Shown here: positions 1 through 41,179 of the stretch, piece by piece
How positions within the stretch are numbered: position 1 is the first letter of the stretch
How the letters are laid out: the number at the start of each line of letters is the position of its first letter
From: Treponema sp.
Lineage (GTDB): Bacteria; Spirochaetota; Spirochaetia; Treponematales; Treponemataceae
Length of the DNA: 41,179 bases
NCBI GenBank assembly: GCA_024682655.1
Contig: JAIKYZ010000076.1
Span: forward strand, 1 to 41,179
Direction: 5' to 3'
Made by a program: the position numbers and the translations under genes
Notes under the pieces: model-generated
Seen by the model: only the letters and a program-made list of their open reading frames with translations
The model's database searches: none
What the model was told of the DNA's origin: nothing

Positions 1-247
1 AGCCTAAGGCACTAAATACTAAAAAGAAGAAAAAATAATAAATTGAATAGATTTTTACATCAATATTATGTCTGTAGAAGATTGATAAAGTAATTATGCT
101 TATTATTCCATACAGAAAAGATATGCAAAAAAAGATTGTAATAGTTTTGAAATTTCTTGCAGATACAATTTCTTTTAGTTCTCTAGGAAGATGAAAAAGA
201 TCATGATGCCTTTCTTTTGCTGATATAAAATCAAATAACTTGGGCAT
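1..247 (-). CDS. Membrane protein, N-terminal part only (runs off the left edge)
   Basis: An open frame of 82 codons without a stop begins at the ATG at 247 and leaves the window at base 1. A GAGGA ribosome-binding site lies 6-7 bases upstream of the ATG. The first 36 residues (MPKLFDFISAKERHHDLFHL...) are charged and soluble; about residues 37-56 and 68-82 are strongly hydrophobic and Phe/Ile-rich, so two membrane segments are likely. The visible part carries no catalytic motif. The layout (short cytoplasmic start, then membrane helices) would suit a membrane-anchored signalling protein such as a diguanylate cyclase, but that is only a guess. It is transcribed away from iorB, in the same direction, and has its own promoter. 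Confidence 0.7.
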   Translation of the reverse strand, partial: MPKLFDFISAKERHHDLFHLPRELKEIVSARNFKTITIFFCISFLYGIISIITLSIFYRHNIDVKIYSIYYFFFFLVFSALG

Positions 248-296
248 TAATAGTCCTCAACCGTGACAATAATCTAAAACTCTCCGACTACAAGAT

Positions 297-325
297 ATTT
301 TAGGAAAAAACAACTTTTGAGACAA
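297..325 (-). promoter_or_regulatory. Predicted promoter of the left-edge membrane protein
   Basis: On the minus strand, TTGTCT (320-325) and TAAAAT (297-302) are separated by 17 bases. Transcription would start near 290, giving a leader of about 43 bases before the ATG at 247. The rest of 248-410 is A/T-rich and shows no further gene or clear terminator for iorB. Confidence 0.45.
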
Positions 326-410
326 ATAATATCTTGTTTGAACTTTTATAATTACCTTTTTTTTTGAGTAAAACCCTGAGAACTTTTTATTATTTTTAAA
401 AATTATACTA

Positions 411-986
411 TTAGACTCGTCCTAAAGCAAAAGCCTTTTTATTCATCTCTAAGAATTGTGGTTTAACCAGTTTTTCTATAGCTTTTAGCCAGGCTTCTTC
501 AGGAAAATCCATGTATTTTGAAAGACGTCCCATAAGAACTATGTTTACAGATTTTGCAGTACCAGCTTCTTTTGCAAGAGAAAGACAATCCATTGCGTCT
601 ACCTTAAAAGCTGCCTCAGTCATTTTTTCAACAAGATCCTGAGGATACTGAGCCGCACCGGTAATTACAGGCATAGGGTCAATCTGCTGTGTATTCACAA
701 CAATTCTTCCACCTTTTTTTAAATAGTCTGTATATCTTGCAGCCTCTAAAAGTTCAAAACTAACAATATAATCAGCTTCTCCTTTATCAATAATTGGAGA
801 ATAAACTTTTTTCCCATATCTAACATAAGTTACAACAGATCCACCTCGCTGGCTCATACCGTGAACTTCGCTCACTTTTACATCATAACCAGCGTCAAGC
901 AGAACCTGCCCAAGAGTTTTACTTGCAAGTAAAGCTCCCTGTCCGCCTACACCAACAATCATAATATTAGTTACTTTATTTTCCAT
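411..986 (-). CDS. iorB: Indolepyruvate:ferredoxin oxidoreductase, beta subunit
   Basis: The small subunit of the oxygen-sensitive enzyme that converts aryl pyruvates (from Trp, Phe, Tyr) to aryl acetyl-CoA, reducing ferredoxin. The 191 residues match the usual length of this family. The N-terminus carries the nucleotide-type motif IMIVGVGGQGALLASKTLG (about residues 8-26), followed by the SEVHGMSQRGGSV segment (about 39-51) typical of the gamma/beta domain of 2-oxoacid:ferredoxin oxidoreductases. It starts 12 bases after iorA ends, so the two are translated from one mRNA. A weak AAGGGAA site precedes the ATG. The pair sits alone, without ferredoxin or a transaminase next to it. Identification is from motif, size and the neighbouring iorA. 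Confidence 0.93.
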   Translation of the reverse strand: MENKVTNIMIVGVGGQGALLASKTLGQVLLDAGYDVKVSEVHGMSQRGGSVVTYVRYGKKVYSPIIDKGEADYIVSFELLEAARYTDYLKKGGRIVVNTQQIDPMPVITGAAQYPQDLVEKMTEAAFKVDAMDCLSLAKEAGTAKSVNIVLMGRLSKYMDFPEEAWLKAIEKLVKPQFLEMNKKAFALGRV

Positions 987-998
987 AATACAATTCCC

Positions 999-2765
999 TT
1001 AATTTGCTGTAGATTCAAAAGCATCAAACTTACACATCTGAGTACAAAGACCGCAGCCCACACACAGGGTAGAATCAACAGCCGCCTTACCCACTTTCAT
1101 CGAAATTGCAGGACAACCAATTTTCATACACATCTTGCAAGACTTACATTTATCGGCATTAACCTTTAATGGTGGATTATGTTTTACTTCCTTCAAAAGA
1201 GCACAAGGTCTTCGGCTAATAATTAAACTTACTTCCGGAGCGGCTAATTCTTCTTTTAATACTTCTTCGCATTGGGCAAGGTTATAAGGATCAATAACTT
1301 TAACTCTATTTATTCCCATTGCTCTGGCCAAGGCTTCCAAATCAACTTTACCAGCAGGATCTCCATAAAGATTTTTTCCTGTTGTAGGATTCTGCTGATG
1401 TCCTGTCATACCGGTAATTGAATTATCCAGAACGATTACTGTTGAATTAGATTGATTATAGGCAATAGAAGCCAGCCCCGTAATTCCTGAGTGAACAAAA
1501 GTAGAATCACCAATAACAGCAACTGAATTTTTTTCGTGTTCTGGCAGGGCCTTATTCCATCCGTGAAGACTTGAAACCGAAGCCCCCATACAAAGATTCA
1601 TATCCATTGCAAAAAGTGGAGCGGCAGCCCCAAGAGTATAACAACCAATATCGCCCATTACATTTAATTTCATTTTGGAAAGCTCATAAAAGATTCCACG
1701 ATGAGGACAACCGGCACACATAATTGGAGGACGAACTGGAATATTGTCGATTAGTTTTTTTGTTTCTGGAGCGTCTTCAATAAAATCTGCAGGTAAAAGA
1801 TTTTTAAGACATTTTTTAAGAAGATTTTGAGAATATTCTCCGCAAATAGGAAGAAGGTCTTTTCCGTGAATCTCGTTTGGAAGATTTAAACTTCTGCAGA
1901 AATTTTCGATTATTGGATCAAGTTCTTCAATAATAATCAGCATTTGAACTTTTGAAGCAAAATCTCTAATCATTTTTTCGGGAAGAGGATTTACAAGACC
2001 TAATTTTAAAATTGAAATTTTATCTGCAAAAACTTCCTTTGTATATTGATAAGAGGTAGAAGAAGTTATCACCCCAATTTTAGATTTTTCTGAAAGTTCA
2101 ACTTTATTAAGACCAGAATTTATTGACCAGTCTGCAATTTTTTTATTTCTTTCTTCAACAATTGGATGTTTTCTTATTGCATTGGCTGGAGTCATAACAT
2201 TTTTCTGGATATTTTTTTCGTAGGCTTTTACAGGCTGACACTTTCTTTGTCCCAATTCTGCAATACTCTGGGAATGAGCAATTCTTGTACACATTTTGAA
2301 CAAAACTGGAGTATCGAATTTTTCTGACATTTCAAAAGCAATTTTCATAAAATCAATACATTCCTGACTGTCACTTGGTTCAATCATAGGAATTTTAGAG
2401 GCAATTGCGTGATGTCTTGAATCCTGTTCATTTTGACTTGAATGCATGGCAGGATCATCGGCAACCCCCACAACAAGTCCTGCATTAACTCCGGAATAAC
2501 TGGCGGTGTAGAGTGGATCTGCTGCAACATTCAGGCCAACGTGTTTCATACCACAAAAAGAACGTTTACCGGCCAGAGCGGAACCAAAAACCGTTTCCAT
2601 TGCAACTTTTTCGTTTGGAGCCCACTCACAATAGATTTCCGTAAATTTTGCTGCTTCTTCTGTAATTTCTGTACTTGGTGTTCCAGGATAACTGGAAACT
2701 ATTTCACAACCGCTTTCAAAAAGCCCCCGGGCAACAGCCGCATTTCCTAACAAAAGTTGATTCAT
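999..2765 (-). CDS. iorA: Indolepyruvate:ferredoxin oxidoreductase, alpha subunit
   Basis: The large, thiamine-diphosphate-binding subunit, 588 residues, the usual size. The N-terminal pyrimidine-binding domain has CEIVSSYPGTPSTEI (about residues 20-34). The C-terminal TPP domain has CAGCPHRGIFYEL (about 353-365) and GDSTFVHSGITGL (about 420-432), consistent with the Mg/TPP-binding motif. The last 60 residues hold two [4Fe-4S] motifs: CKSCKMCMKIGCP and CVGCGLCTQMC, as in IorA of anaerobes. Electrons would pass through these clusters to ferredoxin. It is the first gene of the iorAB operon; GGGAT lies 6 bases before the ATG. It is divergent from the GH3 gene, with 213 bases between them. In amino-acid-fermenting anaerobes the product CoA ester yields ATP by an acyl-CoA synthetase. 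Confidence 0.95.
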   Translation of the reverse strand: MNQLLLGNAAVARGLFESGCEIVSSYPGTPSTEITEEAAKFTEIYCEWAPNEKVAMETVFGSALAGKRSFCGMKHVGLNVAADPLYTASYSGVNAGLVVGVADDPAMHSSQNEQDSRHHAIASKIPMIEPSDSQECIDFMKIAFEMSEKFDTPVLFKMCTRIAHSQSIAELGQRKCQPVKAYEKNIQKNVMTPANAIRKHPIVEERNKKIADWSINSGLNKVELSEKSKIGVITSSTSYQYTKEVFADKISILKLGLVNPLPEKMIRDFASKVQMLIIIEELDPIIENFCRSLNLPNEIHGKDLLPICGEYSQNLLKKCLKNLLPADFIEDAPETKKLIDNIPVRPPIMCAGCPHRGIFYELSKMKLNVMGDIGCYTLGAAAPLFAMDMNLCMGASVSSLHGWNKALPEHEKNSVAVIGDSTFVHSGITGLASIAYNQSNSTVIVLDNSITGMTGHQQNPTTGKNLYGDPAGKVDLEALARAMGINRVKVIDPYNLAQCEEVLKEELAAPEVSLIISRRPCALLKEVKHNPPLKVNADKCKSCKMCMKIGCPAISMKVGKAAVDSTLCVGCGLCTQMCKFDAFESTAN

Positions 2766-2937
2766 CTTTATCCCTTATAAAAAATATATTTTTAATTTTA
2801 TCCTCTAAAATCCACTTATGGAAGTAAGTTTTTAGATATTTACTTTGATATTTTAATCATATTTGCGAAGTTATCAATTTAAGGGGAAAAAGAAAAATCA
2901 AAAACAAGAGAATTCTTATAATCAATCAAGAAAATAA

Positions 2938-2981
2938 AAATTCTACAATTTTTCTACTATTGATTTATAATTATAAGTATG
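2938..2981 (+). promoter_or_regulatory. Candidate promoter of the GH3 gene, abutting its start codon
   Basis: TATAAT lies at about 2966-2971 and the ATG at 2979, only 7 bases further on. A possible -35 (TCTACA) lies about 18 bases upstream. There is no Shine-Dalgarno sequence before the ATG. Transcription would then begin at or next to the start codon, giving a leaderless mRNA. The remainder of 2766-2937 is A/T-rich spacer between divergent genes. Confidence 0.35.
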
Positions 2982-5252
2982 AATATTTCAATAGAAGAAA
3001 AAATCCGCTTTTTTAATGGAAATGGCAGCTGGAAAACTTACACAGCCAATGGAAAAATTCCAGCCTTTTTTATGAGTGATGGTCCTCACGGTTTAAGGAA
3101 GCAAGATTTTGAAAACTATGCTGATTTAAACAAAAGTAGACTCGCAACCTGCTTCCCTACCGCCTCTTGTATTGCTTCCAGCTGGGATTTAAATGCAGCC
3201 AAGGAATTAGGTCAGGCCCTGGCAAGAGAAGCAAAAGCAGAAAATGTAAATCTCATCCTTGGCCCTGGAATGAATATAAAAAGATCTCCTTTATGCGGCC
3301 GTAACTTTGAATATTTTTCGGAAGATCCTTATCTTGCAGGATTAATGGCTTCTGCCTGCATAAAAGGAATTCAGGAAGGGGGAATTGGTGCCTGTGCCAA
3401 ACACTTTGCCTGTAACAATCAGGAAAAACGAAGACAAACTTCATCAAGTAATATAGACGAATACACTTTAAGAAAAATTTATTTAAGCGCCTTTGAATAT
3501 GTTGTAAAAAATTCAAACCCCGCAGCAATCATGTGTTCTTACAATAAGGTAAATGGAACTTACACCTGCCATAATCGTCACCTGCTTACAGAAATTCTTA
3601 GAGAGGAATGGAAATATCAGGGAGTTGTAATTTCGGACTGGGGTGCCTGTATTGATGCTCCAAAATGTTTAAAAGCCGGAATGGATTTAGCAATGCCAGA
3701 CAGCTTTGGATATTTTGACAAACAATTAAAAAATGCTTTAAGAGAAAATGAAATTTCGGAAAAGGATTTAGACCGGGCAAACGACAGACTCTTAAACATG
3801 ATTAATAAATATCAGATAAGCAGCAGTGAGCCTGTGGATTTTGAAAAACAACACCAGATAGCCTTAAATCTGGCCGAAAAATCTGCTGTTTTACTCAAAA
3901 ACGACGGCTATCTCCCAATTCTGCCGGAAAAATCAGATAATATTCCCCCAGAGGCAAATCCTACAATTGCTAAAAAAATTACCCTAATTGGCGAATTAGC
4001 AGAATTCATGAAATTCCAGGGGGGCGGTTCAAGTCACATTACCTGTGCAAATTATCCAAACGCCATTGAATCCCTTACAAAAGCAGGATTTGAAGTTACT
4101 TATGCACCGGGCTATATTTCGGGTTTTTGCAAAAAGGCAAAGGCAATAAGAAAAAACCGAAAACTTAATAAAAGGGCCATTGCAGTTGCAAAAGAAGCAG
4201 CAGAAAAAAATCAGCCAATATTTATCTTCTGTGGACTTACAGATGCCTATGAAGGAGAAGGTTTTGACCGCAGTGATTTAAGATTACCAGCCGAACAACT
4301 CTTCCTGATAAATGAAATTTCAAACTTTACTCAAAATCTGATAATTGTTTCTTTTAGCGGAGCCCCAGTAAATCTTTCTCCCGCAAAAAAAGCAAGATCA
4401 ATTTTACACATGTATTTGTGCGGGGAAGCTTGTGGACAGGCAGTAGCAGATTTAATCACCGGAAAAGTAAATCCTAGCGGACATCTGGCAGAAAGCTGGC
4501 CACTAAGAATTGAAGATACACCAAGTTACAAGAATTTTGCACCAGAAGGAGACCAGGTAAATTACGAAGAAAAAGAATTTATTGGTTACCGCTGGTATGA
4601 CCTAAAAAAGATTCCTGTTTTATTTCCCTTTGGATTTGGCTTGAGTTATACAACTTTTGACTACGACATAAAAAGCAAAGAAGCAGAATTAGTAAAAAAC
4701 ACAGGCCTTAGAAGAATCGTTCTTAATTCAAAATTAAAGGAAGTAAAATTAATTGTAAAAAATACTGGAAATTACGACGGAGCTGACCTTGTTCACTGTT
4801 ATTTTAATGGAGAACTCTGTGGCTTTACAAAAGTTTACTTGAAAAAAGGTCAAAGTCAGGAAGTTACAGTTAATTGTGATTACTGGGAATATGACAAAAG
4901 TCTTATAAAAGAAGAAAAACACGAAAATATTTTTAAACAGCACATAGAAACTAGAAAATTCCAGATTTCTCATTCTATGGGCGATATGGCTCAGCACTGT
5001 TTTAGGGTAAAAGCAATTCTTAAAATTCTTGAACAGGCCCTGGCTATTATGAATAAAAAACCAAAAGATGATCCTTCTGTAAGAATTGCAATTTCTGCTC
5101 TTTACGAAAATCCTCTGGAAAGCTTAATTTCTACCAGCGGTGGAATGATAAGCGAAAAATTCGCCAGAAGACTTGTAAAATGGGCAAATACAAAATTAGA
5201 AAAAAAATTAAAAAAAAGGAGCACAAATGGAAAAGTTAGACAAGAGAACTAA
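2979..5252 (+). CDS. Glycoside hydrolase family 3 beta-glycosidase
   Basis: A retaining exo-beta-glycosidase (beta-glucosidase or beta-xylosidase type) of 757 residues. The (beta/alpha)8 domain carries KHFACNNQE (141-149, substrate-binding Lys-His) and VISDWGA with the predicted nucleophile Asp220. The second alpha/beta domain has GGGSSH (about 347-352) and EGEGFDRSDL (about residue 420), the region that supplies the acid/base in this family. FPFGFGLSYTTF marks entry to the fibronectin-III-like domain, which here is followed by an unusual C-terminal helical tail of about 90 residues ending in a Lys-rich stretch. No signal peptide is present, so it acts in the cytoplasm on imported oligosaccharides. 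It overlaps the following symporter gene by 26 bases, which implies coupled translation. Substrate cannot be read from sequence. Confidence 0.93.
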   Translation: MNISIEEKIRFFNGNGSWKTYTANGKIPAFFMSDGPHGLRKQDFENYADLNKSRLATCFPTASCIASSWDLNAAKELGQALAREAKAENVNLILGPGMNIKRSPLCGRNFEYFSEDPYLAGLMASACIKGIQEGGIGACAKHFACNNQEKRRQTSSSNIDEYTLRKIYLSAFEYVVKNSNPAAIMCSYNKVNGTYTCHNRHLLTEILREEWKYQGVVISDWGACIDAPKCLKAGMDLAMPDSFGYFDKQLKNALRENEISEKDLDRANDRLLNMINKYQISSSEPVDFEKQHQIALNLAEKSAVLLKNDGYLPILPEKSDNIPPEANPTIAKKITLIGELAEFMKFQGGGSSHITCANYPNAIESLTKAGFEVTYAPGYISGFCKKAKAIRKNRKLNKRAIAVAKEAAEKNQPIFIFCGLTDAYEGEGFDRSDLRLPAEQLFLINEISNFTQNLIIVSFSGAPVNLSPAKKARSILHMYLCGEACGQAVADLITGKVNPSGHLAESWPLRIEDTPSYKNFAPEGDQVNYEEKEFIGYRWYDLKKIPVLFPFGFGLSYTTFDYDIKSKEAELVKNTGLRRIVLNSKLKEVKLIVKNTGNYDGADLVHCYFNGELCGFTKVYLKKGQSQEVTVNCDYWEYDKSLIKEEKHENIFKQHIETRKFQISHSMGDMAQHCFRVKAILKILEQALAIMNKKPKDDPSVRIAISALYENPLESLISTSGGMISEKFARRLVKWANTKLEKKLKKRSTNGKVRQEN

Positions 5253-6657
5253 ATGGTCCTACACAATTGGAGCTACCGGGCGTGATGCCGCTTATGCCCT
5301 GGTAAGTATGTATTTGATGACCTACATCCAATACACCATGAAATTAAGCGTTGCCCAGTTTGCGGTAATTTCTGCAATAATCGTTGTCTGCCTTATTTGG
5401 GATGCAATCAACGATCCACTTATGGGAATTATTATTGAAAACTGCCATTTTAAGACCGGGAAATATAAACCCTGGATTTTTACGGGAAGTATTTTAAATG
5501 CCCTTGTCATAATTACAATTTTTACCCTTAGGCCTCAGGGCTGGGCTTTTGTTGCCTTTTTTGGAGTTTTTTATTTACTGTGGGGAATGACCTACACCAT
5601 GAATGATATTTCCTACTGGGGAATGTTACCAAGTCTAAGCAGTGATGCAAAGGAAAGAAATACCCTTGTAACAATGATGAGTATTTTTGTTTGCGTAGGA
5701 CAATTCAGTGTTGCAGGAATAGTACCAACAATAATTGCGGGAAATGCAATAAAAGCCTACAGAAGCGTAGCCTTAGTAGTTGCTCTTTCTTTTATAGCCT
5801 TCCAGATGCTTACAACTTTTGGAGTAAAAGAACGTAAACACCAAAGCGAAAATAAAGAAAAACTTTCGCTAAAAGATATGTTCAAAATCATTGGAAGAAA
5901 CGATCAACTGGTTCCAGCAGGTATTTCCTGTCTGCTTTTTAATATCTGTAACGGCCTTTTGATTATGTTTGGCATGAATTTCTTCTATTTTGAGTTTGGC
6001 TATTCAGAAGGTGGAAATCTGGTATTTATTTTTACAGTAATGTATGGCTTGGGAACACTGTCATCTCAGATTTTATTCCCATTAATTACAAAAACTTTTA
6101 AAAGAAAAAAGACTCTCACAATTTTTACAATCACAACAATCTGTGGATATCTTTTATTACTTTCGATTGGTTACCTTCTTCCAAAAAATCCAATATTGAT
6201 TAATATAATCGGCTTTTTGATTTTCTTTAGTCAGGGAGTTTTCAATTTAACTCTGGTAGTAATGTTGAACAACACAATTGAATATGATGAATACAAATTC
6301 CACGAGCGCCACGATTCAATTATTTCTACAGTGCGTTCCTTCTCTGTAAAATTAAGTTCAGCAATAAATCAGGGAATTGTAAATCTTGTTTTAATAATCA
6401 GCGGAATATATCAGATAAGTCAGAAAGTATCTTCTCTGGAAGTTGAAGCAGGAACCGGACAATTATCAAGTCAGGAAGTTTTAGTCCAGGCCGATAATTT
6501 TATTTCCACCGCCAGTTCCGGTCAGCTTTTTGTTTTGCGTCTGGGAATTACAATAATCCCAATACTTGCAATTTTAACTGCCTGGTTGATATTAAAAAAG
6601 AAATATAAAATCACCGAAGAAGAATACGAAAAAATCTGCTGTGAATTATATAAGTAG
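5227..6657 (+). CDS. GPH-family sugar:cation symporter (major facilitator superfamily)
   Basis: A 476-residue inner-membrane transporter with about twelve hydrophobic segments. WDAINDPLMGIIIE followed by KTGKYKPW (about residues 58-83) is the signature of glycoside-pentoside-hexuronide:cation symporters such as MelB and XynB-type carriers; the acidic residues in the first motif bind the coupling cation in this family. A second family segment, NNTIEYDEYK, lies near residue 350. The ATG is preceded by AAAGGAGC at 6 bases and lies inside the end of the GH3 gene. The pairing with a cytoplasmic glycosidase points to uptake of a beta-linked oligosaccharide or glycoside that GH3 then splits. The exact sugar and cation are not determinable here. 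Confidence 0.92.
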   Translation: MEKLDKRTKWSYTIGATGRDAAYALVSMYLMTYIQYTMKLSVAQFAVISAIIVVCLIWDAINDPLMGIIIENCHFKTGKYKPWIFTGSILNALVIITIFTLRPQGWAFVAFFGVFYLLWGMTYTMNDISYWGMLPSLSSDAKERNTLVTMMSIFVCVGQFSVAGIVPTIIAGNAIKAYRSVALVVALSFIAFQMLTTFGVKERKHQSENKEKLSLKDMFKIIGRNDQLVPAGISCLLFNICNGLLIMFGMNFFYFEFGYSEGGNLVFIFTVMYGLGTLSSQILFPLITKTFKRKKTLTIFTITTICGYLLLLSIGYLLPKNPILINIIGFLIFFSQGVFNLTLVVMLNNTIEYDEYKFHERHDSIISTVRSFSVKLSSAINQGIVNLVLIISGIYQISQKVSSLEVEAGTGQLSSQEVLVQADNFISTASSGQLFVLRLGITIIPILAILTAWLILKKKYKITEEEYEKICCELYK

Positions 6658-6666
6658 ACGGTAAAA

Positions 6667-6794
6667 AAAGAGGGATGTCCAATAAGATTTGGCACTGTGG
6701 TCATTGAGCTTGTCGAAATGACCATTTACACTATATGTGGTGGTTTCGACAAGCTCAACCACCGCATTATTTACTTATTGGACATCCCCCTTTC
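6667..6794. repeat. Palindromic repeat element C: two conserved-loop hairpins inside a long inverted repeat
   Basis: Outer arms 6672-6686 and 6774-6788 are a perfect 15-base inverted repeat (GGGATGTCCAATAAG), extendable by a few bases with one mismatch. Inside are two hairpins: GGTCATT/AATGACC (6699-6705, 6717-6723) with loop GAGCTTGTCGA, and GGTGGTT/AACCACC (6739-6745, 6757-6763) with loop TCGACAAGCTC. The two loops are exact reverse complements. Element D shares the loop but not the stem. The element lies between two convergent genes; T-rich tracts just beyond the outer arms, especially on the minus strand, mean it may also end transcription from both sides. Confidence 0.85.
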
Positions 6795-6797
6795 ATT

Positions 6798-8438
6798 TTA
6801 ATCCTCTCTCATAGAAGCAAAAGGATCTACAGTTCTATACATTTCTCTTAGTTTTGGTTTTTCAATTTTACCTGTTGGATTTCTAGGAACTGGAGCAAAG
6901 ATTATTTTTCTAGGTCTCTTGTATCTAGGTAATTCCATACAGAAATTGTTTACATCTTCTTCACTGCAGCTAACTCCTTCTTTTAACTCGATGATAGCGG
7001 CTGCAATTTCGCCCAAACGGGCATCGGCCAGACCAATAACGGCGACGTCTTTGATTTGTGGCATTTTATGTAAGAAATCTTCAATCTGTACAGGGTAAAG
7101 ATTTTCTCCACCGGTAATAATTACATCTTTTTTGCGGTCTACAAGATAAATAAATCCATCCTGATCCTGCATTGCCATATCCCCAGTGTAAAGCCAGCCT
7201 TTATCGTCTAAAACTTCTGCAGTAGCCTCTGGATTTTTATAATATTCAACCATAACGCCAGGGCCCTTTACGGCAAGTTCACCAACAGCACCCTGTTTTA
7301 CATCATTTCTCTTTTCATCAACAATTCTAACTTCCCAGCCATAACCTGGAATACCAATTGCACCAATTTTATTATCATGTCCAACGCCAAGATGAACACA
7401 ACCAGGCCCAATAGATTCAGAAAGTCCGTAGTTTGTATCGTAATCGTGGTGAGGGAAATAGGCTTTCCAGTCTTCAATAAGTTTTTTAGGAACCGGCTGG
7501 GCACCAATATGCATAAGTCTCCACTGATCCAGATGATAATTTTTTAGATTTACATCGCCTCTTTCAATGGCAAAAAGAATATCCTGAGCCCAAGGAACAA
7601 GTAACCAGACAATTGTACATTTTTCATCACTTACGGCTTTAAGAATGATTTCAGGTTTTGTACCTCTAAGTAAAACGGCCTTACCTCCGCTAATTAAAGA
7701 ACCAAACCAGTGCATTTTAGCCCCTGTATGATACAAAGGTGGAATACAAAGGAATACATCATCTTTTTTCTGTCCATGATGATTTTGTTCTACTGCGGCA
7801 GAATGCATTAAAGCACGGTGTTTATGTAAAATCGCCTTAGGAAATCCTGTAGTTCCCGAAGAAAAATAAATTGCCCCGTAATCATCATCTGAAATTTCCA
7901 GATTTAGATTATCCGATGAATAATTCATGGCAGACATTACGTAATTTTCAGAGAACATAGGTTCACGTCCCTCACCAACATAAATCAAAAGTCGGTGTGG
8001 CATAATTTTTTCGGAAATAGATTCAAGACGGCCAATAAATTCAGGGCCAAAAAATAAAACCGAAATATCAGCTAAATTAAGACAGTATTCAATTTCGTCA
8101 GAAGCATAGCGGAAATTCAAAGGAACAGCCAAAGCGCCGGCTTTTAAAATTCCAAAATAAATTGGCAGCCATTCCAGACAATTCATCATAAGAATACCAA
8201 CTTTATCGCCCCGGTGAACACCTCTTTCAATCAGATAATGAGCACAGCGGTTGGCTTTTTCATTAAAAATTTTCCAGGTAATTTCGCGGCGGTAAGGAAG
8301 ATTTGGTTCTGGCTGAGTAAGATCAAATTCCTTCCAGGTTATTCTTCTGTTATCTTTAACATCCGGATTTAATTCAACTAAAGCGCAGTCATTAGCATAT
8401 AATTCTGCGTTTCTTTCTAGATACTGAGTAATAGGCAT
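6798..8438 (-). CDS. AMP-forming acyl-CoA synthetase (fatty-acid or aryl-acid CoA ligase)
   Basis: A 546-residue member of the adenylate-forming ligase family: acid + ATP + CoA to acyl-CoA + AMP + PPi. Visible motifs are the P-loop YFSSGTTGFPK (191-201), NYGLSES (336-342, adenine binding), YTGD (417-420), the hinge region LVDRKKDVIITGGENLYP (432-449) and NPTGKIEKPK with the catalytic Lys524. The opening (MPITQYLERNAELYANDCAL) and the early LEWLPIYFGIL segment are typical of the medium/long-chain subgroup. AGAGGA precedes the ATG. It is the downstream partner of the HD-GYP gene, 102 bases apart on the same strand, but no functional link between them is evident. The substrate acid is unknown; a link to aryl acids made by IorAB is possible but unproven. 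Confidence 0.9.
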   Translation of the reverse strand: MPITQYLERNAELYANDCALVELNPDVKDNRRITWKEFDLTQPEPNLPYRREITWKIFNEKANRCAHYLIERGVHRGDKVGILMMNCLEWLPIYFGILKAGALAVPLNFRYASDEIEYCLNLADISVLFFGPEFIGRLESISEKIMPHRLLIYVGEGREPMFSENYVMSAMNYSSDNLNLEISDDDYGAIYFSSGTTGFPKAILHKHRALMHSAAVEQNHHGQKKDDVFLCIPPLYHTGAKMHWFGSLISGGKAVLLRGTKPEIILKAVSDEKCTIVWLLVPWAQDILFAIERGDVNLKNYHLDQWRLMHIGAQPVPKKLIEDWKAYFPHHDYDTNYGLSESIGPGCVHLGVGHDNKIGAIGIPGYGWEVRIVDEKRNDVKQGAVGELAVKGPGVMVEYYKNPEATAEVLDDKGWLYTGDMAMQDQDGFIYLVDRKKDVIITGGENLYPVQIEDFLHKMPQIKDVAVIGLADARLGEIAAAIIELKEGVSCSEEDVNNFCMELPRYKRPRKIIFAPVPRNPTGKIEKPKLREMYRTVDPFASMRED

Positions 8439-8539
8439 GTAGTTTTCCTCTGAGTATTTTTAATTATAGATATTGTTTTATTATAATTTATAAACAGGGA
8501 AAACGATAGGTAAAATTTATAATTTGTAAAAGTAATTAT

Positions 8540-9937
8540 TTATTTCTTGTCCGAAGTGCCTAATTCTTCTGTGCCCGATTCTTCCATTCCCAGCTCTTCG
8601 GTATTAGAATAGCCTTCCTGCTGCACAAACTGCTTTTTTACAGCATCAATTACAAGCTGACTATTGATAACAGCCTGAGCAATACAAGGTTCAAAATGAC
8701 TTCCGCTACATCTTCTAAATTCTTCCATTGCCTGAGCAACAGTCATTTCTTCTTTATACAAACGCTTACTGATAAGAGCATCTAAAACATCGGCCGCAGT
8801 TAAAATTCTTGCACAAAGTGGTATTTCTATTCCCGAAAGTCCATTTGGATAACCGCTTCCATCCCATTTTTCCTGGTGACAATAAGCCATTTGTTTAGCA
8901 ATTTCATTAAAGGTTCCGTCTCCAATTTTTGGAAGATATTCAAGAAGTTTTAAACCTTCTTCCGGATGACATTTCATTACTTCATATTCTTCAGGAGTAT
9001 ACTTACCCTTTTTATTTAAAATACTGTCAGGTACATGAAGTTTTCCAATATCATGAAGATAAGCAGCATTTATAAAAAGGGCTATATTCTGATCTGTAAG
9101 ATCTTCTAAATAATAACCTTCGTGGCGCAATTCATTACAGATAATTTCAACAAATTTTTTTGTATGGAGCAAATGACTTCCACTGTAAACATTATGACTT
9201 TCCATACATTCAGAAATGAACTCAATAATTCTAAACTGAGTATTCTGTAAATCGGCATTCTTACTTTCAATTTCTTTGTTGATTTTAATAATGTACTGAT
9301 TTCGGTCATGAAGACTCTTCATAGCCTTATTATGATCTTCATTAACTTTTATAAGGTTATTAAGAGTGGTATAGGTTCTTTCGTTCATACGATAACAAAC
9401 AAGTACAACAAATATATACTCAATCGTAATACCAATCATTCTTGAAATAAAGTGACTTAAGGCATCTGGTGAATAGCCCATATAATCGCCAGACATATTA
9501 TTATAAACAACTATCTTTACATATTGATTAGCGATGATAAAAATATAATTCAAAAGGGAAATGATATTGGTAAAGCGGCGATTATAATAAAGACAACTGA
9601 TAAAAGGCGGAAAGGCAAAAGAAATTGTAATAATAACAACGTTCTTTTCTCCAAGAATAGTAACAAAGCCTATAATTGCAATCATTCCAACATACATTGA
9701 AATATACTGCATTATTCTTTTTTTACTAAAATGATTTAAAACAAACTGGAGAAGAGCCATCTGTAAGGTATAAACTGTCAGGAAAATGGAATAATCGTAG
9801 GGAACAACCCAGATATCAAGCCAGGTAAAAACTAAAAAAGCAACAGGAACTACTACGGCTGCAAATAAAATCCTGTTTATTCTTGAATTAACGGTGGCAA
9901 TTGTATTTTTGTAAAACTCATCTTCCTTAAAAGACAT
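8540..9937 (-). CDS. Membrane-anchored HD-GYP protein, probable cyclic-di-GMP phosphodiesterase
   Basis: A 465-residue signalling protein. Residues about 20-185 contain six or so hydrophobic segments; residues 186-235 look like a coiled linker; the HD-GYP domain follows. It has AAYLHDIGKLHVPD (His295-Asp296), the later KCHPEEG and AYCHQEKWDGSGYP (Gly362-Tyr363-Pro364). All metal and GYP residues look present, so hydrolysis of cyclic-di-GMP to GMP is expected. The multi-helix membrane part resembles a 7TM/MASE-type sensor but has no motif I can name. The last 25 residues are an acidic tail with the repeated phrase EELG/EESG. AGGGAGA lies 8 bases before the ATG. A double-receiver regulator is divergently encoded 194 bases away, which suggests a shared signalling locus. 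Confidence 0.92.
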   Translation of the reverse strand: MSFKEDEFYKNTIATVNSRINRILFAAVVVPVAFLVFTWLDIWVVPYDYSIFLTVYTLQMALLQFVLNHFSKKRIMQYISMYVGMIAIIGFVTILGEKNVVIITISFAFPPFISCLYYNRRFTNIISLLNYIFIIANQYVKIVVYNNMSGDYMGYSPDALSHFISRMIGITIEYIFVVLVCYRMNERTYTTLNNLIKVNEDHNKAMKSLHDRNQYIIKINKEIESKNADLQNTQFRIIEFISECMESHNVYSGSHLLHTKKFVEIICNELRHEGYYLEDLTDQNIALFINAAYLHDIGKLHVPDSILNKKGKYTPEEYEVMKCHPEEGLKLLEYLPKIGDGTFNEIAKQMAYCHQEKWDGSGYPNGLSGIEIPLCARILTAADVLDALISKRLYKEEMTVAQAMEEFRRCSGSHFEPCIAQAVINSQLVIDAVKKQFVQQEGYSNTEELGMEESGTEELGTSDKK

Positions 9938-10149
9938 AAACTTTATCTCCCTAAAACAGGGTTCTCTCCAAATAAAATTTTATATCACTTTTTTCCAATT
10001 TAACATTAACGTCAAATTAATCCACAGTCAATTTTTATATTATAAATACTTGTTAGTTTTAAAAAAATGAGGAAAATTCAAATTTAAAGATGATTTAACA
10101 TGGGGGATAAGACCTTTAAATCTAAAAAGGAATGTGCTACTATAAATTT

Positions 10150-11406
10150 ATGAAAAAGGTTTTAATTTCAGATAGTCATCCATTATTCAGAGATTTCCTA
10201 AAACAAAAATTAACTGATAATTTAATTGATATAATTCTTACCCAGGAAAATCGTGATATTTACACCAAGATGATTACAAATCTTCCAAACCTTATCATTC
10301 TTGATATGAAGGAAGACAGTTCTGATCAACTTGAATTTCTTGAAAAAAAGGCTGAAGATTCAAACTCTGCTAACATTCCTGTAATCATAACAGGTCCAGT
10401 TCAAGATAAATCTTTTATTGCTTCTCTGGCAAAATACGGAGTAATTAAATATTTTGCAAAACCAATTCAGTTTGATATTTTCTTTGAAGCAATTGGAAGA
10501 GTTCTTCATATTCCCCTTTCAATGGATACAACTCCTTGTGTACTGGATTTACACCGCAACGGAAATATTATATTTGTTGAGCTTGCAAAAGGTTTAAACC
10601 GCGAAAAACTTGCTCTTTTACAATTCCGACTTGCAGAAATGATTGAAAAAGAAGAAATCGATAGTCCAAAAGTAATTATTATGCTTACAGCCTTAGATTT
10701 AAGTTTTGTTGATGGTTACAACCTGGAATATTTGATTGATAACGTTCTTGCCTGTCCAAAAGTTCACAACAAAAATGTAAAGATTCTTTCACTCAGTCCT
10801 TATGTAAGAGAACTTCTTGATGGTCACAATAATTACAGTGGCATTGAAATGACTTCAAATCTGGCTCAGGTTTTAGCTTCCCTTGTAGATACAAGCCTAA
10901 CTTCCAGTGTTTCTGATTTAATTACAGATAAAATTCTTACTTTAACAAACGAAACAGAAATTGAAGATACATCGGTTGCAACAAGATTTTCTTCTGATGT
11001 ATTAAATTCAGATTTGGCTGCTAAAAACGACGGAACCGTACTTAAAATGGCAATTATAGACAGTTCCCGCGATGAATTAAGACAGACAATGGCTGCCTTT
11101 GCTTCGGTTGGTGCTGAATGTACTGGCTTTACAGGTGGTCAGGAATTTTTAAATTCCTTTAAGGAAAACCATAATTATGATTTAATCATTCTTGATGTTC
11201 TGCTGGAAGATCAGACAGGTATTTCCCTTTTGAAAAAACTTCATGACGATGGAAATAAAGTTCCAATCATAATTTATTCAAACGGTGTTCCAAAAGATGT
11301 TTTAATTAAGGTTTTATCTCTGGGCCCTAGAACTTATCTTATAAAACCCTTGAAACCAAATGTACTGGTTCACAAATGTTTAAATTATCTTCAGACTAAA
11401 TATTAA
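10150..11406 (+). CDS. Response-regulator-like protein with two receiver domains and a central STAS-like domain
   Basis: Read from the first ATG (10132) it has 424 residues; I prefer the ATG at 10150 because MKKVLISDSHP is a natural receiver start and the first six residues add nothing. Numbering from 10132: receiver 1 has Asp14, phosphoacceptor Asp58 (NLIILDMKED), and Lys110 (AKP). Receiver 2 has Asp310, phosphoacceptor Asp355 (DLIILDVLLED) and Lys405 (LIKP). Between them, about residues 135-255, is an alpha/beta segment (IIMLTALDLSFVDGYNLEYL) that looks like a divergent STAS or anti-sigma-antagonist fold; this is tentative. No DNA-binding or output enzyme domain is present, so it may act by protein contact or as a phosphate sink. 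Neither start has a well-placed Shine-Dalgarno site; TGCTACTAT lies just upstream. Confidence 0.78.
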   Translation: MKKVLISDSHPLFRDFLKQKLTDNLIDIILTQENRDIYTKMITNLPNLIILDMKEDSSDQLEFLEKKAEDSNSANIPVIITGPVQDKSFIASLAKYGVIKYFAKPIQFDIFFEAIGRVLHIPLSMDTTPCVLDLHRNGNIIFVELAKGLNREKLALLQFRLAEMIEKEEIDSPKVIIMLTALDLSFVDGYNLEYLIDNVLACPKVHNKNVKILSLSPYVRELLDGHNNYSGIEMTSNLAQVLASLVDTSLTSSVSDLITDKILTLTNETEIEDTSVATRFSSDVLNSDLAAKNDGTVLKMAIIDSSRDELRQTMAAFASVGAECTGFTGGQEFLNSFKENHNYDLIILDVLLEDQTGISLLKKLHDDGNKVPIIIYSNGVPKDVLIKVLSLGPRTYLIKPLKPNVLVHKCLNYLQTKY

Positions 11407-11480
11407 TACGACCGGTCAAGGCACGGGTACACTTAAAGCCTTGACTTCGCCGTTTTTAGGGTTTGTAATAAACCCTAAAT
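11407..11480 (+). repeat. Palindromic repeat element A
   Basis: It begins one base after the stop codon of the receiver protein. Hairpin 1 is GTCAAGGC (11415-11422) and GCCTTGAC (11438-11445) with loop ends ACG and CTTAAA. A linker containing GCCGTTTT leads to hairpin 2, TTTAGGGTTT (11455-11464) and AAACCCTAAA (11470-11479). Hairpin 1 and the linker recur, inverted, in element B near tyrS; hairpin 2 does not recur in sequence. It may also serve as a terminator, though no U-tract follows hairpin 2. Confidence 0.8.
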
Positions 11481-11512
11481 AAGAGCAAATTTTTACAATT
11501 GCGAGTTTAGAA

Positions 11513-12352
11513 ATGAAAAATAAAATTAATCTTCACACTCACACAAACTTTTGCGACGGAAAAAATAGTCCTGAAGAAATGGTACTTTCTGCAATCCAAA
11601 AAAATTTTACAATTCTGGGCTTTTCGGGCCATTCAATGTATCCTTTTGCAAGTGACTGGCATATTGCCCCTAGAGAGCATGAAGCTTATGTAAAAGAAAT
11701 TCGCAGGCTAGCAGAAAAATATAAATCACAAATTAAGATTTTATGCGGCTTTGAATGTGAATATATTCCATCTTTTTCTATTCCAGAAAAGACTCATTTT
11801 GGAGAACTTAATCCTGATTATTTGATTGGGGCCCTCCACTATCTTGAAACTCCCCAGGGAAATTTTACCGTGGATGACAGCACAGAAAATGTAAAAGAAG
11901 GCCTTGAAAAATTATATAAAAATAACGGAAAAGAAGTTGTCTGCCAGTATTTTGATTTACAAAGACAAATGCTTAAAAAAGGTAATTTTGAAATTTGGGC
12001 CCATCCAGATTTAGTTAGAAAAAGAAACGGAATATTAAAATTCTTTTCAGAAGATGAAAACTGGTATAAAGAAGAATTACTTGAAACTGCAAAAGTTGCC
12101 GCAAAAACTGATGTAATAGTCGAAATTAATACCGGCGCAATTGCCCGTGGTGCCATGGATGATTTTTATCCATCTTACCAATTTCTTGAGATACTCCACG
12201 ATTACAAAATACCAGTTTGCGTTAATTCAGATTGTCATAATGCTCCGGATTTAGACACAGCTTTTGACAGAGCCTACGACAGAGCCAGAAAAATAGGCTA
12301 CAAAGAATTGAACTACCCAATTGGAAAAGAAATAATCACTATTAAATTATAA
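11513..12352 (+). CDS. PHP-family histidinol-phosphatase (HisK type)
   Basis: A 279-residue metal-dependent phosphoesterase that would convert histidinol phosphate to histidinol in histidine synthesis. Metal-site motifs are visible in order: NLHTHTNFCDG (His8, His10, Asp15), GFSGHS (about 36-41), CGFECEY (Glu, about 82-88), LIGALHYLE (His, about 105-113), WAHPDLVRK (about 162-170) and NSDCHNAPDLD (about 241-251). Length and motif spacing fit the HisK/YtvP group rather than DNA polymerase PHP domains. No other his gene is in the window. The start codon lacks a strong ribosome-binding site (only GAG nine bases before). Element A fills the space upstream. The family includes other phosphatases, so substrate is inferred. 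Confidence 0.83.
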   Translation: MKNKINLHTHTNFCDGKNSPEEMVLSAIQKNFTILGFSGHSMYPFASDWHIAPREHEAYVKEIRRLAEKYKSQIKILCGFECEYIPSFSIPEKTHFGELNPDYLIGALHYLETPQGNFTVDDSTENVKEGLEKLYKNNGKEVVCQYFDLQRQMLKKGNFEIWAHPDLVRKRNGILKFFSEDENWYKEELLETAKVAAKTDVIVEINTGAIARGAMDDFYPSYQFLEILHDYKIPVCVNSDCHNAPDLDTAFDRAYDRARKIGYKELNYPIGKEIITIKL

Positions 12353-12395
12353 AAAAAAGAACTGACTCTATTCGGAATCAGTTCTTTAAAATTTT
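12351..12395. terminator. Bidirectional terminator between hisK-type gene and dksA-like gene
   Basis: AAAGAACTGA (12356-12365) pairs with TCAGTTCTTT (12378-12387), a perfect 10-base stem with a 12-base loop. An A-run precedes it and a T-rich tract follows, so it can stop both convergent genes. Confidence 0.8.
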
Positions 12396-12415
12396 TAATT
12401 AAAGATTCAAGAAAA

Positions 12416-12772
12416 TTAGCGTCTTTTTCTTTCAGACATAGATGCGCACTGAACACACATTCTTGCGTAAGGTAAAGCTTCAAGTCTTTCCTGAGGAATT
12501 TCTCTACCACAAACTTCGCAATAACCGAATTTTCCCTTATATATTCTTTCCAAAGCACTATCAATCTGTTGCAATCTATTTGCATCTTGAGATCCCAGGG
12601 CTGTTAATAAAGTTCTGTCAATTGCATCTGCAGCAACATCTGCTTCATCGCCTGATTCAACTGTCTTAACAAGATCTCTCATTTCGTCACTTTGACCAGC
12701 AAGAGAAGATAAAAGTTCCTCTCTTTCTTTCTTTAATTTTTCCTTCATGGAGTCCAAAAAATTCTGATCCAT
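12416..12772 (-). CDS. DksA/TraR-family zinc-finger protein
   Basis: A 118-residue protein of the DksA family, which binds the secondary channel of RNA polymerase and, in well-studied members, works with ppGpp. The four zinc Cys residues are clear: Cys85 and Cys88 (YCEVCGR) and Cys106 and Cys109 (RMCVQCA). The preceding coiled coil includes GDEADVAADA, with the DxxDxA tip motif at 42-47 that matters for DksA action. This makes a regulator, rather than a bare TraR finger, likely. It is a little shorter than E. coli DksA (151). A run of G residues (GGGGGG) before the ATG serves as ribosome-binding site. It is convergent with the phosphatase gene and divergent from infA. Confidence 0.9.
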   Translation of the reverse strand: MDQNFLDSMKEKLKKEREELLSSLAGQSDEMRDLVKTVESGDEADVAADAIDRTLLTALGSQDANRLQQIDSALERIYKGKFGYCEVCGREIPQERLEALPYARMCVQCASMSERKRR

Positions 12773-12806
12773 TCAAATACCCCCCAAAACCATTTTTTAA
12801 CTAATA

Positions 12807-12835
12807 TTGTAATGTTATGAAGTTTTGTATATAAT
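12807..12835 (+). promoter_or_regulatory. Promoter of infA
   Basis: TTGTAA (12807-12812), a 17-base spacer and a perfect TATAAT (12830-12835). Transcription would start near 12842, leaving a leader of about 66 bases before the infA ATG at 12909. Confidence 0.7.
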
Positions 12836-12908
12836 AATATAAATGCAATTCTCTAAAAAAACAAACAAAATTTAGAGAAATCTTAAAAATAATAGCAAAA
12901 GGGTAAAA

Positions 12909-13127
12909 ATGGCAAAAGAAGAAGCTATCGAAGTTGAAGGTGTTGTAAAAGAAGCTCTACCAAACACAACATTCCGTGTTGAATTACAGGGTGGACACAT
13001 TATTATGGCTCATTTATCTGGTAAAATGAGAAAGCATTACATCAGAATCGTTCCAGGAGACAGTGTAAAAGTTGAACTTTCTCCATATGATTTAAACAAA
13101 GGAAGAATTATCTTCCGCGAACGCTAA
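12909..13127 (+). CDS. infA: Translation initiation factor IF-1
   Basis: A 72-residue single S1/OB-fold protein of exactly the usual length. [20 protein letters not shown] and the segment [20 protein letters not shown] are textbook IF-1, and it ends with the expected GRIIFRER. It binds the ribosomal A site with IF-2 and IF-3 during initiation. AAAGGGT precedes the ATG, and a strong promoter lies upstream. In many genomes infA lies next to rpmJ or in the ribosomal spc operon; here it stands apart, followed by a 35-codon ORF, a terminator and tyrS. Confidence 0.97.
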
Positions 13128-13162
13128 AACTTTATCTTAAGGTTTATAAAAGGATTAAAAAA

Positions 13163-13270
13163 ATGAAAGACATTGTCCGTTGGGCACAGAAAATCAATTC
13201 CTCTACGTTGGCTTACCTTTATTGCAAGTACGATTTTCTCTCTATGTCTGCGGATACTATACGAAGGTAA
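13163..13270 (+). CDS. Small ORF, 35 residues, possible Tyr-sensing leader peptide of tyrS
   Basis: An ATG with AAAGGA 7 bases upstream opens a 35-residue frame ending at TAA 13268-13270. It lies between infA and a strong terminator. The peptide starts MKDIVRWAQKINSS and contains three Tyr codons within six positions (AYLYCKYD, residues 17-24). A Tyr cluster in a short translated frame, followed by a terminator and then tyrS, is what an attenuator leader would look like. It matches no family I know and could equally be a small independent protein. Antiterminator pairing is weak (see findings). Confidence 0.45.
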   Translation: MKDIVRWAQKINSSTLAYLYCKYDFLSMSADTIRR

Positions 13271-13305
13271 ATAATATTTACTATTATCGTAATACTGGTA
13301 ATTAC

Positions 13306-13343
13306 AAGGCTTTCCGTAGATTTAATATGGAAAGCCTTTTTTA
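13306..13343 (+). terminator. Intrinsic terminator (attenuator candidate) between infA/small ORF and tyrS
   Basis: AAGGCTTTCC (13306-13315) and GGAAAGCCTT (13329-13338) form a perfect 10-base stem with a 13-base loop, followed by a run of six T. It would end the infA transcript or, if conditional, control read-through to tyrS. Confidence 0.85.
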
Positions 13344-13423
13344 TTGCAGGTTGATAATATTTTTATCAACCTGCAAAACGGCTGAGTCAAGGCTTTAAGC
13401 GAAGCGTGCCTTGACCAGACGTA
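13344..13423 (-). repeat. Palindromic repeat element B
   Basis: Inverted relative to element A. Read on the minus strand: hairpin 1 GTCAAGGC/GCCTTGAC (13408-13415, 13386-13393), loop ends ACG and CTTAAA, linker GCCGTTTT, then hairpin 2 with a perfect 14-base stem (13344-13357 and 13363-13376, TTGCAGGTTGATAA). About 38 of 48 core bases match element A, including TACG..Y.GGTCAAGGCACG at its outer end. The second palindrome differs completely from that of A. It lies immediately after the terminator and about 35 bases before tyrS. Together with the small ORF and the terminator this accounts for the whole 331-base space between infA and tyrS. Confidence 0.8.
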
Positions 13424-13458
13424 TATCACGATTTTGTAAATAAGGAGATTATACTACT

Positions 13459-14691
13459 ATGACTTTATTTGAAGACTTAAAATGGCGCGGTCTTATAAAA
13501 GACGTTGCAGGTGAAGAAGCAGAACTTCAGAAGATTCTTGATGGAAAAGAATTTTCCTTCTATTGGGGAACAGACCCTACAGCAGATTCTCTTCACTTAG
13601 GACACTACTCTTCTCTTTGTATGGCAAAACGTCTGGCAAATGCTGGAAAACACCCTATTCTTCTTTGTGGTGGTGCTACAGGCAGAATTGGAGATCCAAG
13701 ACCAACAGCAGAAAGAGAAATTATTTCTGACGAAACAGTTAATCACAACATTCAGGGAATTAGAGCCCAGGTAAGCAGAATTGTTCCAAGTGCAGAATTA
13801 GTTGATAACTACGATTGGATGAAAGATTATACCTTCTTAAACTTCCTTCGTGATATTGGTAAATACATCAATGTAAATTACATGCTGGGAAAAGATATAA
13901 TTCAACGCCGTCTTGAAACTGGAATCACTTATGCAGAATTTTCTTACATGCTTATGCAGGGATATGACTTCCTCCACTTATTCCAGGAAAAAAATTGTAT
14001 TATGCAGGTTGCAGGAAGCGATCAGTGGGGAAATATTACAACTGGTGTTGATTTTATTCGTAAAGTTTTAGACAAGACAGCTTATGCCTTTACAATGCCT
14101 CTAATTCTTGATCCTAGTGGAAAGAAATTTGGTAAATCAGAAGGAAATGCCCTCTGGCTTGATAAAAATAAAACTACACCTTATGCAATCTACCAGTACC
14201 TTATCAACACTGACGATTCTAAAGTTCTGGAATACCTTAAAGTATTTACTTTCCTTACAAAAGAAGAAATTGAAGACATTTTTGCTCAACAGCAGGCTGC
14301 ACCAGAAACTCGTATTGCACAGAAAACTTTAGCCTACGAAGTTGTAAAAGATATTCACGGTAAAGAAGAAGCAGACAACGCTGTAACCGTAAGTCAAAAA
14401 CTTTTTGCAGGAGATTTTAAAGGCCTTTCTGTAAATGATATTCTTTCTGGAATGAAGGGAGTTCCAACCTTTAACTACACAGAAGAACTTCCATTAGTTG
14501 ATGTAATGGTAAACAACGGCATGGCTTCATCAAAACGAGAGGCCCGTGAATTTATCAAAAACAAGGCCCTTTCTATCAACGGCGAAGTTGTAAATGATGA
14601 AAATAAAGTAATCACAAAAGATATGGCTTTAGAAGGAAAGGTAATTATCTTCCGTAGAGGTAAGAAAAAGTACTTCTTAGCCCAGCTTTAG
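13459..14691 (+). CDS. tyrS: Tyrosyl-tRNA synthetase
   Basis: A class I aminoacyl-tRNA synthetase of 410 residues that charges tRNA-Tyr. The HIGH motif is HLGH (46-49, in PTADSLHLGHY), the Tyr-binding segment is QVAGSDQWGNI (about 183-193) and the KMSKS motif reads KFGKS (223-227). The C-terminal S4 RNA-binding domain (about 345-405) includes SSKREAREFIKNKALSING. Length and the FGKS variant fit the TyrS type of most bacteria. AAGGAGA stands 11 bases before the ATG. No T-box core sequence was found upstream; control may instead use the small ORF and terminator at 13163-13343. A strong terminator follows the stop codon. Confidence 0.96.
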   Translation: MTLFEDLKWRGLIKDVAGEEAELQKILDGKEFSFYWGTDPTADSLHLGHYSSLCMAKRLANAGKHPILLCGGATGRIGDPRPTAEREIISDETVNHNIQGIRAQVSRIVPSAELVDNYDWMKDYTFLNFLRDIGKYINVNYMLGKDIIQRRLETGITYAEFSYMLMQGYDFLHLFQEKNCIMQVAGSDQWGNITTGVDFIRKVLDKTAYAFTMPLILDPSGKKFGKSEGNALWLDKNKTTPYAIYQYLINTDDSKVLEYLKVFTFLTKEEIEDIFAQQQAAPETRIAQKTLAYEVVKDIHGKEEADNAVTVSQKLFAGDFKGLSVNDILSGMKGVPTFNYTEELPLVDVMVNNGMASSKREAREFIKNKALSINGEVVNDENKVITKDMALEGKVIIFRRGKKKYFLAQL

Positions 14692-14710
14692 TATTTGATA
14701 TACAAAAAAC

Positions 14711-14754
14711 AAAAAGCCTTGCCAGTGGATAAAATTCTTTGGCAAGGCTTTTTT
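14711..14754 (+). terminator. Intrinsic terminator of tyrS
   Basis: AAAGCCTTGCCA (14713-14724) pairs perfectly with TGGCAAGGCTTT (14740-14751), followed by T-rich sequence. A-runs on the other side may let it stop the convergent gene too. Confidence 0.9.
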
Positions 14755-14773
14755 ATTTATCAAAAAAAATTAA

Positions 14774-15214
14774 TTAAATTGAATCATCTGAGTTTTTAGG
14801 AGACATAGATCTTCCTATTGCATTCATTACTATTCTTAAATAACCGTTATCAACATGGTAATCATCTTCTGTTACATAATCTTTATAGTGAATAAAACGA
14901 TTTGCAAAGGTAAAAATCTTTGTAAGGCCATCTGGAATTAAATAGAAAATTGCTACAGCAAAAAATATTGAACCAAAAGGTCCAATATGAACAGTCATTA
15001 CAATACAAAAAACTCCAAACAAGAACTGAAGAATCTTTGTAATCAACTGATTTCTGTAATATCCCTTGATTTTCTTAGCTTTTTCTTCGTAATTATCTTC
15101 ATGTAACTCTGTAGCTTTAAAATCAATTAATGGTTCTGTTTCTGCGGCTTTTTTTTCTTCTGCCATAATAAAATCTCCGAATTTCTTTTTATCAATTCCC
15201 GATCTTCTGTTCAT
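14774..15214 (-). CDS. Small membrane protein of unknown function, with two in-frame start sites
   Basis: Up to 146 residues. Two hydrophobic stretches (about residues 52-74 and 78-97) indicate two membrane helices joined by a short GPFGS turn; the N-terminus is Lys/Glu-rich and the C-terminus ends in a polar tail. No family is recognised. Two starts look real: ATG 15214 (MNRRSGIDKKKFGDF) with CAGGAGA, and ATG 15166 (MAEEKKAAETEP) with CGGAGA, both 8-9 bases upstream, which would give 146- and 130-residue forms. It follows the DnaJ-domain gene by 105 bases on the same strand, so the two may be co-transcribed. The function is unknown. Confidence 0.7.
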   Translation of the reverse strand: MNRRSGIDKKKFGDFIMAEEKKAAETEPLIDFKATELHEDNYEEKAKKIKGYYRNQLITKILQFLFGVFCIVMTVHIGPFGSIFFAVAIFYLIPDGLTKIFTFANRFIHYKDYVTEDDYHVDNGYLRIVMNAIGRSMSPKNSDDSI

Positions 15215-15319
15215 AATAAATTCTCCTGAAGGTTCTGATTTTTAGACTTAATTAAATTTGTTTCACTTTTAAAATAATCGAACTTTCTAAATTCAGGATC
15301 TTAAGACTAATATAATGTT

Positions 15320-15901
15320 TTACTTTGTTCTTGAAACTCTGACAAGCCCCTTAACAGCTCTAACAAAACCGCTAATTCCACTTGCCAAAACACCAATACA
15401 AATTAAGAATCCAAAAGGTATATAATAACAAAATTCAAACATAAACAATCCGGCTAATACCTGAATTCCTCGGGAAAATAACTGTCTAACATAATATTTT
15501 TTTGTTGAACCAGAATAAGAGTAATTCTGATTATATTCATTATCATCTGTAGAAGAATAATTATTATTTGTGTAATTGGATCTACGGTCAGAATATGAAT
15601 TCCACTGCCAGAAAGGATTATCCTGGCCAAATGGATTTTCATAAGTATACTGGTACTGTCTTTGATTATAAGTTCCTGAATTACTTGAATAATCATTATA
15701 AGAACCTAAATCATAATTCTTTCGCTTATTTTCATCTCCAAGAACATCATAAGCAGCGGAAATCTGCTTAAATTTTTCTTCTGCTTCTTTATTATCTGGA
15801 TTTCTATCCGGATGATATTTAAATGCAAGAGTTCTATAAGCTTTTTTAATTTCTTCAGTAGTTGCGTTCTTTGAAACGCCCAATATTTCGTAATAATCCA
15901 T
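15320..15901 (-). CDS. DnaJ-domain membrane protein
   Basis: A 193-residue protein. Residues 1-66 are a J domain: [20 protein letters not shown], then KYHPDRNPD with the invariant HPD tripeptide (about 32-34) that stimulates DnaK ATPase, and [16 protein letters not shown]. Residues 70-130 are rich in Asn, Ser, Tyr and Gln, a disordered linker. Residues about 145-185 are hydrophobic with Gly, forming one or two membrane helices. It lacks the zinc finger and C-terminal domains of true DnaJ, so it is a class III co-chaperone that would bring DnaK to the membrane. The start has no clear ribosome-binding site (AAGG is 22 bases away). Client proteins cannot be told. Confidence 0.88.
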
Positions 15902-15982
15902 ACTTAAAAAATAATAAAAACCTTCTTTTGTTACAAGAAAAAAGAATGAATTTAATAAGAATTTATCTCTACTTTATTTTCC

Positions 15983-18823
15983 CTACGAAATTCTAAAAGT
16001 TTCTCCAGGTCCAAGATAAGATTCTGGTAATCTATAATTTGAATCACAAATTACAATTTTTTCCAGAACCAGATTTGGACTTACAGGATAAATCTTCATT
16101 TTGTTTAACTTATCTTTACATTTAGCCTGAACTTTTACCCTTCTAATATTATTTGTAACGTCTTGTCCCCAAGGCTGCTGATTATCACCTACCCTGAATT
16201 TTTCTGAATCTAGGGCAGGAATAATCTGCAATTCTCCATTTAATTCAAAGGCAAAGTCCAGCTTATTATCTTTATAAGCAGGATTTGAAGGATTTAGATA
16301 GAAGATAAAATCATAATCCCCGGCCTTTTCTGTAACAAAGGAATATTCTACAAAAGGAGCATTTTTAGCCTCTGGGAAAGATTTAATTACAGGGAAGGCT
16401 TTTACTGCCCCAAGAGTCTTTCCATAGCCCGGTAAAACTTCAAAAGCAGAAGAATCTTGACCTGCTGCTTTTGATGAAAAATGTTCTGCTTCCATAGAAA
16501 TATAATTTTCTGTCTGGATATAAGTTCCTTTTGGATAGTCCAGACAAAGCTCTTCTGCATCAATTTCTACATTAACTTGAATTGAAGTTCCATTACCATC
16601 GTTACTCGTGATTATAAGACTTTCTTTTTTCTGAGAAAGCTGAGCCAAGGCCTTGCGGTCAATTTTTACTACAATAGTTTCGATTTGTTTTTCTTTATCT
16701 GATTCAATTGTAAGCTTAAGCCATTTTTCTCCCTGACCTGTTAAATCTACAGTAAAAGGAACTCCATTTTGATAACAGCCGGCAATTTTGATTCTTGCTT
16801 CCTGACATTCAGGATTTTTAAATGCCTTTAATTTAAAATCCCTCATGGTCCAGCCACGACCGGTTGTAGTTATTTCATTTCCATCAAGCCAGGCAATAAA
16901 ACGTTTTTTTCTGGTTGGCTCAACATAAGTGTAGGTTGGATATTGATTTTCGGCTTCTGACCAGTTGATAAATCCAAAATGTTCAGACCAGCCCGAAGCA
17001 TAGAATTTTCCATTATCAATTGTGTCACATTCATCAATTAATCTTTGGTCATATTTATAACATTCGCGGACTTTATCGGCATAAAAATTAGCGGCAAGGG
17101 CAGAATGTTTTGCAAACCATTTATTTTTTCCACTGTAAAGCTGCATTCTTAAAACATTCATTGTTCCACAAGCTGGCAGGAAAACTTCCAGGAAGTAACC
17201 AGGCATAAGATTTTCCGGGATTTTTTCTCTTAATTTTTCTGCCATTTCTATAACCTGGTTTGCCTGGGCCAGAGTTTTATCACTTTCGCAGAAATTAATT
17301 GGGTGGAAAGTATCTGGCATAAGACATTCAGTTCGGCGAAGATTTGTTAATTTTGTATAAGTATTTACAATTTTACAAATTTGATTTTTTTCATCTTCTT
17401 TAAGGGCTGCAAAATTCTTGTCGGCCCAGGATTTTACGTAATCTTGTACTAAAGAATCTGATTTTGAATAGTATTCGTAATCGTAGGCAAGGTCTAAGAA
17501 GTATGCCAGTGGAAGTTCATTTGTCATAACATCACCAACATTTACAATCCACAAATCTCTTATACCAAAATCATAGGCTGCACACATCTGTTCTTTTACT
17601 TTTGGCAAATAAGATGTGTTGAACCATTCATAACTAAAAGGCCAGCCGTGATAATCAAAGTGGTAGTACATTCCATATCCACCCTTATGACTACGCATAG
17701 CCTCTGTAGGTACTGTTCTAAGGTTTCCATGATTATCATCACAGAGCATAAGAGTTACGCCTTCCAGTTCTGGGCTGTTCATTAAACCTGGAGTTTTTTC
17801 GTCCCCATAAAAATATGGTTCTACTTCTTTGTAAAGAGCCAGCATTCTTGGAACTTTATCTAAATCTGAATTTACATATTCTTTAATCAGGGAATTTTGA
17901 GTTTTTAATACATCGCGCAAAAGTTCAATATTATCTGCTAGAGTTGCATTCTGCATAATTGCTGTATCGGCTTCTCCACGCATTCCAACGGTAATTACAT
18001 TTTCAAATTTACCGCTGCGCTTTAGGCCATCTTCCCAGAATTTTGTAATTCCTTTTTGATTTGAGCGGAAATTCCAGGCATCTCCGTAAATTGAATCTGG
18101 ACCACGCAGGTGTTTATATTCTTCGCCAGCACGACAACAAGGTTCATGATGACTTGCACCCATAATTACACCAAGTTCATCGGCTAATTCTGCATTTGCA
18201 AGACCTGGACCATCATCAGAAAATCGTGAAGACCACATGGCAGGCCAAAGATAATTTCCCTTTAAGCGTAAAAGAAGTTCAAAAACATGTTCATACATTT
18301 TGGCATTAAATCCACCAAAATTATGATTACACCAGTTACCACAAGCAGGCCATTCATCATTAATAAAGAAACCTCTGAATCTAACACTAGGTTCTTTTGA
18401 AATATAAAGGCCTTCTTGGAAAGAAATAAAATCTTTGTGGGAAGGAAGAATATCTGCCCAATCTACAAGTGGAGAAACTCCCATAAGTTCAGATAAATGG
18501 AAAAGCCCGTAAATTGTTCCACGTTTATCTGAACCGGCAATTATGATTTTTGATTCACTTACAATAAAGGCATAAACTTCTCTTTTACCTTTGATTTTTT
18601 CAATTATGTCGGCTGATAATTCTTTTTGGATTAAATCACTGTAGCCTAAAGTACCAAAAAGGATAGAAGAATCTGAAAGACTTTCTGAAAGTTCTGGCAT
18701 ATAACCTGTAACCCTTTCAAAATCAAGTCTTACTTTATCGGCAATTTTCTTTACACCTGACAATTCTTTTGAATCACATACAAATTTTGTAGAAAGTTTA
18801 CCATTCTTCACTTCAATTTTCAT
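15983..18823 (-). CDS. Glycoside hydrolase family 115, xylan alpha-1,2-glucuronidase
   Basis: A 946-residue enzyme that would remove (4-O-methyl)glucuronic acid side chains from xylan or its fragments. The central domain has RGFFINDEWPACGNWCNHNF (about 144-163), GLKRSGKFENVITVGMRGE (about 267-285) and the dense family block MYYHFDYHGWPFSYEWF (about 378-394), then DLWIVNVGDVMTNELPLAYF. The C-terminal part (from about 640) is beta-rich, as in the GH115 C-terminal domain. No signal peptide is seen, so the enzyme is cytoplasmic and acts on imported aldouronic acids. GAGG precedes the ATG. A possible promoter is TTGACG (18900-18905), 16 bases, AATAAT (18878-18883). It belongs to the same sugar diet as GH3 and the GPH symporter. 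Confidence 0.93.
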   Translation of the reverse strand: MKIEVKNGKLSTKFVCDSKELSGVKKIADKVRLDFERVTGYMPELSESLSDSSILFGTLGYSDLIQKELSADIIEKIKGKREVYAFIVSESKIIIAGSDKRGTIYGLFHLSELMGVSPLVDWADILPSHKDFISFQEGLYISKEPSVRFRGFFINDEWPACGNWCNHNFGGFNAKMYEHVFELLLRLKGNYLWPAMWSSRFSDDGPGLANAELADELGVIMGASHHEPCCRAGEEYKHLRGPDSIYGDAWNFRSNQKGITKFWEDGLKRSGKFENVITVGMRGEADTAIMQNATLADNIELLRDVLKTQNSLIKEYVNSDLDKVPRMLALYKEVEPYFYGDEKTPGLMNSPELEGVTLMLCDDNHGNLRTVPTEAMRSHKGGYGMYYHFDYHGWPFSYEWFNTSYLPKVKEQMCAAYDFGIRDLWIVNVGDVMTNELPLAYFLDLAYDYEYYSKSDSLVQDYVKSWADKNFAALKEDEKNQICKIVNTYTKLTNLRRTECLMPDTFHPINFCESDKTLAQANQVIEMAEKLREKIPENLMPGYFLEVFLPACGTMNVLRMQLYSGKNKWFAKHSALAANFYADKVRECYKYDQRLIDECDTIDNGKFYASGWSEHFGFINWSEAENQYPTYTYVEPTRKKRFIAWLDGNEITTTGRGWTMRDFKLKAFKNPECQEARIKIAGCYQNGVPFTVDLTGQGEKWLKLTIESDKEKQIETIVVKIDRKALAQLSQKKESLIITSNDGNGTSIQVNVEIDAEELCLDYPKGTYIQTENYISMEAEHFSSKAAGQDSSAFEVLPGYGKTLGAVKAFPVIKSFPEAKNAPFVEYSFVTEKAGDYDFIFYLNPSNPAYKDNKLDFAFELNGELQIIPALDSEKFRVGDNQQPWGQDVTNNIRRVKVQAKCKDKLNKMKIYPVSPNLVLEKIVICDSNYRLPESYLGPGETFRIS

Positions 18824-18920
18824 AAAAACCTCGTTTATTTAATAACTTTTAAAAGTAAACAATAAATTAAGCATACTATTATTCAATTTTGAGGTCTATC
18901 GTCAAATACCCCTATGAATA

Positions 18921-18954
18921 AAAAAAAGACCCTGTCTTAATAAGGCAAGGTCTT
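18921..18954 (-). terminator. Intrinsic terminator of the phosphofructokinase gene
   Basis: On the minus strand AAGACCTTGCCTT pairs with AGACAGGGTCTT across ATTA, with one mismatch and one G-U pair, followed by eight T. It separates the phosphofructokinase and GH115 genes. Confidence 0.8.
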
Positions 18955-18975
18955 ACATTCATTATATCTTATGAA

Positions 18976-20385
18976 TTATTTTTTTGTTTTTTTCTGTTCG
19001 CTTGGTTTAGATTTTGCACCAGCAACAGCAGCGGCCATTTTAGCCTGAGCAGCAGCCAAATCATCACACATAAGAATTGGCTGACCAGTAGCGTCCAAAC
19101 AATCGCGCCAGAGTGAACCTTCTGGGTCAACAGCGTTTCTGTGAGCGGTAACAGCCTTAATTGGCAAGTGAACGAACTTATCGTGTACAAGTCCGATTAC
19201 ACACTTTGTTTTACCAGCCATAGCAGCGTGTACAGCGTTGTTTCCAAGTCTTTCGCAGTAGATAGAATCAGAAGCAGTTGTAACTGAAGCACGAACCTGG
19301 TAAGAAGGATCGATATATTTTAAGTTGATTTCGATATTCTTAGCTTTGAAGTATTTTTCGATTTCTGACTTTAAGAATAAACCAATGTCAGAAAGTTTTT
19401 TATTTCCAGAAGCATCTGTAGCACCTGTAGCCTGGAGTAAATCCTGACCTGCACCTTCTGAAACTACAATTACTGCATGTCCACGTTTTGCAAGACGACG
19501 TTCAAGACAAGCAAGGAATCCGTTTTCGCCTTCCATTTCAAAAGGAACTTCAGGAATTAAACAGAAGTTTGTTTCGTGAGAAGCAAGAGCAGCTTCGGTA
19601 GCAATAAATCCAGCTTCGCGGCCCATAAGTTTTACAAGACCAATACCATTAATCTGAGAAGCAGCTTCCATGTGAACGGCAGCAACAGCTTCTTTTGCAC
19701 GCTGAACAGCAGTTTCAAATCCAAAAGAACGGTCAATAAACATCAAATCATTATCAACAGTTTTTGGAACACCAACTACAGCACATTTAATTCCGCGTTT
19801 TTCTACTTCGCAGGCGATATCATAAGAACCACGCTGAGTTCCGTCACCACCAAGAATGAAAAGCATATTAATTCCATCTCTTTCGAGACAGTCAACAATT
19901 TCTTCTACACGCTGTCCGCCACCACGGCTTGTTCCAAGATAAGTTCCACCAATTTTGTGAATTTCGTCTATTAAATAACGGTCTAATTCAATTGGTTCAT
20001 AACCTTCTTCTGCAAAAAATCCATGGAATCCATACTGATAGCCTTTGATTGTTTTTACCCCGTAACGGGTATTCAAACAGCGAACAATAGCACGAATTAC
20101 ATCATTTAAACCTGGGCAAAGTCCACCACAAGTACAAATACCAGCTTTTGCATGAGCAGGATCAAAATAAATCTTTTCACGAGGACCAGCTTTTTCCATC
20201 AAATTAGATGAATCAAGTACGATAGGCTTTGTTTTATCGTAAACATTAACTTCTGAAATTACGTATGAATCATCACGAACATAATTAGCAGTATAATCAC
20301 CATGAACAGTTGAAAGTTTGATTGGAGACTGAATTGTACAAGGTCCCAAATTGTCTATAGTGAAATCGTATTTTTCTTCAGACAT
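18976..20385 (-). CDS. pfkA: 6-phosphofructokinase of the long PPi-PFK-like clade, probably ATP-dependent
   Basis: A 469-residue enzyme that phosphorylates fructose 6-phosphate in glycolysis. Motifs: [18 protein letters not shown] (82-99), GTSRGGGQ (151-158), GGDGTQRG (179-186), PKTVDND (207-213), [14 protein letters not shown]. In this family the Gly in GGDG (Asp in PPi enzymes) favours ATP, whereas the Lys in PKTVDND is typical of PPi enzymes. The Gly/Lys pairing is known from the ATP-dependent trypanosome and plant-type enzymes, so I expect ATP use, but annotation as diphosphate-dependent would also be defensible. The protein has a 60-residue N-terminal extension and a Lys-rich tail. AAGGAG lies 8 bases before the ATG. 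Spirochaetes usually have this form as well as a second, true PPi-PFK. Confidence 0.88.
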
Positions 20386-20478
20386 TTCTTAACTCCTTAG
20401 AACATATATAAGGAAATACTCCTAGTTGAAATAATACTAAAATTCTTAAAATAAGTGAATATGTTCTTTTAATAGTAC

Positions 20479-20507
20479 TTGAAAATAACTAAGATTTCTT
20501 ATATTAT
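20479..20507 (+). promoter_or_regulatory. Promoter of tRNA-Leu
   Basis: TTGAAA (20479-20484), 17-base spacer, TATTAT (20502-20507). The tRNA begins 12 bases after the -10 box. Confidence 0.75.
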
Positions 20508-20518
20508 ATTACTCACTT

Positions 20519-20604
20519 GCCGGGATGGCGGAATTGGTAGACGCCCAGGACTTAAAATCCTGTGTCGAGCGATCGACGTGCCAGTTCGATTCTGGTTCCC
20601 GGCA
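20519..20604 (+). tRNA. tRNA-Leu (anticodon TAA)
   Basis: Acceptor arm GCCGGGA (20519-20525) pairs with TCCCGGC (20597-20603), followed by discriminator A at 20604. The anticodon loop CTTAAAA gives anticodon TAA, reading UUA and UUG. A long variable arm (type II) and the T arm CCAGTTCGATTCTGG are present. The CCA end is not encoded. It is followed directly by a terminator. Confidence 0.96.
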
Positions 20605-20606
20605 TG

Positions 20607-20639
20607 AGCCTCCTTGTTTTGCAGGGAGGCTTTTTTTTT
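20607..20639 (+). terminator. Intrinsic terminator after tRNA-Leu
   Basis: GCCTCC (20608-20613) pairs with GGAGGC (20625-20630), followed by nine T. The T-run ends just before the GGAGA that serves murD, so the two elements are packed without spare bases. Confidence 0.85.
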
Positions 20640-20649
20640 GGAGAATCAA

Positions 20650-22092
20650 ATGGAATTTCATTCTTATTCACCTGTCTGTGCATTTAAATCAATTGAAGAC
20701 ATAAAAGATAAACACGTTACAATAATGGGACTTGGCCTAAATGGTGGTGGAGAAGCAGCAGTAAAGTTTTTCTTAAAAAAAGGGGCTTATGTTTTAGCAA
20801 CTGACATGAAAAGTCAAAAAGATTTACAGCCCACAATCGACAGACTTTCTTCCGATAAAGAAATTGACACTTCCCGTTTAACTTACCGCCTGGGAGAACA
20901 CAGAATCGAAGATTTTGAAAATGCTGACTGTGTAATAAAAAATCCAGGAGTAAAATACCAGGGAAATAAATATTTAGCCGCAGCAAAAGCAATAGAAACT
21001 GATCTTTCCATTTTTTTACGATTTACCGACTGTCCAATAATCGCCGTTACCGGAAGTAAGGGAAAATCTTCGACCGTTAGTGCAATTTACTTTGGATTAA
21101 AAGAAGCCGGATATAAATGTTTTTTGGGCGGAAATATTACCGTAAGTCCTTTAACTTTTTTTGATCAGGTAAATCAGGATACTCCGGTTGTTATTGAATT
21201 TTCTTCCTGGCAGCTTGCAGATTTGAGGGGAAGAAAAGTATTAAAACCTCACATTTCTATTATCACAAAGATTGTTCCAGACCACCAGAACTGGTATGGA
21301 AATATGGAAGATTATATTGCCGACAAAAGATTAATTTACGCAGATCAGGATAAGGGTGATTATTCTATTTTTGATGCGGGCCCAGATCAGGAAGGCACAG
21401 GACCAAAATCAGGTGGAACTTGGGGTGATTTATTTGCAGCAGAATCAAAAGCAACCGTTTTACGTTATGATGCCGAAAATCCCCGTTATGATTTAGGAAA
21501 ACTTTTAGTTCCTGGAAAACACATGAGAACTAATGCCCAGAATGCCGCTTTAGTTATGCAGTTAATGAATGTCGATAAGGAAAAAATCAAGGAAATCTTA
21601 CAACGCTGGCCTGGAATTGACCACAGACTTCAATATTTTCACAGCTGGAAAAATAAAAAGGGCCTTGAATATAAATTCTACAATGATACTTGTGCCACAG
21701 TCCCAGAAGCCGCAGCCGCCGCTACTCAGGCTTTTGAAAAAGCAGTTATTCTTCTTACCGGGGGAACAGACAAGGGCTTGGAATTAAATAAACTTACAGA
21801 AGTTTTAATCAACTCTGACAAAAAATCAATTCCTGTAAAGGACCTTTATTTACTGGCAGGCAGTGCAACCGGCAAAATTACAGGGGAATTAGACAAGGCT
21901 GGAGTAAAATATCATGGTCCTTATTCTTCCTTAAAAGAAATGCTGGAAACTTTACATTCGGATTTAGAAGAAAAAGAAGGTAAAGAAGAAGTAGTAGTTT
22001 TTTCTCCGGGAGCAACAAGTTTTGGAATGTTTGCCAATGAATTTGACCGGGGAAATCAATTTATGAATGGCGTAAAAGAACTTTTTAATTAA
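20650..22092 (+). CDS. murD: UDP-N-acetylmuramoylalanine--D-glutamate ligase
   Basis: Adds D-glutamate to UDP-MurNAc-L-Ala in the cytoplasmic phase of peptidoglycan synthesis, using ATP. The frame is open from a TTG at 20614, but that region is the tRNA terminator; the ATG at 20650, with TTGGAGAA 5 bases upstream, gives 480 residues. Rossmann motif: HVTIMGLGLNGGGEAA (about 21-36); ATP P-loop: VTGSKGKSSTVSAI; central domain: EFSSWQLADLRG; C-terminal domain: YNDTCATVPEAAAAA, LTGGTDKG and FSPGATSFGMFANEFDRG, all in MurD order. It is somewhat longer than E. coli MurD (438). It is convergent with leuA. No other mur or division gene is adjacent; murJ lies 13 kb away. Confidence 0.94.
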   Translation: MEFHSYSPVCAFKSIEDIKDKHVTIMGLGLNGGGEAAVKFFLKKGAYVLATDMKSQKDLQPTIDRLSSDKEIDTSRLTYRLGEHRIEDFENADCVIKNPGVKYQGNKYLAAAKAIETDLSIFLRFTDCPIIAVTGSKGKSSTVSAIYFGLKEAGYKCFLGGNITVSPLTFFDQVNQDTPVVIEFSSWQLADLRGRKVLKPHISIITKIVPDHQNWYGNMEDYIADKRLIYADQDKGDYSIFDAGPDQEGTGPKSGGTWGDLFAAESKATVLRYDAENPRYDLGKLLVPGKHMRTNAQNAALVMQLMNVDKEKIKEILQRWPGIDHRLQYFHSWKNKKGLEYKFYNDTCATVPEAAAAATQAFEKAVILLTGGTDKGLELNKLTEVLINSDKKSIPVKDLYLLAGSATGKITGELDKAGVKYHGPYSSLKEMLETLHSDLEEKEGKEEVVVFSPGATSFGMFANEFDRGNQFMNGVKELFN

Positions 22093-22112
22093 AGAGATAG
22101 ATAAAAAATTAC

Positions 22113-22155
22113 GGCCGAAAATCTAAAATTTAGAATTTTCGACCGTAAATAAAAT
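22113..22155. terminator. Terminator between convergent murD and leuA
   Basis: TTACGGCCGAAAAT (about 22109-22122) pairs with ATTTTCGACCGTAA (about 22134-22147) with one mismatch, and the stem continues inward through CTAAA/TTTAG with one bulge. On the minus strand a run of six T follows, so it mainly serves leuA. Downstream, 22178-22203, is a short run of TCAAATCAAG-like repeats of no evident role. Confidence 0.7.
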
Positions 22156-22202
22156 AAATTCCTGTATTTTTAATAACTTAAATCAAATCAAGTCAAATCA
22201 AG

Positions 22203-23891
22203 TTATTTGTAATTCAAGGCAGAAACAACAGCCTTAATACCAGCTTTTCCTACGTTAGATGATTTACCAACGCCCCAGGCATCAGTTCCGTCTTCTTTTG
22301 TGATATGAACATAAGCCATAGCCTTAGTGTCTGCACCTTCGCCAATAGAATGTTCATGGAAAGAAACAAGATTGAATTTTGGAGCTGGAGTCTGTTTAAT
22401 TGCATTTACAAATGCATCCAAAGGTCCATTACCATTTCCTGCAACAGCATAATCTTTACCTTCCCAAGAAATTGTTGCAAGAACTGCAACCTGCTCTGAA
22501 TCCATATCAGCACAATCTGTAGCACCTTCAACATGTTTCTGAGTGATTTCTTTTAATTCCATTGGAGTTTTTGTATGTAACCAGGTTTCTTTAAATGCCT
22601 GATATACTTCTTCATTGGTAATTTCGCGCTGTAATTTATCGGCTGTGTTTTTAATAACAGAACCAATAAATGGATGCATAGCCTTTGGAGCTGCAATTCC
22701 ATAATCATGTTCAAGAATATAAGCGGCTCCACCCTTTCCAGACTGACTGTTGATACGAATAATACCTTCGTACTGACGTCCAATATCATGTGGATCGATT
22801 GTAAGATAAGGAACATCCCAAAGAGCATTTTCTTCCTGTTTAACTCTGGCAGCCATACCCTTTCTGATAGCATCCTGATGAGAACCAGAGAAGGCAGTAA
22901 ATACTAATTCACCGGCATAAGGTAAACGTGGAGGAATTTCCATTCCGGTAAATTTTGTATATTCTTCAGACAGGAAAGGAATATCAGACAAATCTAATTC
23001 TGGATCAACCCCCTGAGAGAACATATTCAAGCCAACATTTACAATATCAAGGTTTCCAGTACGTTCACCATTTCCAAAGAGACAGCCTTCTACACGGTCG
23101 GCCCCGGCAAGTAAACCAAGTTCACACTGGGCAACACCTTCGCCTCGGTCATTATGGTTATGTAAAGAAATAATTAAATTTTCGCGGTTAGAAATGTGCT
23201 GGCAGAAATATTCAATCTGATCTGCAAATTGATTTGGTAAAGCACATTCGACAGTTGTAGGAAGATTTAAGATGATTTTGTGATTTTCATCAGCGGCATG
23301 GCCCCATTCTTGTACAACGGCTTCGCAAACTTCTACAGCATAATCAATTTCTGTTGTAGAAAAAGATTCAGGAGAATATTCCAGACGGATATCTGTTCCC
23401 TGGCTCATAGAAAGACAAGATTTTACACAGCGAATACCATCAATTGCAATCTGTTTAATTTCTTCTTTTGATTTATTGAAAGTATATTTTCTCTGGGCTG
23501 GTGAAGTTGAATTGTAAAGGTGGAAAATTGCCTTTTTACAACCCTTTAAAGATTCAAAAGTTCTTTTAATTAATGGTTCACGGGCCTGACAAAGTACCTG
23601 TAAAGTAACATCATCTGGAACATGATTTTCTTCTACAAGACGGCGCATAAAGGTAAATTCTGTATCTGATGCAGAAGGGAATCCAACTTCAATTTCTTTA
23701 AAGCCGATTTTTACAAGAAGGTCAAAGAAAGCAAGTTTTTGTTCAACGCCCATTGGATTAATAAGGGCCTGATTTCCATCACGTAAATCAACAGAACACC
23801 AGATAGGTGCTTTTGTGATAGTTTTTGTTGGCCAAGTTCTATTAAAGGCTGGAACTGGCTCAAAAGGTTTGTACTTACCGTTTACTTTCAT
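22203..23891 (-). CDS. leuA: 2-isopropylmalate synthase (long form)
   Basis: Catalyses acetyl-CoA + 2-oxoisovalerate to 2-isopropylmalate, the first committed step of leucine synthesis. The ATG at 23891, with CAGGAG 6 bases upstream, gives 562 residues; the open frame up to 23954 only crosses the attenuator. The TIM-barrel domain has WCSVDLRDGNQAL (metal-binding Asp, about 32-44), FHLYNSTSPAQRKYTF, and SLHNHNDRGEGVAQ with the metal-binding HNH. PYAGELVFTAFSGSHQDAIRKG is typical of the long (yeast/actinobacterial-like) LeuA group. The C-terminal 130 residues are the regulatory domain that gives leucine feedback inhibition (SFHEHSIGEGADTKAMAYV). Transcription is controlled by the attenuator at 23932-24098. 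No other leu gene is adjacent. Confidence 0.95.
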   Translation of the reverse strand: MKVNGKYKPFEPVPAFNRTWPTKTITKAPIWCSVDLRDGNQALINPMGVEQKLAFFDLLVKIGFKEIEVGFPSASDTEFTFMRRLVEENHVPDDVTLQVLCQAREPLIKRTFESLKGCKKAIFHLYNSTSPAQRKYTFNKSKEEIKQIAIDGIRCVKSCLSMSQGTDIRLEYSPESFSTTEIDYAVEVCEAVVQEWGHAADENHKIILNLPTTVECALPNQFADQIEYFCQHISNRENLIISLHNHNDRGEGVAQCELGLLAGADRVEGCLFGNGERTGNLDIVNVGLNMFSQGVDPELDLSDIPFLSEEYTKFTGMEIPPRLPYAGELVFTAFSGSHQDAIRKGMAARVKQEENALWDVPYLTIDPHDIGRQYEGIIRINSQSGKGGAAYILEHDYGIAAPKAMHPFIGSVIKNTADKLQREITNEEVYQAFKETWLHTKTPMELKEITQKHVEGATDCADMDSEQVAVLATISWEGKDYAVAGNGNGPLDAFVNAIKQTPAPKFNLVSFHEHSIGEGADTKAMAYVHITKEDGTDAWGVGKSSNVGKAGIKAVVSALNYK

Positions 23892-23931
23892 ATAAAACTC
23901 CTGTTTGTCTTTTACGACATTTTTTTCTTTA

Positions 23932-23970
23932 ATAAAAAAAAGGACCCGCCGCATTTGCGACAGGTCCTTG
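23932..23970 (-). terminator. Attenuator terminator upstream of leuA
   Basis: On the minus strand GGACCTGTCGC (23958-23968) pairs with GCGGCGGGTCC (23943-23953), 11 base pairs counting two G-U pairs, with loop AAAT; flanking AA/TT extends the stem. Eight T follow (23934-23941). It lies 43 bases before the leuA ATG. Confidence 0.92.
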
Positions 23971-24015
23971 TAATTTCCTTAAATATAATTAAACACACTA
24001 CCCATCAAATACGGC
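23948..24015 (-). promoter_or_regulatory. leuA antiterminator pairing
   Basis: GCCGTATTTG (24006-24015), which begins at the last base of the leader stop codon, can pair over 10 bases (one G-U) with CAAATGCGGC (23948-23957), the loop and 3' arm of the terminator. The two structures exclude each other. A ribosome at the leader stop would cover the first arm and let the terminator form; a ribosome stalled at the Leu codons would leave it free. Confidence 0.8.
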
Positions 24016-24062
24016 TATTTAGAGAAGATTGAAGATAGTAGTAGTAGGTTCATGTGTTTCAT
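24015..24062 (-). CDS. leuL: leuA leader peptide with four consecutive Leu codons
   Basis: A 15-residue frame, MKHMNLLLLSSIFSK, from ATG 24062 to TAG 24015. Four consecutive CTA codons (24036-24047) read leucine; CTA is scarce in the other genes of this window, where TTA, CTT and CTG dominate, so it would be a sensitive probe of charged tRNA-Leu. The peptide lies between a strong promoter and a terminator ahead of leuA. There is no Shine-Dalgarno site and the predicted transcription start is at or next to the ATG, so translation is probably leaderless. The peptide itself has no other expected role. Confidence 0.9.
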   Translation of the reverse strand: MKHMNLLLLSSIFSK

Positions 24063-24069
24063 AAATACT

Positions 24070-24098
24070 AAAGTAATTTACTTTTACTAAAATGTCAA
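24070..24098 (-). promoter_or_regulatory. Promoter of the leuA leader
   Basis: A perfect TTGACA (24093-24098), 17-base spacer, TACTTT (24070-24075). The ATG of the leader peptide starts 7 bases after the -10 box. It sits 9 bases past the stop codon of argD. Confidence 0.75.
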
Positions 24099-24106
24099 TC
24101 CTCAAA

Positions 24107-25276
24107 TTAACAGAAAGATTCAAGAACTGATTTAAATATTTCAAGACCTTCGTCAATTTCTTTGTCTGAAATAACTAATGGTGGAAGGAATCTTACAACA
24201 TCGGCACCAGCTGTAGTTGTACAAAGTCCATTTTCCAGACATTTTACTTCAACGTCAAAAGGTTTTACTTTTGGATCTAACTGAGTACCAATCATAAGAC
24301 CTTTACCACGAATGTCTTTTACAATTGGAAGATTCCAGCTGGAAATTTTACCGCGGATATAATCGCCGGCGTGATTTACTCTGTCCAAAAATTCTGGGTC
24401 AGCCACTGTTTCTAAAACTACCAGACCTGCTGAACAGGCCAGTGGATTTCCTGCAAAAGTAGACTGATGATCTCCTGCGACAAAAACATCTGCAGCCTTA
24501 CCGCGGAATAAACAGGCTCCCATTGGAACTCCAGCAGCAATTCCCTTAGCTAAAGTAACAACTTCTGGATTAATTCCAAGCCATTCAGAAGCAAGGAAAG
24601 TACCTGTACGACCAACTCCAGTCTGAACTTCATCGCACATAACAATTGCACCAGCGGCACGGGCAGCATCGGCAGCGGCTTTAGCCCATTCTGGATCTAG
24701 AAGATTTACTCCACCTTCACCCTGAATACATTCAATAAAAAGAGCGGCAGTAGTATCATCAAAAGCCTTTTTAAGGCCTTCAAAATCATTTGCTTTGATT
24801 GTTTTAAAACCCTGTGGATAAGGAGCAAAACAATCTGGATGGAATTTATCCTGGCCAGTTGCTGTTAAAGTAGCTAAAGTTCTACCATGGAAAGAAGATT
24901 CCAGAGTTACAATAGTTTTTCTTTTATCTCCGCCATTTAACTGACCGTATTTTCTTGCAAGTTTAATTGCGGCTTCGTTTGCTTCTGCCCCGGAATTTCC
25001 AAAATAGGCGTGCTGGAAATTTGTGATTTTTAATAAGTTCTGAGCAAAATCAATACCAACATCAGAAAAAAAGTAGTTAGAAATATGGATTTGACGGCTT
25101 GCCTGACGAGATAAAGCCTTTACAAGTGGTTTATAGGCGTGTCCCAGACAATTAACACCAATACCGGCAATAAAATCAATGTACTTTTTGCCTTTTACAT
25201 CCCACATTGTTGCACCCTTGCCTTTTGCAAAGGTAACATCAAAAGAACCATAATTATTTACGACAAGTTTTTCCAT
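24107..25276 (-). CDS. argD: Acetylornithine aminotransferase family protein
   Basis: A class III PLP aminotransferase that would convert N-acetylglutamate semialdehyde to N-acetylornithine in arginine synthesis. The ATG at 25276, with AAAGGAG 6 bases upstream, gives 389 residues, close to the family norm of about 400; the frame's extension to 25354 crosses the operator region. Motifs: YFGNSGAEANEAAIKLAR (PLP phosphate-binding), SSFHGRT, MCDEVQTGVGRTG (Asp over the pyridine ring) and TLAKGIAAGVPMG with the PLP Lys. Ornithine, succinylornithine and GABA aminotransferases look alike, but length, the opening YGSFDVTFAKGKGATMWD and ARG-box-like operators favour ArgD. It precedes leuA on the same strand, yet leuA has its own promoter. 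Confidence 0.9.
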   Translation of the reverse strand: MEKLVVNNYGSFDVTFAKGKGATMWDVKGKKYIDFIAGIGVNCLGHAYKPLVKALSRQASRQIHISNYFFSDVGIDFAQNLLKITNFQHAYFGNSGAEANEAAIKLARKYGQLNGGDKRKTIVTLESSFHGRTLATLTATGQDKFHPDCFAPYPQGFKTIKANDFEGLKKAFDDTTAALFIECIQGEGGVNLLDPEWAKAAADAARAAGAIVMCDEVQTGVGRTGTFLASEWLGINPEVVTLAKGIAAGVPMGACLFRGKAADVFVAGDHQSTFAGNPLACSAGLVVLETVADPEFLDRVNHAGDYIRGKISSWNLPIVKDIRGKGLMIGTQLDPKVKPFDVEVKCLENGLCTTTAGADVVRFLPPLVISDKEIDEGLEIFKSVLESFC

Positions 25277-25298
25277 AATTAACTCCTTTTTCGTAAAA

Positions 25299-25353
25299 TG
25301 TATAAATATACAATTATTATGGTGATTTTTGCATATAATTGCAATAATTTGCA
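25299..25353 (-). promoter_or_regulatory. ARG-box-like operators and promoter of argD
   Basis: TGTATATTTATACA (25299-25312, minus strand) is an exact match to the ArgR consensus core TGNATWWWWATNCA. Two weaker copies, TGCAATTATATGCA (25330-25343) and TGCAAATTATTGCA (25340-25353), overlap by 4 bases. A promoter TTGCAA (about 25338-25343), 17 bases, CATAAT would lie among them, so an ArgR-type repressor could cover both the -35 box and the start site. That ArgR acts here is inferred; no argR gene is in the window. Confidence 0.6.
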
Positions 25354-25359
25354 TAAAAA

Positions 25360-25392
25360 AAAGCTGCAGATTTAATTTTCTCTGCAGCCTTA
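25360..25392 (-). terminator. Terminator downstream of the sodium symporter gene
   Basis: On the minus strand GGCTGCAGA pairs with TCTGCAGC across about ten bases (25362-25390), followed by eight T. It ends the symporter transcript before argD. Confidence 0.85.
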
Positions 25393-25413
25393 TATTTGCA
25401 AAATTATAATAAC

Positions 25414-26784
25414 TTAGATTAAGCCCTGAATAATAATTACAAGAATAAAAATTGGTAAGATAAATTGCAGGTAGATTTTAATTCCCTTTGTCATTTTTAT
25501 TCCGCTTCCCTTATTACATTCCTGCAGGTAATTATCAAAGCCCCAGCCCCATTTTGTAACACAGAAAAGAAGATAAACAAGAGAACCAATTGGCAGTAAA
25601 AGATTAGAAACAATAAAATCTTCAAAATCAAGAATATCACGGCCACCAAAGAATTTTACATTACTCCAGATATTATAACCAAATACACAAGGTAGACTTG
25701 CAAGAAGTACAAATAAACAATTCAAAAGAACTGATTTTTTACGGTTCCACTTAAAGTTTTCGCAGCTGGTAGAAATTAAATTTTCAAAAACAGCAATTTC
25801 TGTAGAGAAAGAGGCAAATGTCATAAAGAGGAAGAATAAGGCACCCCAGAGTTTTCCAAGTTTCATGCTCATAAATACTTTTGGAAGAGTCATAAAAATA
25901 AGGCCTGGACCAGCATCTGGCTGAACATTAAAACTAAAGCAGGCAGGGAAAATAATAAGGCCTGACATTAAAGCAACAAAGGTATCGAGAGATGCAATAT
26001 GAATTGATTCTGAAGTTAATGTATGTTTATCGGACATATAAGAACCAAAAATTTCCATTGCGGCAATTCCTAAACTTAAAGTAAAGAAAGACTGATTCAT
26101 TGCGGCAGAAATTACATTTCCAATTCCCTGAGCCTTAAAACGTTCAATGCTTGGCAAAAGATAAAATTTTGTACCTTCCAAAGAATTTGGCAGTGTGAGA
26201 CTGTGAATGGCAAGTATAATAATTAAGATCAAAAGACAGGACATCATTACTGTTGTAACTTTTTCCAGCCCTTTTCTAACACCAAGAGAACAAACTAAAA
26301 ATCCTACAAGAACTGTAATTGCCATACAAAGGCCCATACTTGTTGGATTTGCCAGCATATCTGTAAAAACAGTATAAGACTGATCAATGGAGACATTATC
26401 AAAAGTACCGTTAATAAATTTTAAAAAATAAGAAAACATCCAGCCAGAAACTGTTGTGTAATACATCATTAAAAGATAACAGCCTGCAATACAAAACCAG
26501 CCGTGGATATGCCATTTACTGCCTTCTTTTTCCAAAGCCTTGTAAGCAGGAACTACACTTTTTTTACTGGCTCTACCAACTGCAAGTTCCATTGTAAGAA
26601 CAGGAACTCCCATAATGATAAGGAACAAAAGATAAAATAAAACAAAAATTCCACCGCCATTCTGGCCAACTAAATAAGGGAATTTCCAAACGTTACCAAT
26701 ACCGATTGCACAACCCGCACTAACCAGTAAAAAACCAATGCGAGACCCAAAAGAATCTCTTTTAATACTTTCTGAATTTTCCAT
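25414..26784 (-). CDS. Sodium-dependent transporter of the neurotransmitter:sodium symporter family
   Basis: An inner-membrane carrier of the LeuT/MhsT family, which takes up amino acids or related solutes with sodium. The ATG at 26784 gives 456 residues; the open frame upstream to 26937 merely reads through repeat element D. SFGSRIGFLLVSAGCAIGIG followed by NVWKFPYLVGQNGGG (about residues 11-45) is the TM1 sodium/substrate signature. About eleven to twelve hydrophobic segments follow, ending in ILPIFILVIIIQGLI. TMTFASFSTEIAVFE (about 320) corresponds to the TM8 sodium site. There is no clear Shine-Dalgarno site; TATAAT (26791-26796) lies 6 bases before the ATG, with ATGACT 17 bases further up, so the mRNA may be leaderless. 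The substrate is unknown. Confidence 0.9.
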   Translation of the reverse strand: MENSESIKRDSFGSRIGFLLVSAGCAIGIGNVWKFPYLVGQNGGGIFVLFYLLFLIIMGVPVLTMELAVGRASKKSVVPAYKALEKEGSKWHIHGWFCIAGCYLLMMYYTTVSGWMFSYFLKFINGTFDNVSIDQSYTVFTDMLANPTSMGLCMAITVLVGFLVCSLGVRKGLEKVTTVMMSCLLILIIILAIHSLTLPNSLEGTKFYLLPSIERFKAQGIGNVISAAMNQSFFTLSLGIAAMEIFGSYMSDKHTLTSESIHIASLDTFVALMSGLIIFPACFSFNVQPDAGPGLIFMTLPKVFMSMKLGKLWGALFFLFMTFASFSTEIAVFENLISTSCENFKWNRKKSVLLNCLFVLLASLPCVFGYNIWSNVKFFGGRDILDFEDFIVSNLLLPIGSLVYLLFCVTKWGWGFDNYLQECNKGSGIKMTKGIKIYLQFILPIFILVIIIQGLI

Positions 26785-26853
26785 TTTAATATTATAGCCC
26801 CAAATAGGATAAAAGTCATAACTATCAGTGAATATAAGAAAAAGGGGGATTTT

Positions 26854-26977
26854 AAGGGGGAAAATTTTTGCCCCCTTAGGAGAAGGGGTAGTGAAAGCCC
26901 AATGGGGAATGGTGGTTACGCTTGTCGAAACTACCATTCCCCATTGGGCTGGAACGAGGGGAAGGCTTTCCCCTCCT
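26854..26977. repeat. Palindromic repeat element D
   Basis: Three palindromes in a row. The middle one is a near-perfect 22-base stem (26896-26917 with 26929-26950, one G-T mispair) around the loop ACGCTTGTCGA, which matches the loop of element C at nine of eleven positions. It is flanked by AAGGGGG/CCCCCTT (26854-26860, 26871-26877) and GAGGGGAA/TTCCCCTC (26956-26963, 26968-26975). The GC content is well above that of the surroundings. It separates ackA from the downstream symporter gene; no U-tract follows on the ackA strand. Confidence 0.85.
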
Positions 26978-27003
26978 TTATAAATTTTTTAAAGAAGTAA
27001 AAA

Positions 27004-28344
27004 CTATTTGATTAAATCGCGGGCTAAAATCTTAGCAATGTTAGGGCGTTTTACTAAATCACCCTTGAGGCCTTCTTCGCGAGCCTTGTTTACATAGTTC
27101 TTATCCTGGAAGCTGTACTTGAAGTTTGTGTGAACATCGAAAGTTCCCTTCATAAGAGCATAAGCATCTTCTGTCATTACTAATTCTTCGTCTGTTGGGA
27201 TTACGAAAATCTTTGTTTTTGAATCGTCGGCGTGGATGTAAGTTTCGGCATTTCCTGTGAATGACCATTCGTTGCGCTGCTGATCAATTTTAATTCCGTA
27301 GTTTTCGAGTCCTGAACAAGCTTTACCACGTGTAATTGGTCCGCGTTCTCCAACACCTGCTGTCCATACAATTGCATCTACGTGACCAAGTTCTGCCATG
27401 TACTGTCCAATGTATTTTTTAATGCGGAGGGCTTCCATTTCGATTGAAAGCTGGCAGAGTTTATCGCCTTTTGCAGCTTCAATTTCGATATCGCGGCGGT
27501 CTGAGAAACGTCCTGTAATTCCAAGACATCCACATTTTTTATTAAGAGCCTTGTCCATTTCGTCAGCGCTCATTCCTGTTTTTCTCATGATATAGAAAGG
27601 AAGGGCTGGGTCCAAATCTCCTGAGCGGGTTCCCATTACAAGGCCTTCGAGTGGAGTAATACCCATTGAAGTATCGTAGCACTGTCCGTTTTTAACTGCA
27701 CACATAGAAGAACCATTACCAATGTGACAGATGATTAAATTACAGTCTTTTGGATCTTTTCCAAGAAGAACTGCGGCACGTTTAGCGGTGTAAAGGAAAG
27801 ATGTTCCGTGGAAACCATAACGGCGGGCTGCATATTTTTCGTACCATTCACGAGGAATAGCATACTGGAAAGTTTCTTCTGGCATTGTCTGGTGCCAGGC
27901 TGTATCCATAATTGCGGCATGTGGAACCTTTGGCATTACCTTCTGAGCGGCTTCAATACCCATGATATTTGCAGGCATGTGAAGTGGTCCAAGGTCGATT
28001 ACTTCGCGGAATCCATCAAGAACTTCTGGTGTGATAAGAACTGATTTTGTAAATTTTTCTCCACCATGAAGTACGCGGTGACCAACGGCTCCAATTTCGT
28101 CCATTGATTTAATAACACCAACTTCTGGGTCTGTGATTTCTTTAATAATTAATTCGATTGCTTCTTTGTGAGTTGGACAAGGTGACTGAATTTCTGTCTT
28201 ATTTCCTTTTGCTTTGTGTGTAATTACAGAACCTTCAATACCAATTCTTTCTACTACACCGTTGGCCATAACTTCTTTGTTATCCCAATCATAAACCTGA
28301 TACTTTGCAGATGATGAACCGTAGTTCAAAGTTAAAATAACCAT
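27004..28344 (-). CDS. ackA: Acetate kinase
   Basis: Makes ATP from acetyl phosphate and ADP, releasing acetate, the last step of the main fermentation route. The protein of 446 residues is longer than the usual 400 or so; extra length lies mainly in the C-terminal part ([20 protein letters not shown]). Motifs: [17 protein letters not shown] (N-terminal phosphate-binding site), [10 protein letters not shown] (catalytic Asp region), [18 protein letters not shown], and [26 protein letters not shown] lies 6 bases before the ATG. Its codon use is the most polished of the window (for example GCG/TCC/CGT-type codons more frequent), suggesting high expression. Phosphate acetyltransferase is not next to it. 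Confidence 0.96.
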
Positions 28345-28404
28345 ATTTTCCTCTTATATAAAAATTTTAATAAAATAATTAGCTGATTAAAAAAAGATTT
28401 TCTA

Positions 28405-28433
28405 AGTATATTCCTATTTTTCTGTCTTTTCAA
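28405..28433 (-). promoter_or_regulatory. Promoter of ackA
   Basis: TTGAAA (28428-28433), 17-base spacer, TATACT (28405-28410). The leader would be about 54 bases. The rest of 28345-28458 is A/T-rich and shows no riboswitch. Confidence 0.7.
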
Positions 28434-28458
28434 TAATTGGCCGATTTATGAAAAAAAA

Positions 28459-30111
28459 TTATTGTATATTCATAACGATATTAGGAGCCGTAGAAGGTGT
28501 TAATTTCTTGAAAATATATTTCAAGGGATGAATATTAAAGGCATTATTTGCCCAGCCACCAACTTCATCTAAGTCTATAATATTAAACGCAACTGGATGA
28601 CTGATTGGCATAACCATTCCACTGTCCAATAAAAGAATTTCTGCCTTGGCCAATAATTCATAGCGGTCCTGCTCCGAACTTGTAGAAGCGGCCTCTTTTA
28701 ATAATTGATCGTATTCACTATTAGCCCAGCCTGAATCGTTTAAGGTTGAATCTCCCTGGAATAGGGTCAAAAAGGCCAGTGGATCTGCAAAATCTCCAAT
28801 CCAGGAATAAGAAAGTAAATCTGCATCTGTATTGCGGACATTTGCCAGATAATCATAAACAGGAAGTTTTCTTATAATTAAATCTACGCCAATAATATCC
28901 AGGGAAGTTTTTAAGGCTTCTTCAATTAAAGGATTACTTGCCCCTTCTGAAATTTCCAGAACTAAGGGAATTCTTAAATCTTTATCTAATCCATACTTTT
29001 CTTTTGCTTCTTCCATTATTATTTTTGCTTCGATTTCGTCTGTGTAATCAAAACCTTCCACCTGAGGATAACCTGTAAGAGGATAAACAAAACTTGAAGC
29101 AGACACAAAAGAGGATTGTCTTAAAGAATCCCAGGGCATAACTTCAATTACTGCTTTTCTAAATTCCGGATAATCCCAGGGATTAAATTCTTTTCTTTTT
29201 TCCTGAGGTTTACGGGCTGTCAATTTGAAAAAGTAGTAGGTAGTTCCAAATTCTGCATTCATCTGGATTGAATTAGTGTTTAATAATTTGTCCATCTGAA
29301 TATCTGAATCTACCCAGGAAACAGTTCCGGCGTTATAGGCTAAAGTATTCTGATCCGCATCGTTTGATTGTATAAAGTAAAAGGAATTTATATTTGTGTT
29401 TTCTAAATCCCAGTAATATTCATTTTTAGTTAAAACTAAAGAAGAAGAATCTGAATAAGAAATAACATAAGGGCCTGAAAATACATTTTTATCTTTATGA
29501 ACTATAGAAAATGCAGAATGGCACAATACTTTTGGAAGATAATTGGCTGGGGAATTCAAATAAACGGATAATCTTCTGTCGTCCAGGACAAAAATTCCAA
29601 CATCCTCTTTATTTCCCTGTCCATTTCTATATTCTCTGGCTCCCCTAACTATATCCAGTAAAGATGAATAAGGGGCCATTGGATTTGCTAATAATTGTAA
29701 CCAGGATTCTTTTACAGATTCTGCGGTGATTTTTTCTCCATTACTAAAATAGGCATTGTCTCTTAAAACAAAAGTGATTCTTTTTTTATCTCTTGAGATT
29801 TTGTAATCCTGAGCTATTGCATACTGAGGCTCCAGAGTAACAGGATTATAGGAAAAAAGTCCTTCGTAAAGGCCTGATAAAATCTGTGCATCTGCGGCAT
29901 AAGTGGTTAACTGTGGATCCAGATTTCTTTTTCTTACTGCATCGATAACGTAAAAAGAATCCTGTAAAGACTGATCAATTTGAACTTGTGATTCTTCGTC
30001 CTGATTTGCTTCTCTTTCCAATTCTTCTATGTCAGGTTCTTCATGATTTTGAGCAAAAACATTAAGGCTAAGTAAAGAAATTATCAAAAGTAGAGAGAAT
30101 TTTTTAATCAT
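28459..30111 (-). CDS. Periplasmic oligopeptide-binding protein (SBP family 5, OppA-like)
   Basis: A 550-residue secreted solute-binding protein. Residues 1-20 (MIKKFSLLLIISLLSLNVFA) form a signal peptide with cleavage after Ala; there is no lipobox Cys, so it is soluble in the periplasm. An acidic stretch follows. Family motifs include PQLTTYAADAQILSGLYEGL (about 60-79), the KRITFVLRDNAYFSNGEKIT region and SYSWIGDFADPLAFLTLF (about 445-462). It is the last of four genes in the adenylate cyclase operon and overlaps the preceding gene by 8 bases. No Opp permease or ATPase gene accompanies it, so a sensing role in this operon is as plausible as transport. The ligand is unknown. Confidence 0.88.
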   Translation of the reverse strand: MIKKFSLLLIISLLSLNVFAQNHEEPDIEELEREANQDEESQVQIDQSLQDSFYVIDAVRKRNLDPQLTTYAADAQILSGLYEGLFSYNPVTLEPQYAIAQDYKISRDKKRITFVLRDNAYFSNGEKITAESVKESWLQLLANPMAPYSSLLDIVRGAREYRNGQGNKEDVGIFVLDDRRLSVYLNSPANYLPKVLCHSAFSIVHKDKNVFSGPYVISYSDSSSLVLTKNEYYWDLENTNINSFYFIQSNDADQNTLAYNAGTVSWVDSDIQMDKLLNTNSIQMNAEFGTTYYFFKLTARKPQEKRKEFNPWDYPEFRKAVIEVMPWDSLRQSSFVSASSFVYPLTGYPQVEGFDYTDEIEAKIIMEEAKEKYGLDKDLRIPLVLEISEGASNPLIEEALKTSLDIIGVDLIIRKLPVYDYLANVRNTDADLLSYSWIGDFADPLAFLTLFQGDSTLNDSGWANSEYDQLLKEAASTSSEQDRYELLAKAEILLLDSGMVMPISHPVAFNIIDLDEVGGWANNAFNIHPLKYIFKKLTPSTAPNIVMNIQ

Positions 30112-31525
30112 TATCAGAGATTCCTAGTTTTTTCATTTGTTCTGTCTCTTCTTTGTATGAAACGTATTCACTGCGTTTTTTATTAACATTTATAATCGAA
30201 GCTCTAAGAGTCGAAAGTTCAAGAGACATACCCTTTATTTTTACCCTTTTTAAAGGATCTTTTAAACTCTTAAAGAATACATCCAGCGCATTTACTTTAG
30301 AAAAAGTAGACTGACACTCTGAAACCTGCTTATTTAAGAAATTCAAAATTGCAGTTTCATCTGAGTTTTCGATTTTACTGTATTCGCTTCCCTTACTTGC
30401 AATTCCAGAGTAGATTCTTACCTTTTGCTGAATAGCTTTTAATTCTTCGTTTACATTAATCTTCTGGCTGCGACTAATGCCCTGGCTGTCTACAATATTT
30501 ACTTCACAAACTCTTTCTTTTTCTGGAATTTTAAAGGCCAATCTAAAGGCCTGGCCCAGCAAAGTCATAAAATTCTTCTTTTTAGCATAATAAACATCAA
30601 AATTTTCTGTCAGTTTTGAATAAATCTGCTGTAAAGTTGGTCCAATTGCTCCCAGACAGAATACTGTATCCATTATGATTTTCTTGGAATTTGGAGTATT
30701 TGACTTCTTTTTCTTTGCAACCTGAGCAACATTTTTTATTTCCAGTCTTTTTAATACAGCCTGCCGATATTTTTCTTTATCTGCCCCTAAATCTTCGTTG
30801 GCAAGTTCCTGTAAAAGTTCTGAATAACAAGGCTTTCTTTTTCCAATTACTTTTCCAAAAAGACGCTTAATTTCTGCAACTTCCTCTTCTGGGGAAGTAA
30901 AAGCTTTTTGTTTATTGAATTCAGGGTGATTAAAAACATCGTGACGTAATTCTACTTTGTACAATTCCCGCTGAAAAAGGCCCAGTTCATTTAAAATTGC
31001 GTTGATTTTTTCTACTGCGGCAGCACTTTTACCTGTACAGTCATTAATCATACTTATAATTACACTTGGAGCATTTTGTCGGACAGAGGATAAACAGTTA
31101 GATAAAGTTCTGGTAATAGAACTTGAGCTGTTAGAATATAGATTTTTCCAATCAACTACTGCATTAAAATCAAGAAGTTTTTTAATTTTTGGGATATTAA
31201 GACTATCCACTGTAAAACTGTAGTAAGTACAAAGAAAATCGAGCATCAATTCATAATCTGAAAAACGAGAACCTAATTGGTTTGCAGTATCTGTATCTGG
31301 GAAAGGAGAAGTATCTGGAATAACAATATCTGAAATCCTTTTGTCTAATCTGTAGGGATCAGCATGTATCAAAGATTTCTTTATGAGTAATTCATTTAAA
31401 TTATGAATACAAGCATGTAAAATTCGATATTCACTCAATACTTCTTGTAATTTTTCATTATTAAACCATTCTTGTTTTTGTCTTAACAAAGGTTCGATAC
31501 TCTGGTAAAACTCTTCGACTTCCAT
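30104..31525 (-). CDS. Cytoplasmic protein of unknown function in the adenylate cyclase operon
   Basis: About 473 residues from the ATG at 31525 (MEVEEFYQSIEPLL), with AAGGA 11 bases upstream; an ATG at 31537 overlaps that site and is less likely. No signal peptide or membrane segment is seen. The N-terminal 300 residues are predicted mostly helical, with no known motif; the middle has a Lys-rich segment (AQVAKKKKSNTPNSKK), and the last 80 residues are again helical. I recognise no family. It begins 29 bases after the coiled-coil membrane protein ends and its stop overlaps the peptide-binding protein gene. Tight packing suggests it works with the cyclase or the coiled-coil protein. Likely a lineage-specific protein. 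Confidence 0.8.
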   Translation of the reverse strand: MEVEEFYQSIEPLLRQKQEWFNNEKLQEVLSEYRILHACIHNLNELLIKKSLIHADPYRLDKRISDIVIPDTSPFPDTDTANQLGSRFSDYELMLDFLCTYYSFTVDSLNIPKIKKLLDFNAVVDWKNLYSNSSSSITRTLSNCLSSVRQNAPSVIISMINDCTGKSAAAVEKINAILNELGLFQRELYKVELRHDVFNHPEFNKQKAFTSPEEEVAEIKRLFGKVIGKRKPCYSELLQELANEDLGADKEKYRQAVLKRLEIKNVAQVAKKKKSNTPNSKKIIMDTVFCLGAIGPTLQQIYSKLTENFDVYYAKKKNFMTLLGQAFRLAFKIPEKERVCEVNIVDSQGISRSQKINVNEELKAIQQKVRIYSGIASKGSEYSKIENSDETAILNFLNKQVSECQSTFSKVNALDVFFKSLKDPLKRVKIKGMSLELSTLRASIINVNKKRSEYVSYKEETEQMKKLGISDND

Positions 31526-31554
31526 GTAGAAAACCATCCTTAAGGTTAATTTTT

Positions 31555-33162
31555 TTAAAGATGTGTTTTGACTGCACTTCCTATAACAATTAATGCTGGA
31601 TCAATTTGATAAGACTTTCCTGATCTGTCTAATCCTGGCTCAAAAATGAAATCGTCGTCCTCAGTTCTTTTAAGCAAACCTTTTACTGAGCTACGACCAA
31701 CTTTAATTTCAGCATCTATGCCTTCAACTGTAACATTATCTCTTACAGGTTGTGCAACATACACTTTAATTATTAAATTATCGGCAGAATCAACGGATAA
31801 AATAACTGCTTTTGTTTTAGCAGTTTCCAAGGCAGTTGTAACTATATATTCAAAATTATTTTGTATTACTTTTAAATCTTCTTTGTGCTTTTCTATTTCG
31901 GCCAAACGTCTACTTTTTTCTTCTTCCAATAGACTTTTTTGAGTATTTACCTGGGCTGTAAGGTCATCGATGTTCTGGTGAAGTTCCTGATTTTCCTGGG
32001 ACATATTTTTAGCAGATTTGGCAAGAGCATTACCCATTTCGTTTACCAAAACTCTGGAAGCAGTAACATATTCCGGAATTGAATTTTTGTGAGGTAAATC
32101 AAGTAAAGAAGAATCAAGATAACTGTAATCATTATAAAAATTCTGATATTCCTTTAAGGCAGATAAAACTCTTTCGTCTGTAATTCCATTTGAGTCGATA
32201 AAGGCATTTGCATCAAAATGATTATCGCCCATTAAATCCGAAAGATTTTCGCCCTTTGTTTTTTCATTATCTTCTACTTTTTGTAAAGGAAGATTGGTAG
32301 AAGTAAGAATTTCGTTTGCCTTTGAATCTTTAAGAACAGGGTCCAGAGCGGCAATTTCTGCTTCGTATTTTTTAGTTAATTCAGAAATATAAGCCCTCAT
32401 GTTTTTATTATTTTTAGAACGCATTTCATCAATTTCTTTTTCCAGTTCTGAAATACGGCTTTCGTAATGATTGGTTAAATCCATGCGTTCCATTTCGTAT
32501 AACTGGCGTTCACTATTAATTGCTTTTTCCTGCTCTTTAGCCGACTGAACCTTTACAGAATCAAACTGATCCAAATCTTTTTTATAAGTTTCTGCTTTTT
32601 TTTGAGCAAGAATTATTTCTTTATCATATTCATCGTGGATTTCTTTTAATTTTAAGCTATGGTCTTTTATGATTTCGCCACGACGGCTTTCATATTCTTT
32701 AGGACTTAATTTTAATGAATCTAAAAGGAATATAGCATTATCTCTTTCTGCATCAATACTTTTTATAGCGGCTTCCATTTCTGATTCAAGCTGAAGTTTA
32801 TCTCTTAGGGCTGTATCATAATTCTGCTGGGCCTTGGCTACTGAATCCAAAAGTCCTTTAAGATTTAAATCATCAAAACTAGAAACATTTACTGCAATTT
32901 TCTGATTTTGAACCTGAATGATTTTATTCATTGTAAGGGCAATAGCTAAAACTCCCAGACAGGAAATTACCAGAACAATAAGTGGAAACCAGTTATGATT
33001 TGTTTTAGTTTTTGAATATTCTTCTTCAAGATTATAAGATTGAATTCCATTATCGTCTTTTAGAGTTTTTAATTCATCGTTTAAGAATAAGAGGACTTCT
33101 TTGTGACGGGCGTTTTCGTTTTTAGAGAGTTTTTTTGGTACTATTTTGTTGTCATTGTCCAT
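31555..33162 (-). CDS. Single-pass membrane protein with a long periplasmic coiled coil, unknown function
   Basis: About 535 residues from the ATG at 33162 (GGAG 6 bases upstream). Residues about 1-55 are polar and cytoplasmic; one membrane helix follows (WFPLIVLVISCLGVLAIAL, about 55-73). Residues about 100-290 form a continuous coiled coil rich in Glu, Lys and Asp, and a second coiled coil lies at about 370-440 (MSQENQELHQNIDDLTAQ). The last 80 residues are beta-rich (IIKVYVAQPVRDNVTVEG). The layout recalls membrane-anchored scaffolds, but I know no family for it. It overlaps the end of the adenylate cyclase gene by 22 bases. It may link the cyclase to the envelope, which is inference only. 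Confidence 0.8.
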   Translation of the reverse strand: MDNDNKIVPKKLSKNENARHKEVLLFLNDELKTLKDDNGIQSYNLEEEYSKTKTNHNWFPLIVLVISCLGVLAIALTMNKIIQVQNQKIAVNVSSFDDLNLKGLLDSVAKAQQNYDTALRDKLQLESEMEAAIKSIDAERDNAIFLLDSLKLSPKEYESRRGEIIKDHSLKLKEIHDEYDKEIILAQKKAETYKKDLDQFDSVKVQSAKEQEKAINSERQLYEMERMDLTNHYESRISELEKEIDEMRSKNNKNMRAYISELTKKYEAEIAALDPVLKDSKANEILTSTNLPLQKVEDNEKTKGENLSDLMGDNHFDANAFIDSNGITDERVLSALKEYQNFYNDYSYLDSSLLDLPHKNSIPEYVTASRVLVNEMGNALAKSAKNMSQENQELHQNIDDLTAQVNTQKSLLEEEKSRRLAEIEKHKEDLKVIQNNFEYIVTTALETAKTKAVILSVDSADNLIIKVYVAQPVRDNVTVEGIDAEIKVGRSSVKGLLKRTEDDDFIFEPGLDRSGKSYQIDPALIVIGSAVKTHL

Positions 33163-34835
33163 ATACCACTCCAATCCGCAGGTGCATTATTTTTTCCCAT
33201 TCTTTCAAGGAAAACTTCCGCAACATCAAGTTCACAAGATTTGAATATTTTAACAGCCTTCTTCCAGTCCCCCTGATAATAAGAAGTAAGCCCTTCCTGA
33301 TATGCTTCATATTTTGGAAGTAAATCTTTATCCATTTCTTCGCAATCAAATGGGAAGTAGATTTTTTTACCTTCTGTCTTTCCCTTAACTTGAACTGTAT
33401 CGATTTCGAAAAATCTATATCTTTGTGTTACTTTTTCAACTTCATCTTTGATATATCCAGAAACAATTACCGGCAAATGATAAATACGAGTAAGACCTTC
33501 AAGTCTTGAAGCAGAGTTTACATTGTCACCAATTACTGTATTTGCCATATGTTCATTTGAACCAATATTTCCGTAGAAAACATTTCCACCATCAATTCCA
33601 ACACCTACATCAAGTAAAACGGCCTTAAATATTTTTTCTTCCGATTCTGTAAGGCTTCGATTTTGTTCAATTTCCTCACGCTTTTCTATCATAGAAGCCC
33701 TAAGATTTGCGGTAACATGAGTAATATCCCAGGCAGCAATAACAGCATCCAGAGATTTTGGATTTGGAGAAGTTAATGTTCCGTAAATTGCAAGAATTGC
33801 ATCACCAATAATAGAACCTACAACACCATTATTTCTATGAACTCTGTTGATTACTTTATTGTAGTGAACGTTTAATACGTCAATAATATCGTTACCTAAA
33901 GTTTCTGTACGGTAAGTAAAACTTTTAATGTCAGAGAAAAGCATTGTAAGTTCCTGTTGATTTCCTTCAAGAAGAACTTCCTGTTCTGAATAGGCTTTTG
34001 CCACAACGTCTTTAGAAACAAATTTCTGGAATGTGTGTAAAAGATTATTTACCGAAGACGACAGGGAATTGAAAGATGCCGCCATATAAGTAATGTCATC
34101 ATTTGTTGCTTTTGATAAATCAATAAGTCCAAGCTGTTTCTTTTTCTGCATATCAAACAAGTCTTGGGTAAAGGCATGAACCTGGGCAAATTCCTTATCA
34201 ATAATGATATAACCTATAAATACAAATAAAATTGTAAGACAAAGAATAATAATACTTGTAAAGGAGAAGACTCTTCTTGTATTAGCTGAAATATCTGAAC
34301 GTTTTTCGGCTCTTACAAGATACATATTCCAGTCTGGGTGCCATTTATAAACACCAAAATATTCTCCGTCCAAAAGTTTAAAAGAAATTGAACCTTCTTT
34401 GATATCTTCTTTATATTTTGAATTTAATTCCGCTAAAGCCTCTTTGTCACTAAAATTTGAAATAGCCATTTCTTCGCCGTTACAAGAAAGAATTGCTATT
34501 TTTCCACTTATATCAAATCCCATTGCAATACTGTGGGGATTTTCAAAACCGGAAGAGGCAACTTCTTTCATAACCCTAAAGGCTTCTGAACGATTGTCTG
34601 AATAAGTATAAATTTGATATTGGTTGGAAGAATTTGTGTACAATTCCTTTAATTGAGCAACCATAATCGTATTTGAAAGATTAATAATCTGACGCTGTGA
34701 TAACTGCAAAGAAATAAAATTAGTGGCAAAGTTAGACAGCAGGATTAAAAAGATTGCAATTAAAAGAATTTTCAGGCCAAGGGGTATTACTTTTGTTTTT
34801 CCAACTTTTTTTAATAGAGTAAAACGTTTTAACAA
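33141..34835 (-). CDS. Membrane-bound class III adenylate cyclase
   Basis: A 564-residue sensor enzyme that would make cyclic AMP from ATP. One membrane helix (about 22-42), an extracytoplasmic domain of about 145 residues that looks like a single Cache-type sensor (GEYFGVYKWHPDWNMYLV), a second helix (about 191-213), a HAMP-like linker, then the catalytic domain from about 290. Metal-binding Asp302 (MLFSDIKSF) and Asp345 (IIGDAILAIYG) are present, as is TVIGDNVNSASRLEGLTR. A TPR-like helical pair ends the protein (about 505-545). The start is a TTG at 34835 with GGAG 11 bases upstream. It is first in an operon with three further genes. Specificity for ATP rather than GTP is inferred from similarity. 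Confidence 0.9.
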   Translation of the reverse strand: MLKRFTLLKKVGKTKVIPLGLKILLIAIFLILLSNFATNFISLQLSQRQIINLSNTIMVAQLKELYTNSSNQYQIYTYSDNRSEAFRVMKEVASSGFENPHSIAMGFDISGKIAILSCNGEEMAISNFSDKEALAELNSKYKEDIKEGSISFKLLDGEYFGVYKWHPDWNMYLVRAEKRSDISANTRRVFSFTSIIILCLTILFVFIGYIIIDKEFAQVHAFTQDLFDMQKKKQLGLIDLSKATNDDITYMAASFNSLSSSVNNLLHTFQKFVSKDVVAKAYSEQEVLLEGNQQELTMLFSDIKSFTYRTETLGNDIIDVLNVHYNKVINRVHRNNGVVGSIIGDAILAIYGTLTSPNPKSLDAVIAAWDITHVTANLRASMIEKREEIEQNRSLTESEEKIFKAVLLDVGVGIDGGNVFYGNIGSNEHMANTVIGDNVNSASRLEGLTRIYHLPVIVSGYIKDEVEKVTQRYRFFEIDTVQVKGKTEGKKIYFPFDCEEMDKDLLPKYEAYQEGLTSYYQGDWKKAVKIFKSCELDVAEVFLERMGKNNAPADWSGIWTMTTK

Positions 34836-34874
34836 TTTAACTACACTCCACTTTTTTATGATAAATCATTTATT

Positions 34875-34897
34875 AAAAATTCTCAATGTTTTATAAT
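34875..34897 (+). promoter_or_regulatory. Candidate promoter of murJ
   Basis: TTTATT (about 34869-34874), 17-base spacer, TATAAT (about 34892-34897). The murJ ATG is about 30 bases further on. The -35 match is weak. Confidence 0.45.
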
Positions 34898-34927
34898 ACT
34901 TATAATAAGTAGAAATTGGAGTTTTTT

Positions 34928-36649
34928 ATGGCTACAGAAAATGAAGAAAGTAAAAAATCACTGGTAAAATCAGGTTTTGTACTTTCAATAATGACCTTTG
35001 CATCAAGAATAATGGGCTTAATTAGGGAAATGACTAAGGCTTCTTTCTTAGGAACCGGTATGTACGCCGATGCCTTTTCCACCGCCTTTATGCTCCCTAA
35101 CCTCTTTCGCCGCCTTTTTGCAGAAAATGCAGTTTCGGTAGCTTTTATTCCAACATTTAAATCTTACACTTCAAAAGGTGATTCTCTTGAAGCAAAAAAA
35201 GAAACTCAGGAATTTTTAAATGCAACTTTTACCCTGGTAACTTTTCTTACAACTTGTGTAGTTTTGATTTGTATCCTGGCCGCCCCTTTGATTTCCCTGA
35301 TTTTCTGTAAAAAACCAATCGACCCGGATAATATTGGCTGGGCGGTTCAGACAAGAATCTGGCTTTCGCAACATATTCCTTTTATTAAAGAGCCTGTAAT
35401 TCCAAGCCAAGCAGACTACAGTCAACTTTTACAAAACTGGTCCTTGAATAAAGGGGAAATTACAATTTTAACCAGAATAATGTTCCCTTATTTAATTTTG
35501 ATTTCGATTGCGGCTCTTTTCCAGGGAATATTAAACGGCTGTAAGATTTTTGCTCCTTCGGGATTTACTCCTGTTCTTTTTAACGGGGCTGTTGTTTTGG
35601 GTACTTATATTCTTGCACCTCACACAGAAAATCCAGCAAGGGCCATGGCATTGGGAACTCTTGCCGGTGGATTTATTCAAGCCCTCTTCCAATTTCCTTT
35701 TTTACGAAAAACTGGCTGGAAAGTTTGTTTTACTTCCCTAAAAAAGACTTTTACAAATCCGGGAACTAAAAAAGTAATTGCTTTGATTGGCCCTACAATT
35801 ATAGGTATGGCTGCCTACCAGTTAAATGATTTAGTTTCTACTTCTATGGCAAGTCGTGCAGGCCAGGGTATAGTTTCAAGTCTTTCTTACAGTCTTAGAT
35901 TACAGGAATTAATTTTAGGAATCTTTGCGGTTTCTATTGGAACTGTAATTTTGCCAGATTTGAGTGGTCTTGCGGCTCAAAAAAAATGGGAAGACTTTAA
36001 TAAAATGCTGGTTCAGGCAATAAAAATTATAATTGTGATTACAATTCCAGTAACATTCTATTCGCTAATCTGCGGAAAAGAATTAATTTCCCTGGTTTAT
36101 ATGAATAAAAAGTTTGATGCCCAGTCGGTAAAATTAACTTTAGGTGCTTTTAGATTCCATATTGCGGGATTATTTTTTATTGCTGTAAACAGAATCATCG
36201 CTCCAGCCTTCTATGCCCAGGAAAATTCTAAACTTCCAACTATGGCCGGAATCTTAAGTTTTGCTTCGAATATTCTTCTGGTTTTACTTTTAGTTGGCCC
36301 TATGAGTGGAAATGGAATTGCTCTTGCTTTGAGCCTTGCAAGCGGGGTAAATACTTTATTCCTTATAATTTTTATGAAGAAGATGAATTCTTTTGATGTA
36401 AAGAAAATCTTAAAAGAATCCTCTTTATACATTATTAAAATTTTGATTTTTTCTCTTATTGCTTCTATTCCAACTTATTTTTTCAGAAGATTTTTAGTAG
36501 ATACTTTTGCCTCTTACGGAAGATTAATTTCTCAGGGCTTACCAGTTATTTTATCTTCAATTCTCTTCTTTATTGTAGGAGCTGGACAACTGATTATAAC
36601 TAAAGATCCAATAGTTATGGTAATTATCAGAAAATTCAAAAGAAAATAA
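34928..36649 (+). CDS. murJ: Lipid II flippase MurJ (MviN)
   Basis: A 573-residue polytopic inner-membrane protein that moves lipid II across the membrane for peptidoglycan synthesis. The ATG at 34928 has TTGGAG 6 bases upstream; the frame is open from a TTG at 34916. Family motifs: SIMTFASRIMGLIREMTKAS (about 20-39), YADAFSTAFMLPNLFRRLFAENA (about 47-69, with the conserved Arg residues), SVAFIPTFKSY, FPYLILISIAALFQGILN and SMASRAGQGIVSSLSYS. About fourteen membrane helices fit the length. An insertion of about 60 residues between the early helices (EVQTRIWLSQHIPFIKEPV region) is longer than in E. coli MurJ. It is divergent from the cyclase operon. Confidence 0.94.
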   Translation: MATENEESKKSLVKSGFVLSIMTFASRIMGLIREMTKASFLGTGMYADAFSTAFMLPNLFRRLFAENAVSVAFIPTFKSYTSKGDSLEAKKETQEFLNATFTLVTFLTTCVVLICILAAPLISLIFCKKPIDPDNIGWAVQTRIWLSQHIPFIKEPVIPSQADYSQLLQNWSLNKGEITILTRIMFPYLILISIAALFQGILNGCKIFAPSGFTPVLFNGAVVLGTYILAPHTENPARAMALGTLAGGFIQALFQFPFLRKTGWKVCFTSLKKTFTNPGTKKVIALIGPTIIGMAAYQLNDLVSTSMASRAGQGIVSSLSYSLRLQELILGIFAVSIGTVILPDLSGLAAQKKWEDFNKMLVQAIKIIIVITIPVTFYSLICGKELISLVYMNKKFDAQSVKLTLGAFRFHIAGLFFIAVNRIIAPAFYAQENSKLPTMAGILSFASNILLVLLLVGPMSGNGIALALSLASGVNTLFLIIFMKKMNSFDVKKILKESSLYIIKILIFSLIASIPTYFFRRFLVDTFASYGRLISQGLPVILSSILFFIVGAGQLIITKDPIVMVIIRKFKRK

Positions 36650-36652
36650 AAA

Positions 36653-36690
36653 AAAGGCCGTCTAGTAAAAAAATATTAGACAGCCTAAAT
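36653..36690. terminator. Terminator between convergent murJ and secreted acidic protein gene
   Basis: On the minus strand GGCTGTCTA pairs with TAGACGGCC (about 36657-36665, 36677-36685) with one mismatch, followed by eight T. It serves the minus-strand gene best and can also slow murJ transcription. Confidence 0.75.
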
Positions 36691-36712
36691 GATTTAGCTT
36701 TCAATTTGTTTT

Positions 36713-38533
36713 CTACCAGGCAAATCCAATTCCCAGTGAGAAATTGTGTAAGAAGGAAAGTGGAATATCCAGATCCTGACCGGAAGCAATTTTTTCCATT
36801 CTGGCCTCTTTGTTTAAATACTGAATTAAATCCATATTACAATTGTAGCTGTAATTTACATTCAAACAAATCACTTTGGCCAGAATAAAATCACAGCCAA
36901 TTCCAGCCTTTGCCAGGCCCCTGTAATCGGTGTAATAATCTGCTCCAAGTAAAATATAAGGTCGTAAAATCTGTCCAATTTTTACATTCATTCCACCATT
37001 AAGTCCTGCATTAAAGACCATATTTTCTTTTGAAACAGGGAATAAAAGACCAAAATCAGCCCCCATAAATCCAAATTTTCCTAGTCCCAGAGTTAAATCT
37101 GCCTGAAGATGATCAATTCCAAATTCTGGATTATTAAAATCTTCAAAATCGTTTACAGAAATTAGAAGGGAACCTCTTCCTTTTTGAATTACAGGATCTT
37201 TTCCGTAAGTTTTTGCAGAAACATCTGGATCTGAATAAAGTTTAACTCCTAATTTCCTTTCCTTGGCTTTTTGTTCTTTTTCCAGGATATTTATTGTTTT
37301 TTCCTTTTCTTTAGCAATTGTCTTTTGGTCGCGAACTTCTATTGCAGGAAATCTTGTAAAAAGCTTTGGAGAAATTAAATCAATTTTCTTAATTACTTTC
37401 TGGCGGGAATTTTCAATTTTAAGGATTTCTATTTTAAGAGGAATAAATCTATATTCTGAAGGCTGCTGCCAATGAATTAACTTGTAGGAAAGTTTTGCGT
37501 AGAGGACAGGAACATCTTCCCTAAAAAGAGAATCGTAAAGATTTACTGTGTCTTTATAAGCTTTGACCTCTTCTTCTTTCATTTTTGATAAATCTTTTAA
37601 TTTTTTTCCGGTAACTTCTGAATAAGTTAAATCAAGAGTCTCTTTTATAAGGCCTTCTACCTCTAAAAGATTTGCTTCAATATTTACAGTCCACTTTCCA
37701 TTTTTTCCATCGTAAGGGCCAGCTTTAATTGTAAGTCCGTCTACAAAAGAAGTTGTTTTATAATTAAATTTTTCCAGAACAAAATAAATCTTTTTTAAGC
37801 CCGAAAGATTATCTTTTTCATCATTTTTTAACTGGGCCTGCATTGTATCAAGGTAAAGTTTTTTATCTGCCTCTGTGGCATCAATAATTTCCTGGGCCTT
37901 AATTTTACGTCTTTCGATTGAACTCTTTGTTTGAGTTCCAAATTCATCTGTTTCGACTGTTGTTAATGGCGCATTTATAATTTGATCTACCTGAGAGTCT
38001 CTTTCTAAATCTTTGGCAGCAAAATATGTATCAATCTGGCCCTGAACATCCTTTCTGTGATTATCGATTTCGGCTTTTAGACTTTCAATAATTGTAATAA
38101 GTTCAGAAGGATCCAAATAATCTTCCAAATCTTCCTGATTTTCTGTGATATAAGAATTAATTTCTTCCTTTTTTTGATTAAGAAGGGCCTGGAATTCTAA
38201 TTCTTCTGGGGTTAGCAGGCCTTTTGTAACTTCTACTTTTATGTTTTCTTCAGCAGCCGGGATTTCAAGTGACTCTGAAGATTCTTCTGCAGCAGCACTT
38301 TCCTCTTCCTCTGGGATTTCTACTGATTCTGGAATTTCTTCTTCAGTAAGCTCTGTAGAGTCTGAAATTTCTACTGTCTCTGGGATTTCTACTTCTGAAG
38401 ATTCTTCTATTTCCTGTATCTGACTTTCTGCAAGTTCTGGACTTTCTGACGATTCCGGGCTTTCTTCCACTTCCTGAGAAAAGATAAAGTTTGTAAAAGT
38501 TAATAAAGCTAAGATAAAAATAAACTTTTTCAT
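36713..38533 (-). CDS. Secreted acidic coiled-coil protein with a beta-rich, possibly outer-membrane, C-terminus
   Basis: About 606 residues from the ATG at 38533, which has AAGGGG 6 bases upstream (an ATG two codons earlier touches that site). Residues 1-20 form a signal peptide (MKKFIFILALLTFTNFIFSQ). Residues about 20-105 are extremely Glu/Ser-rich and repetitive (EIPE, ESSE). A helical region follows to about 430, with a Lys/Glu coiled coil near 405-430. The last 150 residues alternate polar and hydrophobic residues with many Gly and Tyr, and the chain ends in Trp, as outer-membrane beta-barrel proteins do; the barrel would be small, about eight strands. No family is recognised. The gene stands alone between convergent murJ and a divergent peptidase. 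Confidence 0.78.
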   Translation of the reverse strand: MKKFIFILALLTFTNFIFSQEVEESPESSESPELAESQIQEIEESSEVEIPETVEISDSTELTEEEIPESVEIPEEEESAAAEESSESLEIPAAEENIKVEVTKGLLTPEELEFQALLNQKKEEINSYITENQEDLEDYLDPSELITIIESLKAEIDNHRKDVQGQIDTYFAAKDLERDSQVDQIINAPLTTVETDEFGTQTKSSIERRKIKAQEIIDATEADKKLYLDTMQAQLKNDEKDNLSGLKKIYFVLEKFNYKTTSFVDGLTIKAGPYDGKNGKWTVNIEANLLEVEGLIKETLDLTYSEVTGKKLKDLSKMKEEEVKAYKDTVNLYDSLFREDVPVLYAKLSYKLIHWQQPSEYRFIPLKIEILKIENSRQKVIKKIDLISPKLFTRFPAIEVRDQKTIAKEKEKTINILEKEQKAKERKLGVKLYSDPDVSAKTYGKDPVIQKGRGSLLISVNDFEDFNNPEFGIDHLQADLTLGLGKFGFMGADFGLLFPVSKENMVFNAGLNGGMNVKIGQILRPYILLGADYYTDYRGLAKAGIGCDFILAKVICLNVNYSYNCNMDLIQYLNKEARMEKIASGQDLDIPLSFLHNFSLGIGFAW

Positions 38534-38661
38534 ACACATCCCCTTTTTTATTAAAACCTTATTATAACATCATATTCAAAGTCGGCCAAAAAAAAATAGT
38601 TTTAATAAGTATTTTTTTAATCTTAATTGTAAATCTAAATAAAGTTTATTATCTTAAAAGT

Positions 38662-39807
38662 ATGAAAGATTATACTAAAGAAGAATTGAAAAACATTTTT
38701 AAAGAAAGAGTTGCTCATTTATCAATAGAGGCCTGTTCAGAAGAAACTGATGCCATTGTTTTTATAGACAGTGAAGAACACAGAGATCCAAGTATCAGAT
38801 ATTATTGTGGACATACTTCAGATGCTATCCTTGTAATTTTTAAGGATTCTTACACTATTTTAATAGCCTGGGATGAAAATCTTGCAAAACAAAATGCAAT
38901 TGCAGACAAGATTATTCCTTATTCCCGCTATAAAAATAATCCTTACGAAGCTGTAAGAGCCGCTTTGAATTCTTATAAACCGGTAAAAGTGAACAAAGTA
39001 GAACTTCCACCTTATCTTACCTACCCTGAATATTTAAAATTTGTAGATAAGTTGAATGCCTACCACTGCCGCTGTATTGAAGACGGTTTATATAATTTCT
39101 CTGTTAAACAAAGACTTCAGAAAGATGAATACGAAATTGAATGTACAAAAGAAGCCGCAAGAATTGGAGATATTATAATAAATCAGATTGAAGAAAAAAT
39201 TAAAAATGGGGAAATTAAAACAGAAAGCGACGTTGCCCTTTTAATTGAAAGAGTTTGCCGAGATTATGGCTGTGAAAGGACTGGATTTGACACTCTGGCA
39301 GCAGGTCCAAGCAGAAGCTTTGCAATTCACGCCTTCCCAGGCTATACAAATGCGGCTTGGCCAGCTCAGGGACTTTCAATTTTAGATTTTGGAGTAGTTT
39401 ACAAGGGTTACACAAGCGATACTACTGTAACTGTAGCAAAAGGACCTTTAAGTAAAGAGCAGGAAGAGCAGTTAAATCTGGTAGAAAAAGCTTACCAGGC
39501 CAGTCTTGATTTATACAGCCCTGAACATACAATTTACGAAGCTGCAAAAATGACAGATTTAATATTTGCCGAAGCCAAAAGAAAAATGCCCCACTCTTTG
39601 GGTCATGGAATTGGACTGCAGATTCATGAAGGGCCAAGAATCAGCTTAAAAGTAGACCAGAAAGAAAAATTCTTACCTGGTATGATTGTTACCTGTGAAC
39701 CTGGTTTGTACGATCCAGAAATTGGTGGCTGCCGACTGGAAAATGATGTCCTTATAACAGAAAATGGTCATGAAGTTATAAGTCATTCTAAAATCATAAG
39801 AATATAA
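38662..39807 (+). CDS. Xaa-Pro aminopeptidase family protein (M24B)
   Basis: A 381-residue metallopeptidase that would release N-terminal residues before proline or split Xaa-Pro dipeptides. An N-terminal creatinase-like domain (to about 130) precedes the pita-bread catalytic domain. All five metal ligands are visible: Asp242 (SILDFG), Asp253 (TSDTT), His315 (LGHGIGLQIHEGP), Glu346 (TCEPGLY) and Glu360 (RLEND). His223 (AIHAFPGY) matches the conserved substrate-site His. No signal peptide, so it is cytoplasmic, consistent with a role in digesting imported peptides. There is no Shine-Dalgarno sequence; TATTAT lies 9 bases before the ATG. It is followed by a terminator. Aminopeptidase versus prolidase activity cannot be told. 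Confidence 0.92.
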   Translation: MKDYTKEELKNIFKERVAHLSIEACSEETDAIVFIDSEEHRDPSIRYYCGHTSDAILVIFKDSYTILIAWDENLAKQNAIADKIIPYSRYKNNPYEAVRAALNSYKPVKVNKVELPPYLTYPEYLKFVDKLNAYHCRCIEDGLYNFSVKQRLQKDEYEIECTKEAARIGDIIINQIEEKIKNGEIKTESDVALLIERVCRDYGCERTGFDTLAAGPSRSFAIHAFPGYTNAAWPAQGLSILDFGVVYKGYTSDTTVTVAKGPLSKEQEEQLNLVEKAYQASLDLYSPEHTIYEAAKMTDLIFAEAKRKMPHSLGHGIGLQIHEGPRISLKVDQKEKFLPGMIVTCEPGLYDPEIGGCRLENDVLITENGHEVISHSKIIRI

Positions 39808-39811
39808 ATAT

Positions 39812-39868
39812 AAAAAAAGGTCTTCTAAGAGGATTTTTGATTTTCCCCCTGGAAGACCTTATTTATTT
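39812..39868. terminator. Bidirectional terminator between the peptidase and the Glu-rich repeat protein
   Basis: AAGGTCTTC (about 39817-39825) pairs with GAAGACCTT (about 39852-39860), with a loop of about 26 bases. An A-run precedes it and a T-rich tract follows. Confidence 0.75.
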
Positions 39869-39888
39869 AACTTAGTTTTGAATATTTC

Positions 39889-41179
39889 TTAAGAAAAAAT
39901 CTGACTTTTCTGATCTACTAATTCAATTCTTTCCAAAATATTATCTGCACTTGCCTTCATTGCTTCTGAAAGGGCTTTATCTTCAAGTTCTCCAGACATA
40001 GACTTCATGATTTTGATTACTTTTCGGACAAGTTCATTATTCAACTCGTCTTCGGATTTTTTCATCAACTGAGAATCGTAAGCCTCGCCTAAAATTCCAG
40101 ATTTAATCAAAGACTGGGCAGTAATTAAAAGTCCTGGTTTTCCAGAAAGTTTTGAAATAATATAATCAATTACCATGCGATTTCTGCAGGACTGGAAAGT
40201 GTCTTTTTCTGATTCTGGCAGGAAGTCGCAAAGTAAGCGAAGTTTTTTAAACATTTCGATTTTGTCGGCATTTGTTGAGGCGGCATCATCATCACTCAAG
40301 ATTCTTTCAATTTTTTCCAGCATATCCTGGGTTGTAAGAGCAGTAACTTTTTGGGCAAGATTTTCTTCGGCTGGGATTTCCTCTTTCTGGGCTTCAATTT
40401 CTTCCTCGGCTGGAGTTTCCTCTTCCTGGGCTTCAATTTCCTCTTCCTGAGGATTATCTTCTGTAACTTCTTCTATATCCTGTAAAATTTCTTCTACAGT
40501 TGGAAATGGAAAGTCTTCAAGAATATTTTCCTTATCTGCTTCAATTTCCTCTTGGACAGGGATTTCTTCTTCCTGGGCTACAGTTTCTTCTTCGGCTGGG
40601 ATTTCTTCATCGCCAAGGATTTCATCTACCAGAGGGAATTCTTCTTCCTCAACTTCAATTTCCTCTTGGACAGGGATTTCTTCTTCCTGGGCTACAGTTT
40701 CTTCTTCGGCTGGGATTTCTTCATCGCCAAGAATTTCATCTACCAGAGGGAATTCTTCTTCCTCAGCTTCAATTTCCTCTTCGGCTGGGAATTCTTCTTC
40801 CTCAACTTCAATTTCCTCTTCGGCTGGGATCTCTTCTTCCTCAGTTTCAGTTTCCTCTTCGGCTGGGATTTCTTCTTCCTCGGCTACAGTTTCTTCTTCG
40901 GCTGGGATTTCCTCTTCCTCAGCTTCAATTTCCTCTTCGGCTGGGATTTCTTCTTCCTGGACTACAGTTTCTTCTGTGTCGTCTGCCAGCAGGGCATCCA
41001 TATCAGGACTTTCTTCTTCCACAGCAAAATCTTCTTCAGATAAAACTTCCTCCTGGGCCTTTGGTTCAACATAGAGTTCTTCAGGTCTTTCCATAAGACT
41101 TTCCAGTTCCCTATCCTGTTCCCTCATTTTCTGAGCCTGCATATTCTGGATATTTTCCATAGCATTTCTTAAGGCTTCT
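39889..41179 (-). CDS. Glu-rich tandem-repeat protein, N-terminus not in window
   Basis: At least 429 residues. An ATG at 41160 exists but has no ribosome-binding site, and the frame stays open for six more codons to the window edge (EALRNA before the Met), so the gene probably starts further out. Residues about 50-270 (counted from that Met) are built of Glu-rich repeats of the type EEEIPAEEEIE, in which a 38-residue unit is duplicated nearly exactly. The last 150 residues are an ordinary helical domain (LEKIERILSDDDAASTNADK onwards) of unknown family. No signal peptide or membrane segment is visible. The repeat region must be very acidic. The role is unknown; the repeats probably vary between strains. 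Confidence 0.75.
   Translation of the reverse strand, partial: EALRNAMENIQNMQAQKMREQDRELESLMERPEELYVEPKAQEEVLSEEDFAVEEESPDMDALLADDTEETVVQEEEIPAEEEIEAEEEEIPAEEETVAEEEEIPAEEETETEEEEIPAEEEIEVEEEEFPAEEEIEAEEEEFPLVDEILGDEEIPAEEETVAQEEEIPVQEEIEVEEEEFPLVDEILGDEEIPAEEETVAQEEEIPVQEEIEADKENILEDFPFPTVEEILQDIEEVTEDNPQEEEIEAQEEETPAEEEIEAQKEEIPAEENLAQKVTALTTQDMLEKIERILSDDDAASTNADKIEMFKKLRLLCDFLPESEKDTFQSCRNRMVIDYIISKLSGKPGLLITAQSLIKSGILGEAYDSQLMKKSEDELNNELVRKVIKIMKSMSGELEDKALSEAMKASADNILERIELVDQKSQIFS
40545..40790 (-). repeat. Two tandem copies of a 114-base coding repeat within the Glu-rich gene
   Basis: The motif GACAGGGATTTC recurs at 40555 and 40669, exactly 114 bases (38 codons) apart, and the sequence between is copied with very few changes (for example CCAAGGATTTC and CCAAGAATTTC). 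The encoded unit includes FPLVDEILGDEEIPAEEE. The spacing keeps the reading frame. Shorter 30-36 base EEIPAEEE repeats extend to about 40980. Confidence 0.85.

Follow-up and report, generated by a model that had tools for sequence, protein, structure and literature searches.

A predicted ribosome-mediated leucine attenuator upstream of leuA in Treponema and sister leaders with other sensor codons

Classical attenuation is a textbook mechanism in Proteobacteria and has also been described in Actinobacteria and some Firmicutes. The leaderless leader peptides leuL1/leuL2, trpL1, and ilvL of Streptomyces lividans have been mapped (PMC8079986), as has the leaderless leader peptide of ilvB in Corynebacterium diphtheriae (PMC5784534). 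S. lividans leuL1 has no typical intrinsic terminator (PMC8079986), and the actinobacterial LEU element has been described as a pseudoknot (PMC1262725). The uORFC-13-1 motif before aroF in Acholeplasma combines an aromatic leader, in which a U-run codes for Phe, with a terminator and an RBS (PMC8632094), and His leader peptides precede hisS/hisZ in bacilli (PMC2965389). An earlier note on the DNA studied here knew of no such case in Treponema, and we likewise found no description of leader-peptide attenuation in this genus in the open-access literature searched.

Herein, we analyzed a 41,179-nucleotide stretch of Treponema sp. DNA (the window), in which leuA on the minus strand is preceded by a short Leu-rich leader (Table 1). 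As judged from its sequence and from folding models, the leader very probably controls transcription by ribosome-mediated attenuation in response to charged leucyl-tRNA, and from the same evidence we infer that leuA would respond to leucine. The TTGACA promoter and the 15-codon peptide with four CTA codons had been read in the earlier note and were confirmed letter for letter, the codons being ATG AAA CAC ATG AAC CTA CTA CTA CTA TCT TCA ATC TTC TCT AAA TAG. The identity of the downstream gene also held, and this leuA is of the PRK03739/yeast type. Its start was placed at 23891, behind AGGAG at 23902-23898 and 42 nt from the end of the terminator; the start at 23954 in the longest-ORF listing was rejected. 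The analysis adds to the earlier reading a probable leaderless start, a protector hairpin, the UUCUC motif, and related leaders in front of other operons.

Table 1. Features of the leuA leader and its neighbors in the window
Feature	Position	Strand	Evidence or remark
-35 box TTGACA	24098-24093	(-)	sequence
-10 box TACTTT	24075-24070	(-)	sequence; 17-nt spacer from -35 box
Leader peptide ORF MKHMNLLLLSSIFSK	24015..24062	(-)	15 codons + TAG; Leu-rich homologues in 70 relatives
Sensor codons CTA x4 (Leu)	24047-24036	(-)	sequence; CTA bias in relatives
UUCUC motif	24022..24026	(-)	conserved in leuA leaders
Segment 1, 5' strand of protector hairpin	24044..24060	(-)	extends into Leu codons
Segment 2, antiterminator arm GCCGTATTTGATGGGT	24000..24015	(-)	16 nt; begins at stop codon
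3' strand of protector hairpin GGGTAGTGTGTTT	23991..24003	(-)	overlaps 3' end of arm
Segment 3, antiterminator partner ACCTGTCGCAAATGCGGC	23948..23965	(-)	terminator 5' strand + loop + inner 3' strand
Intrinsic terminator	23934..23969	(-)	stem 23969-23940 (13 bp), tetraloop, U8 23941-23934
leuA, 2-isopropylmalate synthase, 562 aa	22203..23891	(-)	NF002991, 791.6 bits
argD-like transaminase, upstream neighbor	24107..25354	(-)	context, outside the switch

An Rfam scan of the window revealed no cis-regulatory family (T-box or other riboswitch) at gathering score; the best family below it was RF00512 Leu_leader, with 29.8 bits and an E value of 1.4e-4 against a threshold of 50 bits. Like E. coli leuL (RF00512), the locus has a Leu leader, a terminator, and a competing antiterminator before leuA, and it behaves in the same way in the folding model. 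However, the Treponema leader has no Shine-Dalgarno (SD) sequence, its leuA is of a different type, and its UUCUC motif is missing from E. coli leuL, as it is from trpL, hisL, and thrL. With the actinobacterial leaderless attenuators it shares a short leader ORF before amino-acid genes, the leaderless transcript being mapped in Actinobacteria and predicted in Treponema, and the actinobacterial leader MRFGLLLLSCRGEGL is similar in plan to that of the window; the Treponema leader differs in its strong terminator, classical 1-2-3-4 pairing, and UUCUC. The His leaders of bacilli are likewise a case of attenuation beyond Proteobacteria and Actinobacteria, but they belong to Firmicutes and precede different genes. 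The mechanism class is old; what is new is, as far as can be told, the phylum, and further the spread over pathways and UUCUC.

In the proposed mechanism, transcription would start at or beside the leader ATG, and a ribosome would initiate at the 5' end without an SD sequence and then read the CTA run. When leucyl-tRNA is short, the ribosome would stall on the CTA run and block segment 1, leaving segment 2 free to pair with the emerging segment 3, so that the terminator would come too late and leuA would be transcribed. When leucyl-tRNA is ample, the ribosome would reach the stop codon and cover segment 2, and the terminator would form. With no ribosome on the leader, the 1:2 hairpin would compete for segment 2, favoring termination.

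The pairing segments were found where the earlier note had placed them. The core arm GCCGTATTTG (24015-24006), said to begin at the stop codon, has the last base of TAG as its first base, and its core partner CAAATGCGGC (23957-23948), said to lie inside the terminator, occupies the terminator loop and inner 3' strand and forms 10 pairs with the arm, one of them G-U. Because the arm extension GATGGGT (24006-24000) also pairs with ACCTGTC on the 5' strand of the terminator, the antiterminator of the window reaches approximately 16 bp (-21.2 kcal/mol). It is mutually exclusive with the terminator, whose eight U had also been noted correctly. In most elements a protector hairpin is formed by the start of the leader ORF and the segment directly behind the arm. 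The leader fold of the window had a z score of -5.2, and none of 200 shuffles was as good.

The earlier note had named conservation of the Leu codons and the pairing arms as its check, and both are conserved in dozens of Treponema species, the arms by compensatory change. Across elements, single arm positions show G-C, C-G, A-U, and U-A pairs. The duplex between arm and terminator had a mean of -18.9 kcal/mol for own pairs, compared with -15.5 kcal/mol with the arms of other species. For 46 non-redundant elements, the gapless arm helix score was 17.1, whereas it was 13.6 +- 0.41 when arms were permuted among species (a permutation control, not a phylogenetic one), and no permuted set matched the real score in 300 trials. 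The terminator, strong in the window, is conserved across relatives, and both-side changes occur in 8 of the 9 pairs of its consensus stem.

To follow the effect of ribosome position, we folded the RNA co-transcriptionally, at the lengths reached during terminator synthesis, because attenuators do not decide at full-length equilibrium. The ribosome was represented by a mask covering 18 nt upstream and 10 nt downstream of the A-site codon, a crude approximation, and only RNA energies enter the model. When the mask sat on the Leu codons, the arm captured terminator sequence in all 68 elements; when it sat on the stop codon, the antiterminator appeared in 0-1 of the 68. Under stricter limits, 93% of the real elements switched, compared with 14% with shuffled arms and 66% with arms swapped between species. 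The same simulation gave the same switching pattern for the proven attenuators of E. coli leuL, trpL, hisL, and thrL. The logic of stalling and completion set out in the earlier note thus works in the folding model: in silico, a stall at the sensor codons is predicted to free the arm and a ribosome at the stop codon to cover it. In full-length equilibrium folding, which was rejected as a display of the switch, the terminator prevailed in the majority of elements, whether or not a ribosome was stalled on the leader, and E. coli leuL showed the same fading of the antiterminator in the simulation. Since equilibrium favors the terminator, the decision must be made kinetically, which is also the accepted view for E. 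coli. For the window element without a ribosome, a transient antiterminator appeared at intermediate lengths, indicating that termination without translation may be leaky.

Transcription by sigma-70 normally starts 6-8 nt behind the -10 box. The -10 box of the window ends 7 nt before the leader ATG, which places the likely transcript start at or beside the ATG. This gap was 6-8 nt in 65 of 69 elements, and nearly all relatives have TTGAC at the corresponding position, separated from the -10 box by a 17-bp spacer. SD-like 4-mers preceded 11 of the 69 leader ATGs (four of them in the clade described below), compared with 63 of 69 leuA starts. The -10 spacing and the scarcity of SD sequences suggest that the leuA leader is probably leaderless. 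The four elements without the 6-8 nt gap (L038, L040, L043, and L045) belong to one clade, and L039 resembles them. In this clade the leader follows an upstream coding region and carries SD-like sequence but no promoter of its own, which offers a natural comparison for the leaderless form. A promoter-pattern search with a 17-bp spacer found the leuA leader as its only leader peptide. A leaderless start would raise the question of how the ribosome can load at the 5' end early enough for coupling to RNA polymerase.

The argD-like gene ends 8 nt before the promoter, and the terminator is strong, as would be expected if it were a plain terminator of the argD transcript, accompanied by a chance ORF and with no regulation. 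However, a promoter separates argD from the terminator, the element persists where the sequence upstream is different, and the Leu run, arms, and spacing are conserved, which makes this explanation extremely unlikely. Because argD lies directly upstream, the SD-less leader may nevertheless also occur on read-through transcripts.

A Leu-rich leader, an arm, and a terminator were present in 72 of 82 distinct Treponema or other spirochaete leuA upstream regions. Automatic parsing for a Leu-rich ORF with a terminator behind it recognized 70 of them, and two more (L039 and L053) were plain by eye; the other 10 did not have the element. The carriers include the cultured relatives Treponema ruminis (L063) and T. 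porcinum (L068). The leuA relatives from named genomes belong to Treponema or other spirochaetes, except for three from Verrucomicrobia. The peptides of the 70 relatives have in common a M-x3-6 start and the Leu run. CTA made up 53% of the leader Leu codons, compared with 3.1% in the 25 genes of the window, a 17-fold difference for this rare codon, and with 0.7% of the Leu codons in the leuA genes that these leaders precede. The sole tRNA gene of the window, at 20518-20605, is a tRNA-Leu(TAA), which by wobble rules reads TTA/TTG and not the sensor codon CTA.

A covariance model built from the leuA leaders, R1, also matched leaders of two other types, namely MTEIRLHLHHHLFSA with His codons upstream of hisG (genus g5) and MKNITYAYYYYYYSHKSCRVLAK with Tyr codons upstream of DAHP synthase, and the identities of these downstream genes were confirmed. 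Leaders with Tyr/Phe/Trp codons are widespread upstream of DAHP synthase in the genus. Like uORFC-13-1, they combine an aromatic leader with a terminator before DAHP synthase, but uORFC-13-1 belongs to a different phylum and has U-run Phe codons and an RBS, and UUCUC is not mentioned for it. Some DAHP synthase leaders (among L153, L158-L160, and L209-L236) have a Trp early on and a Tyr/Phe/Trp cluster further along, an arrangement that would fit the reading of more than one aromatic amino acid. The genome of the window itself carries a second attenuator candidate, MKFNFLVKIATHLVLVVSR with a terminator before ilvB on contig C51 (L339, G000:C51:70700-71700), which switches in the folding model; similar ilvB leaders occur in L342, L345, L346, and L348. 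In the leaders before DAHP synthase, hisG, and ilvB, the sensor codons fit the amino acids of their own pathway. His leaders of the form MTE(I/T/L)RLH.H.HL.SA with UUCUC precede hisG in a related genus (L151, L154, and L155). For hisG and trpE in this genus, no terminator-linked leader was found, and none that was convincing was found for the fused homoserine dehydrogenase in 10 genomes.

The exchange of sensor codons bears on whether the leader might be an arrest peptide, in which the nascent chain stalls the ribosome on free leucine. The leader peptide is short and hydrophobic and its Leu run is conserved, as would suit such a role. However, the peptides diverge freely outside the Leu run and vary in length and stop position, the rare codon CTA is preferred, and the sister leaders replace the Leu run with Tyr/Phe/Trp or His, fitting the gene. 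We therefore regard arrest by the peptide as highly unlikely and favor codons that sense leucyl-tRNA.

The motif UUCUC follows the sensor codons in 64 of the 70 leuA leaders, at nt 31-38, against a chance rate of 8.7% by shuffling, a post hoc figure for a motif first spotted by reading the sequences. It was also present in 19 of 21 aromatic leaders and 3 of 3 His leaders, mostly directly behind the sensor codons and up to nt 99, and in 2 of 5 ilvB leaders. Its reading frames in the leuA leaders (18/14/32) rule out a codon constraint, and no fixed base flanks it there. A paired element was rejected, as the complement occurred in 0 of 69 leader 5' ends, 3 of 69 middles, and 0 of 69 terminators; nor does the motif keep a constant spacing to the transcript start, from which it lies 31-38 nt in leuA leaders and up to 99 nt in aromatic leaders. 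An unpaired motif in any frame, shared by leaders of different specificity, could be the site of a protein that drives attenuation, with the leader peptide secondary. But the sensor codons change with the pathway, and UUCUC alone cannot supply specificity because the same motif precedes genes with different amino-acid signals, so that control by such a protein is very improbable. Within ribosome-mediated attenuation, our guess is that UUCUC is a polymerase pause or factor site. It is possible, though on balance doubtful, that it is a new attenuator part independent of the amino acid, for instance, a polymerase pause that needs no hairpin, or a factor-binding site, just behind the sensor codons, so that polymerase and the first ribosome on a leaderless message would come together there. 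If so, the family would represent a spirochaete type of attenuation in its own right, with a synchronizer encoded in the sequence. As a motif found in every frame, UUCUC is a concrete candidate for a previously undescribed attenuator part.

The leaders are spread over several genera within a single spirochaete family, and their sensor codons vary to suit the pathway. R1 matched in 6 of 83 genera in the order, all within that family, and its absence elsewhere is weak evidence because the model was tuned to Treponema leuA. In the genome of the window, the R1 matches besides leuA were weak, and the two that were inspected had no leader peptide. Outside the family, R1 gave three weak matches across the phylum, of which L362 and L363 look spurious and one is real: in another spirochaete family, a long Ile/Leu leader MKKNTLKKIYNHLKLPVIKNTAVIIIILFLLLLFFT with a terminator precedes ilvD (L361:250-420). 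The verrucomicrobial leuA upstream regions L079 and L080 have common Leu-rich ORFs ending in CTCCCCTAGGGGGATTA, which look like a different leucine leader.
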